Positions 1 to 64,000 of a stretch of DNA of 64,000 nucleotides are shown here, piece after piece; the stretch's first letter is position 1, and each line of letters begins with the position of its first letter. A program made the translations under genes and the position numbers. Source of the stretch: Bacillota bacterium (GTDB lineage Bacteria; Bacillota; Clostridia; Caldicoprobacterales; DTU083). The stretch lies in contig JAKPIB010000019.1 of NCBI GenBank assembly GCA_029549985.1, forward strand, positions 1-64,000. The letters are read 5' to 3'. The notes beneath the pieces are model-generated. The model saw nothing but the letters and a program-made list of their open reading frames with translations, was not told the DNA's origin and did no database searches.

Positions 1-95
<95 letters not shown>

Positions 96-298
96 AATGT
101 CCATCTCCGATCTCCCGATCAGAGCGTTTTAACTGTTTTGCTTGAATAGCTCTAAAACTTTTGCTTAGCTTCCGCTTCGCGTTGTTCCTTGGAATTGACT
201 TTAATTCGTCTCTACACTGTTCAGTTTTCAAGGATCAAATCTCTCGCCGCTCCCGGCGACGACTTTTATATAATAGCAAACCTATATGCAACTGTCAA
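96..298 (-). promoter_or_regulatory. rRNA operon promoter and leader
   Basis: On the minus strand a TTGACA box (293-298) is separated by exactly 17 bp from TATTAT (270-275), a strong sigma-A promoter pointing into the 16S gene. The leader contains a GC-rich hairpin (245-258, CGCCG/CGGCG) and the sequence CCTTGAAAACTGAACAG (around 217-234), which is typical of Firmicute rRNA leaders. The roughly 165-base leader carries no credible gene. Confidence 0.85.
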
Positions 299-354
299 CA
301 AGTTTTTCTATGTTTCTTATCAGCCGGATCGCAGATAGGTTTGTACGCTATCCA

Positions 355-411
355 ATAGAAATCTGCCTGTTATCGTATTAGCCTTATCAACACTGTTACA
401 GGCAGATAGTT
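355..411 (-). terminator. Probable terminator after the rubrerythrin gene
   Basis: A 10-bp perfect inverted repeat (ATCTGCCTGT at 361-370 with ACAGGCAGAT at 398-407) encloses a 27-base loop and is followed on the minus strand by a T-rich stretch. It starts a few bases after the rubrerythrin stop and separates that gene from the rRNA promoter. The long loop lowers confidence. Confidence 0.45.
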
Positions 412-414
412 ATT

Positions 415-996
415 TTAGCATGCTATTTTGTTATTGTCAACTACCCGGGAATACTTCGCTGCTTCTTTTGACAGCCGTGTATTTGCAGGCTTTCTGTTTT
501 TTTTCAGATCGTTCAGCCTCAGCTGCAGGTCTATAAGATGCTGCTTTTCCTCTTTTATCAGCCTGCGGAATGCATCCTTGGCCTCTACATATACGGAGTT
601 GATCACCATCTCGGTATAAAACAGGATGGAATCCTTTTCTGCCTGTATGCCGATGGCAAGCACATCTGCCACTCCGTTCAGCCTCTCCAGAATCGAATGC
701 AGCTTCTCATCAGTTGGAAAAACGGAGCTCCTTACCATGGCCCTAAGGTATGTGGCCACTTCCGGATCATAGATGTAATCGTCATCGAAGTTCTCCTTTT
801 TTTCGCGGAGCTCATTATATATCCTTCTGAACAGGTCCGCATGCTCCTTTTCCTGCTCAGCCAGCTCCTTCAGCATGTCAGCGGTATCCTTGTCCTCAGC
901 CAGCTTTGCCGCCGCCCGATAAAAGGCTTCCCCCCGCTCTTCGATGGCTATAGATAACTGCAGGGCTTCCAGATCATTGAAGAATTTCTGCGTCAT
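415..996 (-). CDS. Rubrerythrin-type ferritin-like diiron protein
   Basis: A 193-residue, almost entirely alpha-helical protein. Two half-repeats each carry carboxylate/histidine pairs expected of a diiron site: EERGEAFY with EQEKEH in the first half and EKDSILFY with KEEKQH in the second. Members of this family reduce peroxide or store iron in anaerobes. It lacks the C-terminal rubredoxin domain of classical rubrerythrin, but a separate rubredoxin gene lies 90 bp upstream on the same strand and may supply electrons. The start follows GGGGGTTAGG. The exact substrate cannot be told from sequence. Confidence 0.85.
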   Translation of the reverse strand: MTQKFFNDLEALQLSIAIEERGEAFYRAAAKLAEDKDTADMLKELAEQEKEHADLFRRIYNELREKKENFDDDYIYDPEVATYLRAMVRSSVFPTDEKLHSILERLNGVADVLAIGIQAEKDSILFYTEMVINSVYVEAKDAFRRLIKEEKQHLIDLQLRLNDLKKNRKPANTRLSKEAAKYSRVVDNNKIAC

Positions 997-1086
997 ATAG
1001 GCCTAACCCCCTAACAATGCATGGCAGTAAAAAATCGATATAATCAAAGCTGCCGCAGCCGGGCTTGCCAACTGCGGCTTTGAAGA

Positions 1087-1248
1087 TTAGTCCAAGGGTT
1101 CAAACATGTCCTTTTCTACGCCACATTCGGGGCATACCCAATCATCCGGCAGGTCTTCAAATGCTGTGCCTGGGGCAATACCGTTGTCCGGGTCACCAAC
1201 GGCCGGATCATAAACGTAACCGCAAACCGTGCATTCGTACTTTTTCAT
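1087..1248 (-). CDS. Rubredoxin
   Basis: A 53-residue protein that matches rubredoxin over its whole length: [15 protein letters not shown] at the start, then [12 protein letters not shown] and a short acidic tail. The four cysteines in two CxxC pairs (residues 6, 9, 39, 42) bind a single iron. A strong AAAGGAG ribosome binding site precedes the ATG. It acts as a cytoplasmic one-electron carrier, most likely for the adjacent downstream ferritin-like protein and for the flavodiiron protein at 50000-51196; the partner assignment is inference. Confidence 0.95.
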
Positions 1249-1365
1249 CTTTTATTCTCCTTTCTCTTGCTTGTCAGCAGAGTTTAACTTATACATATAT
1301 TAACCAATATCAGCAAGGCAAAACAAGCCCTATTTTGCTTTTCACATAAAAATCGAGCAGACCGT

Positions 1366-1854
1366 TCAGTCTGCCGTCATTTCTCTTCTGCTGTTCAGCA
1401 TCTGTACTGCCGTATAATAGGGTATGTCCGGTTCCCTGTACTCTCCGGAGGAGTGATAGCCTGCCTTTGCACCCTTGTTCTCTTCGCCCTCCTCCGTCTT
1501 GCCATAGCCGCTGCCGTTGCCTTCAGAGCCCGCTTTCCTTTCCTCCTTTGCATCCGCCCTGCTTTCTTCCTTGGCGCTCCTTATTTCCTTGATCCTGGCC
1601 CTGAGCTCTTTGATCCTCTTCCTGCGCTCGCTTATTTCCGCACAGATCTCGTCCGCCTTGTCCCCATAGTCCTCACCGCGTATATAGTGGCTGTATATGA
1701 GCTCGCCTATTTTTCGGTTCAGCCTCCTGATCGCATCCTCTTCCTTGAATATATCTATGTTCAACCGGCCGGTTTCGATCAGTTCCTCGGATTTGGCTTC
1801 AACCTGCCTGGCGACTTCGTTGAAGGTCTTGCCCAGGTTGTCTAGGAATTCCAA
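1366..1854 (-). CDS. Charged coiled-coil protein of unknown function
   Basis: About 162 residues if translation starts at the TTG preceded at good distance by GAGAGG; a GTG three codons upstream overlaps that site. The first 100 residues are predicted helical with heptad-like leucine/isoleucine spacing (NLGKTFNEVARQVEAK, then an ERRKRIKELRARIKEIR stretch), suggesting a coiled coil. The middle is rich in Lys, Glu and Gly, and the tail is Tyr/Arg-rich. No transmembrane segment or signal peptide. I do not recognise a family with certainty; similar short helical proteins exist in Clostridia. Confidence 0.6.
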   Translation of the reverse strand: MEFLDNLGKTFNEVARQVEAKSEELIETGRLNIDIFKEEDAIRRLNRKIGELIYSHYIRGEDYGDKADEICAEISERRKRIKELRARIKEIRSAKEESRADAKEERKAGSEGNGSGYGKTEEGEENKGAKAGYHSSGEYREPDIPYYTAVQMLNSRREMTAD

Positions 1855-2014
1855 TAGAATCACCCTCTCGAAATATTATAATAGTAGTTTTATTTCTTTA
1901 TTACATTATGTAACTAAGGACCCGATCGTATACTCCAAACAAAAAAGCACCGGCATAAAACCGATGCTTTATAATCTACATGATATCTATCTCCATATTT
2001 GCTTTGCGACTGCG

Positions 2015-3016
2015 CTAAGGCCTTGGCACAAGGCCTATCTTCTTGTATACCTTGCGCAGGGTCTTGTTTGCCAGGTATTCGGCCGTTTCGGCCCCTTTCC
2101 TGGCTATCTCAGTCAGATAATCCCTGGAGCTCATCAGCTCATTATAACGGCCCTGGACCGGCTTGAGCGCTTCTACGACAGCTTCACCGACAGCCAGCTT
2201 GAAGTCGCCGTAACCTTTGCCCTCAAACTCACGCTCGATCTCATCATAGGTCTTGCCGGTCACGCTTGAATAGATGGTCATCAGGTTGCTGATGCCGGGC
2301 TTGTTTTCCTGATCGAACCGGACAGAAGCCTCCGAATCCGTTACCGCGCGCTTGAATTTGCGGATGACCGCGTCAGGCGGATCAAGCAGGGTGATGTAGG
2401 CATTTTCGTTTTCGTCTGACTTGGACATCTTGGATGTCGGCTCCTGCAGGCTCATTATCCTTGCCCCCACCTTGGGTATGTAGGGCTCAGGGACCTTGAA
2501 CACATCGCCGTAGATGCCATTGAACCTTTCGGCTATATCCCTTGCCAGCTCCAGGTGCTGCTTCTGGTCGCCCCCCACCGGCACAAGGTCGGTCTGGTAC
2601 AAGAGTATATCAGCAGCCATGAGCACCGGATAGGTGAACAGGCCTGCATTTATGTTGTCCTGGTGCCTGGCCGATTTTTCCTTGAACTGCGTCATCCTGC
2701 CGAGCTCGCCCATATAGGTATAGCAGTTGAGTATCCAGGAAAGCTCCGCATGAGCACTGACATGGGACTGCAAAAACAGTATATTCTTTTCAGGATCTAT
2801 GCCGCAGGCTATGTACTGGGCCAGTAATGACAGGCTGTCAGCCCTCAGTCTGGCCGGCTCCCGGCGGATGGTCAGGGCATGCAGGTCAACCACGCAGAAA
2901 ATGGAATCGTACTCATCCTGCAACTGCGCCCAGTTCTTCAGCGCTCCCAGGTAGTTGCCCAGGGTAAGGGCACCTGTCGGCTGCATACCGCTGAATATTC
3001 GCTTTCTTTCACTCAT
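2015..3016 (-). CDS. trpS: Tryptophanyl-tRNA synthetase
   Basis: A 333-residue class I aminoacyl-tRNA synthetase that charges tRNA-Trp with tryptophan. The N-terminus carries IFSGMQPTG and the HIGH-like TLGNYLG; KMSKS is present near residue 195. Length and motif spacing are normal for bacterial TrpS. The chosen ATG gives MSERKRIF with AAGGA ten bases upstream; a GTG three codons earlier sits on top of that site. No T-box is visible in front, unlike ileS in this window. It has its own promoter. Confidence 0.96.
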   Translation of the reverse strand: MSERKRIFSGMQPTGALTLGNYLGALKNWAQLQDEYDSIFCVVDLHALTIRREPARLRADSLSLLAQYIACGIDPEKNILFLQSHVSAHAELSWILNCYTYMGELGRMTQFKEKSARHQDNINAGLFTYPVLMAADILLYQTDLVPVGGDQKQHLELARDIAERFNGIYGDVFKVPEPYIPKVGARIMSLQEPTSKMSKSDENENAYITLLDPPDAVIRKFKRAVTDSEASVRFDQENKPGISNLMTIYSSVTGKTYDEIEREFEGKGYGDFKLAVGEAVVEALKPVQGRYNELMSSRDYLTEIARKGAETAEYLANKTLRKVYKKIGLVPRP

Positions 3017-3065
3017 TAAGCCCACATCCTTGCACTAAAAAGTTTACAACCTGACTTTTAAAGCT

Positions 3066-3094
3066 ATTGTACATGCAAAGCGGTTTTTCATCAA
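3066..3094 (-). promoter_or_regulatory. trpS promoter
   Basis: Minus-strand TTGATG (3089-3094), a 17-bp spacer and TACAAT (3066-3071) lie about 45 bp before the trpS start, giving a short leader with no room for a T-box. A perfect 14-bp palindrome (3176-3189) lies upstream and may be an operator. Confidence 0.6.
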
Positions 3095-3210
3095 GTATAT
3101 ATGGCTCGATTTAAAATTTATTGTTTATTTATTAACAATTTCACCCTGTTATGTTACAGAAAACGTATGCCTTTTCTGTATTAATACAGGCAGTGCAGGC
3201 ATTGGGTTAT

Positions 3211-3402
3211 TTAGTTCAGTAAAGCAGTAACTTGTTGAATCGCCGGCGATCCCTTGAAAAAACCGCATCCTGTCGTATCGGCACATTTGTCCAGGGGCAG
3301 GCCGCATTGAATAGTCCGGTTTTGCTTGAGAGGAACATTCGTGAAAAATTTATCAATCAGTCTTTCAATTGTCACACTATTACAAAAACTTAGGGTGAGC
3401 AA
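3211..3402 (-). CDS. Possible small cysteine-containing protein
   Basis: A 63-codon frame opened by TTG. Its second half (CGLPLDKCADTTGCGFFKG) reads like protein, with three cysteines and normal codon use, but the first half is AT-rich and the possible starts have poorly placed ribosome binding sites. It sits in the otherwise empty 474-bp gap between trpS and the gene at 3491. I do not recognise a family, and it could be a decayed gene or chance. Confidence 0.25.
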   Translation of the reverse strand: MLTLSFCNSVTIERLIDKFFTNVPLKQNRTIQCGLPLDKCADTTGCGFFKGSPAIQQVTALLN

Positions 3403-3425
3403 ACCTTCCCTTTTGGAATATACTG

Positions 3426-3434
3426 TGATATAAT
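3426..3434 (+). promoter_or_regulatory. Extended -10 promoter for the 3491 gene
   Basis: TGATATAAT is a perfect -10 hexamer with the TGn extension, 57 bp before the start codon. The -35 region is poor, as is usual for extended -10 promoters. Confidence 0.5.
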
Positions 3435-3490
3435 TATATCAAGCGAAAGGTCCCGACATTTCAATGTTTTATAGCGGGAGGCATGTAAAT

Positions 3491-3784
3491 ATGTGCAAAT
3501 ACGCGTATAGCTGCAGGCTCTGCAAGCATACCATAGGTGTCAACGCGACATACGAAAATATGCAGGAGGTAAAAGTAGAAATTGCATCCGACTGCCCCAA
3601 CCTGGGTATGTTTGCAAACAACCCCATCAGGCTGGACGCCATGCGGGAGCTCATGGTACCAAAGCAGCAATCGGATTTTGCAAGATTGCTGGAAGACCAC
3701 CATCATCTGTCGGACTGCTCGGTTTATGACAGCGTCATCGAAGCCATCGGCAGGGAGATGGGCAGATACTACGAGATCGCCTAA
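3491..3784 (+). CDS. Small cysteine-containing protein of unknown function
   Basis: A 97-residue soluble protein. The ATG at 3491 has GGGAGG at proper spacing; an earlier in-frame ATG does not. The N-terminus MCKYAYSCRLCK holds three cysteines, with two more at SDCPN and SDCSV, so metal binding is possible. The C-terminal half is helical and histidine-rich (LLEDHHHLSDC). It has its own promoter and is followed by a strong bidirectional terminator, so it is a single-gene transcript. No family recognised. Confidence 0.6.
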   Translation: MCKYAYSCRLCKHTIGVNATYENMQEVKVEIASDCPNLGMFANNPIRLDAMRELMVPKQQSDFARLLEDHHHLSDCSVYDSVIEAIGREMGRYYEIA

Positions 3785-3877
3785 GCATCAGGCTCCGGAT
3801 CAGGACCAGGCCTTACCGGAGACCTATAAAGCCGGAAGAGTATCGTTATTTTAAAATTGACAAGCTCGGCGTAAAAT

Positions 3878-3920
3878 TAAAGACCAGTCACCACATAACG
3901 ATGCAGTGGCTGGTCTTTTT
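3878..3920. terminator. Bidirectional terminator
   Basis: AAAGACCAGTCAC pairs with GTGGCTGGTCTTT with one G-T wobble (stem arms about 3879-3891 and 3906-3918). T-rich tails follow on both strands. It can end both the 3491 gene and the convergent por operon. Confidence 0.85.
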
Positions 3921-3933
3921 GTGTCCTATGAGA

Positions 3934-4872
3934 TCACTCGGTCTCGCCGCACAGCTTCAGGAGATGGTTCCAGCGGCGGTCGACCTCCTGCTGGAGCTCT
4001 TCGACCATATGCATGTTTTCCTTTGCAAACAGGTGACGGAAGCGTCCCTGGGACTTGAGGTAGGCTTCAACAGGCAGCTTCTGCTTCGGCTTGTAGGAGA
4101 GCTTGTATTCGCCGTTGATCACCTCATAGAGAGGCCAGATGCAGGTATCTACCGCAAGCTGGACGATATCAAAGAGGTCAGGTGTATTGTAACGCCAGCC
4201 CCTGGGGCACGGTGTGAACACGTTCAGGAAAGCAGGTCCGGGCGTATAGATAGCCTTTTCGGCCTTTTCGTAAAGGTCCTTGAAGTTTTTGAAGGGAGCC
4301 GACTGGGCAACATAGGGAATGTTGTGGGCCACCATGATCTGAGTCAGGTCCTTTTTGAACTGGGGCTTGCCGGGGACGGCCTTGCCTGCCGGGGAGGTCG
4401 TGGTATCGGCGTATTTCGGTGTCGAAGAAGACCTCTGGATACCCGTGTTCATGTATGCTTCGTTGTCGTAGCATACGTAGACCATGTCATGCCCTCTCTC
4501 CATTGCGCCTGACAAGGACTGGAGCCCTATATCATAGGTGCCGCCGTCGCCGCCGAAGGCAATGAACTTTGTCGTATGGTCGATCTTGCCGGCCCTCTTT
4601 AAAGCATTGTAGGCGGCCTCTGCGCCGGAAACAGTGGCTCCGGCGTTTTCAAACGCGCTGTGTATGAAGGAGTCCTTCCAGGCTGTATAGGGATACAGGC
4701 AGGTGGAAACCTCGAGACATCCGGTAGCAGAACCGATGACTGCATGATCCTCAGGCTTCAGTGCCCTGAGCACCGTACGGACTACGATGGGAGCACCGCA
4801 GCCGGCGCACATCCTGTGCCCGCCTGTCAACCTTTCCGGTTTTTCTGTTGTAGCTTTCAAATTATATGCCAT
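3934..4872 (-). CDS. porB: Pyruvate (2-oxoacid):ferredoxin oxidoreductase, beta subunit
   Basis: A 312-residue TPP-binding subunit and last gene of the por operon. It carries MCAGCGAP near the N-terminus (cluster-ligand cysteines) and the TPP motif GGDGGTYDIGLQSL followed by DNEAYMNTG. With the alpha, gamma and delta subunits it oxidises pyruvate and CoA to acetyl-CoA and CO2 and reduces ferredoxin in the cytoplasm. GGAGGTGC precedes the ATG, 13 bp after porA. Pyruvate is the likeliest substrate from subunit order; related enzymes act on branched-chain oxoacids, so specificity is inferred. Confidence 0.93.
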   Translation of the reverse strand: MAYNLKATTEKPERLTGGHRMCAGCGAPIVVRTVLRALKPEDHAVIGSATGCLEVSTCLYPYTAWKDSFIHSAFENAGATVSGAEAAYNALKRAGKIDHTTKFIAFGGDGGTYDIGLQSLSGAMERGHDMVYVCYDNEAYMNTGIQRSSSTPKYADTTTSPAGKAVPGKPQFKKDLTQIMVAHNIPYVAQSAPFKNFKDLYEKAEKAIYTPGPAFLNVFTPCPRGWRYNTPDLFDIVQLAVDTCIWPLYEVINGEYKLSYKPKQKLPVEAYLKSQGRFRHLFAKENMHMVEELQQEVDRRWNHLLKLCGETE

Positions 4873-4885
4873 TGCTTCGCACCTC

Positions 4886-6067
4886 CTATTCCCTTACTCC
4901 AAGGTAATTGACTGTGGATTTTACCTTGCCGGTCTCAGCTATTTCCAAAAGGTCCTCGTATACCTTCATGATGTCATCAGTACGTACGTCCCTGCCGCCC
5001 AGGCCGTAGATATAGTTGACAGCCTTGGTGTCCCTGGCATGGTCGAACATGGCGCTGCGGACCTCTGCAAAGAGGGGGCCTCCTGCTGCTGAGAAGCTGT
5101 CCGCCTTATCCATAACGGCAACGGCCTTCAGGCCTGCCAGAGCCTTGCCCAGCTCTTCAAATGGGAAGGGCCTGAAGACTCTGATCTTGACAAGGCCGGC
5201 CTTGACGCCCTTTTCCCTCAGCTCGTCGACAACAGCTTTTGCCGTTCCGGCTGTAGAGTTAATTATAACGACAGCAACCTCTGCGTCTTCCATCCTGTAC
5301 TCTTCAAACAGGCCGTATTTGCGGCCGGTCAGCTCTTCAAACTTTTTGGCCGTCTCCAGGATGACCTGCTTGGCGTTCACCATGGCCTGAGCCTGCTGGC
5401 GTTTATGCTCGAAATAGTAGGGGGGCAGGTCCAGGGGGCCCACCGATACGGGATTGTCCTTATCAAGCAGGTAATGCTCGGGGCGGTACTCGCCGACGAA
5501 CTCCTTTACCTTTTCGTCTTCCAAAAGCTCTATATTCTCAACCGAGTGGCTGGTTATAAACCCGTCGAAGCATACCATGATGGGCAGCCTTACGTCCTTG
5601 TGCTCCGCTATGGGGAAGGCCTGGATCATCGTGTCATAGGCCTCCTGGTTGGTTTCGCAGTATATCTGGATCCAGCCCGAATCCCTGGCGCCCATGGTGT
5701 CGCTGTGGTCGTTGTGGATGTTGATGGGGCCTGAAAGGGCACGGTTTACGGCAGCCAGAGCGATCGGCAGCCTGCAGGATGCTGCTATGTACAGCATCTC
5801 CCACATAAGGGCAAGGCCGTTGGCCGATGTGGCGGTCATGGTCCTGGCACCGGCAGCCTCTGCACCTATGCATGCGCTCATCGCGCTGTGCTCGGACTCA
5901 ACGGGAACGAACTCGGTATGGACTTCGCCGTCAGCCACAAACTTTGAAAAATACTGAGGGATCTCAGTAGACGGGGTTATCGGAAATGCAGCAACGACAT
6001 CGGGGTCGATCTGCTTCATCGCGATGGCAACTGCTTCATTTCCGCTCAATTTATCTTTTCTAGCCAT
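4886..6067 (-). CDS. porA: Pyruvate (2-oxoacid):ferredoxin oxidoreductase, alpha subunit
   Basis: A 393-residue subunit holding the pyrimidine-binding TPP domain and the transketolase C-terminal-like domain. Diagnostic segments are AFPITPSTEIPQYF, FVPVESEHSAM, TATSANGLALMWE and the C-terminal RPFPFEEL region. It pairs with PorB to form the active site. AAGGAGG precedes the ATG. It lies 15 bp after porD and 13 bp before porB in the order gamma-delta-alpha-beta, as in archaea, Thermotoga and several Clostridia. Confidence 0.93.
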   Translation of the reverse strand: MARKDKLSGNEAVAIAMKQIDPDVVAAFPITPSTEIPQYFSKFVADGEVHTEFVPVESEHSAMSACIGAEAAGARTMTATSANGLALMWEMLYIAASCRLPIALAAVNRALSGPINIHNDHSDTMGARDSGWIQIYCETNQEAYDTMIQAFPIAEHKDVRLPIMVCFDGFITSHSVENIELLEDEKVKEFVGEYRPEHYLLDKDNPVSVGPLDLPPYYFEHKRQQAQAMVNAKQVILETAKKFEELTGRKYGLFEEYRMEDAEVAVVIINSTAGTAKAVVDELREKGVKAGLVKIRVFRPFPFEELGKALAGLKAVAVMDKADSFSAAGGPLFAEVRSAMFDHARDTKAVNYIYGLGGRDVRTDDIMKVYEDLLEIAETGKVKSTVNYLGVRE

Positions 6068-6082
6068 AGTTCATCCTCCTTG

Positions 6083-6379
6083 TTATTCTTCCACGAAATC
6101 AATGGCGTCGAAGGGGCATACCTTGGCGCATATTCCGCATCCCTTGCAGTGGTCGTAATCTATGCCCTCCATCTTGCCATTGCAGACCTTGATCGAAGAG
6201 TCCGGGCATACGGGGAAGCACATAAGGCATTGCTTGCACTTTTCACTGTTCCATACAGGCTTCATCGAGCGCCAGTCGCCTGTCCTGAAATCACCGGCAT
6301 TGCCTGATTCAGTAATAACGCCGCCCGGTGTTACTTCCTTCCACGAGCTTTCGGCGGTAACATTCATTTTCTTTTTCAT
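6083..6379 (-). CDS. porD: Pyruvate (2-oxoacid):ferredoxin oxidoreductase, delta subunit (2x[4Fe-4S] ferredoxin)
   Basis: A 98-residue ferredoxin-like subunit with two CxxCxxCxxxCP clusters, CKQCLMCFPVCPD and CKGCGICAKVCPF, which pass electrons from the TPP site to external ferredoxin. Its ATG overlaps the porG stop by 4 bp, and GGAGGT lies inside the porG end, so the two are translationally coupled. Confidence 0.94.
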   Translation of the reverse strand: MKKKMNVTAESSWKEVTPGGVITESGNAGDFRTGDWRSMKPVWNSEKCKQCLMCFPVCPDSSIKVCNGKMEGIDYDHCKGCGICAKVCPFDAIDFVEE

Positions 6380-6954
6380 AGGCCCTTTACCTCCTGCATA
6401 GATCTTCTGAGCGCTGCCATGTTCCCGTCAATGACCTGGGGCTTTGATGCGAATTTATGCCTGAAGGATGACTCCATAGCAGTGACAAAAGCGTCTTCAT
6501 CCATTATTTTCGATACCTTGACGAGAGCGCCAAGCATGGGGACATTGGGGAAATAGCGGCCCAGGGTCTCTTCGGAGATGACCCTCGCGTCTATCGTGCA
6601 AACCCTACCCTCGAAGCCTTTCAGGAGAGGCCTGACCTCCTCGGGGGACTTGGCCGAGTTTACGATGACGGCTCCGTCCTTCTTGAGCCCGGCCGTAACA
6701 TCGACTGATGCCAGAAGTGATTCGTCGACAACTACAACATAGTCGGGTTCGTAAATATTGCAGTGCAGGGTGATGGGATCATCGCTTATGCGGTTGTAAG
6801 CCGTGATAGGTGCTCCCATCCGCTCCGGACCATACTCCGGAAACCCCTGTATATACTTGCCTGTATCAAAGGCAGCCTCTGCCAGCAGCAATGAAGCGGT
6901 CTTGGCACCCTGACCTCCTCTCCCATGCCACCGGATTTCAATCATTTTGCCCAT
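6376..6954 (-). CDS. porG: Pyruvate (2-oxoacid):ferredoxin oxidoreductase, gamma subunit
   Basis: A 192-residue subunit and first gene of the por operon. It begins MGKMIEIRWHGRGGQGAKTA, the hallmark of the gamma domain, followed by EYGPERMGAPI. This domain contributes to CoA binding and subunit contacts. The ATG at 6954 is chosen because GGGAGG stands 11 bp upstream; an in-frame ATG seven codons earlier lacks such a site. Confidence 0.93.
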   Translation of the reverse strand: MGKMIEIRWHGRGGQGAKTASLLLAEAAFDTGKYIQGFPEYGPERMGAPITAYNRISDDPITLHCNIYEPDYVVVVDESLLASVDVTAGLKKDGAVIVNSAKSPEEVRPLLKGFEGRVCTIDARVISEETLGRYFPNVPMLGALVKVSKIMDEDAFVTAMESSFRHKFASKPQVIDGNMAALRRSMQEVKGL

Positions 6955-7139
6955 AAAATAAGATCCTCCCTTCACAACTTGTGGTGATTATTGCCGGAAA
7001 ATGTCACACATTTTCTGTATTAGTACAATTATCTGTTGATGGAGTTGTATTATAACAGATCCCTTCCCCCACTATAACAGATATGTCTGACATGCGGTCA
7101 ATGCCGGAAATATCTTTATGTAACAACCGGCCACCGTAG

Positions 7140-7169
7140 ATTATAACAGAACCATATAAGAAGTGTCAA
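7140..7169 (-). promoter_or_regulatory. por operon promoter
   Basis: Minus-strand consensus TTGACA (7164-7169) and TATAAT (7140-7145) with an 18-bp spacer. Both hexamers are perfect. Transcription would start near 7133, giving a leader of about 180 bases before porG. The leader contains a near-palindrome and inverted repeat (6997-7027) resembling one upstream of trpS. Confidence 0.85.
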
Positions 7170-7258
7170 GCAAGGTACACAGTCGTATACACATGTATAC
7201 CGAAGTGGAGTATACAGGCATGTCTGAGAAAGTGTGAAGGTTTGTCGGGCATAAAAAG

Positions 7259-7287
7259 AAGTGCCGCGGGATCCCACGGCATTTTTA
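7259..7287 (-). terminator. Terminator after bofA
   Basis: An almost perfect palindrome TGCCGYGGGATCCCRCGGCA just after the bofA stop, followed on the minus strand by CTTCTTTTT. It separates bofA from the por promoter. Confidence 0.6.
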
Positions 7288-7297
7288 ACAGGCACTC

Positions 7298-7573
7298 TCA
7301 AAAAAGCACGAACTGCAGAAACAGGATCAGTATGACCCCCGGCACACCCAAAAAACCAACGGTCAGCGCCGTCACCGGATTTATGGCCATTGTCACCCCT
7401 ATAAGCCCGCCTATAAGGTTCAGGACCCACAGGGCGAAACCGCCCAGCAGCCCGTTCACCATCCAGCGCAGCAGGAACTTGAACCTCACAAGGAGCAGCC
7501 AGCCTACGAGGTACAGCAGCACAAGCCCGACTGCATATGCAATGACGATATCAAAAGGTATATCAAGGTACAT
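7298..7573 (-). CDS. bofA: BofA-family membrane protein (pro-sigma-K processing inhibitor)
   Basis: A 91-residue protein with two or three hydrophobic segments and the family-typical C-terminus containing NLIGGLIGVTMAINPVTAL and FLGVPGVILI. In Bacillus BofA holds back the SpoIVFB protease that activates sigma-K during sporulation; clostridial homologues have less certain roles. The ATG at 7573 has GGGGTG eight bases upstream. It follows yaaL on the same strand, as in the conserved recR-yaaL-bofA cluster, although recR here is about 13 kb away. Confidence 0.85.
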   Translation of the reverse strand: MYLDIPFDIVIAYAVGLVLLYLVGWLLLVRFKFLLRWMVNGLLGGFALWVLNLIGGLIGVTMAINPVTALTVGFLGVPGVILILFLQFVLF

Positions 7574-7707
7574 AAGCACCACACCCCAATAAAATTTGCG
7601 GCCCTTTTCAGGCCGGGACTGTCTCTATACATAGATATGGGCTTATCCACCTTTTTATGACCTCATTCCAGGCAAAAAGCCGCTGTCATATGCAGCCCTT
7701 TGCCAGG

Positions 7708-7959
7708 CTAGATCACCTGGTTCTGCACCAGGCCCTCCTTTTTGGCCAGATTCAGAAGATACATATACTTGCGCCTGGCCTCCTCGACCTTGTAGATGGC
7801 ATAATCCACAAGCTCCGGGTCGGAAACGTTGTTGAAATAGTTCTGGGCCGCATACCATTCCTCCCGCGCCTTCTTGACGTTATCCAGGAGGAGGGCATCG
7901 TCCTGTGGTCCTTCTTCCCCGTCGTATCCTCCAAGGAAAGCAAGCAGGAACCGCTTCAT
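7708..7959 (-). CDS. yaaL: YaaL-type DUF2508 family protein
   Basis: An 83-residue helical, acidic protein. The pattern NVKKAREEWYAAQNYFNNV followed by DPELVDYAIYKVEEARRKY matches DUF2508/YaaL, a small protein of unknown function normally encoded between recR and bofA in Firmicutes. GAGGTGAG precedes the ATG. It keeps its bofA neighbour, but recR has been moved away by inserted genes. Confidence 0.85.
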   Translation of the reverse strand: MKRFLLAFLGGYDGEEGPQDDALLLDNVKKAREEWYAAQNYFNNVSDPELVDYAIYKVEEARRKYMYLLNLAKKEGLVQNQVI

Positions 7960-8100
7960 TCAGCTCACCTCACCAGCAATTTTTACTAAAATTATTGCCA
8001 TAAATAGCCTTTTTTAACCGGCAAGGCGGCATAAAAACTGCTATTTACTTTTCCATATAGTAGCCTATAATAAATGTATACTTGTTCATGGAGGCACAAT

Positions 8101-9096
8101 ATGCTCAAAGTTCTTATCGTAGACGATTCTTCCTTCATGCGGATGCGGATAAGGATACTGCTCGAGTCGGACCCGGATATAGAGATAGTCGGGATCGCCC
8201 GGGATGGCTTTGAAGCGATAGAAAAGACACGGCGCCTGAAGCCGGACGTGATCACCATGGATCTGAAGATGCCGGGCATGTCCGGGACAGAAGCGGTAGA
8301 GAGGATAATGCGGGAAAATCCGACGCCTGTCATCATGATAAGCTCGTTCACATTCGACGGCGCTCAGGAGACCGTGGATGCCCTGTCCAGGGGCGCTGTT
8401 GACTATATACAGAAGGAAAGCATCACAAGGGATGAGCTTCTAAGAAAGGTCTATACAGCCCAGAAGGCCCATCTTGATCTGAAAAAGTCAGCCACCACCG
8501 AGCCGGCCGACATGGCGTCAAGGTCATTTTCGATCGTTGGCATCGGCATATCTACCGGGGGACCCAAAGCCCTGGCCGAGCTTTTGCCTGCCATCTCTCC
8601 GGATATAGATGCAAGCATAGTCATAGCCCAGCACATGCCCCCTGCCTTTACGGCCTCGCTGGCAGTCAGGCTGGACCAGGAGGCTTCGATCACGGTAAAG
8701 GAGGCGGAGGACGGCGAAGTCCTAAAGCCCGCCCACGCCTATATCTGCCCCGGCGGCATGCACATGACCGTGACCGCGATGGGCACCATAGCCCTGGCTG
8801 AAAAGGACAGGTACCCGGATCAGAAATTCAGCCCGTCGGTGGACCTGCTCATGGCTTCCCTGGGAGAAGCTTACGGGGACAAGGCCATGTGCATAATCAT
8901 GACCGGAATGGGATCGGACGGAGTCGAAGGCGTCAAGGCCGCAAGGCAGCGCGGCAGCTTCATAGCCGCCCAGTCGGAGGACTCCTGCACTATATACGGC
9001 ATGCCCAAGGCGGTCGTTGAGAGCGGGCTGCATGACAGGATAATCCACCTCGATGATATAGCCCGTCATATAAATGTACTATGCAAGAAAAAATGA
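8101..9096 (+). CDS. cheB: CheB: receiver domain plus protein-glutamate methylesterase
   Basis: A 331-residue response regulator. The receiver domain (about 1-120) has VLIVDDSSF with the acceptor aspartate in TMDLKMPGMSG and the switch lysine in YIQKES. The methylesterase domain (about 150-330) has catalytic serine in GISTGGPKAL, histidine in AQHMPPAF and aspartate in MTGMGSDGV. It removes methyl groups from chemoreceptors and deamidates glutamines. GGAGG precedes the ATG; an upstream in-frame start lacks one. No cheA, cheR or receptor gene is nearby, so it is an orphan here. Confidence 0.94.
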   Translation: MLKVLIVDDSSFMRMRIRILLESDPDIEIVGIARDGFEAIEKTRRLKPDVITMDLKMPGMSGTEAVERIMRENPTPVIMISSFTFDGAQETVDALSRGAVDYIQKESITRDELLRKVYTAQKAHLDLKKSATTEPADMASRSFSIVGIGISTGGPKALAELLPAISPDIDASIVIAQHMPPAFTASLAVRLDQEASITVKEAEDGEVLKPAHAYICPGGMHMTVTAMGTIALAEKDRYPDQKFSPSVDLLMASLGEAYGDKAMCIIMTGMGSDGVEGVKAARQRGSFIAAQSEDSCTIYGMPKAVVESGLHDRIIHLDDIARHINVLCKKK

Positions 9097-9249
9097 CCTG
9101 TACATTTCTATTTGATTTTTGCTGTACAATCTGCTAAATTTATAGTAGGGCATTTATTGGAAGTGTAGTTATTTTTTACTACAAAATCCGCGTGTATTCG
9201 TGCATTTCCGAGTCGAATGTTCGGTATAAATGTATCCGGAGGGGATCAT

Positions 9250-10146
9250 ATGCCGCTTTTTGCAATACAGGACGGAAAAGCAAGGAAGCTGGATTTCAAG
9301 TCAGTGGAGAATGACCCTGGCCTGCAGCAGTTTATCGAAAGCAACTGCAAGGAGGTCCTGGGGGTCAAATATATAGCCACGGATTTTCCCACAGATGACA
9401 GGCGCGGTGACGCCATCGACACCCTCGGGCTCGATGAGAACGGATGCCCTACTATAATATTGTACAAGAAATCGGACAATGACAACATCGTGAGCAAGGC
9501 CCTGTATTATATGGACTGGCTCGACTCCAACAGGGAGATATATGAGGAGACGGCTAGGGCCAAGCTCGGCAGGAACGTGCTGATAAGCTGGACAAGCCCG
9601 AAGGTCATACTCATCGCCGACAACTACAACAAGTTTGACAAATACGCGGTTAAAAGGCTCGGTGAAAATATAATCCTGTACAAGTACTACTGGTATGAAA
9701 GCAACATGCTGTACCTTGAGAATATACTCATGTCCTCCAGGGCCGCCTCATCAGGCCTCAGGGTGATCGAAGGAGGCAGGAGCCTGGCCGAGCCGCCCCA
9801 GTATACCCTGGAATACCACCTGTCAAAGGGGACCGAGGCGACCAATGCGATCTTCAAGGAGCTGCGCCGCCTGATCCTGACAACGGACGATGACATATCC
9901 GAGCGGTTCACGGAGGAGTATGTAGCCTACTATACGACCAGGAACTTTGCCGAGGTCAAGATCACAAAGACCTGTGTGATGCTGTACCTGTTCCCGGCCA
10001 GCAGGCTCCATGACCCTTCCGGCAAGGTCGAGGACGTCCCTGAAAATTTCGATTACCCACTTAAAAAGCGCATCCGCCTGGAAAACCTCGATGATGTCAA
10101 GTACGCCGGTTACATAGCCCGGCAGTCATATATCGCCACCCTCTGA
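9250..10146 (+). CDS. DUF5655-type protein with degenerate PD-(D/E)XK nuclease fold
   Basis: A 298-residue protein resembling clostridial DUF5655 proteins that begin MPLF and carry an N-terminal restriction-endonuclease-like fold. The segment AIDTLGLDENGCPTIILYKK aligns with the usual IDTLAFDE...VIIEYK, so the aspartate and lysine are kept but the catalytic glutamate is replaced by leucine. The C-terminal 110 residues (from about LSKGTEATNAIFKELR) fit the DUF5655 domain. GGAGGGG precedes the ATG at 9250. Role unknown; activity as a nuclease looks doubtful. Confidence 0.7.
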   Translation: MPLFAIQDGKARKLDFKSVENDPGLQQFIESNCKEVLGVKYIATDFPTDDRRGDAIDTLGLDENGCPTIILYKKSDNDNIVSKALYYMDWLDSNREIYEETARAKLGRNVLISWTSPKVILIADNYNKFDKYAVKRLGENIILYKYYWYESNMLYLENILMSSRAASSGLRVIEGGRSLAEPPQYTLEYHLSKGTEATNAIFKELRRLILTTDDDISERFTEEYVAYYTTRNFAEVKITKTCVMLYLFPASRLHDPSGKVEDVPENFDYPLKKRIRLENLDDVKYAGYIARQSYIATL

Positions 10147-10169
10147 CCAAGCTGCACATTAGTGCCCCG

Positions 10170-10217
10170 ATCCCTTTCTTTCTTCCCTTTACCCTTATCC
10201 CGGGAAGGGATTTTTTG
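10170..10217 (+). terminator. Possible terminator after the DUF5655 gene
   Basis: ATCCCTT (10170-10176) can pair with AAGGGAT (10205-10211), which runs into a six-T tract. The loop is long (28 bases), so this is a moderate call. Confidence 0.45.
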
Positions 10218-10240
10218 TTTTAAATTTTTATGATCCGGTA

Positions 10241-10269
10241 TTGACACCATAGTAATGCTAGTGTATTAT
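10241..10269 (+). promoter_or_regulatory. Promoter of the gntR-ABC operon
   Basis: TTGACA (10241-10246), 17-bp spacer, TATTAT (10264-10269). This is a near-consensus sigma-A promoter immediately overlapped by the palindrome at 10269-10290. Confidence 0.8.
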
Positions 10270-10290
10270 TGTATTAGATTATTAATACAA
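10269..10290. promoter_or_regulatory. Candidate GntR/YtrA-type operator
   Basis: TTGTATTA and TAATACAA form a perfect 8-bp inverted repeat with a 6-bp centre. It touches the -10 box and covers the expected transcription start, so a bound repressor would block initiation. The first gene downstream is a GntR regulator, which points to autoregulation. Confidence 0.65.
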
Positions 10291-10310
10291 TGATGCAGTG
10301 AGGTGGTCGA

Positions 10311-10682
10311 ATGACCTGGGAAATCAAGTCCGACCGGCCGATCTATTCTCAGCTGACCGAGCTGATCAAGCTCAAGATCTGCTCCGGTGAGTATCCCCTG
10401 GGCTCAAAGCTTCCTTCTGTCCGGGACCTGGCCAAGGAAGCATCTGTGAACCCCAATACCATGCAAAGGGCGCTGGCCAGCCTGGAGGAGGAAGGCCTTC
10501 TCGTCAGCAACCGCACGGTTGGCAGGTTTGTAACGGAGGACATATCCAGGATAAAGCAGGTCCGCAATCAGCTGGCCAGGGAGCATGTGAAGATCTTTCT
10601 TGAAAACATGACCAGGCTGGGTTTTGACCACGAGGATATCGTATCGGTCATATCGGAAATGGAAAAGGAGATGAGGGAATGA
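10311..10682 (+). CDS. GntR-family regulator, YtrA subfamily
   Basis: A 123-residue DNA-binding protein. The winged helix (about 10-75) contains IYSQLTELIKLKICSGEYP, GSKLPSVRDLAKE and VNPNTMQRALASLEEEGL, classical GntR signatures. The short C-terminal tail without an effector domain is typical of YtrA-type regulators that control ABC exporters. It heads an operon with an ABC ATPase (4-bp overlap) and a permease, and a palindromic operator overlaps its promoter. The inducing signal is unknown; YtrA relatives respond to cell-wall-active compounds. Confidence 0.92.
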   Translation: MTWEIKSDRPIYSQLTELIKLKICSGEYPLGSKLPSVRDLAKEASVNPNTMQRALASLEEEGLLVSNRTVGRFVTEDISRIKQVRNQLAREHVKIFLENMTRLGFDHEDIVSVISEMEKEMRE

Positions 10683-11377
10683 ACAATATTCTGGAGTGCA
10701 GGAACCTGACAAAGTTTTTCGGCGGGTTCCCGGCGCTGCGCAATGTGAACCTGACAATACCCGAGGGCAGGATCGTAGGCCTCTTAGGGCCAAACGGGAG
10801 CGGCAAGAGCACGTTCATCAAGCTGTGCAACGAGCTGCTGACCCCCTCCGCAGGAGAGCTGATCATCGGAGGGCATAAGCCCGGCGTTGAAACGAAGAAG
10901 ATAGTGTCCTACCTGCCTGAGCGGACATACCTCAACGACTGGATGAGGGTAAGCGACATCATAGAATTTTTCTCGGATTTTTATGAGGATTTCAACCCCG
11001 ACAAGGCCCGTGACATGCTCAAGCGGCTCAATATAAGCGACCGGGACCGGCTGAAGACCATGTCGAAGGGCACCAAGGAAAAGGTCCAGCTCATACTGGT
11101 CATGAGCCGTGAGGCAAAGCTTTACCTGCTGGATGAACCAATCGGAGGCGTTGACCCCGCCGCCAGGGACTATATCCTTGACACCATCATAAGCAACTAC
11201 AGCGAAAACGCCACGATCATAATCTCAACCCACCTTATCTACGACATAGAAAAGATCCTTGACGACGTGATATTCCTCAAGGAAGGCAGCGTAGTCATGT
11301 CAAAATCGGTAGATGAGATCCGCGAAGAGACCGGCAAGTCCGTCGACTCCTTGTTCAGGGAGGTGTTCAGATGCTAA
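10679..11377 (+). CDS. ABC transporter ATP-binding protein
   Basis: A 232-residue ATPase. Walker A is GPNGSGKST (about 37-45), Walker B is LYLLDEPIGG and the H-loop is ISTHL. The signature is MSKGTKEK rather than LSGGQ, as is common in YtrB-like exporters. It overlaps gntR by 4 bp and the permease by 7 bp, so the three genes are co-translated. It should drive export by the adjacent membrane protein; the substrate is unknown. Confidence 0.92.
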   Translation: MNNILECRNLTKFFGGFPALRNVNLTIPEGRIVGLLGPNGSGKSTFIKLCNELLTPSAGELIIGGHKPGVETKKIVSYLPERTYLNDWMRVSDIIEFFSDFYEDFNPDKARDMLKRLNISDRDRLKTMSKGTKEKVQLILVMSREAKLYLLDEPIGGVDPAARDYILDTIISNYSENATIIISTHLIYDIEKILDDVIFLKEGSVVMSKSVDEIREETGKSVDSLFREVFRC

Positions 11378-12162
11378 AGAAGCTTTTAAAGTATGAGATC
11401 AAGGCCACTGCCAGGATCATGCTGCCTTTGTACCTTGCACTGATAGTATTTTCCCTGGTCAACCTGGTGGTCAACCCGCTCAAGCTTATCGAATCGAGCG
11501 AAAACACGGTGATACAGGCCATCGTAGCCAATCTGAGCATGATGCTCTATATCGTCCTTATCATCGGGATCTCCGTGATGACCCTGGTGATCATGATCCA
11601 GCGCTTTTACAAAAGCCTGCTGGGCGATGAGGGCTACCTGATGTTTACCCTCCCTGTCGAGCCCAGTCAGCATATCCTGAGCAAGCTGCTGGTATCCCTG
11701 ATGTGGTCGGCAGCAAGCTTCCTTACGACCCTTTTGTCGGTGGCGATCATAAGCAGGATACCGGATCCCGCCAGGATCATTGGAGAATTGTACAAAATAC
11801 TCGTAGACTTCCTGGGCTATACATCCCTGGCCCTGATACCCATATACCTGCTGGCGGCTGCCTGCTCGGGCATAATGATGGTATACACGGCGATCGCCCT
11901 GGGCCACCTGTTCAACAAGCACAAGCTGCTGGCATCCTTCGGCATGTATGCCCTCCTGTATATGATAAACCAGACCGTGCTGTCTGTTTGCCTGTTCCTG
12001 ATCGGGACCTTCATAATGCCCACGCTGTTTATGTCGGAGCAGCCGGCGCCTGAAGTGATCACCTTCCTCATGGCCTTCTTCAGCCTGGTCTCGATCGCGC
12101 TGGCAGGCGCAGGCTTTGCAGTCACCAACCACATCCTCAGGAACAAGCTGAACCTTGAATGA
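11371..12162 (+). CDS. ABC transporter permease
   Basis: A 263-residue integral membrane protein with about six hydrophobic segments (near residues 15-35, 50-72, 105-125, 145-170, 180-205 and 225-250). It starts MLKKLLKYEIKATAR, typical of ABC-2 type permeases partnered with YtrB-like ATPases. It overlaps the ATPase gene by 7 bp and is followed directly by a terminator, ending the operon. Confidence 0.85.
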   Translation: MLKKLLKYEIKATARIMLPLYLALIVFSLVNLVVNPLKLIESSENTVIQAIVANLSMMLYIVLIIGISVMTLVIMIQRFYKSLLGDEGYLMFTLPVEPSQHILSKLLVSLMWSAASFLTTLLSVAIISRIPDPARIIGELYKILVDFLGYTSLALIPIYLLAAACSGIMMVYTAIALGHLFNKHKLLASFGMYALLYMINQTVLSVCLFLIGTFIMPTLFMSEQPAPEVITFLMAFFSLVSIALAGAGFAVTNHILRNKLNLE

Positions 12163-12165
12163 TCC

Positions 12166-12187
12166 AAGCCGCCACAAGGCGGCTTTT
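12166..12187 (+). terminator. Terminator of the gntR-ABC operon
   Basis: AAGCCGCC / ACAA / GGCGGCTT followed by TTCTC, a compact GC-rich hairpin 4 bp after the permease stop. Confidence 0.85.
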
Positions 12188-12251
12188 CTCTGTATTACGA
12201 ATATATAATGCACAATATAGAAATGTTTTTCGGACAAAATGTGGTTAATAG

Positions 12252-12279
12252 TTGAAAAAATATCTGTTAATGTTACAAT
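12252..12279 (+). promoter_or_regulatory. Promoter of the nucleoside importer operon
   Basis: TTGAAA (12252-12257), 16-bp spacer, TACAAT (12274-12279), about 55 bp before the lipoprotein start. I looked for a purine riboswitch in the leader and saw none. Confidence 0.6.
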
Positions 12280-12332
12280 ATACATGGATGGACAACATCC
12301 ACTAGTACATAAACTATAGGAGGGAATCAATA

Positions 12333-13463
12333 ATGAAAAAGGTAACGGCGTTAGTTCTTGCGCTTGTGCTTGTCGGCGGACTGCTCGCAAGCTGTGGTAC
12401 GGGCAAATATGAGATCGCCCTGATCACAGACAAGGGCAACATAGACGACAAGTCATTCAACCAGGGTTCCTGGGAAGGCGTTGTTGCTTTCGCCAAGGCA
12501 AACAATATCTCCCACAAGTACTATAAACCCGAGGATGTAAGCGACGAGGCCTACCTGGCAGCCATAGACCTGGCTGTTTCCGGCGGAGCCAAGGTCATCG
12601 TCACACCCGGATTCCTGTTTGAGGTAGCTGTTTACCAGGCTCAGACCAAATATCCGGATGTCAAATTCATCCTGCTGGACGGCACTCCCCACGATGCCGA
12701 TTACAACTATGAGACCAAGGAAAACGTGGCCAGCATCCTGTATGCTGAGGAGCAGTCCGGTTATCTTGCCGGCTATGCCATCGTAAGAGACGGCAAGAGG
12801 AAGCTCGGATTCATGGGCGGTATGGCAGTTCCTGCAGTCCGCGCATTCGGTTACGGCTTCCTGCAGGGCGCCGAGGATGCTGCTAAAGAACTGGGCCTGG
12901 CCGATGGGTCAGTCACAGTCCTCTACCACTATACCGGTGACTTTGCTGAGACCGATACCAACAAGGCCACAGCCAAGTCAATGTATCAGGAAGGCGTAGA
13001 AGTCATTTTCGCTTGCGGCGGTTCCGTTGGCAAGAGCGTCATGTCAGCCGCTTCAGAGGCAGGCAAGCTTGTCATAGGCGTTGACGTTGACCAGAGGTAT
13101 GACAGCGAGACGGTAGTAACCTCCGCTATGAAAGGTCTTGGCGCTTCTGTTCAGCAGGTTCTCGAAGCTATCTACAAGACCAACAAATGGAGCGACTTTG
13201 GCGGGAAAACCACATACTTCAATGCTGCCAATCAGGGTGTTGGGCTTCCCACCACAGTTATAGGCGACAGCAAGGCTGATGCCTTCGACAGGTTCGAATC
13301 CTTCAACAAGGAAGACTATGACGCAGTCTATGCAAAACTCGTTGACGGCAGTGTAAAACCCATCAGGGACATCACCATTGAAAATGCTGATGGATATGCT
13401 ACTGCAGAAGAAATGACAAACGGCCTCGGACTGAAGAAGGTCACAGTCGAGACAAGGCAATAA
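12333..13463 (+). CDS. BmpA/Med-type nucleoside-binding lipoprotein
   Basis: A 376-residue extracellular binding protein. It has a lipoprotein signal peptide (lipobox LLASC, modified cysteine near residue 21), then the BMP-family fold with IALITDKGNIDDKSFNQGSW, VTPGFLFE and GFMGGMAVP. Family members bind nucleosides and hand them to an ABC permease at the outer face of the membrane. AGGAGG precedes the ATG. It heads an operon with a double-domain ATPase and two permeases; a hairpin between this gene and the rest likely lets binding protein be made in excess. Confidence 0.93.
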   Translation: MKKVTALVLALVLVGGLLASCGTGKYEIALITDKGNIDDKSFNQGSWEGVVAFAKANNISHKYYKPEDVSDEAYLAAIDLAVSGGAKVIVTPGFLFEVAVYQAQTKYPDVKFILLDGTPHDADYNYETKENVASILYAEEQSGYLAGYAIVRDGKRKLGFMGGMAVPAVRAFGYGFLQGAEDAAKELGLADGSVTVLYHYTGDFAETDTNKATAKSMYQEGVEVIFACGGSVGKSVMSAASEAGKLVIGVDVDQRYDSETVVTSAMKGLGASVQQVLEAIYKTNKWSDFGGKTTYFNAANQGVGLPTTVIGDSKADAFDRFESFNKEDYDAVYAKLVDGSVKPIRDITIENADGYATAEEMTNGLGLKKVTVETRQ

Positions 13464-13503
13464 GCTATCCTGGCTTTACAGCCTGGACCTGAGCTAAGTC
13501 CTG

Positions 13504-13534
13504 AAAGGGGAAAGGCAGCTACCTTTCCCCTTAT
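13504..13534 (+). terminator. Intercistronic hairpin, likely attenuator
   Basis: AAGGGGAAAGG / CAGCTA / CCTTTCCCCTT, an 11-bp perfect stem followed by only a weak T tail. It lies between the binding-protein gene and its ABC genes, with no second obvious promoter, so it probably stops part of the transcripts or protects the upstream mRNA. Confidence 0.7.
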
Positions 13535-13570
13535 TCATATTCACACTATTCTAAATTTCAGAGGTTGGGT

Positions 13571-15118
13571 ATGGAAGATAATTATATCATTGAAATGCTT
13601 AACATAACGAAAGTGTTTCCGGGCATTGTTGCCAACGACAATGTCACCCTGCGCCTGAAAAAGGGCGAGATCCATGCTCTGCTCGGTGAAAACGGAGCCG
13701 GCAAGTCAACGCTGATGAGCATCCTCTTCGGGCTCTATCAGGCTGACAGCGGCGAGATCCGCAAAAACGGCAAGGTCGTGAAAATCAACAACCCCAACGA
13801 TGCCAATGCCCTGGGCATCGGAATGGTCCACCAGCACTTCAAGCTCGTTGAGATTTTTACAGTGCTTGAAAACATCATGCTGGGCGACGAGCCGACCAAG
13901 CTTGGTTTCCTGCAGCGCAAGCAGGCCCGGGAGAGGATAATGAAGTTCAGCCAGCAATACGGCCTTGAGGTCAATCTCGACGCCCTCATAGAGGACATTT
14001 CCGTCGGGATGCAGCAGAGGGTCGAAATACTCAAGATGCTTTACCGTGACAACGAGATCCTTATCTTCGACGAGCCTACCGCAGTGCTCACTCCCCAGGA
14101 GATCGACGACCTGATGGAGATAATGCGGGAGTTTGCCAGGTCGGGCAAGTCCATCATATTCATCACCCACAAGCTGAACGAGATCATGGCGGTGGCTGAC
14201 CGCTGCACCGTACTGCGCAAGGGCAAATGCGTGGGCACCGTGAACATCAAGGACACGACCAAGGAAGAGCTCTCCAGGATGATGGTCGGTCGTGATGTCA
14301 GCTTCAGCGTCAACAAGGCTGATGCCAACCCGGGCGAAGTGGTCCTGTCTGTCAGAAACCTGTCCGTGCCATCCAGCATCCACAAGACCAATGCCGTCAG
14401 GAATGTCTCCTTTGATGTAAGGGCCGGTGAGATCGTCTGCATCGCAGGGATAGACGGCAACGGCCAGACCGAGCTGGTGTATGCCCTGACCGGGCTTGAG
14501 AGGCCGTCAGGAGGCACCATCACCCTTTGCGGCAGGGACATCACAAGGGCAAGCATCAGAAACCGCTCCAAGACCGGCATGAGCCATATACCGGAAGATC
14601 GCCAGAAGCACGGCCTTATCCTCGATTATACCCTGGAGGAGAACCTGGTCCTCCAGCGCTACTGGCAGCCGGAGTTCCAGAACAAGGGCTTTATCAGGTT
14701 CGATGCGATGCGTTCATACGCGACCAGGCTGATAGACCAGTACGATATCCGCAGCGGCCAGGGTCCTGTAACGATAGTCCGCAGCATGTCCGGCGGCAAC
14801 CAGCAAAAAGCGATCGTTGCCCGCGAGCTTGACAAGGATCACAAGCTCCTGGTGGCGGTACAGCCGACCCGCGGCCTGGACGTAGGCGCCATCGAATACA
14901 TCCACAGGCAGCTCGTTTCAGACCGCGATGCCGGCAAAGCAGTACTCATCGTATCCTTTGAGCTGGATGAGGTCATGGACATAAGCGACCGTATCCTGGT
15001 CATGTATGAGGGCGAGATCGTCGGGGAGCTCGATCCCAAGACCACTACCGTGCAGGAGCTGGGCCTTTACATGTCAGGTGCAAAACGCAGTACGGTAAAG
15101 GAGATGTCGTATGCATAA
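13571..15118 (+). CDS. Nucleoside ABC importer, fused double ATPase
   Basis: A 515-residue protein with two ATPase domains in tandem. The first has Walker A GENGAGKST, signature SVGMQQRVEI and Walker B ILIFDEPTAVL. The second has a degenerate Walker A, GIDGNGQTEL, with a good signature MSGGNQQKA and LLVAVQPTRGLD. This asymmetry is normal for the NupO/RbsA class. The ATG at 13571 has AGAGG at 6 bases; a TTG two codons upstream is possible. It overlaps the next permease by 8 bp. Confidence 0.94.
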   Translation: MEDNYIIEMLNITKVFPGIVANDNVTLRLKKGEIHALLGENGAGKSTLMSILFGLYQADSGEIRKNGKVVKINNPNDANALGIGMVHQHFKLVEIFTVLENIMLGDEPTKLGFLQRKQARERIMKFSQQYGLEVNLDALIEDISVGMQQRVEILKMLYRDNEILIFDEPTAVLTPQEIDDLMEIMREFARSGKSIIFITHKLNEIMAVADRCTVLRKGKCVGTVNIKDTTKEELSRMMVGRDVSFSVNKADANPGEVVLSVRNLSVPSSIHKTNAVRNVSFDVRAGEIVCIAGIDGNGQTELVYALTGLERPSGGTITLCGRDITRASIRNRSKTGMSHIPEDRQKHGLILDYTLEENLVLQRYWQPEFQNKGFIRFDAMRSYATRLIDQYDIRSGQGPVTIVRSMSGGNQQKAIVARELDKDHKLLVAVQPTRGLDVGAIEYIHRQLVSDRDAGKAVLIVSFELDEVMDISDRILVMYEGEIVGELDPKTTTVQELGLYMSGAKRSTVKEMSYA

Positions 15119-16331
15119 CGAAAGCCTGTCAAAGAAAAATGTATTCCATTTGAAGAAAATCACAGGAAGCAAAGCCTTTTCCACCTTCACGGCTGCCCTG
15201 CTTGCGATCCTTTTAGGACTTGTCTTCGGATTCATTGTTATGCTCATAGCAAGCCCTCCCAATGCTGTGCCCGGCATATTTGCGGTACTGACCGGAGGGT
15301 TCAGGCGCATAGCCGACGTGATCTACTATGCCACCCCTATCATGATGACCGGTCTGGCAGTGGGCTTCGCTTTCAAGATGGGCCTGTTCAATATCGGGGC
15401 ATCCGGCCAGTATACCATGGGCATGTTCTTTGCCATGTATGCCGGGTTCTTTTTTAACCTGCCCAGGGGCCTGCACTGGATAGTCTGCGTTGCCATGGGC
15501 ATGCTCGGAGGCCTGCTCTGGGGCCTGATACCGGGCGTATTCAAGGCTCTGCTGAATGTCAACGAGGTCATCACGTCCATCATGTTCAACTATATCGGGA
15601 TGTTCCTTGTGGATATGTGGATACAGACCACCCCGGGCATGTACGTAGCGGACAAGGCCAGAACAGCTTACCTGCCCGCTTCGGCCCAGATGCCCTCCCT
15701 CGGCATACCAAACTCGGGAGTGAACATCTCCATATTCATAGCTATCGCCATTGCGATACTGCTGTTCATAGTGCTCAGCAAAACCACCTTTGGTTACGAG
15801 CTTAAGGCTACAGGCTACAACAGGCATGCAAGCACCTACGCCGGCATGAACGGCAAGCGGAACATAATCCTTACGATGGCCATAGCAGGCGCTTTGGCGG
15901 GGCTCGGCGGAGCCTTTGCCTTCCTTGCCCCTTCATCCATACCGGGCAGCAGCGTCACCTATGAGCCCATCAACGTTATCGCGCCCAACGGCTTCAACGG
16001 TATCGCGGTCGCCCTCCTGGGCAACTCCAGCCCCATAGGCATCATCTTCTCGTCAGTCTTTATCTCCCATATACAGCGCGGGGGCACCCAGGCAAGGCTG
16101 TTTGGCTATGAGTATGAGATCATAGATGTCGTTATATCCGTTATAATCTACTTCTCAGCCTTTGTCATGCTGATGCAGGAGGTTGCCAAAAAGGCCTTGA
16201 GGCAGCTCCTGGATTCGCTCAAGCGCTCCTTTGGCAAGAAAGGGGCGGAAAAAGCTAGTGATGCCCAGCCTGCTGCTGAAATCATGGCAGAGCCCGAGCT
16301 ATCCGAAGTAGAAAAGGAGGGGCAGAAATGA
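15111..16331 (+). CDS. Nucleoside ABC importer, permease 1
   Basis: A 406-residue membrane protein of the BPD_transp_2 (RbsC/NupP) type with about ten transmembrane segments. Characteristic stretches are FKMGLFNIGASGQYTMG, LNVNEVITSIMFNYIG and GFNGIAVALLGNSSPIG. The last 50 residues are a charged, Ala/Glu-rich cytoplasmic tail. It overlaps the ATPase gene by 8 bp and the second permease by 4 bp. Confidence 0.93.
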   Translation: MHNESLSKKNVFHLKKITGSKAFSTFTAALLAILLGLVFGFIVMLIASPPNAVPGIFAVLTGGFRRIADVIYYATPIMMTGLAVGFAFKMGLFNIGASGQYTMGMFFAMYAGFFFNLPRGLHWIVCVAMGMLGGLLWGLIPGVFKALLNVNEVITSIMFNYIGMFLVDMWIQTTPGMYVADKARTAYLPASAQMPSLGIPNSGVNISIFIAIAIAILLFIVLSKTTFGYELKATGYNRHASTYAGMNGKRNIILTMAIAGALAGLGGAFAFLAPSSIPGSSVTYEPINVIAPNGFNGIAVALLGNSSPIGIIFSSVFISHIQRGGTQARLFGYEYEIIDVVISVIIYFSAFVMLMQEVAKKALRQLLDSLKRSFGKKGAEKASDAQPAAEIMAEPELSEVEKEGQK

Positions 16332-17323
16332 ACTCGAATGACCTTTTGAAGGAGTTTATAGATGTATTCTACTTTATCGTGCAAAACATGCTTCCGGTCG
16401 CCATACCGCTCCTGCTCGTGGCCCTTGGGGGCATGTTCAGCGAACGAAGCGGCGTTATTAACATCGCGCTGGAAGGCATAATGCTGTTCGGCGCATTCTT
16501 CGGCTGCCTCTTTGTCTACTATGTGCAGAACACGGGGCTGAACCCCCAGGTGATACTCCTCCTTGGCATGGTGATCGGCGCCATCTCAGGCTTTATCTAC
16601 TCGCTCCTCCTATCCGTGGCGGCCGTCAACCTGAAGGCTGACCAGACCATCACCGGTACAGCCCTCAACCTGATTATACCTGCAGGCATACTCCTCTTCT
16701 CCAGGATGTACTTCAACAGTGACGGCGTCACTACAAGGGTAAGGTTCTATATCAGCAAAATACCCGTCCTGGGCGATATCCCGGTCATAGGCAGGCTCTT
16801 TTTCCAGAATACCTATATCACGGTCTATATAGGACTCCTCCTGCTTGTGATCTGCACCATATTCTTCTACAAGACCAGGCTCGGCCTCCGTCTGAGGGCC
16901 TGCGGCGAGCACCCCCACGCAGCGGACTCGGTCGGTATCAATGTCTACCGCATGCGCCATCTGGGAGTCGGCCTGTCCGGCATACTGGGCGGCATCGGCG
17001 GCTTCTTCTATGCGGTCGGTATCATGGATGGCAATGTGAACGGCCATACAGGCGTAGCGGGCTTCGGTTTCCTGGCCCTGGCAGTCATGATCTTCGGCCA
17101 GTGGAAGCCGATCCGGATATTCTTTGCAGCCCTGTTCTTCGCCTTCTTCCGCACCCTGGCCCCGTCCAGGTCGCTAATACCCTTTGTGCGGGATATGAAC
17201 ATAAACGCGGCATACTTCAAGATGCTCCCCTATGCGGCCACCATGGTCGTGCTGGCCTTCACCTCCAAGAAGTCCAGGGCTCCCAAGGCAGAGGGCATAC
17301 CCTTTGACAAGGGGCAGAGATAG
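16328..17323 (+). CDS. Nucleoside ABC importer, permease 2
   Basis: A 331-residue NupQ-type permease with about nine transmembrane segments. GMFSERSGVINIALEGIML and GFLALAVMIFGQWKP are diagnostic of this half of the pair. ATGA overlap with permease 1 shows coupling. It is the last gene of the importer operon and is followed by a bidirectional terminator. Together with pnp, deoC and udk further along it points to active nucleoside salvage. Confidence 0.93.
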   Translation: MNSNDLLKEFIDVFYFIVQNMLPVAIPLLLVALGGMFSERSGVINIALEGIMLFGAFFGCLFVYYVQNTGLNPQVILLLGMVIGAISGFIYSLLLSVAAVNLKADQTITGTALNLIIPAGILLFSRMYFNSDGVTTRVRFYISKIPVLGDIPVIGRLFFQNTYITVYIGLLLLVICTIFFYKTRLGLRLRACGEHPHAADSVGINVYRMRHLGVGLSGILGGIGGFFYAVGIMDGNVNGHTGVAGFGFLALAVMIFGQWKPIRIFFAALFFAFFRTLAPSRSLIPFVRDMNINAAYFKMLPYAATMVVLAFTSKKSRAPKAEGIPFDKGQR

Positions 17324-17344
17324 GGAAAGCAAATATATGGACAT

Positions 17345-17380
17345 AAAAAGATCGGGATCTCCGTGGTCCCGATCTTTTCT
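17345..17380. terminator. Bidirectional terminator
   Basis: AAAAGATCGGGA (17346-17357) and TCCCGATCTTTT (17367-17378) form a perfect 12-bp stem with T tracts in both directions. It serves the importer operon and the convergent gene that ends at 17379. Confidence 0.9.
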
Positions 17381-17825
17381 ATTTGATCCGTTTCAGTTTG
17401 AATGTCTCCTCATTGCTTCCCCATTTTATCGTCAGCCCTACTTCCCTGCCGAAAATCAGCCTTACGGAAGCACTGACTGCGCTGCCTGCGCTGTACCTGT
17501 AGCCTTCATCCAGGTACACAGTACCTGAGCTCCCGCCTGACAGGGTCTGCCCAGTAAGGATGTATTCTATCGTGCTTATGCCTCTAAGCTCCTCTACGGG
17601 CGTTTTGTCGTTGTATAGATACTGGATGGTCAGGGCTTCATAGTACATGCCGTTGGTTTCTGTCACCGTATAGATGCCCATCCACCTGTAGCCTCTGCCT
17701 GAATAAACATATGTCACCATCCGTCTGAGAAGAAAGCACCTGACCAGGGATACCGACAGAAGGACAAGGAGTATAGAAAGCAAAAACATTAGGGTATAGA
17801 CCTTGTATCTACGGATCCTTGCCAT
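17379..17825 (-). CDS. Membrane-anchored protein of unknown function
   Basis: About 148 residues from the ATG preceded by GGGGAG; an upstream GTG sits on a poorly placed site. The N-terminus (MARIRRYKVYTLMF) leads into one transmembrane helix (about 8-32), leaving roughly 115 residues outside the cell. That part is beta-rich with Tyr, Gly and Ser (VYSGRGYRWMG, TGQTLSGGSSGTVYLDEGY). No family recognised. Confidence 0.6.
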   Translation of the reverse strand: MARIRRYKVYTLMFLLSILLVLLSVSLVRCFLLRRMVTYVYSGRGYRWMGIYTVTETNGMYYEALTIQYLYNDKTPVEELRGISTIEYILTGQTLSGGSSGTVYLDEGYRYSAGSAVSASVRLIFGREVGLTIKWGSNEETFKLKRIK

Positions 17826-17907
17826 CGCCCTCTCCCCTGATCTGCCCCTTAGCACATCCTTTATATTATGTTATATGGAAAGCCGGCGATATAGAACGAT
17901 CAAAGTA

Positions 17908-18258
17908 TCATTTCCGCAAAATCTTCTCCATGGCCTTTCCCTTTGCCAGCTCATCGATCAGCTTGTCCAGATAGCGGATCTCCCGCATGAGCGGCTCCTC
18001 GATCTCTTCCACCCGGACACCGCAGATCACGCCTTTGATAAGAGAGCGGGCAGGGTTCATCCGGGGAGCCTCCCCAAAGAAGGTCTCAAAGTCTACCTCT
18101 TTCTCAAGCTGCTTCTCCAGCCCTTCCTGACAGTACCCCGTCAGCCAGCGGATGATCTCATCCACCTCAGCCTTGGTACGGCCCTTTCTCTCGGCTTTTT
18201 GGATATATAGGGGATAGACCTTTGAGAAGGGCATTTTGTAGATATTACGATTGGACAT
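17908..18258 (-). CDS. DUF2200 family protein
   Basis: A 116-residue soluble protein matching DUF2200 over its length: [20 protein letters not shown], then [27 protein letters not shown] and [20 protein letters not shown]. The family is widespread in bacteria and has no known function; in my knowledge it often appears as a single gene in variable regions. AGAGGTGC precedes the ATG. It lies at the edge of a lower-GC patch. Confidence 0.85.
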
Positions 18259-18366
18259 GATGCACCTCTGTATTGGAATAAGTATTTCTTAATAGCTAAA
18301 TAATGCTCTTATCCTTTAACCTAAATAAGGCAATTATTCAATTTAAATCGCTTCGCCTAAACTGAG

Positions 18367-19218
18367 CTACAAATGAAGATTCAATATGATCCTTTCTTCT
18401 ATTCCATTATTATAAACATAAATTAACTTCCTTCTATCGAAAACCGGTCTCGCCTTATGAATAACCCGATGATGATTTGGGCAAACAATAACCTGGTTTT
18501 CTGCATTATTGTTAAGTGATTCAACGAAAGGCACTATATGATGAGTCTCTACTATATCAACTCCATATCTGGCGCTAATATTTTCTCCACATATCTGGCA
18601 TCGATAGTTATAAAGAAGCTTCAAAGTTTCCCCTATTGCTCTGTTTAGCTTACGGATCTTTACTGTTTGATTCACCTTGGCAATAGTAGCATTAATGTCA
18701 ACTGCATTGTAGTTAATGCTGGCTTCATACTCATGTTCATCTTCGTGAACAATTGTATCTTTAAATATTTTGGTATCCTCCTGTGTGATGCATTCAAGCA
18801 GATAAGTATCAGGATACACTGTTGTATAAATAGCCAGATATTCTCTTTTCTCTTCAGGAACTCTGACAAACTTACGTTGCTTTTCAGTAATGTTGTTTCT
18901 ATGTTCTGATATATACCTGTAACTTGAGCTAAATATTGTTCTAAGCCTTCTGGCAATATCGCTCTGGGGATTATATCTTATTTGCAGGATATCTTTTCTT
19001 TTGGGATATTTCCCTTCATCAAATCGCTGATTTTTGAGTATTGCCTCATATGTCTTTCCATCTAATACAAGATAAATCTCTTTCGACTGACCTCTTGGCA
19101 AAAATGTTCTAATTGCATTTTGAAAAACCACCTGTATGGTAACAGGTATGTTTACACCTTCATGAAGTACCGACCAGTCTACTTCCTTTTTGTATACATA
19201 TGAATTGTCGCTTAACAT
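18367..19218 (-). CDS. HNH endonuclease-domain protein
   Basis: A 283-residue protein. The C-terminal third has an HNH/zinc-finger nuclease motif: CQICGE, then VETHHIVPF, NNAENQVIVCPNHHRVIH. The N-terminal 180 residues are not recognised and may bind DNA. The ATG at 19218 has AAGGAA upstream. The gene is clearly richer in A/T than its neighbours (a sampled 60-base stretch at 18661 is 35% GC), which suggests transfer. No methylase or other restriction partner is adjacent; it may be a stand-alone type IV-like or homing-type enzyme. Confidence 0.8.
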   Translation of the reverse strand: MLSDNSYVYKKEVDWSVLHEGVNIPVTIQVVFQNAIRTFLPRGQSKEIYLVLDGKTYEAILKNQRFDEGKYPKRKDILQIRYNPQSDIARRLRTIFSSSYRYISEHRNNITEKQRKFVRVPEEKREYLAIYTTVYPDTYLLECITQEDTKIFKDTIVHEDEHEYEASINYNAVDINATIAKVNQTVKIRKLNRAIGETLKLLYNYRCQICGENISARYGVDIVETHHIVPFVESLNNNAENQVIVCPNHHRVIHKARPVFDRRKLIYVYNNGIEERIILNLHL

Positions 19219-19429
19219 ACAACCATTCCTTATACAATAAACCATGTTCCGGCCCGTAATTTTCCTCTTCTGTTCTGATTTTCATAATATCACAGTAATG
19301 GTTCCTGTTCCATACAGAATCCATAATCAAAGCATTGCTATCATATCATCTGTAAAATATGGTACAATATTAACGCCCTTAACCAGCAATTAACATTTAT
19401 AAGACTAAGTAAAGTTGAGGTCATATATC

Positions 19430-20623
19430 ATGATGTTATTGCAAGGCAAATACAACCAAGCCAAAGTCTTTACAGACAATATAGATAATGAGACACTATC
19501 CCAGATCATTGAGCTTTGCAACCAGGAATATGCTGCAGAAAGCCGGATAAGGATCATGCCCGACTGCCACGCAGGCATGGGATGCACCATCGGGACCACC
19601 ATGACTATTACAGACAAAGTCTGCCCTTCTTCTGTGAGCGTTGATATCGGCTGCGGGATGGCTGTTACAGTCATTAAAGAAAAGGAAATAGACTTTGCTA
19701 GGCTCGATGATGTGATCAGAGAACACATACCGGCAGGATTTGATATAAGGTCAACTGAGCATCCGTTCACTGAGAAAATCCGGATCAAAGAACTCCTCTG
19801 CAGAAAATACATCAATATGGAGAGGGCAGTCCTTTCACTAGGCACGCTGGGAGGCGGAAACCACTTCATCGAAGTGGGCAGAGATGATTCAGGCAGAGTA
19901 TACCTAGTCGTCCACACCGGAAGCAGGCACATGGGCAAGCAGATTGCTGACTACTATCAGGACATTGCTTACAAAAGACTTAAGGATATGAAAGAAGAGA
20001 AGCAGCGCCTGGTAGAAAGGCTGAGAAAAGAGGGCAGAGAATCGGAAATACAGGCAGAGCTGAAAAAGCTCAATGCTTCGAAAATCAAGAAAGACCTGGC
20101 CTATGTGCAGGGTTCTGACTTCGACGATTACATCCACGACATGAAGATTGCCCAGGAATATGCAGTATACAACCGTCTGGCTATTACTCAGGTGATCGTA
20201 TCAAAGATGGGCTTTACACCGCTCGAACAGTTCACGACGATCCACAACTACATTAATATGGATGATATGATCCTAAGGAAAGGTGCAATATCAGCCAGAG
20301 CAGGAGAAAAGGTGATAATCCCGATGAACATGAGGGATGGAAGCCTCATCTGCATCGGGAAGGGCAACTCGGACTGGAATTATTCGGCTCCCCACGGGGC
20401 TGGACGGATCATGAGCAGAAGCGAGGCAAAAAGATTGATATCTTTATCTGAGTTCAAGGAATCTATGAAAGGCATATGGACCACTTCCGTAGGAACTAAC
20501 ACTCTAGACGAAAGCCCGATGGTGTATAAGCCAATGGAAGAGATAATTGAAAACATCAAAGATACAGTGGAGATACATGCAATCGTAAGGCCGTTGTATA
20601 ACTTCAAGGCAGGAGGAGATTAA
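19430..20623 (+). CDS. rtcB: RtcB-family RNA ligase
   Basis: A 397-residue protein with the full set of RtcB metal and guanylate site motifs: PDCHAG near residue 50, SVDIGCGM, GTLGGGNHFIE, HTGSRHMGKQ and APHGAGR near the C-terminus. RtcB joins RNA 2',3'-cyclic phosphate or 3'-phosphate ends to 5'-OH ends with GTP. It is shorter than E. coli RtcB at about 408 residues but complete. The ATG at 19430 follows TTGAGG. No rtcA, archease or prfH gene is recognisable next to it, so its substrate (damaged tRNA or rRNA) is open. Confidence 0.92.
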   Translation: MMLLQGKYNQAKVFTDNIDNETLSQIIELCNQEYAAESRIRIMPDCHAGMGCTIGTTMTITDKVCPSSVSVDIGCGMAVTVIKEKEIDFARLDDVIREHIPAGFDIRSTEHPFTEKIRIKELLCRKYINMERAVLSLGTLGGGNHFIEVGRDDSGRVYLVVHTGSRHMGKQIADYYQDIAYKRLKDMKEEKQRLVERLRKEGRESEIQAELKKLNASKIKKDLAYVQGSDFDDYIHDMKIAQEYAVYNRLAITQVIVSKMGFTPLEQFTTIHNYINMDDMILRKGAISARAGEKVIIPMNMRDGSLICIGKGNSDWNYSAPHGAGRIMSRSEAKRLISLSEFKESMKGIWTTSVGTNTLDESPMVYKPMEEIIENIKDTVEIHAIVRPLYNFKAGGD

Positions 20624-21032
20624 TTTGATTTTTGGTAGTGTTAATAAAACAATAAAGATACATGCTTCCTTCCTTGATGTGATACATATAGGACTCTGAA
20701 ATAAGACATCACTCATAAGAATTATCTAGGGGGACTTGTAATAACAAAAGAGTTAATTTCAAAGGAAAAGACTGTCGTTATAAAGTGTTTCGGTTCAGGG
20801 ACTAATGCTGGGAACCCTTATCAGTCCGCATATAGCAAGTATTTAGGTAATAGAATGTGACAAGAAATTCTCTAGTCGCCATTTCTGTCCTCTTCAACCC
20901 TGCCCATATAGAAAGGGAAGATCATCTGCCCAATCAGCAGCTTGATCTTCCCTTTGGTATTTCAATGTATCTTATGTCAATGGTTTTTTCACGTGACAAA
21001 GAATTTATGTTGGGGACAAGTTCAACTTATCC
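20624..21032. other. Gap without a clear gene; possible gene remnant
   Basis: This 409-bp stretch is AT-rich like rtcB. One plus-strand frame is open from 20705 to 20860 and reads like protein (EKTVVIKCFGSGTNAGNPY) but has no start codon with a ribosome binding site, so it may be a fragment of a lost gene. A strong hairpin follows at 20912-20955. Confidence 0.3.
20912..20955. terminator. Hairpin between rtcB and recR
   Basis: AAAGGGAAGATCA (20912-20924) and TGATCTTCCCTTT (20943-20955) form a perfect 13-bp stem with an 18-base loop. Tails are only mildly T-rich on either strand. It most likely ends the recR transcript or transcription from the rtcB side. Confidence 0.6.
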
Positions 21033-21632
21033 CTACATCTCTCTCCGCCCGCGCAAAGCCATGCTCAGGGTAACCTCATCCGCATACTCCAGGTCCCCGC
21101 CCACCGGGATGCCGTGGGCTATGCGGGTGACCTTTATGCCCATGGGCTTTAGGAGGCGCGATATGTACATGGCGGTGGCCTCGCCCTCCACATCGGGGTT
21201 CGTCGCCATGACTACCTCTTTTACACCGTTGTTCTGCACCCTGTGAAGGAGCTCCTTGAGCTTTATGTCATCAGGGCCTATGCCTTCCATGGGCGATATG
21301 GTGCCGTGGAGCACATGATAGAGTCCCCTATAGTCCCGGGTGCGCTCCATGGCTATGACATCCCTGGGATCCTTGACGACACAGATGATGGACTTGTCCC
21401 GCCTGGGGCTGCTGCAGATGCTGCAGGGATCACTGTCGGTGATATTGCAGCAGATAGAGCAGTATTTGATCCCTTCCTTTGCGTCAAGTATGACCCTGGC
21501 GAGCTGTCTGGCCTGTTCCCTGGGCATGTCTATGATATGAAAGGCCAGCCGCTGGGCTGTCTTGCCCCCTATGCCGGGCAGCCTCGACAATTCATTTATT
21601 AACCTGGCTATTGGTTCAATATAGTGATCCAC
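21033..21632 (-). CDS. recR: Recombination mediator RecR
   Basis: A 199-residue protein with helix-hairpin-helix ([18 protein letters not shown]), four-cysteine zinc finger ([18 protein letters not shown]) and Toprim domain ([11 protein letters not shown]...). With RecF/RecO it loads RecA on gapped DNA. It starts with GTG. It follows yaaK by 47 bp, as in the standard dnaX-yaaK-recR order, but the usual next gene yaaL is 13 kb away. Confidence 0.97.
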
Positions 21633-21679
21633 GGGCTGACCCCACCACTTTCAATGATATCGTTCCTTGTCGTCAGGCC

Positions 21680-22018
21680 TTAGAACAATCCCGGAGGCAT
21701 GCCCATCCCGCCGGTTATCTTGGCCATTTCAGTCTGGACCATCTCATCGGCCTGCCTCAAGGCCTCGTTTACAGCAGCCAGGATCAGGTCCTGGAGCATC
21801 TCCACATCATCAGGATCCACTGCTTCCGGTTTTATCTCAATGCTGATAAGCTCCTTCTTGCCGTTTGCTACTACGGTCACCATACCACCGCCGACCGTTG
21901 CTTCCACGGTCTTTTCCTCCAGCTCCTGCTGCATTTTGAGCATCTGCTCCTGCATCTTCTTTGCCTGCTTCATCAGGTCATTTAGATTTCCCATGCCGGG
22001 AAAACCGCCTCTGGCCAT
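21680..22018 (-). CDS. ebfC: YaaK/EbfC nucleoid-associated protein
   Basis: A 112-residue protein of the YbaB/EbfC family: [18 protein letters not shown] coiled-coil start, then [20 protein letters not shown] and the C-terminal helix. It dimerises and binds DNA. Position between dnaX and recR is the conserved one. GGAGG precedes the ATG. Confidence 0.95.
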
Positions 22019-22069
22019 TTAAAATCCTCCTTGAATAGCTTTTTATTGATTATACCACAGGACCTCCTG

Positions 22070-23788
22070 TTATTCCTCTATTACTTCGACCAAATCCTCA
22101 CCAAACACCTCATATGCCTTTCTGACTATATAATCATCATCTGTGACATCCCTGTCGTCCTTTGCCGGACTTTGCCGGACCTGCTCCATGCTGCCTACCT
22201 GGCATTTCAGGATGATATCCGATCCGGTTATCTGCTTCATCACCTGTTCAAGGTATTTCCTGTTGTCCTCCCGTTCGACCGCAGCGGCATGAAAGCCCTG
22301 GTTTTCCGTAAAGCACAGGGTGAGGACATTGCCATCAAGCCTTGGCACAGCCTCGGCAAACATGGAGTATAGGCCCAGTCGTTCCTTTTTGACTGCTTTT
22401 ACGAACCTTGTCCATGCAGTATCAAGGTCGGGCGTGCCGCCCTTTTGCACGGCAGGCTCGGCTGCTGCCGGTTCCTCTGCCTTTTCCTCCGCAGGCTCCC
22501 CTGCGGGTTTATCTCCTGTCTTCCCTGCTGCCTTATATTCCGTTTCCATTACCTTATCTGCCCTGACGGAGTCTTTCTCCACCCTGTATGCCGCCCTGGG
22601 CTCAGAGGGCTCCTGGACCTTGAGACTGCCGGCTCCCTTCAGCCTCTGCTCCAGGGCTTCTATCCTGTCAAGCAGGGCATCCAGGGACCCGTCCTCGGAG
22701 GACGGCCGGCATATCTTTACCATGGCCAGCTCGATAAGGACCCTTGGCTGGCTGCTGTATTTGATGTCCGCCTCCAGGCCGGTGAGTATGTCCAGGGCCT
22801 TGACCAGCCTGCTCTCTCCTGCGGCCTTTGCCTGGGAAATAAGCCTTTCTAACTCCGAGTCTTCTACGTCCAAAAGCTCCGAGGGCTCGTCGCACACCCC
22901 TGCCACCAAGAGATTTCTGAAATGGTTGGTCAGCTCCTTTATGAAAACTGTAAGGTCCTTGCCGTCGTTCGACAGCCGGTCTATTGACTCTATCAGCCCT
23001 GCCGCATTGCCTGAGAGCATGTCATCCGCCGCCCGGAATATAAAGCCCTGGTCGGCGGTGCCCAGGATCGCCAGCACATCATCATTGGTTATTTTGCTTC
23101 CGCAAAAGCCTATGCACTGGTCGAGCAGGCTCAGGGCATCCCGCATGCCGCCCTCGGCCCAGCGGGCTATGGTGTAAAGGCCGGCCTCCTCGACCTCCGC
23201 CCCTATCCGGGTGCAAATGGCCTTGAGCCGCTCCACTATGGTCCTTAAGGGGATCCGCTTGAAATCGAACCGCTGGCATCTGGACAGGATCGTAGACGGC
23301 AGCTTGTGAGGCGCAGTGGTAGCCAGTATGAACACGGCATGGGCCGGCGGCTCCTCAAGGGTCTTCAGCAGCGCATTGAAAGCCCCGGTAGAGAGCATGT
23401 GGACCTCATCCACTATGTAGACCCTGTATTTGCCCACCGCAGGCGGAAACTTTATCTTGTCGCGCAGGTCGCGCACATCATCCACGCTGTTGTTGGATGC
23501 GGCGTCTATTTCAATAATGTCCATATTATTGCCGGAGGACAGGCTCACGCATGCTTCGCATCTGCCGCAGGGCCCGTTCTCCTGAAGGTCCATGCAGTTG
23601 ACCGCCCGGGCAAATATTTTCGCCGTACTGGTCTTGCCGGTCCCCCTTGACCCGCAGAACAGATAGGCATGGGCGATGCGGCCGCTTTCAAGCTGGTTTT
23701 TCAATGTGCGGATGACCACGTCCTGGCCCACCACCTCGTCAAAGGTGTCCGGACGCCACTGCCTGTAAAGTGCCGTATAGGTTGACAT
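22070..23788 (-). CDS. dnaX: DNA polymerase III subunits gamma/tau
   Basis: A 572-residue AAA+ clamp-loader subunit. Walker A is GSRGTGKTS, the zinc module has CMDLQENGPCGRCEAC, the DExx box is VDEVHMLS and sensor-1 is STILSRCQRF. Domain III spans roughly 240-370 and is followed by a Lys/Glu/Ala-rich linker (about 400-450) and a C-terminal tau domain. It loads the sliding clamp and links polymerase to helicase. Just upstream on the same strand is the SRP RNA gene, as in Bacillus. Confidence 0.97.
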   Translation of the reverse strand: MSTYTALYRQWRPDTFDEVVGQDVVIRTLKNQLESGRIAHAYLFCGSRGTGKTSTAKIFARAVNCMDLQENGPCGRCEACVSLSSGNNMDIIEIDAASNNSVDDVRDLRDKIKFPPAVGKYRVYIVDEVHMLSTGAFNALLKTLEEPPAHAVFILATTAPHKLPSTILSRCQRFDFKRIPLRTIVERLKAICTRIGAEVEEAGLYTIARWAEGGMRDALSLLDQCIGFCGSKITNDDVLAILGTADQGFIFRAADDMLSGNAAGLIESIDRLSNDGKDLTVFIKELTNHFRNLLVAGVCDEPSELLDVEDSELERLISQAKAAGESRLVKALDILTGLEADIKYSSQPRVLIELAMVKICRPSSEDGSLDALLDRIEALEQRLKGAGSLKVQEPSEPRAAYRVEKDSVRADKVMETEYKAAGKTGDKPAGEPAEEKAEEPAAAEPAVQKGGTPDLDTAWTRFVKAVKKERLGLYSMFAEAVPRLDGNVLTLCFTENQGFHAAAVEREDNRKYLEQVMKQITGSDIILKCQVGSMEQVRQSPAKDDRDVTDDDYIVRKAYEVFGEDLVEVIEE

Positions 23789-23846
23789 AGCACACCTGCC
23801 TTTGCCGTTTTTGCTGCATATAGCAGCCCACAGTAATTATACCATA

Positions 23847-23877
23847 AAATAAAAAAGCCATGGCAAGCATGGCTTGT
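23847..23877 (-). terminator. Terminator of the SRP RNA gene
   Basis: AAGCCATG / CTTGC / CATGGCTT on the minus strand followed by TTTTATTTT, about 10 bases after the RNA 3' end. Confidence 0.9.
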
Positions 23878-23884
23878 AAAATTT

Positions 23885-24156
23885 AAGCTGTGCACCTGCC
23901 TCCGACAGGCAGCTATAAGCGGTAACCTGGCAGTTAACTCCGGTCAGGCTTCCCTGCGGCACACGGAATGGTCCACTTACTGCTGCTTCCTTCCGGACCT
24001 GACAGGGTTCATGGATTTCCGTTGCGCAGGACCCGGCCATCCTCATCACTTATCAGGGCCAGTCCTTACAGGTGCATGCCTCGGGCAGGGATTCAACCCC
24101 GCTATAGCGGATTGCGGGTCACAGGGCACCGCTACCTCCCCGTCTAGCACAGCAAA
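23885..24156 (-). ncRNA. ffs: Signal recognition particle RNA, large (Bacillus/Clostridium) type
   Basis: The minus strand holds the domain IV core (GTCCGGAAGGAAGCAGCAGT) and, upstream, the Alu-domain sequence GTGCTAGACGGGGAGGTAGC seen in the long Firmicute scRNA. The 5' and 3' ends pair (GCTGTGC at 24147-24153 with GCACAGC at 23887-23893), closing an RNA of about 270 nt. It forms SRP with Ffh and targets membrane proteins. Exact ends are estimated from pairing. Location directly before dnaX is conserved. Confidence 0.96.
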
Positions 24157-24204
24157 CTTTTTACCGGTTTGAAAATAAAAGACCTTTGATGTCCAGGCCT
24201 TTAA

Positions 24205-24233
24205 AGTAAAAACCGCATCTATATTGTTGTCAA
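24205..24233 (-). promoter_or_regulatory. SRP RNA promoter
   Basis: Minus-strand TTGACA (24228-24233), 17-bp spacer and TTTACT (24205-24210). Transcription from here would need about 40 bases trimmed from the 5' end. Confidence 0.5.
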
Positions 24234-24315
24234 CAAGCGGAATATTATACAGGCCGGACAAGCCCTCCTTTTCCGCTGCTGACGCTTTTATTGTACTATC
24301 AAACGTGATGTGAGT

Positions 24316-24960
24316 TCAAGTGTTTTTTGTTACCAGTGTGTATTTTGCCTCGATGATGCTTCTTATCTTGTTGGCGATCATTTCATAGGCCACCTCGTTT
24401 AGCCCGCCCTCGGGTATGATTATGTCCGCCTTTCGCTTGCTGGGCTCCACAAAGGCTTCATGCATGGGCTTGACCGTGCCCAGGTACTGGTCTATCACGG
24501 AGTCGATGCTCCTGCCCCGCTCCTGGATATCCCGCTTGAGCCTGCGGATGAGGCGGATGTCCGCATCCGTGTCCACAAAGATCTTTATGTCCATCAGGTC
24601 CACCAGGGCAGGTATGGTGAATATCATCAGGCCTTCAACTATTATGACATGCCTTGCCTCTTCCCTGACCGTCCGCTCCAGCCTTTTATATTCGGTAAAG
24701 GAATACACGGGCCTGTCCACGGGCTTGAAAGCCTTCAGCAGCTTGACCTGCTCGACTAAAAGTTCGTTGTCAAAGGCGTCGGGGTGGTCGAAGTTCAGCT
24801 TCCTGCGCTCCTCAAAGGATAGCTCGTCAAAGGATTTGTAATAATAATCCTGGCATATAAGGGTGATGTCATCGCAAAAATACTCCTTGAGCCTGTTGGC
24901 CAGGGTTGTCTTGCCCGATCCCGTGCCGCCCGATATCCCGATCACTACTGCCTGCTTCAT
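24316..24960 (-). CDS. udk: Uridine kinase
   Basis: A 214-residue P-loop kinase. Walker A is GISGGTGSGKTT near the N-terminus; DYYYKSFDELSFEERRKLNF and FDHPDAFDNELL are characteristic of uridine/cytidine kinases, as is the lid region RLKRDIQERGRSIDSV. It phosphorylates uridine and cytidine using ATP or GTP. It is divergent from the pnp-deoC genes, forming a small salvage cluster. Confidence 0.95.
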   Translation of the reverse strand: MKQAVVIGISGGTGSGKTTLANRLKEYFCDDITLICQDYYYKSFDELSFEERRKLNFDHPDAFDNELLVEQVKLLKAFKPVDRPVYSFTEYKRLERTVREEARHVIIVEGLMIFTIPALVDLMDIKIFVDTDADIRLIRRLKRDIQERGRSIDSVIDQYLGTVKPMHEAFVEPSKRKADIIIPEGGLNEVAYEMIANKIRSIIEAKYTLVTKNT

Positions 24961-25126
24961 AATGCTTTACCTCATGCTGGTTGTATTATCTCCTGAGATT
25001 ATATCATCTCCTGCCGGGCATGTGAATATATTTGCCACCTGTCGTCACATCAATATTCGATGTTATTCGGGCGGTTTTATGGTAGAATATAAGCATAGAA
25101 CCAAACAAATGCAGGGAGGAAGTCAT

Positions 25127-25951
25127 ATGGATCTTATAAAGGCTATAGACGAAGCGAAACGATACATAGCCGATAAAGCGAATATCCGGCCGGAGCTGGG
25201 GCTGATACTCGGATCAGGCCTGGGCGACCTTGCCGATGAGATCGAGGCTCCCGTTGCCATACCCTATGCTGACATACCCCATTTCCCAGTATCGACCGTG
25301 GAGGGGCATGCAGGCCGGCTGGTCCTGGGCACCCTTGAGGGCAAAAAGGTCATAGCCATGCAGGGGCGGTTTCACTTTTACGAGGGCTATCCCATGCAGG
25401 ATGTCGTGTTCCCCGTCAGGGTCATGAAAGCCCTGGGGGCTGACACTTTGATAGTGACCAATGCCTGCGGCGGCATGAACCCGGCTTTCAAGCCCGGCGA
25501 CCTCATGCTGATCGAGGATCACATCAACTTTATAGGCACCAACCCCCTCATAGGGAAAAACTACAATGAGCTGGGACCCAGGTTCCCTGACATTTCCCGG
25601 GCATACTCCGAGGACCTGCTCAAGCTGGCAAAGGAGACGGCAGCGGGCCTGGGCATTGAGGTCAAAAGCGGCGTATACTGCGCCATCAGCGGGCCGGGCT
25701 ACTGCACAAGGGCCGAGCTGCGCATGCTGCGCCAGTGGGGCGCTGATGCTATAGGCATGTCCACGGTGCCGGAAGCAATGGCGGCAGCCCATATGTCCAT
25801 GAAGGTCCTGGGCGTGTCCTGCGTCACCGATATGGCGATCGCTGACGAACTGGAGCCCATAAGACACGAGATCGTCATGGAAATGGCCAACAAGACGAAA
25901 CCTAAGTTTATCAAGCTAATCAAGGGCATAATAGGTGCCATGAAAGGATGA
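25127..25951 (+). CDS. Purine-nucleoside phosphorylase
   Basis: A 274-residue enzyme of the trimeric PNP/MTAP family. Motifs: [14 protein letters not shown] (phosphate loop), [21 protein letters not shown] and [11 protein letters not shown]. It cleaves inosine, guanosine and deoxy forms with phosphate. The ATG at 25127 is preceded by GGGAGGA; long upstream in-frame sequence belongs to the opposite strand's udk region. deoC follows 5 bp later. Confidence 0.95.
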
Positions 25952-25956
25952 ATAAA

Positions 25957-26619
25957 ATGAACTCCATAGATAAAAAGACACTGGCTTCTATGATAGACCA
26001 TACCCTGCTCAAGCCCACGGCCGAGAAAAAGGATGTGGTGGAGCTGTGCAGACAGGCAAAGGAAAACAGCTTTGCCTCGGTCTGTGTGAACCCCTGGTTC
26101 GTAAAGCTCGCTGCACAAGAGCTCAAAGGCACTGATGTCAAGGTCTGCACGGTGGTTGGCTTCCCCCTTGGGGCCAACGCGACCGAGACCAAGGCCTTTG
26201 AGGCCAGAAAGGCTGTCGAGGATGGGGCCGAGGAAGTGGATATGGTCATAAACATCGGCGCGCTCAAGAGCGGAGACCATGAATATGTGAAAAATGATAT
26301 CGCTGCGGTCGTGAATGCATCAGGTGACGCCCTGGTAAAGGTCATCATCGAGACCTGCTTCCTGACCGACGAGGAAAAGGTGGCCGCCTGCAAGCTGGCA
26401 AAGGAAGCCGGGGCCGGCTTTGTCAAGACCTCCACAGGCTTTGGCACCGGCGGGGCTACCGTTGAGGACGTTGCCTTGATGAGAAAAACCGTGGGAGATA
26501 CGGTCGGGGTCAAGGCCTCCGGTGGAGTCCGCAGCCTGAAAGACGCGCTGGCCGTCATCGAGGCCGGGGCAAACAGGATAGGTACCAGCTCAGGCGTAAA
26601 GATCATTGAAGAGCTGTAA
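25957..26619 (+). CDS. deoC: Deoxyribose-phosphate aldolase
   Basis: A 220-residue TIM-barrel aldolase: [11 protein letters not shown] at the start, KVIIETCFL and the Schiff-base lysine in [15 protein letters not shown], then [10 protein letters not shown]. It splits deoxyribose 5-phosphate to acetaldehyde and glyceraldehyde 3-phosphate, completing use of deoxynucleosides split by PNP. The ATG at 25957 has AAAGGA at 8 bases; an ATG at 25948 overlaps the pnp stop but is too near the site. Confidence 0.95.
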
Positions 26620-26656
26620 TTTCATCAAGGGCAAAGTAAAAACTCAAGGAGATTGC

Positions 26657-27892
26657 ATGGATACACGAGGCAGACGTGTAGTGGTCATAGGCGGAGGCCC
26701 TGCAGGCATGATGGCAGCTTCGGTTGCCGGCAGCCGGGGCCTCGATGTCACTTTAATCGAAAAAAACAACAAGCTGGGCAAAAAGCTCTACCTGACCGGC
26801 AAGGGCAGGTGCAATGTGACCAACCTTTGCGAGGTCGAGGACCTTATTGCCAACGTGCCTGTGAATGGCAAGTTTCTATACAGCGCCTTTTATACCTTTA
26901 CCAACAGGGACCTTATTGCCCTTTTGAACTCCCTGGGGCTTGAGACCAAGGTCGAGCGGGGCAACAGGGTATTCCCTGCCTCCGACAAGTCCTCGGATGT
27001 CATAAAGACCCTGGAGCGGTATGTAAGGCAGAACAATGTGAAGGTAGTACAGGCGGAAGCGGAAGGCATAGCTGCAGAAGATGGCGCAGTCAGAGGCGTC
27101 AGGCTTAAAAACGGGGATTTTCTGCCCTGTGAAAGCGTGATCATTGCGACCGGAGGCCTGTCATACCCGTCAACGGGCTCAACGGGCGACGGCTACCGCA
27201 TGGCGCGCGACCTGGGGCACACTGTCACCCCCCTGAGGCCCTCCCTGGTCCCCCTGGAGACCCAGGAAGAGTGGCCAAGGGATGCCCAGGGCCTGTCGCT
27301 CAAAAACATCGGCATAAGGCTGGAGGACAGGCAGGGACGAATAGTCTATGAGGACTTTGGCGAGATGATCTTTACCCACTATGGGGTCTCTGGCCCGGTC
27401 ATCCTGTCGGCCAGCTCATATATAGGAAAAGCCGACCCCAATGGGTATCGGCTCTATATCGACTTAAAACCCGCCCTGGATCACGACAAGCTGGATGAAA
27501 GGATCCAAAGGGATTTTCTCAAATACTCGCGTAAGATTTTTTCAAACAGCCTGGACGACCTCCTGCCCAAAAAGCTGATACCTGTGATCGTCAGGCTTTC
27601 GAACATCCCGCCTGACAAGCCTGTAAACCAGATAAAAAAAGAGGAGCGGCAGCAGGTGGTGATGCTTTTGAAGCAGCTTGCGCTGACCATAAAATGCTAC
27701 CGCCCGATCGATGAAGCTATCATAACCTCCGGAGGTATTTCTGTCAGGGAAATAGACCCGTCCACCATGGAGTCCAAATTGGTCAAGGGCTTGTTTTTCG
27801 CTGGCGAGGTTATCGACGTGGATGCCTATACAGGCGGCTTCAACCTGCAGATAGCCTTTTCAACGGGCTATCTGGCCGGCCAAAGCTGCTGA
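26657..27892 (+). CDS. HI0933/BaiN-type FAD-dependent oxidoreductase
   Basis: A 411-residue flavoprotein. FAD-binding GGGPAGMMAA lies at the N-terminus, followed by KLGKKLYLTGKGRCNVTN, the family signature, a middle insertion domain and C-terminal GLFFAGEVIDVDAYTGG. Members include the bile-acid reductase BaiN, but most have no assigned substrate. The ATG at 26657 has AAGGAG upstream. It follows deoC by 37 bp and ends 15 bp from a convergent gene. Confidence 0.9.
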   Translation: MDTRGRRVVVIGGGPAGMMAASVAGSRGLDVTLIEKNNKLGKKLYLTGKGRCNVTNLCEVEDLIANVPVNGKFLYSAFYTFTNRDLIALLNSLGLETKVERGNRVFPASDKSSDVIKTLERYVRQNNVKVVQAEAEGIAAEDGAVRGVRLKNGDFLPCESVIIATGGLSYPSTGSTGDGYRMARDLGHTVTPLRPSLVPLETQEEWPRDAQGLSLKNIGIRLEDRQGRIVYEDFGEMIFTHYGVSGPVILSASSYIGKADPNGYRLYIDLKPALDHDKLDERIQRDFLKYSRKIFSNSLDDLLPKKLIPVIVRLSNIPPDKPVNQIKKEERQQVVMLLKQLALTIKCYRPIDEAIITSGGISVREIDPSTMESKLVKGLFFAGEVIDVDAYTGGFNLQIAFSTGYLAGQSC

Positions 27893-27907
27893 CCCTCCTG
27901 CTGTCTC

Positions 27908-29164
27908 TTATTTTTTACCCTTGCCCTTTGCCTTGCTGTTGCAGCTTTCCAGCAGCTTTTTTACCTTTTCCATGAACTTCTCAGCTTTGGCTTTTGCGTG
28001 ATCGCTATTGCCCTTCAGCCGGGCTTTTTCATTTTTATCGGCTTTCTTCAATGACTTGTGGTCATCATCGTCATCCTTGTCACGGCCTTTATCCTTTTTG
28101 CCGCCTTTGGCCTTATCCTTGCCCTTGTCTTCAGTCTTCTCCTTGGCCTTATCTTTTTTGTTTTTCAGGTCGTTGCCGCATTTATCATCCTTATCACTGT
28201 CTTCATCTTTATCATCAGCTTTGTCATTTTCGTCATTCTTGCCATCGCCTTTAGCTTTGTCCTTGCCTGCATCCTGATCACCCAGCCCGTTTGCTGTATC
28301 CTGACCGGCCTCGTCACTGCCGGCTTCACCGGGCAGGCTGGCCTGCTCGTCATCAGTGGTTCCAAGATCCTCCTCAGCCCTGTCATCCTCGAAATCCTTT
28401 TCAGACAGCCTGGCTGCCTTGAACTCCTCCTTGATCTCAGCCTTGATGGCCTTGAAGACAGCCTTTACACCCTTCAGGGCATCCCTGGGCATCAGTCCCA
28501 GGGCCTTTGCGGTCGAGCCCAGCCCCTTGTGTGTCCGGAACACTTCCAGCACCTCGTCAAAGGTTTTTTCGGTCTGCAGGGCCATGGCATAGATCGCAAG
28601 TATCTGCCTGCTGTTGAATACCCCGTCCGTGTACAGCAGGGCTGCCTTTTCTCCAACGGTCTCCGCAAGTATTTTCGCCGTTACCAGCTTCTTGAGAGAG
28701 CATATGCTGATATAGTCCTCATCCGGGATCTCGTCCTCAGTATTGGTTTCATCCCTGTCAATTGTACCGTCATCAAGGCTGTTTTCACCTTCGCCGGGTG
28801 TCTGGTCTTCACCGGCCGGCTCACCTTCATTGTTACCTTCATCTTCGCCCTTCGCCTCATCACCGCTGCCTGTCTCGTCCCCGCCTACAGCCTCGTCTCC
28901 GCCGGCTTCGACCTCTTCTTCATCCAATTCGACCACCTCGATGGTGACCGACAGGTCTTCCAGGAGGTCCTGCAAGGGGACATTCAGCTTTTCCCGGTCC
29001 TCCTCGGGTATCCGCTCCAGGACCCATTTGATGATGGCCCAGCGGTCGGTCAGGCTGCTGCCAAACTGCAAGGCGGCCTCACTTATATCCTTGCCGTCAA
29101 CTATGGCCTTTTCCAGGACCTGTACAGCCCGCTCAAGAGCCGCCTTGTAGGCCAGAAGCGCCAC
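27908..29164 (-). CDS. Highly charged low-complexity protein, third gene of the sigI operon
   Basis: A 418-residue protein starting at a GTG inside the end of the RsgI-like gene (32-bp overlap). Residues 1-80 are helical (LERAVQVLEKAIVDGKD); 80-150 are Glu/Asp/Gly-rich repeats; 155-260 form a second helical domain; 270-385 are Lys/Asp-rich (KDKAKEKTEDKGKDKAK); the tail is helical again. No signal peptide or membrane segment is visible, so location is unclear. The ribosome binding site is weak, and the frame stays open upstream of the GTG, so it may once have been, or may be read as, part of the RsgI-like protein. No family recognised. Confidence 0.6.
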   Translation of the reverse strand: MALLAYKAALERAVQVLEKAIVDGKDISEAALQFGSSLTDRWAIIKWVLERIPEEDREKLNVPLQDLLEDLSVTIEVVELDEEEVEAGGDEAVGGDETGSGDEAKGEDEGNNEGEPAGEDQTPGEGENSLDDGTIDRDETNTEDEIPDEDYISICSLKKLVTAKILAETVGEKAALLYTDGVFNSRQILAIYAMALQTEKTFDEVLEVFRTHKGLGSTAKALGLMPRDALKGVKAVFKAIKAEIKEEFKAARLSEKDFEDDRAEEDLGTTDDEQASLPGEAGSDEAGQDTANGLGDQDAGKDKAKGDGKNDENDKADDKDEDSDKDDKCGNDLKNKKDKAKEKTEDKGKDKAKGGKKDKGRDKDDDDDHKSLKKADKNEKARLKGNSDHAKAKAEKFMEKVKKLLESCNSKAKGKGKK

Positions 29165-30104
29165 AGTCCCGTATCTTTTCCTGGTGCTTTTTGCTTTTCT
29201 CGGTTTCCTTATCCTGCTTCCTGCTGCTCGTCTCGTCTTCCCTGTCCTGCTTTGCCTCTTCCCCGGCCTGCTTTTTCTCCTGTTTGTCCTTCTCCTTTAG
29301 TTCCTTGCCCTTTTCCCGGTCCCGGGCTTCGGTCTCCCTGGCGTCTTCCCCTTTGCCCTTGTCGAAGCCCTTGCCGCTGTTGTTTTCCTTTTGCTCCTTG
29401 CCGCTGCCTTTAGTATCGCCGGCCTCACCGCCGCCGGAGCTGTTATCCTTGGTTTTTCCGCTCGCTTCGGCCTTTTTCAACCTGCCCGGCGCGATCCCCT
29501 TGCTTTTCGCTTCCTCTCTGGTTTCCTTGTCCAGGACGACCGTTGCGAACTGTACCTGCTTTCCCCTTTCCCCGATGGCCTTCTGCTGCTCCCTGGCCAA
29601 CTGCTCAAGCTTGCTGTCGACATCCCCGGCCGGGGATCTGTATAGGGGGTAATAGGAAACGACGACCTCCTTTTCCTCATCCGTCCCGATATCCGTATCC
29701 CCAAGGGAAGCCAGGGTAAACTCCGAAATGACCTTTTGCACATCGGCCCCCAGATAATCGATCCGGGACAAAAGCTCCACAGCTCCGGGCTCGTAGCCCC
29801 TGGCCGACAGGACCCGGTTTTGCCTGTCAACGGCAAACTCGACATCATGGTTTGCTTCGATCGTAATGTAGGCATAGACACGGCTGTCCAGCAACAAATG
29901 CTGGCCTGCCGCCATGGCAACCAGCAGCAGGACCGCCGCTGCCAGCGCAGCCACCCGGATATAGCCCGAGCCGGCTTTGGCAGCAGGCAGCTCGACCTCC
30001 GCTCCGATGCCCTGGGCTGATGTGCCCCTTATTTTCTTGTATTGGCCGGTGGGGGTCAGGACTATGTACCAGCCCTCGCCCTTTTCGATAAGCACACCCT
30101 TCAT
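29133..30104 (-). CDS. RsgI-like anti-sigma-I factor
   Basis: A 323-residue membrane protein. Residues 1-50 (MKGVLIEKGEGWYIVLTPTG) fit the RsgI N-terminal anti-sigma domain; a transmembrane helix spans about 51-70 (VAALAAAVLLLVAMAAG); residues 75-190 are the outside domain with YAYITIEANHDVEFAVDRQN, seen in RsgI proteins; the rest is Lys/Glu-rich low complexity. It should hold the sigma-I protein at the membrane until an outside signal releases it. It overlaps sigI by 4 bp. No carbohydrate-binding module is visible at its C-terminus, unlike several C. thermocellum RsgI proteins. Confidence 0.85.
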   Translation of the reverse strand: MKGVLIEKGEGWYIVLTPTGQYKKIRGTSAQGIGAEVELPAAKAGSGYIRVAALAAAVLLLVAMAAGQHLLLDSRVYAYITIEANHDVEFAVDRQNRVLSARGYEPGAVELLSRIDYLGADVQKVISEFTLASLGDTDIGTDEEKEVVVSYYPLYRSPAGDVDSKLEQLAREQQKAIGERGKQVQFATVVLDKETREEAKSKGIAPGRLKKAEASGKTKDNSSGGGEAGDTKGSGKEQKENNSGKGFDKGKGEDARETEARDREKGKELKEKDKQEKKQAGEEAKQDREDETSSRKQDKETEKSKKHQEKIRDCGASGLQGGS

Positions 30105-30850
30105 GCTTGATCACCACTTTGCAGACAGTCTTTGATATAATCCCTCAGGTAGACCAGATCGCTGTTTATCAGAATAAAGCTGGCGAGTATATACTTGCGG
30201 TGGCGCTCCAGTGTTTTCCTGCTCAGGCCTGACCAGGCCTCCATCTCCTTCAGGGGAAGCGTTTTCTTTTTGATTATCGAGCTCCTTGCGGCAGGGTCCT
30301 CAGCCAGGCGCCTGGCCACCATCAACATCCGCTTTCGCACGTCCGCATGCCTGGGAGAGGCGGCGGCCAGTTGGCTGAAGGTCAGGGAGTATTCCTCCAG
30401 GAGCGCTTTATAGATACCTATCTCCTGGCGGAGGTTGAACTCCTCCTCCTGCCGGCAGATGATATCCTCAACCCGGCCCGGCTCAAACTCAGGATCGTCA
30501 TCCTCCCGGAGCTGGCTTACGGGTATCTCCCTTTCCCTGCGGCTCCTCCTGTAAAAATCGATCAGCTCCCTCTTGATCAAGAGGCCCGCATATGCCAGGA
30601 AGGACGCTCCCTTGTCCGGGTCATAGGTGTCAAGGGCACGGTTGAAGGCACCCAGAGCAAGAGCATACTCCTCGTCATTTTCAATGTGGATATAGCTTCC
30701 CTTGACTCTGCCGGCTACGCTTGCTATGTAATTGGTGTACCTGTCGATGAACCTGCTCCGAAGCGCATCATTCTGCCTGGCGGCTTCCAGCTCTTTCAAT
30801 AGCGCATCACCGCTGTCCTCGGAGGAAGCACGGAAGGAAAACAGTTTCAA
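30101..30850 (-). CDS. sigI: RNA polymerase sigma factor SigI
   Basis: About 249 residues from a TTG with AGGTGGTGA upstream. Sigma-70 region 2 is recognisable in RFIDRYTNYIASVAG, NDEEYALALGAFNRAL and FLAYAGLLIKRELIDFYRR, and the C-terminal HTH-like region in LSRKTLERHRKYILA. The length and the following RsgI-like gene identify it as sigma-I. In Bacillus sigma-I answers heat; in cellulolytic Clostridia sigma-I factors control polysaccharide-degrading genes. A possible sigma-I promoter precedes the gene. Confidence 0.9.
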   Translation of the reverse strand: MKLFSFRASSEDSGDALLKELEAARQNDALRSRFIDRYTNYIASVAGRVKGSYIHIENDEEYALALGAFNRALDTYDPDKGASFLAYAGLLIKRELIDFYRRSRREREIPVSQLREDDDPEFEPGRVEDIICRQEEEFNLRQEIGIYKALLEEYSLTFSQLAAASPRHADVRKRMLMVARRLAEDPAARSSIIKKKTLPLKEMEAWSGLSRKTLERHRKYILASFILINSDLVYLRDYIKDCLQSGDQA

Positions 30851-30875
30851 GGGAGTATCACCACCTGTAATATAG

Positions 30876-30905
30876 TACGGTGCATGACCATCATTTTCTG
30901 GGGGT
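30876..30905 (-). promoter_or_regulatory. Possible sigma-I-dependent autoregulatory promoter
   Basis: Minus-strand ACCCCC (30900-30905) and CGTA (30876-30879) resemble the -35 and -10 elements published for sigma-I promoters, 26 bp before the sigI start. The fit rests on short motifs and my memory of the consensus, so it is tentative. Confidence 0.4.
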
Positions 30906-31005
30906 AGTTGTAACAAATATTTAATATTTCTTAATACAATATTAACTTACCCGGCGTCAGGCATCAAATGCCAAATACAGCCAATAAAAAGAGGCGGCTT
31001 TGATG

Positions 31006-31034
31006 TTGTATTTGTTATGCTCCGGTGCTATACT
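31006..31034 (+). promoter_or_regulatory. Promoter of the 31109 gene
   Basis: TTGTAT (31006-31011), 17-bp spacer, TATACT (31029-31034), about 75 bp before the start codon. Confidence 0.55.
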
Positions 31035-31108
31035 ATGTACAGAACAAACGTTCGCATTGAAAGGAGGTGCAGGGGAGTATATAAGGCTCCTGGGCCATGA
31101 AGGTGATA

Positions 31109-31360
31109 ATGAAGCCTGTCAAGATGATCGCATGGTTCAATGAGGATGGAGTTCCAACGCCCGTGCGCTTCAACATCCGGCAAAAGGATGAGTCCGGCCT
31201 GACTATCAGGATAGACAAGATCATCCAGAAAAGAGAAGAAAAATTGGCAGGCAACCGTATGCTGGTTTTTACCTGCCAAAGTGTCATCAACAATATTGAA
31301 AAATTATACGAAATCAAGTACGAGCTGAGCTCGTGCAAATGGTACCTTTACAAGATCTAA
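31109..31360 (+). CDS. Conserved small clostridial protein of unknown function
   Basis: An 83-residue soluble, beta-rich protein starting MKPVKMIAWFNEDGVPTP and ending CKWYLYKI. I recognise this as a conserved hypothetical protein found across Clostridia; no function is known to me. The ATG at 31109 has AAGGTGA just upstream, inside the codons of an alternative start at 31097. Its stop lies 3 bp from the stop of the convergent PPi-PFK gene, with no terminator between. Confidence 0.75.
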   Translation: MKPVKMIAWFNEDGVPTPVRFNIRQKDESGLTIRIDKIIQKREEKLAGNRMLVFTCQSVINNIEKLYEIKYELSSCKWYLYKI

Positions 31361-31363
31361 GGC

Positions 31364-32584
31364 TTATTTCCTGTTGACTATCTTTTCAACCATGGGGGCT
31401 CTCAGCCTGGAGGCTGTGGGCATGTTGGATCCGAGCAGGGGCCTGCAGTAGGCCTTGAAGGCCTCGGTCACATGGTTGCCTTCCTTGTTGATGTACTCAT
31501 CGGGCATATGCTTCGTGAGCGCAGCGATTTCCTTCAAGTCGGTCAGGCGGTAGTCAACGGCATAGTCGCCGACCCTGTGTATCGTTACCGACCCGTCAAC
31601 ATTGTGCAGGAGGGCAAACTGGGCAGCCCTCTCGCCGACTTCCCTTGCCTCTATCTGGTCGACATCGGATACGCAGCCCATGAAGGACCTCTGCAGGTAG
31701 CCGAATGTATCGGAGCGGACGCGCTTGATGTTCAGCTTCTCCTTGACCAGGTCGGACAGGAGGTCGCCAAGGGCTCCCGTGCCTGACAGCTGCACGTTGC
31801 CGTGGGCATCCTTTTCCACGGTCTTGGACAGCTTGACCATGATCGGCTGGCCGGTCTCGTCCTGGATACCCTCGGATACTGCGATTACGCAGCGGCCATA
31901 TTTGTCATAGACAGCCTTGACATCGGAAAGGAACTTGTCAACATTGAATACCCTCTCGGGCAGGTAAATGAGATGGGGGCCGTCATCAGCATACCGCTGT
32001 GCCATAGCTGCTGCAGCGGTCAGGAAGCCTGCATGCCGTCCCATAACTACGCCGATGTATACGCCGGGCAGGGCGCGGTTGTCAAGGTTTATGCCCATAA
32101 AGGCCTGGGCTACGAACCTTGCGGCAGACCCATAACCGGGAGTATGGTCATTGACCATGAGGTCGTTGTCGATGGTTTTCGGAATATGGATCGCGCGGAA
32201 CTCGTATCCCACCTTGTTGGCTTCCTCGTTTACTATGCGGACGGTATCCGAGGAATCATTGCCGCCTATATAAAAGAAATATCTGACCTCGTGGGCCTGC
32301 ATGATCTTGAACATTTCCCTGCAGTAGTTCTCATCGGGCTTGTCCCTCGTTGACAAAAGCGCTGACGACGGGGTCAGTGCAACCTGCTCTAGATTGTATT
32401 CGGTCTCCTGGGACAGGTCGATGAAGTTTTCGTTGAGTATGCCGGATACGCCGTTGATGGCGCCGTATACCTTGGTGACCCAGGGGTATTTCCTTGCCTC
32501 AAGGACAGCGCCTACCAGGGACTGGTTGATAACGGCCGTCGGCCCTCCACCCTGAGCTATCAATACTTTACCTTCCAGCTTCAT
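31364..32584 (-). CDS. pfp: Phosphofructokinase, pyrophosphate-dependent type
   Basis: A 406-residue PFK-A family enzyme. Motifs: QGGGPTAVINQSLVG near the N-terminus, YIGGNDSSDT, IPKTIDNDL and MGRHAGFLTAAAA. The lysine in PKTIDND and the residue replacing the second glycine of GGDG indicate PPi rather than ATP as phosphoryl donor; the donor call is inference from these positions. It converts fructose 6-phosphate to the 1,6-bisphosphate reversibly, as in C. thermocellum glycolysis. Start ATG follows AAGGAGG. Confidence 0.9.
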   Translation of the reverse strand: MKLEGKVLIAQGGGPTAVINQSLVGAVLEARKYPWVTKVYGAINGVSGILNENFIDLSQETEYNLEQVALTPSSALLSTRDKPDENYCREMFKIMQAHEVRYFFYIGGNDSSDTVRIVNEEANKVGYEFRAIHIPKTIDNDLMVNDHTPGYGSAARFVAQAFMGINLDNRALPGVYIGVVMGRHAGFLTAAAAMAQRYADDGPHLIYLPERVFNVDKFLSDVKAVYDKYGRCVIAVSEGIQDETGQPIMVKLSKTVEKDAHGNVQLSGTGALGDLLSDLVKEKLNIKRVRSDTFGYLQRSFMGCVSDVDQIEAREVGERAAQFALLHNVDGSVTIHRVGDYAVDYRLTDLKEIAALTKHMPDEYINKEGNHVTEAFKAYCRPLLGSNMPTASRLRAPMVEKIVNRK

Positions 32585-32802
32585 AGTATCCTCCTTATGT
32601 ACACGTTTATATATTTATTAGTGCGGCAGCTGCACAGTAATTTGATTTCTCCCGTGCATGTCGCTGTTAAACGGTCCTCAAACCAACATTCATATTATTT
32701 TATTTATCTGGAAATGTCAAGCCGGATGCCTGCAACATATCCGGCACATTTTGCGTCTGTATCAATGGATAAAGCCGGTAGATCCCAGACAGGAGGTACG
32801 CT

Positions 32803-33483
32803 ATGAAAAAATTTATCATATTTTTGCTTGCTGCATTCCTGGTCACACTGCCAGGCATGGCCCTGGCAGCGGGCAGCGCTCCTCAAACCAGAGACGGATC
32901 AGGCGCTTCGCAGCCTGGGACCTTTGGCGGCGTTACCCCTGTGGATCCCCTGCCCTATCCCGGTGAAGTGGCCCCGGTCTATCCAGTCGTCCCGGCATAC
33001 CCAGGTGACGGCGGCAGCATAGATGTCGACCCGCCATCTCCTCCCACCGGCGGTGAAGTAGTCCCGCCATACCCCGGGACCGAAGGCTCCGGTGGTACAG
33101 ACCCCAGCGGAGGCTATGACGACCGCGACATAGCAGTCCCGCCGCTCCCGCCTGCCCCTCCTTCGGAACCAGGCCAGATAGACAGCGGAGCTCCGATCCC
33201 TGAAAGAACCCTCCCGCCTGATATCGAATACATAGATCCAGAGAAGCCTGCCTCTGGCGATATGCCCATAGGGAACTCGGACAATTCACAGGATGCAAGC
33301 CGCGGGGATGTAGTCACCACCCAGGATAAAAGGGCCGAAGGGCAGGAATATGCCGGACCCGCTTCCCTGGTCAGCATCAAGGATCAGGGGATGCCTGCGC
33401 TGTTTTATATCGCGGGCGTAGCCGTTATAGTTCTTACAGCTATTGCTGTTGCAGCAGTGATACTGAAGAAGAGAAAGGCCTGA
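32803..33483 (+). CDS. Pro/Gly-rich surface protein with C-terminal membrane anchor
   Basis: A 226-residue exported protein. A signal peptide (MKKFIIFLLAAFLVTLPGMALA) is followed by about 140 residues of Pro/Gly-rich low complexity with repeated PYPG and PPSPP units, a polar stretch, and a C-terminal transmembrane helix (about 199-221) ended by KKRKA. The likely topology is outside stalk with a one-pass anchor. AGGAGG precedes the ATG. No sortase motif. Function unknown; it may span the cell wall. Confidence 0.75.
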   Translation: MKKFIIFLLAAFLVTLPGMALAAGSAPQTRDGSGASQPGTFGGVTPVDPLPYPGEVAPVYPVVPAYPGDGGSIDVDPPSPPTGGEVVPPYPGTEGSGGTDPSGGYDDRDIAVPPLPPAPPSEPGQIDSGAPIPERTLPPDIEYIDPEKPASGDMPIGNSDNSQDASRGDVVTTQDKRAEGQEYAGPASLVSIKDQGMPALFYIAGVAVIVLTAIAVAAVILKKRKA

Positions 33484-33513
33484 TCCGTCTCCCGGCTAAC
33501 AACCACTTTTTTC

Positions 33514-33551
33514 GTAAGCCTGCTTCGTTACCCCGGCAGGCTTTTTTCTTT
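33514..33551 (+). terminator. Terminator after the Pro/Gly-rich protein
   Basis: AAGCCTGC (33516-33523) and GCAGGCTT (33536-33543) followed by a T run. Confidence 0.85.
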
Positions 33552-33595
33552 ATGGCCGGCAAGCAGGACACTGCCAGGGCTATAAGCTTATGATA

Positions 33596-34189
33596 TCAGG
33601 CCGGCTCCATTGCCATCCCGGCCTCATCATAGGCAACCAGGCAGGATGCCAGGGCTTTGAAGTCGGTAACACCGGGATCCAGCCACAGGTCCTCTGCTTC
33701 CGGGGTCAGGATCACGGGCATCCTGTCATGTATCTGCGCTATCAGGGGGTTGGCCGCAGTGGTCAGTATGGAAAAGGCAGTCACAAGCTTGCCCTCCTTG
33801 TCCGGAAACTCATCATATATGCCGGCCATGGAAAAGATCGAAAGCTGCTTTACATAGATCTTGTGCTTGATTTTTCGCTGTCCATCCTTCTTCCACTCAA
33901 AAAAGGCATTGGCCGGTATGATGCACCGCTTCGCCGCAAGGGGATTTCGAAACATGGGCTTGCTGGCAGCCGTCTCGCTCCTGGCGTTTATGACCGGGCT
34001 TTTGACGTAGGATGGGGTAAAGCCCCATTTCAAGGCTGCAAGCTCCCGGTTCCCCCTGTTTATCACTACCGGGACCGTCTGGGTCGGGAAGATCTCACCG
34101 CCCCAGTTCACATCGGTCCAGCCGTTCAGTATCCTGTATCGCTCGAGCAGCTCTTCAACGTCCGAGTATAGCAAATACCTGCCGCACAT
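33596..34189 (-). CDS. SRAP-domain protein (YedK/HMCES family)
   Basis: A 197-residue protein. The start is set at MCGRYLLY because the family needs Cys2 exposed after Met removal to bind abasic sites in single-stranded DNA. Other family residues are INARSET, RCIIPANAFFEWKK and the late HDRMPVIL. It forms a thiazolidine crosslink with abasic sites and shields them. The frame extends 18 codons further upstream, but that part lacks a ribosome binding site at its start. Confidence 0.92.
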   Translation of the reverse strand: MCGRYLLYSDVEELLERYRILNGWTDVNWGGEIFPTQTVPVVINRGNRELAALKWGFTPSYVKSPVINARSETAASKPMFRNPLAAKRCIIPANAFFEWKKDGQRKIKHKIYVKQLSIFSMAGIYDEFPDKEGKLVTAFSILTTAANPLIAQIHDRMPVILTPEAEDLWLDPGVTDFKALASCLVAYDEAGMAMEPA

Positions 34190-34332
34190 ATCTATAGCAC
34201 CTGCCCTTTCTGTATATTTTCCCTCTGAACCAGTATACCACATAGCAGCCGCATGACAACCGCCGGCCTGTTAAGCAGGCATGGGCGGCCTTGCGGGCCC
34301 GGCTTGCAGCTTGAGGCTCTGCACTATTATAA

Positions 34333-34370
34333 GGAAAAAGGCAGGTACCCTTTGCGGGCGCCTGCCTTAT
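34333..34370 (-). terminator. Terminator after the 34400 gene
   Basis: AAGGCAGG (34338-34345) and CCTGCCTT (34361-34368), with a T run (TTTTTCC) on the minus strand. Confidence 0.8.
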
Positions 34371-34399
34371 TAAGCTCCTGATCCATGATTTACATTGGA

Positions 34400-35251
34400 T
34401 CATAAGACCCCAAAGCCTATGATCCTGGTGACCAAGGCATACAGTATATAGAACACGAGACCTCCTGCAGCCACGATCATGAAGCCTGCATCTTCCTCTG
34501 CATCGATGGCCTGACGGGCTCCTGACAGGAGCATGAGGAAAAATGCCACCGTGCCTGCGGCTATCAGGTTGTAAGCGAACCTGAAGTTGACGAAGCCGAA
34601 AATCAAAGCTGCCACCAGGGCCAAGGTCATCGGTACGGTCGAGGCAGCCAGCGCTGCCAGAACCTTTGGATAGCTGCAGTTTTTCTTAAGCACGACACTG
34701 CCGCCAAGGTACACGACCCCGCTCACAGCACCGTACATAACTGCATAACCAATGATTGTACCGAAGAAGCAGCCTGCCCACCTGAACATTCTGCCAAGAA
34801 AAATCGTTAGTGACACCGGAAGCTTACCGCCTAAAAGCCTTTCCCAGCCTATGGGCAGAACGTACCAGATGCTCCTTCCATAGATCATTGTGAACACTAT
34901 AGCGGCCAGCAGCAAATTAACGGCCACAAGGATGAGTCCTGCTAGAAAATTGCCCTTGTCTGCAAAATCCTTGACTGCAGAAACCGGTGCTTTGAAAAAG
35001 CTCTTTAGAAAACCGGACAAGTCCGCAAAAACAGGTGATGCCTTTTTAGGCTGTGGAAAATAGGCCGGTGCTGGCTGCTCTGCCGCCTGAGCAGGCGCCG
35101 GCTCCTGGGGTGCCTCGGCCAGAGCCGGCTGTGCCGCCTGGACTTCAGCAGCAGCCTGGTTCAGGTCTTCTGATGCGCTGGCTGTCTCCATGCAGGCGCA
35201 AGGCTTGCCGTCCTCCAGCGGAGAACCGCAGTTTGAACAAAATTTTGCCAC
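34400..35251 (-). CDS. Zinc-ribbon multipass membrane protein
   Basis: A 283-residue protein starting at GTG after GAGGGGGG. The first 12 residues are a half zinc ribbon, FCSNCGSP, with CAC shortly after; residues 25-75 are an Ala/Pro/Glu linker; five hydrophobic segments follow (about 105-130, 150-175, 195-215, 225-250 and 258-280). This layout matches zinc-ribbon/Yip1-like proteins common in Firmicutes, which have no known function. It stands alone between terminators. Confidence 0.7.
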   Translation of the reverse strand: MAKFCSNCGSPLEDGKPCACMETASASEDLNQAAAEVQAAQPALAEAPQEPAPAQAAEQPAPAYFPQPKKASPVFADLSGFLKSFFKAPVSAVKDFADKGNFLAGLILVAVNLLLAAIVFTMIYGRSIWYVLPIGWERLLGGKLPVSLTIFLGRMFRWAGCFFGTIIGYAVMYGAVSGVVYLGGSVVLKKNCSYPKVLAALAASTVPMTLALVAALIFGFVNFRFAYNLIAAGTVAFFLMLLSGARQAIDAEEDAGFMIVAAGGLVFYILYALVTRIIGFGVL

Positions 35252-35412
35252 TAGATATACCCCCCTCTTTTTATAATATCCATCCAGTTTATTAATATAT
35301 ATGTAGCATAGCTGTTTATTAGGATTCTATCATGTTTTTACTAGACGCTCAAGTAAAATCACATGTGGATATAAGAGGCCTTCTAACCAGATCTGACCTT
35401 TTAAATCGTTAT

Positions 35413-35443
35413 AAAAACAGCCCGGATCAATCCCGGGCTGTTT
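35413..35443 (-). terminator. Terminator after the MATE gene
   Basis: AAACAGCCCGG (35415-35425) pairs with CCGGGCTGTTT (35433-35443); minus-strand tail TTTTTAT. Confidence 0.85.
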
Positions 35444-35459
35444 CTTATGCTTATATGAA

Positions 35460-36887
35460 TCAAACGTCCATATACTGGACATCCTGCAAGCCATCAGCCT
35501 CATCCGGCTGTACTTCCTCCTCATTTTCCGCCTGCTCCCTGTGCTTGGCATCGAGGTGCCTAAGCTCCCTGAGCAGCAGGACCCCTGTTACCAGGGAAGC
35601 GAGAACGTCGGATGTGGGGCCGGCCAGCCATATGCCCGTAAGCCCCAGGCCAAAGGTCCTCGGAAGTATGAGGAGCATGGGAATAAGGAACAATACCTGT
35701 CTTGACAGGCTTAAAACCATGGAATATGCCGGTTTGCCGGTTGCCTGGAAATAGTTGGCGCTGATTATTTGGAAGCCTATTATGGGCAGGGCTGCCATGA
35801 AGATCCTAAGCCCGGCAGAGCCCATGGTAAGGAGCTCCTGATCCTTGCTGCTGAACAACTGGATAAGTTGTCTTGAGAAAAACTGTGTAACCAGAAAGCC
35901 TGTGCAGGTCACTCCTGTTGCGATCAGTATGGCCAGCTTGAGCGTCTTTATGACCCTGTCGTACTTTCGGGCCCCGTAATTGTAGCCTATTATGGGCTGG
36001 GCCCCCTGGTTGAGGCCGAATATCGGCATCAGCACAAGCATGCTGACGCTCATTATAACGCCTATCGCCGCATATCCTGTATCGCCGCCGTATTTATACA
36101 CGCTGTTGTTCATTATCACATTTAAAAGGCTTGCAGCCATCTGCATGGCAAAGGGTGCAGACCCGATCGCCAGCATTTTTCTTACGATACTCCATTTAAG
36201 CCTGAAGTTTTCCCTGCGGTATTTAAGAACACTGTTTCCCCTGATAAAATACGAAACTACCCATACCATACTGGCGAACTGGGACATGATCGTAGCTATG
36301 GCTGCGCCCTGTATGCCCATGTTGAACACAAAGATGAATACCGGATCCAGTATGATATTCATGACCGCCCCTATGATCATGCTCAGCATGGCGATTCTGG
36401 GGTTGCCCTCAGCCCTGATGTAATGGTTGAGTCCAAAGCTGACATACTGGAACATGGCACCCCATAGAATTATCCTCATGTAATCCCTGGCATAGGGCAG
36501 TGTCTCGCCCTTGGCGCCAAAGAGGTCCAGGAGCGGCTCAATAAAGGCAAGGCCGAATATGGTGATGAGGGCTCCTATGAAGACAAGTATCACAAGCCCA
36601 TTGCCTAAAATAACTTCTGCATCCTCCTTTTTCTGCTCTCCCAGGCGGATGGATATAAGTGAAGCTCCACCCAAGCCGATGAGCATACCAAAGGCCATGA
36701 TTATATTGAACACAGGCATGCATGCGGTGATGCCGCCTATGGCCAGGGAATTCACCCCCTGCCCGACAAATATCCTGTCAGCTACGTTGTATAAAGAGTT
36801 GACTACCATGCCTACTATGGCGGGTATGGAAAATTTCATAAGCAGCTTGAATATGTTTTCCTGAGCCAGTTCTCTGTTTCTGCTCAA
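35460..36887 (-). CDS. MATE-family multidrug/sodium antiporter
   Basis: A 475-residue protein with 12 hydrophobic segments in two repeats, including FKLLMKFSIPAIVGMVVNSL and YNVADRIFVGQGVNSLAIGG, and the second-half FGLNQGAQPIIGYNYGARKY. MATE proteins export cationic compounds using Na+ or H+ gradients. The TTG at 36887 (MSRNREL) has AGGGGG at ideal distance; an ATG eight codons upstream lacks a site. The C-terminal 35 residues are unusually acidic (AENEEEVQPDEADGL). It is the last gene after prfC and a small unknown gene. Confidence 0.92.
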   Translation of the reverse strand: MSRNRELAQENIFKLLMKFSIPAIVGMVVNSLYNVADRIFVGQGVNSLAIGGITACMPVFNIIMAFGMLIGLGGASLISIRLGEQKKEDAEVILGNGLVILVFIGALITIFGLAFIEPLLDLFGAKGETLPYARDYMRIILWGAMFQYVSFGLNHYIRAEGNPRIAMLSMIIGAVMNIILDPVFIFVFNMGIQGAAIATIMSQFASMVWVVSYFIRGNSVLKYRRENFRLKWSIVRKMLAIGSAPFAMQMAASLLNVIMNNSVYKYGGDTGYAAIGVIMSVSMLVLMPIFGLNQGAQPIIGYNYGARKYDRVIKTLKLAILIATGVTCTGFLVTQFFSRQLIQLFSSKDQELLTMGSAGLRIFMAALPIIGFQIISANYFQATGKPAYSMVLSLSRQVLFLIPMLLILPRTFGLGLTGIWLAGPTSDVLASLVTGVLLLRELRHLDAKHREQAENEEEVQPDEADGLQDVQYMDV

Positions 36888-36912
36888 ATGTTTGCCCCCT
36901 TCTGCCAACATA

Positions 36913-37203
36913 TTACACTAAGTTTATTATAGTTACCTTGACCACGTCAACTACCTTGATGATGTGCTTGTCTCCATCGTATTCGACACATCCGGTGCCT
37001 ATGGACACCGACGGCTCCATGCCCAGGGCATAGAATATGTCATCCGCGGCCGTCCTGAAAAGCTCACGCCTGTCACCTGCGGGTAGCAAAGACCAGTCAC
37101 CGGCATCCATGCCGAAAAACTCCGATGCCCCTTCGATGGTGCTAAGGGCTGCTGCCAGCTCCTCTATGATAAGTGAGTAATCCCGGGCATATCTGACTCC
37201 CAT
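36913..37203 (-). CDS. Small protein of unknown function between prfC and MATE genes
   Basis: A 96-residue soluble protein from the ATG preceded by AGGAGG (MGVRYARDYSLIIEEL). Helical first half, then GMEPSVSIGTGCVEYDGD and a beta-rich VVKVTIINLV end. It starts 63 bp after prfC and is followed at 25 bp by the MATE start. No family recognised. Confidence 0.6.
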   Translation of the reverse strand: MGVRYARDYSLIIEELAAALSTIEGASEFFGMDAGDWSLLPAGDRRELFRTAADDIFYALGMEPSVSIGTGCVEYDGDKHIIKVVDVVKVTIINLV

Positions 37204-37266
37204 GACACTGACCTCCTGTAAAAGCTTGTCCCGTCCGGCCGCACTGAATTCTGCATTCAAAGCATG

Positions 37267-38883
37267 CTATTCCGCCACCGGAGGCGGTATTTCAACGAAT
37301 CTAACGTTCTTTTGCTTGTCGGCTATCCTGTTGACAGCCCATTGGTCGTAGAAGAGCACCACCTGGCGCCCGAACACGTCCTCCACGATGAGGGCCCTGT
37401 CCGTATAGGACAGATCCTCCCTTGTCAGCTTCCCATCCAGTACCCACCTTGCCGCGCCAAAGGGCAGCATCTGTACCTGGACATCTACGCCGTACTCATT
37501 CTTCAGCCTGTAGGAGAGCACATCAAGCTGGAGTACGCCGACCACCCCGATGATCAGGGTCTCAACGCCTATGTCCGGCTCCTTGAATATCTGGATGGCG
37601 CCCTCTTCCGCGATCTGATAAATGCCCTTCATGAACTGCTTGCGCTTCATGGCGTCTATGAACCGCACCCGGGCAAAATGCTCAGCCGGGAATATGGGTA
37701 TGCCCTCAAACCGGATGTCCATGCCCTGATCACACAGGGTATCGCCTATATGGAAGATCCCCGGGTCGTAAAGGCCGATAATGTCTCCCGGATAGGCCTC
37801 CTCCACTATGACCCGGTCCTGGGCCAAAAACTGCTGGGGCTGGGTCAGGCGCACTATCTTGCCGGTGCGGACATGCTTGACGTCCATGCCCTTTTCAAAC
37901 CGGCCGGAGCAGATGCGGATAAAGGCTATCCTATCCCTGTGGGCCGGGTTCATGTTGGCCTGGATCTTGAATACAAAGCCTGAAAACAGAGGACTGTCCG
38001 CTTTGACTATCCCGTCTGCAGTCGGTCTGTCCGCCGGAGGCGGTGACATCTGCAGAAAGCTTTCGAGGAAGGTCCTGACTGCGAAGTTGGTCATGGCGCT
38101 GCCGAAGAAGATCGGGGTCAGCTCACCCCTAAGGACCTGGTCCAGGTCAAACTCATCGCCGGCTATGTCCAGAAGCTCTATCTCCTCCATGAGCCTTGAA
38201 TGCAGGTGATCGCCCAGAAGCTCCCTGAACCGCGGATCGTCAGGGCTTCCGGTGGTCGATTCCACCATGGACCTGCCGTGCTCCCCGCCCCTGAACACCT
38301 CTATCTGACCGGTCTTTCTGATGTATACCCCCTTGAAGTTGCCCTCGGTGCCTATAGGCCAGTTCATGGGGTAGGACCTTATACCCAGGACGTCCTCTAT
38401 CTCTTCCATGAGCTCGAAGGGGTTCCTGGACTGGCGGTCCATTTTGTTTATGAAGGTAAAGATCGGGATGCCCCGCAGCTTGCATACCTGGAACAGCTTT
38501 ATGGTCTGGGCCTCCACGCCCTTGCCCCCGTCGATTAGCATCACGGCACAGTCTGCCGCCGTCAGGGTCCGGTAGGTATCCTCGCTGAAGTCCTGGTGGC
38601 CCGGCGTGTCAAGTATATTGACCCGGTAGCCGTCATAGTCGAACTGCAGGACGCTGGTCGTTACGGAGATCCCCCTCTGCTTCTCGATCTCCATCCAGTC
38701 GGAGACGGCATACTTTTTGGATTTGCGCGCCTTTACCGTACCGGCCATCCGTATGGCCCCACCATAGAGCAGCAGCTTTTCCGTAAGCGTCGTCTTACCC
38801 GCGTCAGGGTGGGAGATGATCGCAAAGGTCCTGCGCCTTCTGGTTTCCTCCCTTATGATGCTTTCTATATCCAACTCACGCAC
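37267..38883 (-). CDS. prfC: Peptide chain release factor 3
   Basis: A 538-residue translational GTPase that recycles RF1/RF2. G1 is SHPDAGKTTL, G3 DTPGHQDFSEDTYR, G4 FINKMDR; the length and domain order (GTPase, beta-barrel with GDTL/RIGD region, C-terminal domain) match PrfC rather than EF-G. It starts with GTG at 38883. A terminator-like hairpin 90 bp upstream, behind its own promoter, suggests leader control. Confidence 0.95.
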   Translation of the reverse strand: MRELDIESIIREETRRRRTFAIISHPDAGKTTLTEKLLLYGGAIRMAGTVKARKSKKYAVSDWMEIEKQRGISVTTSVLQFDYDGYRVNILDTPGHQDFSEDTYRTLTAADCAVMLIDGGKGVEAQTIKLFQVCKLRGIPIFTFINKMDRQSRNPFELMEEIEDVLGIRSYPMNWPIGTEGNFKGVYIRKTGQIEVFRGGEHGRSMVESTTGSPDDPRFRELLGDHLHSRLMEEIELLDIAGDEFDLDQVLRGELTPIFFGSAMTNFAVRTFLESFLQMSPPPADRPTADGIVKADSPLFSGFVFKIQANMNPAHRDRIAFIRICSGRFEKGMDVKHVRTGKIVRLTQPQQFLAQDRVIVEEAYPGDIIGLYDPGIFHIGDTLCDQGMDIRFEGIPIFPAEHFARVRFIDAMKRKQFMKGIYQIAEEGAIQIFKEPDIGVETLIIGVVGVLQLDVLSYRLKNEYGVDVQVQMLPFGAARWVLDGKLTREDLSYTDRALIVEDVFGRQVVLFYDQWAVNRIADKQKNVRFVEIPPPVAE

Positions 38884-38974
38884 TTCCCCTTATATCAGTC
38901 ATTTGGTAAACAAACAGTTTTTATTGTATCCTATTAGCATTATTGCCGTCAACAAGCATCACTTTTCCCGGCAT

Positions 38975-39088
38975 AAAAAGAACCCCGGTAAAATTTGCTT
39001 TGCCGGGGTCCATTACATTGTATAAATCGTATGATCATATGGGCAGTATGGATCCAGGAGCCGCCTTTAAACTTCTGATATGATTATA
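38975..39088 (-). promoter_or_regulatory. Short transcript with terminator upstream of prfC: attenuator leader or small RNA
   Basis: On the minus strand an extended -10 box TGGTATAAT (39083-39091) should start RNA near 39076. About 70 bases later ACCCCGG/CCGGGGT (7-bp stem, 39003-39009 with 38982-38988) is followed by TTCTTTTTAT, a clear terminator. No convincing coding frame lies between. prfC begins 90 bp further on, so this could be a regulated leader or an independent small RNA. Confidence 0.45.
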
Positions 39089-39123
39089 CCATAATACAAT
39101 ATATTTGGAATGATTTGAGTATT

Positions 39124-39160
39124 TAAAAAGGGCCCTGGCAATATCAGCTCAGCCAAGGCC
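39124..39160 (-). terminator. Terminator after the 39281 gene
   Basis: Minus-strand GGGGCCTTGGC / 12-base loop / GCCAGGGCCC followed by TTTTTAAAT. Confidence 0.75.
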
Positions 39161-39280
39161 CCATCGTCGGACTACTTCGGTCAGGACCGATTCTGATCTA
39201 TACATTTCCGATGAACCAGCAATCCTCATGCTTCTATATAGCATGAGACAGGACCGGCAGCCCGAAAGGCCGGCCAGAAG

Positions 39281-39919
39281 CTATACCAGGGGATCCCACA
39301 CGGGGACGCCCAGGAAGTCGGCTATCTCGCGGGCATCTTCCTTTATGCGGTCCTTTTTGGTATGGGAGATGAACAGCATACGCTTTTTATTCTTCAGGAC
39401 GAGGTTTATATCGTAGGCATAGTATGAATTGTTGCTGTATACGACCTTTTCAAGGATCTGTACAGCATATATGCTGTCCAAAGGTACTGTTTTTTTCGGA
39501 TTTTCGATGTCCGGCTGTTTGTCCTTCGCATTGCGGCCTTTGTAATACAGGCCTTCCTGCTTGTCAAAAACATAAGGTGCCGTCTGGTAGTATAAAAGAA
39601 GCAAACCGCCTACAGTGAAGGCCAGGCCCAGGATCAACCCGAGGGATGACATCTCCTTCAAGAACGTATAAAGAAGCAGCAGTATGCCTGCTATAGGGAA
39701 TATGAGAAATAAGGCTATCGTTGGTGCAGCAGGCCTGTACTCCAGTCTTTCCGCGCTTACCCGTTTGAGCTTGTGGGTCGCGAAATTGGAAGCACCTGTG
39801 CTCAGCGGTGTCCATTCTGTCTCCAATGCCATCGGATCATTGAACTGGGTCGGATCTACCGGTCTTTCCTCAAGGTTCCTGTAAGTAAGTCTCACCTTGG
39901 TTTTGGTTTTGATTTGCAT
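39281..39919 (-). CDS. Membrane protein of unknown function with two central helices
   Basis: A 212-residue protein. Residues 1-65 are soluble, two transmembrane helices follow (about 68-88 and 94-112: IALFLIFPIAGILLLLYTF and LILGLAFTVGGLLLLYY), then a soluble C-terminal domain with LYYKGRNAKDKQPD and a NLVLKNKKRMLFISHTKKD segment. AGGAGG precedes the ATG. The C-terminal pattern resembles PH-like domains of small bacterial membrane proteins, but I do not recognise the family. Confidence 0.6.
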   Translation of the reverse strand: MQIKTKTKVRLTYRNLEERPVDPTQFNDPMALETEWTPLSTGASNFATHKLKRVSAERLEYRPAAPTIALFLIFPIAGILLLLYTFLKEMSSLGLILGLAFTVGGLLLLYYQTAPYVFDKQEGLYYKGRNAKDKQPDIENPKKTVPLDSIYAVQILEKVVYSNNSYYAYDINLVLKNKKRMLFISHTKKDRIKEDAREIADFLGVPVWDPLV

Positions 39920-40037
39920 AATATCATCCTCCTGGTTTTGAATTTACCCGGGAGCATTTACATATTATGTCTTCTGGGCTGATTATAAGATATATTTGAA
40001 TGGCTATCAATATGTAAATATTTATATGATACATAAA

Positions 40038-40066
40038 ATGAAAAAAGAACCCTTATCGGGTTCTCT
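40038..40066 (-). terminator. Terminator after degV
   Basis: AGAACCC / GATAA / GGGTTCT on the minus strand followed by TTTTTCATTTT. Confidence 0.9.
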
Positions 40067-40096
40067 CTATATATAAAGGAGGAAATCATGTTATGG

Positions 40097-40927
40097 CTAC
40101 TTCCATACCTGGCAAATACCGATGGCCTTGGGCCCCAGGTGGGATCCGATGACCGGGCCGATCACATCAAGCTCCACCGGTATGCCTGGAAACCTCTCCC
40201 GGAGCCTGGCTTTCAATTCTTCTGCTTCTTCCTCATTCAATATATGGCATACCGTGATATGGGCTACATTTTCAGGTATCCTGTCCATCATGAATTCCAG
40301 GGCTTTGGATTTGCCCCTGACCTTGTTGACCGGATTAAGCTTGCCGTCTACAAAGCCTATTATAGGCCTTACATTGAGCAGTGAACCCAGAAATGCCTGA
40401 GCGCCGGTGAGCCTGCCGCCCCTTTTCAGGTATTCCAGGGTGTCGACCGTCAAGTCTGCCCTGGTCTTTTCCTTCTGCTCCTCAATGGCCTTTACTATTT
40501 CGCTCCTTGACATGCCCTTTTCAGCCATATCCACAGCCATTTTTACAAGGTACTTCAGATTGGCGACGGTTGTCTTTGAGTCGATGACTGATATTTTGTC
40601 CGGCGCTGTCAGCTCTGCTGCAACTGATGCGCTGTTGAATGTACCGCTGAGGGCTGCAGAGATCACGAGACAAATGACTTCCTTGCCGCTGTCGATTGTC
40701 TTTTGGAATACTGAGGCAAAGGCCTCTATGGAAGGCTGGGAGGTCGTCGGGAACGACTGGGAGGTCTCGAGCTTGTTGAAAAAGCTTTCAAACTCTCCGG
40801 GATAGCCTTCGTTTTCGGTCACCCCCTCAAAGGTGACAGCCAGGGGCACGACCTTTATGTTCAGTGCTTCTGCTTCCGCTTTTGTGAAATAAGCAGTGCT
40901 GTCTGTTACTATCTGTATCCTGGACAT
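40097..40927 (-). CDS. DegV-family fatty-acid-binding protein
   Basis: A 276-residue cytoplasmic protein. IVTDSTAYF at the start, TTSQPSIEAF, ISAALSGTFNSA and YLKRGGRLTGAQAFLGSLL are the DegV signatures that form the lipid pocket. In Gram-positive bacteria such proteins (FakB) present fatty acids to the kinase FakA; no fakA is nearby. GGAGG precedes the ATG. Confidence 0.93.
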   Translation of the reverse strand: MSRIQIVTDSTAYFTKAEAEALNIKVVPLAVTFEGVTENEGYPGEFESFFNKLETSQSFPTTSQPSIEAFASVFQKTIDSGKEVICLVISAALSGTFNSASVAAELTAPDKISVIDSKTTVANLKYLVKMAVDMAEKGMSRSEIVKAIEEQKEKTRADLTVDTLEYLKRGGRLTGAQAFLGSLLNVRPIIGFVDGKLNPVNKVRGKSKALEFMMDRIPENVAHITVCHILNEEEAEELKARLRERFPGIPVELDVIGPVIGSHLGPKAIGICQVWK

Positions 40928-41029
40928 ACACTTCTACCTCCTGGTTCTTCAATTTTCAGGCATAGATTTTATGTGAATTTATAGTACCAGATACTAATAT
41001 CTGTTGTCAACAGTAGTTAATAAAATAAC

Positions 41030-41230
41030 AAAGGGATGTTTTTCCTGCCCAAATAAAAGCAGGAATATACATCCCTCGGTAAATTCAAAAAGGAAGCGCC
41101 TTATAAAATTAACTGCAGCCGCCTGCCAAATTCATAGCAGTCAGATATCAGGCTGCTTTAGCATCAAACCATGTCGGATGAAAATCAAAGGATGCCCATA
41201 TCGCCTATGTCAGCGATACAAGCATCCTAA
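41030..41230 (-). terminator. Two tandem structured hairpins between ileS and degV
   Basis: Two minus-strand hairpins share one design: an outer stem, an internal loop and a 5-bp inner stem. The first (41190-41228) has AGGATGC/GCATCCT outside ATCGC/GCGAT; the second (41032-41076) has AGGGATGT/ACATCCCT outside CCTGC/GCAGG. Each is followed by a T-containing stretch. They most likely end ileS transcription in two steps. The rest of this 357-bp gap shows no gene. Confidence 0.55.
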
Positions 41231-41284
41231 TTTGATGTGCTGATGTGCGGCTTTCAAAAGCATCCGGCCATTGCTGTCAGGCAC

Positions 41285-44200
41285 CTATCTGGCCAGCCTT
41301 TCCACCCTGATGCCGGTCATATGGTCATTTATGTCGAACCGCTCAAGGGCCGCATCTTCTTTGAATACCAACTCCAGGGCCAGGGTCTCGTTCATGATAT
41401 AGTCCCTGAATGCCTCGACCGCGTTCCTGACGGCCTCGTCCGCATCCAGCTCGATCCTTATATTGTCCATCAACTCAAAGTCGTTGCTCTTCCTAAGCTG
41501 CTGGACCTTGGAGATAAGCTCCCTGGCCAGGCCTTCGTCTATGAGCTCCTGGGTCAGGGTCGTATCCAGGATGACAAAGAGGTTGTTTTCCGTTTCAACG
41601 TCGAAGCCTTCCTTGGCTGAGATGGTGATCAGGACATTGTCCTTGTTTATCTCAAATGGCTCGCCATCCAGGTCAAGGGTCAGGCTTTCGCCGCGTTCCA
41701 GCCTCGGGGCGGCTTCTGAAGGATCAAGGGCGTTCAGGGCCTGGGTAAAGAGCTTGAGCTTGGGCCCGAGCACAGGTCCCAGCACCTTGAAGTTGGGCTT
41801 CAGCGTAAAGTTCATGAACTCATTCAGGTCCTTTGTGAACACTACCTCTTTCACGTTGAGCTCATCCTGCATCAGGGGCACAAGGTGGGCAAGCTCGGCC
41901 TCGTACTTTCCGTCGATGTATATGCGGGTCAGGGGCTGGCGGACCTTTATCCTGGCTGATTCCCTGGCCGCCCTGCCCAGGGTCATGAGATCCCTTACCC
42001 TGTCCATTATCTCCTCCAGCTTGTTGTCGATAAGCTCCACGTTGGCGGTGGGATAATCGCTCAAATGGACGGAGAGCTCACCGGTCAGGTTTTTGTACAG
42101 CTCCTCAGACAGGAAGGGCGCAAAGGGGGCGATCATCCTGCAAAGGTCGACCAGGATCTCATAGGTGGTATTGTAAACAGCCTGCTTGTCTTCGGTCAGG
42201 TCCGGTTCCCAGAAGCGCCTTCTGGACCTTCTGATATACCAGTTGGACAAATCCTCGTTCACAAAGTCTTGGATCCTGCGGATCACCTTGTTGAGGTCAA
42301 AGGACTTCATATCGGCTTCCACTGCAGCCTTCAGGTTGTTGAACTTGGACAGGACCCACAGATCCAGCTCAGCCCTTCTCTCATAGGGCACAAAGTAGCA
42401 CCTGGGATCGATATCATCAGTATTGGCATAGAGGGTAAAGAAATTGTAGACATTCTTGAGGGTACCGAAGAACTTGCTCTGTACCTCTCTCAGGCCTTCT
42501 ATGTCAAAACGGGTGGGTGTCCATGGGGGGGATACATACAGGAGGTACCAGCGAAGGGTATCGGCCCCGTATTGGTCAAAGAGCTCGAAGGGGTCCACCG
42601 TGTTGCCCCTTGACTTGGACATCTTATGGCCATCCTTATCCAGGATCAGGTCGTTGACCAGTACGCGCTTGTAGGGCGATTTGCCGGTCACAAAGGTCGA
42701 CACGGCCAGGAGCGAGTAGAACCATCCACGGGTCTGGTCTATGCCCTCGCAGATGAAATCGGCCGGGAACAGCTCATGGAAGTTTTCCTTGTTTTCAAAG
42801 GGGTAATGGCGCTGGCCAAAGGGCATGGAGCCGCTGTCGAACCAGCAGTCTATGACATCCTTCACCCTGGCCATAGTCCCGCCGCACTTTTCGCACCTGA
42901 AGTGGACCTCATCAACATACGGCCTGTGCAGCTCGATCGTTTCATCTATATCCTCGATGGCCTTCTCAACCAGCTCCCTGCGTGAGCCCACGCTCTCGAG
43001 ATGGCCGCATTCGCAGCGCCAGATATTGAGCGGGGTGCCCCAGTACCTGGACCTGGATATGGCCCAGTCGTTCAGGTTATCCAGCCAGTTGCCGAAGCGC
43101 TTTTCACCGACGAAATCCGGGTACCATTCAACGGTCTTGTTGTTCTCTATCAGCTTATCCTTCAGCCGGGTCATCGCAATGTACCAGCTCGGCTTGGCAT
43201 AGTACAAGAGGGGAGTCTGGCACCGCCAGCAGTGGGGATAGTTGTGCTCCATCTTCTGGCGTTTGAAGAGCTTGCCCTCCTGGTAGAGCCATTCGATGAT
43301 CTCCGGGTCGGCATCGATGACGAACTTGCCCTTCCAGGGAGTCTCCGTATATTTGCCTGCTTCGTCGACAGGCTGGAGGACGGGCAGGTCATAGCGCTTG
43401 CCCGTCTGATAGTCCTCTTCACCAAAGGCCGGGGCGGTATGTACGATGCCCGTACCGTCCTCAGTAGTCACATAATCGGCCACGGTGACGAAGAAGGCCT
43501 TTTTGTCGGTCTTCACAAAGGGCATGAGCTGCTCGTATTCCACATACTCCAGGTCCCTGCCTTTGAGCTCCTCGAGCACCTCGATATCTTCGCCCAGCAC
43601 CTTGCGGGCCAGGTGTTTTTCTATATAGTAGACCGTACCCTCGTGCCTTGCCTTGACATAGGTCTCATCCGGATGCACCGTCAGGGCGACGTTGGAGGCC
43701 AGGGTCCAGGGGGTGGTGGTCCATACGAGGAAGTATTCATCGGCATCCTTGCGTTTGAACTTCACATAGACGGTCGTGGTCTTTATCTCCTTGTAGCCCT
43801 GGGCCACCTCATGGGATGCAAGGCCGGTGCCGCAGCGGGAGCAGTACGGGAGTATCTTGTGCCCCTCGTACACATACCCTTCTTTAAAGAACTTGTCGAG
43901 GATCCACCATACGGTCTCGATATAGTCGTTGTCCAGGGTGATATATGGGTTGTCGAGGTCGATCTCGTACCCCATGCGCTTTGTCATCTCGCGCCATTGC
44001 CTTTCATATTTGAACACGGACTCCCGGCATTTCTGGTTGAACTTCTCGATGCCGTAGTCCTCTATCTCCTGCTTGTTGTTGAGGCCCAGCTCCTTTTCCA
44101 CCTCGATCTCAACGGGCAGGCCATGGGTATCCCAGCCGGCCTTCCTGTCGACGCGGTAGCCCTTCATGGTCATATAGCGGCATACGGAGTCCTTCAGGGT

Positions 44201-44389
44201 CCGGGAGATGACATGGTGGATGCCCGGGCGGCCGTTGGCCGTAGGAGGCCCTTCGTAGAATATATAGGGCTTGCTGTCCTTTCTTAGCTCCAGGGTCTTT
44301 GCCAGGATCCCGATCTGATCCCAAAACTCTGATATCCTTTTTTCATTTTCGCTGACTGACAGCTCCGACAGCGGCTTGAACTTGCTCAT
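41285..44389 (-). CDS. ileS: Isoleucyl-tRNA synthetase
   Basis: A 1034-residue class I synthetase. HIGH-type motif GRPGIHHVISR near residue 50, KMSKSRGN near 600, editing domain between them (WTTTPWTLASNVAL), and a C-terminal anticodon-binding region. It lacks the C-terminal zinc finger of E. coli IleS, so it belongs to the eukaryote-like/second bacterial clade by length and FEGPPTANGRPG-like start; such enzymes are often mupirocin-tolerant. The chosen ATG (MSKFKPLSEL) follows AAGGGATG; upstream in-frame codons fall inside the T-box. Expression is controlled by that T-box. Confidence 0.96.
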   Translation of the reverse strand: MSKFKPLSELSVSENEKRISEFWDQIGILAKTLELRKDSKPYIFYEGPPTANGRPGIHHVISRTLKDSVCRYMTMKGYRVDRKAGWDTHGLPVEIEVEKELGLNNKQEIEDYGIEKFNQKCRESVFKYERQWREMTKRMGYEIDLDNPYITLDNDYIETVWWILDKFFKEGYVYEGHKILPYCSRCGTGLASHEVAQGYKEIKTTTVYVKFKRKDADEYFLVWTTTPWTLASNVALTVHPDETYVKARHEGTVYYIEKHLARKVLGEDIEVLEELKGRDLEYVEYEQLMPFVKTDKKAFFVTVADYVTTEDGTGIVHTAPAFGEEDYQTGKRYDLPVLQPVDEAGKYTETPWKGKFVIDADPEIIEWLYQEGKLFKRQKMEHNYPHCWRCQTPLLYYAKPSWYIAMTRLKDKLIENNKTVEWYPDFVGEKRFGNWLDNLNDWAISRSRYWGTPLNIWRCECGHLESVGSRRELVEKAIEDIDETIELHRPYVDEVHFRCEKCGGTMARVKDVIDCWFDSGSMPFGQRHYPFENKENFHELFPADFICEGIDQTRGWFYSLLAVSTFVTGKSPYKRVLVNDLILDKDGHKMSKSRGNTVDPFELFDQYGADTLRWYLLYVSPPWTPTRFDIEGLREVQSKFFGTLKNVYNFFTLYANTDDIDPRCYFVPYERRAELDLWVLSKFNNLKAAVEADMKSFDLNKVIRRIQDFVNEDLSNWYIRRSRRRFWEPDLTEDKQAVYNTTYEILVDLCRMIAPFAPFLSEELYKNLTGELSVHLSDYPTANVELIDNKLEEIMDRVRDLMTLGRAARESARIKVRQPLTRIYIDGKYEAELAHLVPLMQDELNVKEVVFTKDLNEFMNFTLKPNFKVLGPVLGPKLKLFTQALNALDPSEAAPRLERGESLTLDLDGEPFEINKDNVLITISAKEGFDVETENNLFVILDTTLTQELIDEGLARELISKVQQLRKSNDFELMDNIRIELDADEAVRNAVEAFRDYIMNETLALELVFKEDAALERFDINDHMTGIRVERLAR

Positions 44390-44439
44390 ATATTCATCCC
44401 TTCCGAAGATATATTTGGTGTTGATGCTTGTTTTGGTAT

Positions 44440-44705
44440 TAAAAAATCCCCTGGCAAAACGCCAAGGGACGGAAATATCCGCGGTACCACCCAAGTTATA
44501 AGACGGGTACATCTTATCGCTCGATTATGATAACGCCTGATAATGGCGGGCGCCCTTTACTTGCAGGCAAAGCCGCTTTCAAAGGCCCGGCTCCCGGGTG
44601 ATCTTCGTATCAGGGAGTCATCACAGCCTTCCACCGATATGGCCGTGTCTCTGTAAAGCCTGCCCCGTACTACTGTCCTGTTCATAGCCTTTTGATATCA
44701 AATTT
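44440..44705 (-). promoter_or_regulatory. T-box riboswitch (tRNA-Ile sensing) of ileS
   Basis: The minus strand has the T-box sequence TGGGTGGTACCGCGG (44479-44493), which pairs with the tRNA acceptor end, followed by the terminator CCCTTGGC/GCCAGGGG with ATTTTTT (44440-44468). Stem I elements (ACAGAGACACGG, GGTGGAAGG) lie upstream. The specifier is read as ATC (44600-44602) in CGAAGATCACC, an isoleucine codon that agrees with the gene. Uncharged tRNA-Ile should favour readthrough. Confidence 0.93.
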
Positions 44706-44712
44706 ATCTTTT

Positions 44713-44741
44713 ATATTACTAAACATGATGCCATTTGTCAA
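44713..44741 (-). promoter_or_regulatory. ileS T-box promoter
   Basis: Minus-strand TTGACA (44736-44741), 17-bp spacer, TAATAT (44713-44718), placing the start just before the T-box leader. Confidence 0.75.
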
Positions 44742-44815
44742 CTTTTACTTGTTAATATGGGACTAATATCATAAAATAGACTTAAGGTTTACAGATATGA
44801 CAATGAGGAGGAGTG

Positions 44816-45511
44816 ATGGATTTGAACCGGCTCTACAAGCTTGAAAGAAAGTACGGCCGCTATGCTATAGAGGACCTGATGCTGTACATAGTGTTTGCCA
44901 ATGCTATCGTCTTTATCATAGATTTCCTTATGCCCGCTACCAACCTTATCAACAAGCTGATGCTTTATCCGGACAGGGTACTGAAGGGCGATGTATGGAG
45001 GCTCCTTACCTTCCTGTTCGTACCGCCCTCGGATTCTATCATCTGGATCGTATTTGCCCTGTATTTCTACTACCTGGTTGGCACCAGCCTGGAGGACCAG
45101 TGGGGCAGCTTCCGGTTCAACATCTACTATCTCATTGGGGTCCTGGCCTCCATCGCAGCAGCCTTCCTGGCCTATGCGACGATGCCGGTTTTCTATGGGG
45201 CATATCTCCCTGTGGCTATAACCCCCGAGCATCTGAACCTTTCCTTGTTCCTTGCCTTTGCCCACCTCTTCCCCAACTTCGAGGTGATGATATTCTTTAT
45301 CCTGCCGGTAAAGGTCAAATACCTGGCATGGATCAACTGGGCCTTTATAATCTACTCCTTAATATTCAACCCCCTGCCCATAAAATTCGCAGCCGTTGCA
45401 TCCATCGTCAACTACCTGATATTCTTCGGCTCGGACATTATCAAAAACATAAAACTGAAACGGCAGGTGTACAAAAACCGGAGAAGGTTCAGACAGGCAT
45501 TTAAAAAATAG
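44816..45511 (+). CDS. Rhomboid-fold membrane protein, apparently inactive
   Basis: A 231-residue protein with about six transmembrane segments. The opening GDVWRLLTFLFVPPS and the L1-like GTSLEDQWGSFRFNIYYLIG follow the rhomboid pattern (usually WRLLTYMFLH and LE...G..RF..LY). The GxSG serine motif and the second catalytic histidine are missing, so it looks like a pseudoprotease of the Derlin-like kind. GAGGAGGAG precedes the ATG. Its downstream terminator has been split by the IS element. Confidence 0.75.
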   Translation: MDLNRLYKLERKYGRYAIEDLMLYIVFANAIVFIIDFLMPATNLINKLMLYPDRVLKGDVWRLLTFLFVPPSDSIIWIVFALYFYYLVGTSLEDQWGSFRFNIYYLIGVLASIAAAFLAYATMPVFYGAYLPVAITPEHLNLSLFLAFAHLFPNFEVMIFFILPVKVKYLAWINWAFIIYSLIFNPLPIKFAAVASIVNYLIFFGSDIIKNIKLKRQVYKNRRRFRQAFKK

Positions 45512-45580
45512 CAATAAAACAGATATGGATTAAGCTGATTTGCCGGATCAAAAGAGCCGGCCCTGGTCAAAATGAAGTGA

Positions 45581-45618
45581 ACCCCTTTTGTTAGACAAAA
45601 ATAACTAATGAAAGGGGT
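45581..45618 (+). promoter_or_regulatory. Hairpin hiding the transposase ribosome binding site
   Basis: ACCCCTTT in the left terminal repeat (45581-45588) is complementary to AAAGGGGT (45611-45618), which contains the orfA ribosome binding site. RNA entering from outside the element would fold and block orfA translation; RNA begun inside the repeat would not include the first arm. Confidence 0.6.
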
Positions 45619-45625
45619 CTTCATA

Positions 45626-46141
45626 ATGTCGGGAAAAAGAAAATATACCGATGAATTTAAACATGCGATAGTTATGGAGTATTTAAACGGTCATGAAGGG
45701 GGATATAAAGCGCTAGCTGCAAAATATGGAATACATAGATCTATGGTTGAAAAGTGGGTTAACCACTACAAAAATGGTGGAATAGAACAACTTACCTCCG
45801 TCCGCCGTACTTACAGTGGAGATTTCAAAATCCATGTAGTAGAATATATGCATCAGAAATCATTGTCTTTAAAATCAACCGCAGCACTTTTTGGAATACA
45901 AAACCATTCGACAATTTCAAAATGGGAGAGAATATACATAGAAGAGGGTAAAGAGGCACTATACGAAGAACGGCGAGGTCGGTCAATGAGTACTAAGAAG
46001 CCTAGAAAAATAAAAAATAATATCAACGAAAATGAAGATCTTATCGCGGAACTTCAGCGTCTTCGCATGGAGAATGAGTACTTAAAAAAATTGAATGCCT
46101 TAATTCAAAAGCGGGAAAAATCGGAACTCAAGACAAAGTAG
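45626..46141 (+). CDS. IS3-family OrfA (DNA-binding part of transposase)
   Basis: A 171-residue protein from the ATG with AAAGGGG upstream. It contains two helix-turn-helix units (KALAAKYGIHRSMVEKWV and STAALFGIQNHSTISKWE), the IS150-group layout, and ends in a leucine-zipper-like helix (LRMENEYLKKLNALI). It recognises the IS ends. At 46084-46090 seven A residues (A AAA AAA in frame) form a likely -1 slippery site leading into orfB. Confidence 0.92.
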   Translation: MSGKRKYTDEFKHAIVMEYLNGHEGGYKALAAKYGIHRSMVEKWVNHYKNGGIEQLTSVRRTYSGDFKIHVVEYMHQKSLSLKSTAALFGIQNHSTISKWERIYIEEGKEALYEERRGRSMSTKKPRKIKNNINENEDLIAELQRLRMENEYLKKLNALIQKREKSELKTK

Positions 46142-46986
46142 TGATTATTTCTGAATTAAGGCATAAATATCCGCTTAAGGCTTTGCTAAAATTAGCCGGT
46201 GTCGCAAGAAGCACATATTACTATTACTTAAAACATGCGCAGCGACTAGACAAGTACCTCGTCGAAAAGGATGAAATCGTGGCTATTTACCATGAGAATC
46301 AGGGGCGTTATGGCTATCGCAGGATCACCCTTGAGATGCGGAATCGTGGCTATGTTATCAATCACAAAACTGTTCAACGTCTGATGAGGCAATTGAACCT
46401 TAAAAGTCAAGTGAGGATTAAGAAGTATAGATCTTACAAAGGCGAGATTGGTAAAGTTGCTCCGAATCTAATCAACAGAGACTTTCATGCAGCAGCTCCG
46501 AACCAGAAATGGACAACTGATATCACCGAGTTTTCTCTGTTTGGTCGGAAACTCTATTTTTCTCCGATTCTTGATATGTACAACAGTGAGATAATCAGTT
46601 ACAGTATTAGTGATAGGCCGTATCTTGGACAAGTCATTGACATGCTAGACAAGGCATTCAAAAAGATTCCTGACGGTAATGGACTGATTTTACATTCAGA
46701 TCAAGGATGGCAATATCAGCACAAACATTATCAGCATCTCCTAAAAGAAAAAGGAATCATCCAAAGCATGTCTCGTAAAGGAAATTGCCTGGATAATGCC
46801 ATTATGGAGAACTTTTTCGGTTTGCTAAAATCCGAACTGTTGTACTTAAGAACGTTCAAGGATATTGATGAGTTTAGAGATGAACTAGAAAAATACATAT
46901 ACTATTACAACAACCATCGAATCAAGGGCAAACTAAAAGGTCTGAGTCCGGTTCAATACCGGATTCAGACCCAGGCAATTGCTTAA
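46141..46986 (+). CDS. IS3-family OrfB (DDE integrase domain)
   Basis: A 281-residue catalytic protein with HTH_21-type start (KYPLKALLKLAGVARSTYYYY), and rve core: D in WTTDITEF, D in LHSDQGWQYQ, E in DNAIMENFFGLLKSE. The frame is open upstream of the GTG back to the A7 run in orfA, so the active OrfAB fusion of about 450 residues would be made by -1 frameshifting. The GTG start overlaps the orfA stop by 1 bp. No disabling mutation seen. Confidence 0.93.
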   Translation: MIISELRHKYPLKALLKLAGVARSTYYYYLKHAQRLDKYLVEKDEIVAIYHENQGRYGYRRITLEMRNRGYVINHKTVQRLMRQLNLKSQVRIKKYRSYKGEIGKVAPNLINRDFHAAAPNQKWTTDITEFSLFGRKLYFSPILDMYNSEIISYSISDRPYLGQVIDMLDKAFKKIPDGNGLILHSDQGWQYQHKHYQHLLKEKGIIQSMSRKGNCLDNAIMENFFGLLKSELLYLRTFKDIDEFRDELEKYIYYYNNHRIKGKLKGLSPVQYRIQTQAIA

Positions 46987-47077
46987 CTACGGTATTCATC
47001 TTTTGTCTAACATTTTGGGGTCAGTTCAAAAGCCAAGGCCGGCTTTCTGCTTTATTCTATGGCAATGGGCTTTACCC

Positions 47078-47896
47078 TCAACCGAATATCAGCAGGCTTA
47101 CAGCCATGACGGCCATGCCGGAAACCAGGCCGTATATGGAAAGATGGTGTTCGCCGTATTCCCTGGCAGTGGGCAGCAGCTGGTCAAAGGATATGTAGAC
47201 CATGATGCCCGCAACCGCGGCAAAGACGATCCCAAACATCACATCAGTCAAAAACCTTGACAGGATCAGGTAGCCGATCAATGCCCCGACCGGCTCTGAC
47301 AGGCCGGACAGGAATGAATACAGGAAGGCCTTGGGCCGGCTTTCCGAAGCATAGTACACAGGCATGGACACCGCTATGCCCTCAGGGATGTTGTGGATCG
47401 CTACCGCGATCGCAATGCCCAGTCCGATGTTCGGGTCCTTGACGGTGGCCATGAAGGTGGCAAAGCCCTCGGGGAAGTTGTGGATGCCTACGGCCAGGGC
47501 CGTAAAGAGGCCGACCCTCAGCAAGCTGTTCTTCTTCATCATCCACTCCGGCGGCTCATCGCCCCTTATATCCTCTACCCTTCTTGTTTCATGGGGGTTT
47601 TCAAAGTCAGGGACCAGCTTGTCGATCAGCGCTATGGCCAGCATTCCCCCGAAAAAGGCCAGGAGGGAGACGATCATGCCCGGCCGCTTCCCCAGCTCGC
47701 CTATAAGGGTCTGCTGGGCATCTGCCAGGATCTCCATGAAGGATATGTAGACCATCACGCCCACGGAAAAGCCCAGGGCAACGGACAGGAACTTCGTATT
47801 GGTTTTCCTGGTGAAAAAGGCAATAGCCCCGCCTATACCGGTCGAAAGCCCGGCGAGCAGGGTGAGCCCCAATGCCGTTAAAACATTTTCATCCAT
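47078..47896 (-). CDS. zupT: ZIP-family metal transporter
   Basis: A 272-residue protein with about eight transmembrane helices. The metal-site helices are present: GIHNFPEGFATF and AIHNIPEGIAVSMP, plus YISFMEIL. ZupT-type proteins bring in zinc, iron and manganese. The ATG at 47896 has GGGGGAG upstream; 12 earlier codons lack a site. The gene symbol is by family resemblance. Confidence 0.93.
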   Translation of the reverse strand: MDENVLTALGLTLLAGLSTGIGGAIAFFTRKTNTKFLSVALGFSVGVMVYISFMEILADAQQTLIGELGKRPGMIVSLLAFFGGMLAIALIDKLVPDFENPHETRRVEDIRGDEPPEWMMKKNSLLRVGLFTALAVGIHNFPEGFATFMATVKDPNIGLGIAIAVAIHNIPEGIAVSMPVYYASESRPKAFLYSFLSGLSEPVGALIGYLILSRFLTDVMFGIVFAAVAGIMVYISFDQLLPTAREYGEHHLSIYGLVSGMAVMAVSLLIFG

Positions 47897-48004
47897 ATGA
47901 GCTCCCCCTTTACATAAAATGCTTTTGAACATAGAAATAGCCGATAGTATTTGTAAAAGTGCCTATATAGTTATTAACCGGGTTTTGCAGTGAACTAACA
48001 CAGG

Positions 48005-49174
<1,170 letters not shown>

Positions 49175-49334
49175 TTATAACGCTATTCACCGCGGCAGAC
49201 AACACGAGCGGCAACTTGAAAATTTCTAATTGAGAATGTTTTTCATTTATTATTTTTGAGTTATATGATATACTAATACCGGCTGACTGGCACGAAATCC
49301 TATTTTATATAAGTATTTAAGGAGGAACACAGGA

Positions 49335-49916
49335 TTGGCAAGAAAAAGAGGTCCTCGGTTCAAGGTGGCCAGGCATTTAGGTGAAAATGTCTTCGGCCAT
49401 CCAAAGGCCTTGAAAAGAGGAGTCAAACCCCACAGAAAGCTTTCGGAATACGGCCTGCAGCTTTTGGAAAAGCAAAAACTGAAAGCCTATTACGACGTTT
49501 TGGAAAAGCAGATGAACCGCTATGTCCAGCGGGCATTCAGATCGAAGGGCAATGCCGGTGATACACTGGTCCGGCTCCTGGAGTGCCGGCTCGACAACCT
49601 GACATACAGGCTGGGCTTTGCCTCGACCCTCAGGCAGGCGCGGCAAATGGTAGTCCACGGCCACATACTCGTGAATGGCAAAAAGGTTGACCGGCCTTCA
49701 TATAAGGTACAACCCGGGGATGTGATCTCCCTGAGGGAAAAATCCAGGAGCAACGAGATGTTCAGGACCAACTTCCTGGAGTCCGGGCTGTCCCTGAGCT
49801 ATCTTGAAAAGGACCCGGACAGCTTTGCCGGCAGACTGGTACGAATCCCGGAGCGGGAGGAGATACCGATAAATGTCAAGGACTCCCTGGTCATTGAGTT
49901 TTATTCCAGAAGGTAG
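49335..49916 (+). CDS. rpsD: Ribosomal protein S4
   Basis: A 193-residue protein starting at TTG behind GGAGG. It shows [25 protein letters not shown] and the S4 RNA-binding domain [21 protein letters not shown]. The N-terminal zinc cysteines are absent ([16 protein letters not shown]), the C-minus form. It nucleates assembly of the 30S body. It is a single-gene unit away from the alpha operon; S4 often represses its own leader, but I cannot see a defined structure here. Confidence 0.96.
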
Positions 49917-49922
49917 ATCCTT

Positions 49923-49953
49923 AAGGGACTGCAGTCAATGCAGTCCCTTTTTT
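49923..49953 (+). terminator. Terminator after rpsD
   Basis: AAGGGACTGCA / GTCAA / TGCAGTCCCTT with TTTTTTC tail, 7 bp after the stop. Confidence 0.92.
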
Positions 49954-49999
49954 CAGCCTTATTCCTGCATGTGCCATATAGACATTAAGCAGCCTTCTT

Positions 50000-51196
50000 T
50001 TACATGGCTTTTGCCAGGTCTCCCGCCTTCCTTCCCAGCTCAAGGCATTTGCCTATCCCTTCTTCATCCGGTTTCCAGTTGATCCTCAGGCCTTCATCAA
50101 ACAGCTCCATGCCGCATGCCTGCAGCCACTCGTTGATGATCTTCACTCCTTCGCCGCCCCAGCCATAGGTGCCGAAGGCTGCAGCCTTTTTGTTTTTGAA
50201 TTCAAGCCCTTTCATCATGTCAAGTATGGCGGCGATGGAGGTCAGCACCGTCCTGTTCACTGTCGGCGACCCGACAAGGACCACCTTAGATTTGAACACC
50301 TCGGTTATTACATCGTTTTTATCGGTACTGCCGGTGTTGAGGAGCTTCACGGTCACTTTAGGGTTGGCTTCCCGTATGCCGGCTGCGATGGCATCAGCCA
50401 TGTTCTTTGTACCATGCCACATGGTGTCATAAAGCAGGGTTATCTGGTCCTCCCGGTAATCCTTTGCCCACTCAAGGTACTTTTCTACGATCTGCATGGG
50501 GTTGTCCCTCCATATCATCCCATGGCTTGTGCATATCATATCAAGGGGCAGATTCAGGCCTGCAAATTCATCTATCTTTGATATCACGAGCCTGCTGAAG
50601 GGTGTCAGTATATTGGCATAATACTTGAGTGCCTCCTGGTACAGCTCTGCACGGTCCACTTCATCGTTGTACAGGAATTCGGATGCATAGTGCTGCCCAA
50701 AGGCATCATTGCTGAAGAGGATGTTGTCCCGGGTCATGTAGGTGAACATGGAGTCCGGCCAGTGAAGCATGCGGGCTTCGATAAAGATAAGGTCTCTCGC
50801 GCCCAGGCTGAGCCTGTCCCCGGTCTTTACCTCGACAAGGTTCCAGTCCTGATGGTACTGCCCCTTCAGGGACCTGACACAGTTTTTGGTGCAGTATATA
50901 GGCTTATCCGGGATCTCCCGCATAAGCTCGGGCAAGGCTCCGCTGTGGTCCTCCTCCCCATGGTTGACTATGATGTAGTCGATCTCATCAAGGTCGATCT
51001 CCTTCTTAAGGTTGGCTACAAACTTGGCTGCATAGGGCCTCCAGACCGTGTCTATGAGCGCGACCTTCTCGTCCCTTATAAGATAGGCATTGTAGGATGT
51101 ACCCCGGTGGGTCGAGTACTCCCAGCCGTGGAAGGTCCTCAGGTCCCAATCCTTTATTCCGACCCATTCTACAGCATCATTGATTTTATAGCTCAT
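50000..51196 (-). CDS. FprA-type flavodiiron protein
   Basis: A 398-residue cytoplasmic protein. The N-terminal beta-lactamase-like domain holds the diiron ligands HGEEDHSG, H in ARMLHWPDS, NDAFGQHY and CTSHGMIWR; the C-terminal flavodoxin domain (about 250-398) holds LYDTMWHGTKNMA and TYGWGGEG. Such enzymes reduce O2 to water or NO to N2O with electrons from rubredoxin. It ends in the flavodoxin domain with no fused rubredoxin. AAGGAGG precedes the ATG. Confidence 0.95.
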   Translation of the reverse strand: MSYKINDAVEWVGIKDWDLRTFHGWEYSTHRGTSYNAYLIRDEKVALIDTVWRPYAAKFVANLKKEIDLDEIDYIIVNHGEEDHSGALPELMREIPDKPIYCTKNCVRSLKGQYHQDWNLVEVKTGDRLSLGARDLIFIEARMLHWPDSMFTYMTRDNILFSNDAFGQHYASEFLYNDEVDRAELYQEALKYYANILTPFSRLVISKIDEFAGLNLPLDMICTSHGMIWRDNPMQIVEKYLEWAKDYREDQITLLYDTMWHGTKNMADAIAAGIREANPKVTVKLLNTGSTDKNDVITEVFKSKVVLVGSPTVNRTVLTSIAAILDMMKGLEFKNKKAAAFGTYGWGGEGVKIINEWLQACGMELFDEGLRINWKPDEEGIGKCLELGRKAGDLAKAM

Positions 51197-51307
51197 AAAT
51201 ACCTCCTTGGTTTTTATAAAATCAACTCCCTTGAGCCTTGAGCATAGCCAAATGCGCGAATACGCAGGGCGGTCGCAAGCTATACTAAGGCAAAAGGAGG
51301 TTGGAGC

Positions 51308-51475
51308 ATGGCCAAAAATCTACAAAGGTCCAGGCATTACAGAAAGCCTATCGAAAAGCATGACACAGCCGCATGGGCAAATATCGCAAAGCAAAAGCCG
51401 GTGTCCGGCGTGACCCAGCCCAACGACCTGGAGGTGATGGACGCCAAGGAATATGTGGACTCGAATCAAAAATAG
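51308..51475 (+). CDS. DUF3787 spore-surface protein
   Basis: A 55-residue protein starting MAKNLQRSRHYRKPIEKHD, then TAAWANIAKQKPVSGV and ending AKEYVDSNQK. This matches DUF3787, described as a spore-surface protein family in Clostridia. AAGGAGG lies 7 bases before the ATG. It is followed by a strong hairpin and is monocistronic. Confidence 0.88.
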   Translation: MAKNLQRSRHYRKPIEKHDTAAWANIAKQKPVSGVTQPNDLEVMDAKEYVDSNQK

Positions 51476-51479
51476 ATTC

Positions 51480-51516
51480 GGCTGAAAAAGCCCCTTAAAA
51501 AGGGGCTTTTTCAGTT
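51480..51516. terminator. Bidirectional terminator
   Basis: CTGAAAAAGCCCCTT (51482-51496) and AAGGGGCTTTTTCAG (51500-51514) form a 15-bp stem. It ends the DUF3787 gene and the convergent nifJ gene. Confidence 0.9.
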
Positions 51517-51563
51517 TTAGGGCATATATGTGATAGCGTCTATTGCGCGACTGTCCAGGCCAT

Positions 51564-54500
51564 TCAGCCTTCACCGGAGTAATCCATAGAGGCCAGCCGC
51601 TTGTAATATTCATACCTCTCCCTTGCGTGCTCCTCTGCTGTCTTGAACATCTCCTCCGCAATATCCGGGAAGGTATTCTTGAGCGAGGTATAGCGGATCT
51701 CGGTGTTCAGGAAATCCTGGAAGGTCAGCTTGGGCTCCTTGGAGTCAAGCTGGAAGGGATTCTTGCCCTGGGCCTTCAACTCCGGATTGAACCTGTACAG
51801 GTGCCAGTATCCGGACTCCACGGCCCGCTTCTCCTGCATGCAGCTGGTGCCCATGCCGGTCCTTATGCCGTGGTTGATGCAGGGCGCATAGGCGATTATC
51901 AGGGATGGCCCCTTGTACCGCTCTGCCTCCGCTATGGCCCGGATCGTGTGGTTCATGTTGGCACCCAGGGCAATCTGGGCTACATACACATAGCCATAGG
52001 ACATGGCCATGGCACCCAGGTCCTTTTTGCGGATCTTCTTGCCCGATGCGGCAAACTTGGCGACAGCGGCAGTCGGCGTAGATTTGGATGACTGGCCGCC
52101 GGTGTTGGAATAAACCTCGGTATCAAGCACCAGGATGTTCACATCCTCGCCGGACGCCAGTACATGATCCAGGCCGCCGTAGCCTATGTCATAGGCCCAG
52201 CCGTCGCCGCCGATGATCCACTGGGAGGGCTTGATGAGGTAATCCTTCTTCTCCAGTATCTCCTTTATCAAGGGATCGTTCTGGCAGCCTTCCTTTTCAA
52301 TGGCCTCAAGCAGCTTCTTGGATGCTGCCTTGGACCCTTCGCCGTCATCGAAATTATCGAGCCATTCATTGAATACCGCTTTCAGGCTGTCGGAGAAGCC
52401 GGCATCCAGGCCTTCCCGCATCAGGTCAGCCAGCTTTCTGCGGATCTGCTTGACGCCGAGGAACATACCGTAGCCAAACTCGGCATTGTCCTCAAACAGG
52501 GAGTTGGCCCATGCGGGTCCCTTACCCTCGCGGTTCACGGTATAGGGTACGGACGGTGCGCTGGCACCGTATATGGATGAGCAGCCCGTTGCATTGGCTA
52601 TCATCATCCTGTCGCCAAAGAGCTGGGTTATGAGCTTGATATAGGGAGTCTCGCCGCAGCCCGGGCATGCGCCGCTGAACTCGAAGAGGGGTGTGATGAA
52701 CTGGCTGCCCTTCAGGCTGAACTTGTCCATGATGCCTTCCTTGTCGATGACAGTCGTTGCAAAGGCCGCGTTCTCGCATTCCTTTTCCATCATCTCTTCA
52801 GCAGGCTTCATCACAAGGGCCTTGCCCGGCGCAGGGCATACATCGGCGCAGTTGCCGCAGCCTACGCAGTCCAGCGGGAAGACCTGGATGCGGTAATGGA
52901 GGTTTTCCGCGCCCTTGCCGACAGGCTTTTTGGTCTCAAAGGTCTCAGGCGCCCTTGACTTTTCTTCATCATCCAGCAGGTAGGGCCTGATAGTTGCATG
53001 GGGGCAGACATAGGAGCACTGGTTGCACTGGATGCACTTGTCTATCTGCCACTCCGGCACCAACACGGCTATGCCGCGCTTTTCATAGGCCGTAGTCCCC
53101 GTGGGGAAGGTCCCGTCGGGCATGTGCTCAAAGGCGCTGACAGGCAGCTCGTCCCCTTCCATCCTTGCCATGGGCCGCTGGATCTTGGTGACAAACTCCG
53201 GCTCCTCCGGGAGCTCTGCCTTCTTTTCTTCTGCGCTTGCCCAGCTCTCGGGCACCCTGACCTCGACCAGGGCGTTCACGCCCCTGTCGATCGCCTCATG
53301 GTTCATGCTGACTATCTTGGCGCCCTTTTTGCCGTATACGTCCTCAACGGACTGCTTCAGATAGGCTATGGCGTCTTCTATTGGGATCACATTGGCCAGC
53401 TTGAAGAAGGCAGCCTGCATGATCATGTTTATCCTGTTGCCCAGGCCGATCTCACCGGCTATCTTCACAGCGTCGATGATATAGAATTTGAGCTTCTTCT
53501 GGGCTATGGTCTTTTTCACCTGGGCCGGGAGCTCGTTTTCAAGCTCAGCCACGGTCCAGGGGCAGTTCAATACAAAGGTGCCGCCTTCCTTTATGCCCTT
53601 CAGAATATCCGTCTGGTACAGGAAGGACTTGTTGTGGCAGGCTATGTAGTCAGCCTCATATACCAGATAGGGAGCCTTTATTGGCCTGGCCCCGAACCTC
53701 AGGTGGGACACGGTAGTACCGCCGGACTTCTTGCTGTCATAGGAGAAATACCCCTGGGCATACAGGTTGGTATGGTCGCCTATGATCTTGATCGCAGTCT
53801 TGTTGGCCCCTACCGTACCGTCGGAGCCCAGGCCGAAGAACTTGCACCGGATCGTGCCTTCGGGGGTGGTATCTATTATTTCATTCTCCGGCAGGGAGGT
53901 ATGGGTCACATCATCGACTATGCCGATGGTGAAGTTGTCCTTGGGGGTATCCTGCTGAAGATTCCTGAATACCGCAAGGATTTGGGACGGTCTCGTATCC
54001 TTGGAGCCAAGGCTGTAGCGTCCTCCGACGATCAAAGGCTTCTTGTCCTGCTTGTAGAAGACATGGAGGACATCCTGGTACAAGGGCTCTCCCAGTGAGC
54101 CCGGTTCCTTTGTCCTGTCGAGGACAGCGATCCGCTTTACGGTCGGGGGCATGACCTTGAGGAAGTGCTCGGCTGAGAAGGGCCTGTAAAGCCGTACTCT
54201 CACAGTACCGACCTTTTCGCCGCGGGCCATGAGGTAGTCGACCGTCTCATCGATCGTGTCGCAGACAGAGCCCATGGCGACTATGACGTACTCTGCATCG
54301 GGAGCGCCGTAGTAATCAAAGAGATGATACTCCCTGCCCGTGACCTTGGCCATTTCCTTCATGTAATGCTCAACTATGCCGGGCACCTGGGCAAAATACT
54401 TGTTGGCGACCTCCCTGCCCTGGAAGTAGATATCAGGGTTCTGGGCCGTGCCTCTGACGACCGGCCTGTTGGGATTGATCGACCTGTTTCTGAACTCCCC

Positions 54501-55100
54501 TATCGCATCATGGTCGATCAGATGCTCGATATCCTCATAGTCGAATGCCTCTATACGCTGGTATTCATGGGAGGTCCTGAACCCGTCGAAGAAATGCAGG
54601 AAGGGCACCCTTGCCGTCAAAGTCGACAGGTGGGCTACCGCGCCCAGGTCAAGCACCTCCTGCACGCTTGACGAGGCAAGCATCGCAAAGCCTGTCTGAC
54701 GGCATGCCATTACGTCCTGATGATCGCCGAATATGGACAGGGCATGGGCCGCTATGGCTCGGGCACTGACGTGGAACACGCAGGGCAGGAGCTCACCGGC
54801 TATCTTGTACATATTGGGGATCATGAGCAAAAGTCCCTGGGAAGCAGTATAGGTAGTGGTCAATGCCCCGGCTGTCAGCGAGCCGTGGACCGCCCCTGCA
54901 GCGCCTGCCTCGGACTGCATCTCGACCACCCTGACTGCCTGCCCGAAAAAGTTCTTTTTACCGTGGGCTGACCATTCGTCTACCTCTTCCGCCATTGGCG
55001 ACGAAGGGGTAATCGGATAAATGGCAGCTACTTCCGTAAAGGGATAGGATATGTATGCAGCAGCCTGGTTGCCATCCATCGTTTTTACATGCTTGGCCAA
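51564..55100 (-). CDS. nifJ: Pyruvate:ferredoxin (flavodoxin) oxidoreductase, single-chain
   Basis: A 1178-residue homodimeric PFOR. Domain order: pyrimidine-TPP domain with YPITPSSPMAEEVD (about 20-35), transketolase C-like domain, gamma domain (FGLGSDGTVGANKTAIKI near 420), two [4Fe-4S] clusters (CIQCNQCSYVCPH and CVGCGNCADVCPA near 690-750), and TPP domain with GGDGWAYDIGYGGL and DTEVYSNTGGQ. It makes acetyl-CoA, CO2 and reduced ferredoxin. It starts at TTG after AAGGAGG. This is a second PFOR besides porGDAB; the two may serve different fluxes or directions. Confidence 0.96.
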   Translation of the reverse strand: MAKHVKTMDGNQAAAYISYPFTEVAAIYPITPSSPMAEEVDEWSAHGKKNFFGQAVRVVEMQSEAGAAGAVHGSLTAGALTTTYTASQGLLLMIPNMYKIAGELLPCVFHVSARAIAAHALSIFGDHQDVMACRQTGFAMLASSSVQEVLDLGAVAHLSTLTARVPFLHFFDGFRTSHEYQRIEAFDYEDIEHLIDHDAIGEFRNRSINPNRPVVRGTAQNPDIYFQGREVANKYFAQVPGIVEHYMKEMAKVTGREYHLFDYYGAPDAEYVIVAMGSVCDTIDETVDYLMARGEKVGTVRVRLYRPFSAEHFLKVMPPTVKRIAVLDRTKEPGSLGEPLYQDVLHVFYKQDKKPLIVGGRYSLGSKDTRPSQILAVFRNLQQDTPKDNFTIGIVDDVTHTSLPENEIIDTTPEGTIRCKFFGLGSDGTVGANKTAIKIIGDHTNLYAQGYFSYDSKKSGGTTVSHLRFGARPIKAPYLVYEADYIACHNKSFLYQTDILKGIKEGGTFVLNCPWTVAELENELPAQVKKTIAQKKLKFYIIDAVKIAGEIGLGNRINMIMQAAFFKLANVIPIEDAIAYLKQSVEDVYGKKGAKIVSMNHEAIDRGVNALVEVRVPESWASAEEKKAELPEEPEFVTKIQRPMARMEGDELPVSAFEHMPDGTFPTGTTAYEKRGIAVLVPEWQIDKCIQCNQCSYVCPHATIRPYLLDDEEKSRAPETFETKKPVGKGAENLHYRIQVFPLDCVGCGNCADVCPAPGKALVMKPAEEMMEKECENAAFATTVIDKEGIMDKFSLKGSQFITPLFEFSGACPGCGETPYIKLITQLFGDRMMIANATGCSSIYGASAPSVPYTVNREGKGPAWANSLFEDNAEFGYGMFLGVKQIRRKLADLMREGLDAGFSDSLKAVFNEWLDNFDDGEGSKAASKKLLEAIEKEGCQNDPLIKEILEKKDYLIKPSQWIIGGDGWAYDIGYGGLDHVLASGEDVNILVLDTEVYSNTGGQSSKSTPTAAVAKFAASGKKIRKKDLGAMAMSYGYVYVAQIALGANMNHTIRAIAEAERYKGPSLIIAYAPCINHGIRTGMGTSCMQEKRAVESGYWHLYRFNPELKAQGKNPFQLDSKEPKLTFQDFLNTEIRYTSLKNTFPDIAEEMFKTAEEHARERYEYYKRLASMDYSGEG

Positions 55101-55242
55101 TTTAACTCCTCCTTGTTCTTTTTATAACGTTAATAATTTATCAACTGAAATAACACGATGAAACCTTTTATTATTCGTCAATATAGTATCTCTAACACAA
55201 AGGGAATCATGCACATTGCATGGCCAATCGCTGCCAGGCCCG

Positions 55243-56124
55243 TCAATCCTGTGCCATGGCAAGGTATTTCTTCAGGTTTTCAAGGCCGATAGCAATGCCC
55301 TCAAGGGGAGCCTCCATGCCCTCGAACTCGATCGAGAGCACACCATCATAGCCATTGGCCTTCATTATCTTAAGGCACTGGACGATGGGGACTGATCCAT
55401 GGCCGACTATTGCGCCTCTGAGATAGTTGCCGCCCCTTGACCGGAACCAGCCCTTGCCCGGATTTGGTTCATTGCCGGATTTGACATGGAAGTCTTTCAC
55501 ATGCACATGGAATGCATAGGGCATCAGCCTGCCTACAGCCCTGGCAGGATCCTCATCAGCGCAGAGGAAGTTGCCGATATCGACCAGGGCTCCGAAATTG
55601 GGGTGGTTTACGCCACTTACAAGCCTTTCTATCCGCTCGCTGTCCTGAACGAAGTAGCCGTGGTTTTCGACCATGGTCCTGATGCCATATTCCGCGGCAT
55701 ACTCTGTAACCGCCCTGCAGCCTTTGATAAGGGTCGACAGCGCATTGTCAAAGCTCCTGGCACATCCCTGGGTGTCTGCCGGATAGCCCCAGGTCGCATC
55801 ATGGCGCATGCCGGGGCTCCCCAGGATATGGGCGACCCGGACTTCGGTCTGCAGCCTTTCAGCCTCCCTCTCCCAGTCTCCGTCACAGCTGCTCAAAAAG
55901 TCGGCCCAGATGGTATAGTTGACTACCTCCATGCCGACACGCTCGCATTCCTCTCTCACCTTGGGTGCAAAGGTCAGAGGCGTCTCACCCTCCGGCAGTA
56001 TAAAGGTTGAAAACTCAATGGCATCGAAGCCCAGTTCCTTTGCCTTGGAGATCACCTCCAGCTGTGTCATGGCGCCGCTTCTGACAAGGGTATGAAAGCT
56101 GTAGGAGCTCACTCCGATTTTCAT
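55243..56124 (-). CDS. TIM-barrel sugar-phosphate isomerase/epimerase
   Basis: A 293-residue member of the xylose-isomerase-like superfamily: MKIGVSSYSF start, GFDAIEFSTF, GIRTMVENHGYF, VDIGNFLCADEDP, AFHVHVKDFH and GVLSIEFEGME. The Glu/Asp/His/Glu metal ligands of the barrel are present. Related enzymes handle inositol or keto-sugars; no neighbour tells which. The ATG has GGAGGGA upstream. Confidence 0.88.
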   Translation of the reverse strand: MKIGVSSYSFHTLVRSGAMTQLEVISKAKELGFDAIEFSTFILPEGETPLTFAPKVREECERVGMEVVNYTIWADFLSSCDGDWEREAERLQTEVRVAHILGSPGMRHDATWGYPADTQGCARSFDNALSTLIKGCRAVTEYAAEYGIRTMVENHGYFVQDSERIERLVSGVNHPNFGALVDIGNFLCADEDPARAVGRLMPYAFHVHVKDFHVKSGNEPNPGKGWFRSRGGNYLRGAIVGHGSVPIVQCLKIMKANGYDGVLSIEFEGMEAPLEGIAIGLENLKKYLAMAQD

Positions 56125-56238
56125 GAACTTCCCTCCTTGGATCAATGGTTTATATCCTGTTTTTCTATATTTTTTTAAATTAACCTTCCTATAAAGCAAA
56201 AATTGTACAGCCATTAAGAGAAAATTTAAAAAATGTGT

Positions 56239-56378
56239 TTGACTGATACCCCATCGGTTATTTATATCATGCAACTGATAACCGTTCTCAATCAGAAGAT
56301 GCCTCCGTATCTTGAACAACACTCCTGATCATTCCTGTTTGTCAGCATAGCCCCCGGCGATCCGGGGGTATTTTTTTC
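56239..56378 (+). ncRNA. Candidate small RNA between two minus-strand genes
   Basis: TTGACT (56239-56244), then TATATC/TTATAT at 17-18 bp, could start an RNA near 56275. It would end at CCCCCGG/CGAT/CCGGGGG followed by seven T residues (56351-56377), a very strong terminator in plus direction only. The 100-base interval has just a 19-codon frame without a ribosome binding site. No plus-strand gene lies upstream to need this terminator. Confidence 0.35.
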
Positions 56379-56412
56379 CCGGCTCCAAAGAACAAAATAT
56401 GTGGCTTTGCAT

Positions 56413-56442
56413 AAAAAAATACAGCCCATTTAATGGGCCGTA
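56413..56442 (-). terminator. Terminator after the 56448 gene
   Basis: TACGGCCCATT/AATGGGCTGTA on the minus strand with a TTTTTTTAT tail. Confidence 0.85.
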
Positions 56443-56447
56443 TCGTA

Positions 56448-56663
56448 TCAATCATTGGACAGCAAACGTGCCAAAAGGCTTTTTTTCTTTCTGTCACGGG
56501 CGCTGTAGAGCTTTACGTCCTTGAGGTCGGGCATGCACTCCCTGACCCTTTCTTCAGCACCTACGCACTTGTTGCCGTCGATATAGACCTTGCCATTCTC
56601 TCTAATTATATCTACCCTGCAGCAGCGGCAACACCTGCCGCAGGTGATCTTGTCTTCAGTCAA
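56448..56663 (-). CDS. Small cysteine-rich protein of unknown function
   Basis: About 71 residues if it starts at the TTG preceded by GGGAGG; an ATG eight codons upstream is the alternative. The N-terminal CGRCCRCC cluster with two later cysteines (NKCVGAEERVRECM) suggests metal binding. The C-terminus is Lys/Arg-rich (ARDRKKKSLLARLL). A good terminator directly follows, which supports it being a real gene. No family recognised. Confidence 0.55.
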   Translation of the reverse strand: MTEDKITCGRCCRCCRVDIIRENGKVYIDGNKCVGAEERVRECMPDLKDVKLYSARDRKKKSLLARLLSND

Positions 56664-56780
56664 TGAGAGTCCCTCCCGCCGGTTCATAAATACCTTAATA
56701 TATTACACCGGGCGGGCGGTTTGCGCAAGCCTTATCAAGGTGCCCTGCCACTTACGCTGTCAGCCTCAGACTTCTTGCGC

Positions 56781-58034
56781 TCACTCTTCCGTTCTGCCGT
56801 TTGCAGCCCCATCATCGCTGCTTTCGGCCGCCTTTTTGACCTGCTCCTTGACAACGGCTCCATCGACGATATTGAGGGTACCGGTATACTCCACCCTGTC
56901 GATCACGCAGCCTGGACCTATGATCAGATCCTTTCCGACAAGGAGGCTTGTCTTCACATTCTCAAGCTCTGCATTGACCGTATATATGTCGTTTACCAGC
57001 AACTTCCCATTGTTGACGCTGTTTACCCGCTTCACGACCAGGCTCTCAGCCCGGATGTCGCCTCTTATATGGCTGTCGTCCCTGCCAAGCTCGACATAGA
57101 CGCTGTCGGCATTCAGGTTGCCCTTTATTTCAAAGACGCCTTCCCTGCATTCGAATTTATAAATGCTTGCGTCCCCGTATACGGCCAGGCACCCGCTGAC
57201 TTCAGCGCTATAGAAGTCAGCCTGCCCCTTGATGTTGCATATGCCGCTGAGGGAGAGATGCTTTGCCTGCAGGCTGCCGTCTATTTCTGTAAAGCCGGCG
57301 TTTGCAAACTCAGCACATTTGAGCCCGCCTCTGATATCGACCTTGCCACTAACCGCCAGCTTGCCTGTCTCAACAGAAGAGCTGAAATCGACCATGCCAG
57401 AAACAGATATCCTGTCGGAAGCATTGGCTGCCCCCTTTACATAGGCATTGCCGGATACATCCATTTTCTCGGTCAGGATATCGCCGTTGAACTCTCCTAC
57501 GCCGGAAATGTTGATCTTCCCGGCCTCCACATTGCCGGCGAACTTACCCATGCCCGATATTGCTATCTTTTCTGTTTTGACATCATCCTGGTAGCTGCCA
57601 AAGGAATCGATGACTATTTTCTCGTACCGGCTGCTGCCTCCCCGGCTTTCATGATGCCCCTTGCCGCCGAAAAAGGAATCCCCGGGTATGTTTATAGGCG
57701 GGATCCTGATCTCGGGGATCCGTACCGGGGGTATCTCGATTTTGGGGATCCTGATCTCAGGCATATGGAACTTGAAATATGGCCGGTCCTGGCCCGAGCT
57801 GTCATCACCCGCCTCATCATCGTCGGATGGACCGCTGTCAGCCTCACTGGTACCGGTTTCAAATTGAAAATCGAAATTCTTGGCTTCTTCCTCATCTATT
57901 AGCTCCGGCTCGGGATTCGCATCCCCGGCATCAAAGCCATAGTTCTCAAACGCATCCAGGAGCTCCAGGGCTTCCTCCATGCTGATCTTGCCCTCTTTGA
58001 ACATTTCAAGGATTTTCAGTCTTTCATCCTTCAC
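56781..58034 (-). CDS. Bactofilin-like beta-helix protein with N-terminal SHOCT-like domain
   Basis: A 417-residue protein. Residues 1-28 (MKDERLKILEMFKEGKISME) fit the SHOCT-like/YvlB start; 30-85 are acidic; 90-115 hold a run of IPxI repeats (PEIRIPKIEIPPVRIP); from about 135 come many turns of roughly 14-20 residues of the type KIAISGMGKFAGNV and KINISGVGEFNGDI, predicted to form a long beta-solenoid as in bactofilins. It starts with GTG, 24 bp after the DUF2089 gene. Such proteins polymerise without nucleotides, so a scaffold role is likely but unproven. Confidence 0.75.
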   Translation of the reverse strand: MKDERLKILEMFKEGKISMEEALELLDAFENYGFDAGDANPEPELIDEEEAKNFDFQFETGTSEADSGPSDDDEAGDDSSGQDRPYFKFHMPEIRIPKIEIPPVRIPEIRIPPINIPGDSFFGGKGHHESRGGSSRYEKIVIDSFGSYQDDVKTEKIAISGMGKFAGNVEAGKINISGVGEFNGDILTEKMDVSGNAYVKGAANASDRISVSGMVDFSSSVETGKLAVSGKVDIRGGLKCAEFANAGFTEIDGSLQAKHLSLSGICNIKGQADFYSAEVSGCLAVYGDASIYKFECREGVFEIKGNLNADSVYVELGRDDSHIRGDIRAESLVVKRVNSVNNGKLLVNDIYTVNAELENVKTSLLVGKDLIIGPGCVIDRVEYTGTLNIVDGAVVKEQVKKAAESSDDGAANGRTEE

Positions 58035-58058
58035 CGCAACAACTCTCCTTTCTGACGG

Positions 58059-58439
58059 TTATCTGGACTTCAGTTTTTTAAGTGCTTCCTGAGGCGTGAT
58101 ATCGCCCTTATCCAAAGCATTGAGAATCTCAGCCATATCCTTTCTGTCCCTGACGACAGCAGGCTCTGTCCCGGAGGATAGGCCCAGGGCTTTAAGCGCA
58201 TCCTCCAGGCGGTTGCGTATGGTGGGATACGATATGCCAAGCTCCTTTTCCATGTCCTTTATATTGCCTCTGCATTTCAAGAATACCTCGATAAAGTCCA
58301 GCTGATCGCTGCTCAGGCTGCAGAACCTGCAAGGAGCAAACTCTCCTTCAGTCCTGGACTTGCATGTAGGGCACATAAAGCTGGTAATGGTTATATCATG
58401 GCCGCAGATGCAGCACCTGCCCGGCATTTTGTACTTCAA
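58059..58439 (-). CDS. DUF2089 family zinc-ribbon/HTH protein
   Basis: About 126 residues from the TTG preceded by GGAGGTG. The N-terminus has zinc-ribbon pairs (CCICGHD, CPTCKS) and CRFC; residues 45-95 form a sigma-region-4-like HTH (CRGNIKDMEKELGISYPTIRNR); the tail DKGDITPQEALKKL resembles the SHOCT-like piece of its downstream neighbour. DUF2089 proteins are putative regulators usually linked to such beta-solenoid proteins. It probably controls this two-gene operon. Confidence 0.85.
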   Translation of the reverse strand: MKYKMPGRCCICGHDITITSFMCPTCKSRTEGEFAPCRFCSLSSDQLDFIEVFLKCRGNIKDMEKELGISYPTIRNRLEDALKALGLSSGTEPAVVRDRKDMAEILNALDKGDITPQEALKKLKSR

Positions 58440-58468
58440 ATGCCTCACCTCCTCCACTATTTGCCTAT

Positions 58469-58541
58469 ATTAAACCACTATGTTTTAAATATGTCAATAC
58501 TATGATTAATAATTTTAATTTTTGTATTAATATAATTAATA
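58469..58541 (-). promoter_or_regulatory. Promoter and possible operator of the DUF2089 operon
   Basis: Minus-strand TTGACA (58492-58497), 17-bp spacer, TTTAAT (58469-58474), about 25 bp before the start. Upstream lies the palindrome TATTAAT/ATA/ATTAATA (58525-58541). The rest of this 377-bp gap is AT-rich and shows no gene. Confidence 0.65.
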
Positions 58542-58816
58542 TATAGTTTTTATTTATTGATTCGATCGCACGATATTACGTTCTATATACAGCCTATCCC
58601 GTCATCATGTCCGATGACGATATGTCTCAGGATGATCTCCTCTGTATCAGGCATACGGTCGGCTTGCCGGGCTTTTGCAAAGCCCTGCAGGATTTCCGCA
58701 TATATTGCAGAACATTATCTAAGTGCTTTTTAACTATAGAAGACTCAAAAACAAGTCCTGTGAAATGTTGTCCTTGAATGTACTCAAATAAAAACAAGCA
58801 GAAAGTGGTGTAAGCG

Positions 58817-59512
58817 ATGAACATACAAAATTTCTCCGACTTTTGCGACGCCCTGCTGGATTGCGGTTTTTCCATGGGCGGAGGCAGCGCAAAAGGTATC
58901 TATGCGATCATTCCCTATAGCTGGACCGAGCAGGACCTTGTCGATTCACCGGTGAAATGGCATACGGGCGACCCCGGGACCGACCCGTGGCAGTGGCGCA
59001 TGCGTGTACTTGAGGAGCGGGATGATATTGCCTACGCCAAGGTATTCTTCCGCACGAGCGGATATATCACAAGGGAATGGTATCCGTATTTCTATGCAGT
59101 GCGCAGAAATGGCCAAAGCTTAGAGGATGCCTATGAAAGCGGCACAATAAGCCATACTGCCAAAAGGATATATGATATCATCTCACAAAACGGGACCGCA
59201 GCCTACCATGAGATCAAAAGGCTGGGCGGTTTCCACAGGGAGGAAAACTCCTCCTTTGAAAGAGCTGTCGTTGATCTGCAGATGGGCATGTTCATCACCA
59301 TTTGCGGCAGAGCGCAAAAGACCAACAAATACGGCATGGGCTACGGCTGGGACAGCACGGTTTTCACTACGGTGGAGGATTTTTGGGCTTCCCGCGGCTT
59401 TACCCTGCCCGATCACGATCCGGATGAAAGCTACGAAAGGATAAGAGCCCGGATACTTGAGCTGAACCCCGATGCTGATGACAGGAAAATCGCCAGGTTT
59501 ATAAGAGGGTAG
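58817..59512 (+). CDS. AlkZ-related protein
   Basis: A 231-residue soluble protein I recognise as the AlkZ-related group in Clostridia: MNIQNFSDFCDALLDCGFSMGGG start, GDPGTDPWQWRMRVL, AKVFFRTSGYITREWYPYF and a C-terminal half with winged-helix-like GTAAYHEIKRLGGF. AlkZ proteins are DNA glycosylases that unhook crosslinks, but this family lacks the proven catalytic QxQ segment as far as I can see, so enzymatic action is uncertain. Single gene with its own ribosome binding site. Confidence 0.65.
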   Translation: MNIQNFSDFCDALLDCGFSMGGGSAKGIYAIIPYSWTEQDLVDSPVKWHTGDPGTDPWQWRMRVLEERDDIAYAKVFFRTSGYITREWYPYFYAVRRNGQSLEDAYESGTISHTAKRIYDIISQNGTAAYHEIKRLGGFHREENSSFERAVVDLQMGMFITICGRAQKTNKYGMGYGWDSTVFTTVEDFWASRGFTLPDHDPDESYERIRARILELNPDADDRKIARFIRG

Positions 59513-59643
59513 CCTGTATGGCCTACATACTGCACTTACTGGTATATGATTGGCAGGCATGCCCGGTTATATGATATATTTATACTGATATTTCATCGGA
59601 CACTTTGATAATATAGCTTAGATTGTATCAGGGGGTCGGAAAA

Positions 59644-61575
59644 ATGCTGAAAAAGCTTGGCTTTGTATTTATGTGCCTGATGCTGCTGCTTTCAGCGGCT
59701 GTACCGGTCGGCCTTGCCGAAGGGGAGACCGATGTTACACTGTATGTAAGGGGCAACAAGATAGTTGACGGACAGGGCAACATTGTAAGGCTCTATGGGG
59801 TCAACTGCCCCAGCCTGGAGTGGACGCCAAGGGGCGATCAAATGCCCGAAGCCGTGATTGAAGCCTTTGACAACTGGGATTGCAACCTGGTAAGGCTGCC
59901 CATGAGCCAGGACTTCTGGTTTGGCCACCATTCATCCCAAAACGACGGCGGGGCAGAATACCGCCGGCTGATCGACGAGATCGTAAACATAGCCAGGGAG
60001 CGGAACAAATACATATGGCTGGACCTGCACTGGTCCAATGCAGGGACAGAGTGGGGGAAATATACAGGCCAGCATAAAATGCCTGATGAAAACAGCCTGA
60101 CCTTCTGGCTGTCCGTGGCAGAGGCCTACAAGAACCATCCCAACGTCCTGTTCGGGCTTTACAATGAGCCCCATTCAGTTTCCTGGGCGGTATGGAGAAA
60201 CGGCGGCAAAGTCCAGGAGACGGTGACGGCAGACGGCGGCCTGAAGCGGATGTCAATCTCCTACAATGCCGTGGGCATGCAGACCCTGATCGATGCCATA
60301 AGGGGGATCGGGGCCAACAATATCGTGATCGTAGGCGGGCTTGACTGGGGCTTTGATCTGAGCCGCGTCACCGACCCGGATTATGAACTGGTCGATACGG
60401 CGGAAGGCAACGGCATCGTCTACGACACCCACCCGTATCCCTGGAAAAACAAGAACTGGTCCAATATCATAGACAAAACCGGGGCAAAGCACCCCGTGAT
60501 AGTGGGCGAGTTTGGCATAGAAGCAGACGCATCCGATCCTACCAAGCCTGACGACAGCCAGTTCAAAAACTACTATGAGACCCTCATAAACTGGCTAGAG
60601 GAGCACCAGTACAGCTTTACGGCATGGTCCTTCCACCCAAGCGCCGGGCCTTCCATCATCAAAAACTGGCAGTATGAACCTACGCCTTATCACGGCGCTT
60701 TTGTAAAGGACCTCCTGGTCAGGGTTTCAGCCAAGGGCGTAAGCCTCTTTGACGGGAAAGCCTATACCGGCAATATGATCAATGTCAATCCCGGTGAGTA
60801 CAGCGAAGCTGACCTGAAGCAGGCGGGCATGGAGCCTTCGGCCATAAGGTCCGTAAAGCTCAGCAATGATCCGAACCTTCCCTACAGGATCACCTTCTAT
60901 GCGGAGGACAACCTTGCCGGCAAGAGCTACTCATTTATCTCCGACCTTGATGACCTTGGCAAGACGCTCGGTGGTTTCACAGTAAAGTCGCTGAAGATAG
61001 AAAACATAACCCTGGAGAACATCGGCAAGGGTGCCAGGGTGGAGTGCAGCCACAGCGCCAAGGAAGGCGGAGCAGTCACCGACGGTGATGAGGAAACGAA
61101 ATGGATCATCGATGAAGAAGGTGAAAAATGGGTCAAGGCAGACCTGGGCTCAGTTTTCACGATAAGCAGGATAATAATCAAGCATGCCGCAGACAGCGGC
61201 TTCAGTGCAAACCACAACAACCAGGACTTCAAGGTGAGCGTAAGCGCAGACGGTGAAGCCTGGACCGAGGTATACTCCGTCACGGGCAACACAGGCTATA
61301 AAACCGTTATAAACTTTGAACCCGCCCTCGCAAGGTATATCAGGGTCGATGTAACGAAGGGGAGCCGCAAGATCCCAGGGACCCGGGTCACACTCAGCGA
61401 GCTGGAGGTCTATGGCATGAAGGACAAAAGGGCAGAGGACTTTATGAAGGGCTCGGGGCAGGGCATCCTGAACAGCTACCTGGGCTGGATAATAGCAGCG
61501 GCCGCCTTGCTGGCCCTGATAGGGGCCGGGCTGGTCCTGGCTGTTAAAGGGAAGAGCATCAAGGCAAAAAATTAA
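59644..61575 (+). CDS. Membrane-anchored GH5 glycosidase with beta-gamma-crystallin-like and F5/8C domains
   Basis: A 643-residue exported enzyme. Signal peptide 1-26; GH5 catalytic barrel about 35-345 with acid/base Glu in LYNEPHS and nucleophile Glu in VIVGEFGIEA, so cellulase or mannanase activity; two Greek-key repeats about 365-455 (SLFDGKAYTGN and ITFYAEDNLAGKSYSF); F5/8 type C/CBM32-like domain about 460-600 (ADLGSVFTISRIIIKH, ARYIRVDV); C-terminal transmembrane helix (about 612-635) with basic tail. The ATG has AGGGGG upstream. Anchoring keeps it on the cell surface. No dockerin. Confidence 0.88.
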   Translation: MLKKLGFVFMCLMLLLSAAVPVGLAEGETDVTLYVRGNKIVDGQGNIVRLYGVNCPSLEWTPRGDQMPEAVIEAFDNWDCNLVRLPMSQDFWFGHHSSQNDGGAEYRRLIDEIVNIARERNKYIWLDLHWSNAGTEWGKYTGQHKMPDENSLTFWLSVAEAYKNHPNVLFGLYNEPHSVSWAVWRNGGKVQETVTADGGLKRMSISYNAVGMQTLIDAIRGIGANNIVIVGGLDWGFDLSRVTDPDYELVDTAEGNGIVYDTHPYPWKNKNWSNIIDKTGAKHPVIVGEFGIEADASDPTKPDDSQFKNYYETLINWLEEHQYSFTAWSFHPSAGPSIIKNWQYEPTPYHGAFVKDLLVRVSAKGVSLFDGKAYTGNMINVNPGEYSEADLKQAGMEPSAIRSVKLSNDPNLPYRITFYAEDNLAGKSYSFISDLDDLGKTLGGFTVKSLKIENITLENIGKGARVECSHSAKEGGAVTDGDEETKWIIDEEGEKWVKADLGSVFTISRIIIKHAADSGFSANHNNQDFKVSVSADGEAWTEVYSVTGNTGYKTVINFEPALARYIRVDVTKGSRKIPGTRVTLSELEVYGMKDKRAEDFMKGSGQGILNSYLGWIIAAAALLALIGAGLVLAVKGKSIKAKN

Positions 61576-61658
61576 GCCCTCAGGCTTGGTGTAACAAGGC
61601 CTGAGAGCTGAGGTATCCCGATCTGACAGATGAAACAGTCAGACTGTATGCCCGGCTG

Positions 61659-62579
61659 CTAGCCCAGCAGCAACAGCACAAGGGGTATCGTGACGATCGA
61701 GAAGAGGGTCGATATGCCTACACACCTGGATGCAAGGCCGGAATCGCCGCCATACTGCTCAGAAAATATGACCGCATTGGCAGCCACGGGCATTGCAGAG
61801 AGTATGACCAGTATGGCCTTTATATCAGGATGCAATGGGATAAGGCGGAGTATGCCCCATACGACCACAGGTATCATGATAAGGCGGATAAAGCCGAGGA
61901 AATAGGCCGGAAAGCCCTTCAGCATTTCCTTGAAATCCTGCCGGGCCAGCACGGAGCCCACGATCATCATGGCAAGGGGCGAAGTAACAGAGCCTGCCAT
62001 GGATACCGCCTTGTATATGGGCTGCGGGAGCTTTATCGAAAGCAGGAACATGACCATGCCCGCGGCCACGGCCACCAGCCCCGGGTGCAGCAGGACCTTT
62101 TTCAGATTTTTAAGCGTATCCCTGCCGCTTTCCCCGGTAAATACCATTATGCCGTAGGTCAGGGAAAAGATATGGAAGGGTATGACATAGATAGAACCGT
62201 AAAATATGCCGATCCCGCCGTATATGCTTTCCAGCACCGGATAGCCCATAAAGCCGCAGTTGGAAAAAACGGCCGCAAACTTGAGCACACCTTTGGCCTT
62301 GCCCGTAAATCTGCTGAAGACAAGCTGGGCGATCAGCACTGACAAGAGATGGACCCCAAAGGACCCAACAAACACCAGGCCGGCGTTGTAAAGCTTTTCA
62401 CTGTCAAAGTCCAGGTGGAAGGATGCTATGATCTGCAGGGGCACGGTGACGTTTATAAGCAGATCGGAGAACTTCTTTGACATCTCGCCTGTTATTATGT
62501 TTTTCCTGTTTGCATATACCCCGACTAAAAGCACGAGGAACAGTGTGACGACCTGGGCTACGACCTGCTTTGTATCCAT
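61659..62579 (-). CDS. AEC-family (auxin efflux carrier type) transporter
   Basis: A 306-residue protein with ten transmembrane segments. VTLFLVLLVGVYANRKNII and FSDLLINVTVPLQIIASF at the start and the two-fold repeat are typical of bacterial AEC/malonate-type permeases. FSNCGFMGYPVLESIYG near residue 105 is the conserved crossover region. The substrate is unknown; dicarboxylates or malate are common in the family. Convergent with the GH5 gene. Confidence 0.9.
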   Translation of the reverse strand: MDTKQVVAQVVTLFLVLLVGVYANRKNIITGEMSKKFSDLLINVTVPLQIIASFHLDFDSEKLYNAGLVFVGSFGVHLLSVLIAQLVFSRFTGKAKGVLKFAAVFSNCGFMGYPVLESIYGGIGIFYGSIYVIPFHIFSLTYGIMVFTGESGRDTLKNLKKVLLHPGLVAVAAGMVMFLLSIKLPQPIYKAVSMAGSVTSPLAMMIVGSVLARQDFKEMLKGFPAYFLGFIRLIMIPVVVWGILRLIPLHPDIKAILVILSAMPVAANAVIFSEQYGGDSGLASRCVGISTLFSIVTIPLVLLLLG

Positions 62580-62629
62580 AATGACCCCCGATCAGAAGCT
62601 GCATTCAATCTAAATAAATCGAGCCTGTC

Positions 62630-63586
62630 CTACATCAGATATTTTATAAGGGTGCCGATCCCGACAAGGATGATAAGGGACACGTTGATGATCAGAAAGT
62701 TTTTGATCGCATTGACAAAGGTGTCCCTCTTGGTCTGGAGCGCCATAAACTTGTTTATGTTCTGCTGTACCGGCACCAGGGTCAGGAGGGCAAGCACGGC
62801 CGCAACGGGCAGGATGCCCAGGATCAGGAGAACAGCTATGTCGACAAAGGCTATATAGTACAGGACCTTGAAGAGCACCAGGGATTTTTCCCTGCCTATA
62901 TATATGGGCAGGGTGTAGCGCTTGTTGACTATATCGTCTTCAATATCGCAGATGTTGTTGGCAAGCATAATATTGGCTATGCCCATAGTCGCAGGCAGGG
63001 CGACCAGGAAAAGCACAGCAGTCTCAATCAGATCCAGGGTTATATACAGGTCGGCATCTGCCAGCTTAAGGGTCATGATGCCCAGGTCTCCCGTATGGAT
63101 GAACACGGATATGAATATTATGACAAAGCCCATAAAGCCCCCTGAGAATATTTCACCCAATGGCATGCGGGAGATGGGGATCGGCCCGAAGGTATAAAAT
63201 ATGCCCACCGCAAAGGATATGATACCCAGGACCAGGACTACAGGGGAGGTCCTCAGGTAAAGCAGGATGCCGAATACTATGGCTATGGTCAGCAGGGTAC
63301 CGATCACAGCAAGCACATGGGACTCCTTGAGGTTGTCCCGGACGATGGCATTGTGCTTCTCATAGTTGTAACCGCTGGTTTTCCTCGCCTTCTTATAGTC
63401 TATGTAGTTGTTGATGGCGGTCGTCGTCATATCGAAGGAAAGGAGCGAAACCAGCATAAATACAAAGTTCAGCACGTCGAATCTGCCGTAACGGTAAAAG
63501 GCAAAGAGGCTGCCAAGCAAAAAGGGCGTTATGCTCGCAACCTTGGTCTGGATCTCCACCAGCTTCAGAAAACTGCTCAATCGCAT
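62630..63586 (-). CDS. UbiA/MenA-family prenyltransferase
   Basis: A 318-residue protein with about nine membrane helices. The two Asp-rich motifs are NNYIDYKKA (variant of NDxxD) and NNICDIEDD. It resembles MenA (1,4-dihydroxy-2-naphthoate prenyltransferase), which would imply a quinone, but no other men gene is in the window and many Clostridia lack quinones. The exact acceptor is therefore uncertain. It starts 51 bp upstream of the AEC gene on the same strand. Confidence 0.85.
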   Translation of the reverse strand: MRLSSFLKLVEIQTKVASITPFLLGSLFAFYRYGRFDVLNFVFMLVSLLSFDMTTTAINNYIDYKKARKTSGYNYEKHNAIVRDNLKESHVLAVIGTLLTIAIVFGILLYLRTSPVVLVLGIISFAVGIFYTFGPIPISRMPLGEIFSGGFMGFVIIFISVFIHTGDLGIMTLKLADADLYITLDLIETAVLFLVALPATMGIANIMLANNICDIEDDIVNKRYTLPIYIGREKSLVLFKVLYYIAFVDIAVLLILGILPVAAVLALLTLVPVQQNINKFMALQTKRDTFVNAIKNFLIINVSLIILVGIGTLIKYLM

Positions 63587-63695
63587 GATAATACCTTCTT
63601 CCGGTAAGTTGTATATTATTATTTTTTATTCTACTAGATATACCCTGTATTTTCAACTTGGAGCAGGATGCAGGGCTCCGGTCCGTTGCATAAGC

Positions 63696-64000
63696 TCATT
63701 TCCGGTATATTTCATACATGTCCATGGTGTATTTCGTCACATTCCTGTCGTATTCAGGATAAGCGCAGCCCAGCAATTCCGATACTTCCCTGGATACTTC
63801 CCGGAAAAGCTGCATGCATTCAAACAGGGAGGCCCAGGCATTCTCGCAGGAATCCAGCCGGGATGTGGACAGGAGCCTGTTCCACAGATCCTCCGGTATA
63901 TACTTGTCCAGAAACTTATAGTTCTTGCCGATGCTCAAAGAAAATCCGGTCTCAAAGCCCACCTTCCAGGAAAGCATCCTGAGGAGCTCCCGCCGCAGGA
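63696..64000 (-). CDS. Aminoglycoside 6-adenylyltransferase-like protein, C-terminal part (cut by window edge)
   Basis: The C-terminal 101 codons or so of a gene whose start lies beyond base 64000; the frame stays open to the edge (RRELLRMLSWKVGFETGFS). MLSWKVGFETGFSLSIGKNY, KYIPEDLWNRLL, ENAWASLFECMQLFRE and LLGCAYPEYDRNVTKY align with the end of ANT(6)/AadK enzymes, which adenylate streptomycin. Chromosomal homologues in Firmicutes may not confer resistance. The catalytic domain is not visible here. Confidence 0.75.
   Translation of the reverse strand, partial: LRRELLRMLSWKVGFETGFSLSIGKNYKFLDKYIPEDLWNRLLSTSRLDSCENAWASLFECMQLFREVSREVSELLGCAYPEYDRNVTKYTMDMYEIYRK

What the first reader, a model, noticed from the sequence alone, without database searches (positions are those of the whole stretch)
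56781..58439. DUF2089 regulator and SHOCT-headed beta-solenoid protein as a two-gene scaffold system
The two proteins share a short SHOCT-like helical pair: ISMEEALELLDAF at the start of one and ITPQEALKKLKSR at the end of the other. This suggests they bind each other or a common partner through it. The larger protein also has an IPxI-repeat segment like a pleated spacer before its solenoid.
Basis: partly seen in the sequence, partly recalled or inferred. Interest (0 to 1): 0.5.

Follow-up and report, generated by a model that had tools for sequence, protein, structure and literature searches.

The report
Self-regulated bactofilin operon with shared hairpin
A small bacterial operon pairs a predicted DNA-binding regulator with a cytoskeleton-like protein that carries the same short helical tag, and its promoter holds a regularly spaced set of predicted binding sites, which suggests that the regulator controls its own operon.

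Summary
The helical pair is a curated Pfam domain (PF22746, SHOCT-like): C-end of the ZnR-HTH protein DUF2089, N-end of a 417-aa protein with a bactofilin-type solenoid (PF04519). Of 76 named DUF2089 loci with 400 nt or more downstream, 75 are followed by a SHOCT-headed gene. The body varies: of 76 partners, 18 match Toastrack, 2 bactofilin, most are small. DUF2089 = ZnR+HTH+SHOCT beside Toastrack is in print (Ravi 2024); the bactofilin version I found in no search.

New: promoters of zinc-ribbon DUF2089 carry palindromes ATTAA-N5-TTAAT at 21-bp steps (61 perfect sites, 1.2 in shuffles; 191-fold denser than elsewhere in the loci). The window has two perfect copies and a third over the -35 box, the only such array found in its assembly. 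Best reading: DUF2089 is an autoregulator, probably a repressor, with feedback from the effector. Direct hairpin binding is not shown: the co-evolution test was negative, and a tested SHOCT domain did not oligomerise (PMC3581485). The 'pleated spacer' is predicted disordered and absent in one of five relatives. New variant of a known kind.

The parts
58059..58439 (-). DUF2089 regulator gene, 126 aa from TTG at 58439 (ORF list: GTG at 58457, 132 aa), TAA stop included
   Evidence: start chosen by ribosome-binding site and relatives
58362..58415 (-). zinc-ribbon cysteines CxxC...CxxC (within PF22747)
   Evidence: E 1e-6, over cut-off; the four Cys are invariant in the 8 rows of alignment A1
58179..58316 (-). 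HTH of DUF2089 (PF09862)
   Evidence: E 8.8e-25
58068..58130 (-). C-terminal SHOCT-like hairpin of DUF2089 (weak PF22746 match)
   Evidence: E 0.046, below cut-off; shuffles
56781..58034 (-). SHOCT-headed bactofilin-type protein, 417 aa, stop included
57945..58028 (-). N-terminal SHOCT-like hairpin (PF22746), helices 2-13 and 19-31 in the model
57681..57764 (-). IPxI repeat inside a linker (residues 33-132) predicted disordered
   Evidence: sequence; (pLDDT under 50); absent in G011
56835..57635 (-). beta-solenoid, residues 134-400, about 17 residues per rung
   Evidence: most blocks pLDDT above 90; Bactofilin PF04519, best stretch residues 138-202
58526..58540 (.). predicted operator site 1, perfect ATTAAN5TTAAT
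58505..58519 (.). predicted operator site 2, perfect, 21 bp from site 1
58484..58498 (.). predicted operator site 3, degenerate (2 mismatches; ATTGACATATTTAAA on the minus strand), 21 bp from site 2, contains the -35 box
58492..58497 (-). -35 box TTGACA (6 of 6); 17 nt spacer to -10 TTTAAT at 58469-58474 (5 of 6)
   Evidence: read from the sequence; not listed by the simple promoter scan, which asks for A at position 2 of the -10
56448..56687 (-). 79-aa Cys-cluster protein, probable third gene; terminator-like hairpin at 56444-56418 behind it
   Evidence: also behind the pair in G001; terminator-like sites in that scan are no more frequent than in shuffles: 3 found, 2.3 expected

Best explanation
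An autoregulated effector operon. DUF2089 (zinc ribbon + HTH + SHOCT-like hairpin) binds an array of three 15-bp palindromes spaced exactly two helical turns (21 bp) upstream of its own gene. Because the proximal site covers the -35 box and part of the spacer, binding most likely represses the operon, cooperatively. The second gene makes the effector: a long bactofilin-type beta-solenoid tethered by a disordered linker to the same hairpin. The hairpin brings regulator and effector to the same place (each other, or a common membrane or protein partner), so that the free or assembled state of the effector sets how much regulator sits on the operator. SHOWN by computation: domain make-up, linkage, body swapping behind a constant head, and a site array that tracks zinc-ribbon DUF2089. 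INFERRED: that DUF2089 is the protein that binds the array, the sign (repression), and the hairpin feedback. Rough odds: array is bound by DUF2089 0.8; net repression 0.6; feedback through the hairpin 0.45.
For: Sites: 61 perfect in 75 non-redundant upstream regions against 1.2 in shuffles (max 5 of 100); pairs 21 bp apart 121 against 1.6. In 76 named loci, 69 perfect sites in 18979 nt upstream of DUF2089 against 11 in 577679 nt elsewhere; 21-bp pairs 136 against 17. Two-site pattern in 29 of 44 DUF2089-bearing genomes (reversed control 6 of 44) but 18 of 75 without it (control 21 of 75): my join by hand of the tables; the match list was cut, and of the 29, 17 have a listed match at the DUF2089 promoter, one about 0.6 kb upstream, 3 only elsewhere, 8 were not listed. 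In the window's assembly the only matches up to 3 mismatches are at this promoter; 2 perfect single sites in 64 kb, 0.11 expected. DUF2089s without zinc ribbon, which were not followed by SHOCT-headed genes, mostly lack sites: 6 of 7 have none up to 1 mismatch, the seventh has one. The array occurs with small, Toastrack and bactofilin bodies and with a further repeat body, so it follows the regulator, not the effector. Linkage 75 of 76; 76 of 76 partners match PF22746. Bactofilin-type DUF2089s form one clade (SH-aLRT 99) apart from the small-type paralogue of the same genome G025.
Against: No binding or expression data. Hairpin co-evolution test negative. PF09851 SHOCT did not oligomerise in a published test. 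13 of 75 promoters have no site up to 1 mismatch and 34 of 75 no perfect site. One zinc-ribbon DUF2089 (G041) shows only a single site, with 2 mismatches. In two bactofilin-type relatives (G011, G025) the array is degenerate, and in G002 the contig begins too close to test it. A site overlapping the -35 was found by a strict pattern in only 33 of 76 loci. Sites are very AT-rich, so an AT-preferring protein or UP-element role is not excluded. Activation from these positions is not excluded.
Confidence: 0.5

Rival explanations
1. Both hairpins are separate anchors to the inner membrane face or to one third protein; regulator and effector never touch. The regulator senses membrane state like the Lia/Psp modules, and the effector is simply its product.
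For: Ravi et al. 2024 propose membrane anchoring for SHOCT-like domains and a Lia-like role for DUF2089/Toastrack contexts (passages). No hairpin-specific co-variation. A Phage_holin_4_2 (YvlD-like) membrane gene sits in the small-type operon of L146, and similar ones by eye in others.
Against: No PspC/LiaF-type gene among the six window proteins scanned around and including the pair. Anchoring alone does not explain why 75 of 76 loci have a SHOCT-headed gene directly behind DUF2089.
Confidence: 0.35
2. The two hairpins bind each other directly, for example as a four-helix bundle, and the effector is an anti-repressor or co-repressor.
For: Homologous hairpins at facing ends of neighbouring genes; constant head while the body is swapped.
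Against: Co-evolution test negative; own-pair hairpins are no more alike than mismatched pairs (mean score 36.0 against 36.5); a PF09851 SHOCT domain was found not to oligomerise. No complex was modelled here.
Confidence: 0.25
3. The palindromic array is the target of another AT-preferring regulator, or a promoter UP-element, and DUF2089 acts elsewhere.
For: The perfect sites are almost wholly A and T, spacer included; some two-site matches lie away from DUF2089 and in genomes without it.
Against: Excess over the reversed control is seen in genomes with DUF2089 and not in those without; exact 21-bp phasing; almost absent at 7 promoters of DUF2089s without zinc ribbon, three of which have G+C of only 0.18-0.19.
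Confidence: 0.2
4. An ordinary bactofilin gene beside an unrelated regulator; the shared hairpin and order are accidental.
For: Bactofilin relatives elsewhere often sit beside a different putative regulator family, YhbD/DUF4004 (10 of 23 loci; Pfam check of one).
Against: The order is kept in six genomes of the bactofilin kind, counting one whose contig ends inside the partner; 75 of 76 linkage in the wider family.
Confidence: 0.03

Closest known systems
DUF2089-Toastrack neighbourhoods (Ravi et al. 2024, PMC11237479)
   Same: DUF2089 = ZnR + HTH + SHOCT-like; SHOCT-like head on Toastrack proteins; predicted transcriptional output for a membrane-linked signal (passages read)
   Different: Here the body is a bactofilin-type solenoid, not Toastrack; 'bactofilin' has no occurrence in that main text; no operator is described in the passages read
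LiaX of enterococci / YvlB of Bacillus subtilis (PMC10269926, PMC9239133, passages read)
   Same: N-terminal head of the same kind (weak NCBIfam dapto_LiaX match to residues 3-31; PF22746 also rings in the B. subtilis control genome) followed by a beta-rich body
   Different: Toastrack (DUF4097) body, PspC and YvlD neighbours; LiaX works with the two-component system LiaFSR instead of DUF2089
BacE/BacF (YhbE/YhbF) bactofilins with YhbD of B. subtilis and Clostridia (PMC4627819, passages read)
   Same: Bactofilin solenoid beside a putative regulator gene; the solenoid profile A3 finds bactofilins of this kind in Clostridia (E about 1e-10 to 1e-40)
   Different: No SHOCT head seen in those loci; shorter proteins; the neighbouring gene is DUF4004, not DUF2089

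Membership tests
DUF2089 (PF09862/PF22747/PF22746) | HTH PF09862 over cut-off | tested here: met
   86.6 bits against 33.4
DUF2089 (PF09862/PF22747/PF22746) | zinc ribbon PF22747 over cut-off | tested here: met
   29.1 bits against 27.6
DUF2089 (PF09862/PF22747/PF22746) | C-terminal PF22746 hairpin over cut-off | tested here: inconclusive
   13.8 bits against 27, but 9 of 20000 shuffles against the partner hairpin and over cut-off in some relatives' DUF2089 frames, e.g. G022
Bactofilin (PF04519) | family profile over cut-off | tested here: met
   37.8 bits against 27.9; four relatives 37.4 to 57.2
Bactofilin (PF04519) | beta-helix with about 17-18 residues per turn (repeat length recalled) | tested here: met
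   rung starts 134, 151, 169, 186, 203, 221, 238 ... in the predicted model; handedness not measured
Bactofilin (PF04519) | structural match to a solved bactofilin | tested here: inconclusive
   no PDB match with E up to 0.001; generic beta-helices in the lists
Bactofilin (PF04519) | polymerisation | not testable with these tools
   needs protein
LiaX (NF038025) | NCBIfam model over cut-off | tested here: not met
   12.6 bits against 350, head only
Toastrack (PF13349/DUF2807) | Toastrack profile in the body | tested here: not met
   not among the matches up to E 1
PSP/Lia-type membrane stress module | PspA, PspC or LiaI-LiaF-TM partner beside the pair | tested here: not met
   none among the six window proteins scanned with Pfam; the rest of the genome was not searched for them

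The most novel reading that the evidence does not exclude
Assembly-coupled control of a cytoskeletal polymer: the solenoid protein reports its own assembly state to its dedicated autorepressor through a shared helical hairpin. Free subunits and assembled subunits present the hairpin differently, and a 21-bp-phased operator array turns that into a cooperative on/off of the operon. The head is a standard plug behind which evolution has swapped at least four bodies (small domain, Toastrack, bactofilin, Gly-Asn/Asp-Val repeat).
Probability: 0.25. Interest if true: 0.75.

Novelty: new variant of a known kind. Interest (0 to 1): 0.5.

Why it matters
DUF2089 is common in the Bacillota genomes sampled here, and I found no paper that tests its function (seven papers, passages read in three). 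A defined, phased operator makes its DNA-binding role testable in one gel-shift experiment, and the SHOCT-headed partners, most of them small proteins without a convincing body family, become assignable as its effectors. The bactofilin version would link a bacterial cytoskeletal protein to a dedicated transcriptional feedback, for which I found no paper in the searches named.

Tried and rejected
Hairpin co-evolution (partial Mantel): a first run cut the N-heads at a fixed offset and was partly out of register; it gave small positive values (C~N given H r 0.14, p 0.002, 74 loci; given H and body r 0.07, p 0.068, 54 small-type loci). The corrected run shows no hairpin-specific signal (r 0.05, p 0.15; small-type r -0.05, p 0.83, and r -0.16, p 0.997 with the body also taken out). 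One search is the one relied on. It left out L163 (no match to my tail pattern) and L178 (cut off).

Regulon search: two-site matches away from DUF2089 in G014, G022, G043, G053 and G086 were inspected (genes named by eye). Neighbours were ABC transporter-like genes (G014, G022), a zinc-ribbon protein (G043) and an aminotransferase-like gene (G053, G086); nothing coherent, so no regulon is claimed. In the window's own assembly no second array was found.

Structure: the solenoid model is good, but Foldseek gave nothing at E up to 0.001; the VIA-align second look gave generic beta-helices (YdcK first at Z 20.0, rmsd 12.0, 252 aligned). No row I saw in the lists was named a bactofilin; this excludes nothing. 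The small body (A9) folded poorly (pLDDT 60.7, pTM 0.31) and was not searched.

Complex modelling: I made joint read-through alignments A5-A8 to see whether the two hairpins could be folded as one chain, found A5-A7 partly misaligned (A6 seen only as a summary), and did not submit any, because the tool returns no contacts and a forced linker would bias the answer.

An IP-repeat function was dropped: the repeat is absent in G011.

Full report
WHAT IS THERE. The two genes are on the minus strand, 58439-58059 (DUF2089) and 58034-56781 (417 aa). DUF2089 has a zinc ribbon (PF22747) and an HTH (PF09862), both over cut-off, and a weak C-terminal PF22746 match; the 417-aa protein has PF22746 at residues 3-30 and Bactofilin PF04519, both over cut-off. 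So the shared hairpin is a known curated domain, named after DUF2089 itself. The window hairpins are alike beyond composition (9 of 20000 shuffles as good). A 79-aa Cys-cluster protein and a terminator-like hairpin follow; a like small gene also follows the pair in the same-genus genome G001.

LINKAGE. PF09862 occurs in 44 of 119 related genomes and PF22746 in 53 of 119; all 44 are among the 53 (my comparison of the two tables). In six of the 44 (G038, G041, G052, G063, G098, G108) I judged every match at that threshold to be DUF2089's own tail; G041 does have a SHOCT-headed neighbour at a weaker score (E 0.018). Of the 79, 76 have at least 400 nt downstream, and 75 of the 76 have a SHOCT-headed frame directly downstream, at most 390 nt away; the exception (L137) has a cut-short DUF2089 frame. 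Apart from DUF2089's own tails and extra copies further downstream in two loci (L170, L177), no other stretch among the 12959 scanned scored over 10 bits (the profile was seeded from heads seen). Pfam's own model agrees: all 76 partners match PF22746 at E up to 0.01; 18 match Toastrack DUF4097 and 2 Bactofilin (a tally). By length 56 are at most 175 aa (one, L178, cut off by its contig end) and 20 are larger. The tally shows only scattered weak matches that could belong to the small bodies (best: ComZ, 10 members, best E 0.00035); none was followed up. The two bactofilin rows, L101 and L102, are contigs of the same lengths as those of G001 and G002, so the named and unnamed sets overlap. Counter-examples: DUF2089 proteins without zinc ribbon are followed by small membrane proteins, not SHOCT-headed ones (7 loci). 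DUF2089 proteins of 89 and 98 aa are also listed in two leaderless-bacteriocin gene clusters (table passages of PMC7332713 and PMC10707071); that they are of this second kind is my inference.

BODY SWAP. The bactofilin version is rare: near full-length matches to the body profile in 4 of 391 class genomes (G000, G002, G011, G025), plus G001, which was not in that sample; G006 has the same regulator type, but its contig ends inside the partner. Their DUF2089s (5 rows) form one clade (SH-aLRT 99; 86 rows, only 82 columns, quick tree), while the small-type DUF2089 of the same genome G025 lies elsewhere; the three partner kinds need 5 changes on the tree against 23.1 in shuffles (the truncated locus L178 was labelled Toastrack by me). 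The body's next relatives, in 23 further genomes, are bactofilins of mostly 200-300 aa; 10 of 23 such loci have a YhbD/DUF4004-type gene beside them and 0 of 23 a DUF2089 within the 2.2-3.8 kb held (by pattern; Pfam check on L187). In B. subtilis yhbD lies upstream of yhbE/yhbF in a putative operon (PMC4627819, passages). G042 has yet another SHOCT-headed body, a 557-aa Gly-Asn/Asp-Val repeat, and G025 has a bactofilin-SHOCT-solenoid fusion at a second locus (both domain matches below cut-off).

STRUCTURE. AlphaFold2 on 5 sequences: two helices (2-13, 19-31), residues 33-132 under pLDDT 50, solenoid 134-400 mostly above 90 with rungs of about 17 residues. The IPxI repeat falls in the low-confidence linker and is missing in G011.

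OPERATOR. Reading the upstream regions showed ATTAA-N5-TTAAT repeated at 21 bp. In 75 non-redundant regions (of 79) there are 61 perfect sites (1.2 expected, max 5 of 100 shuffles), in 41 of 75 regions; 62 of 75 have a site with up to 1 mismatch (15.4 in shuffles, max 25); pairs at 21 bp: 121 against 1.6. Within 76 named loci the density upstream of DUF2089 is 191 times that elsewhere (69 in 18979 nt, 11 in 577679 nt); 21-bp pairs 136 against 17; a site over the -35 was found by a strict pattern in 33 of 76. By partner kind, a 21-bp pair is present in 49 of 58 'small' (which here includes four loci with cut or unknown partner), 15 of 17 Toastrack and 1 of 1 bactofilin loci. Whole genomes: joining by hand, 29 of 44 DUF2089-bearing genomes have the two-site pattern (reversed pattern 6 of 44), against 18 of 75 others (reversed 21 of 75). 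The list of matches was cut: of the 29, 17 have a listed match at the DUF2089 promoter, G053 has one about 0.6 kb upstream, G014, G015 and G043 have listed matches only elsewhere, and 8 were not listed. In the window's own assembly (52 contigs, 96.7% complete) the only matches up to 3 mismatches are the two overlapping pairs at 58484-58540; the reversed control gave 1. Promoters of DUF2089s without zinc ribbon: 6 of 7 have no site up to 1 mismatch, one has one. In the window, site 3 contains TTGACA; 17 nt further is TTTAAT (read). By the usual numbering site 3 spans about -36 to -22, a position that favours repression (established promoter logic; inference).

MECHANISM AND RIVALS. The array follows the regulator across four kinds of effector body, so the simplest reading is that DUF2089 binds it and controls its own operon. 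How the effector acts back is open: direct hairpin binding, a common anchor, or none. A hairpin-specific co-evolution signal was looked for and not found (r 0.05, p 0.15 for 74 loci; r -0.05, p 0.83 for 54; an earlier, misregistered run is told under Tried and rejected), and the abstract of the paper that named SHOCT says that its experiments do not support a role in oligomerisation (PMC3581485, abstract and passages; another Pfam family, PF09851).

PRIOR WORK. Ravi et al. 2024 (PMC11237479, abstract and passages) divide DUF2089 into ZnR, HTH and SHOCT-like parts, place it in a four-gene context with Toastrack and propose membrane anchoring by SHOCT-like domains. Searches that found no paper: SHOCT + bactofilin, bactofilin + DUF4004, PF22746 / PF09862 / 'Zn ribbon DUF2089'. 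DUF2089 alone gives 7 papers, of which I read passages in three. Bactofilin + transcription + autoregulat + operator gave 3 papers, by title on DNA partition and plasmids (listing only). The library holds only open-licence PubMed Central papers and no bioRxiv preprints.

VERDICT. A real, conserved and partly known module. The window's version is a new variant (bactofilin body), and the phased site array is the new, directly testable result.

Noticed in passing
window 56448-56687 (-): 79-aa protein with CGRCCRCC cluster behind the pair, a like gene also in G001, followed by a terminator-like hairpin at 56444-56418; probable third operon gene of unknown role.
   Followed up: partly
L073, L075, L076, L077, L078, L079, L080 (G098, G063, G108, G038, G094, G116, G052): A second DUF2089 kind without zinc ribbon, followed by small membrane proteins, several ending in KMNIQDL-like tails; no site up to 1 mismatch at 6 of 7 promoters.
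   Followed up: partly
L074:1921-4005 (G042): DUF2089 followed by SHOCT head + 557-aa Gly-Asn/Asp-Val repeat protein, a fourth body kind, with four sites in 21-bp register upstream (two with 1 mismatch, two with 2).
   Followed up: partly
L088:30-1984 (G025 contig 7): Bactofilin-like 282-aa gene next to a 369-aa bactofilin-SHOCT-solenoid fusion (matches below cut-off), with no DUF2089 seen in the 4 kb held.
   Followed up: partly
small partners in L103-L176: About 100-aa body without a convincing Pfam family behind the SHOCT head, often followed by a second small gene and, in some, a YvlD-like membrane gene (Phage_holin_4_2 checked in L146); fold prediction poor.
   Followed up: partly
window 58817-59509 (+): Divergent neighbour is an AlkZ-related protein (PF24741, E 2.1e-64); the site array lies between it and DUF2089.
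   Followed up: no
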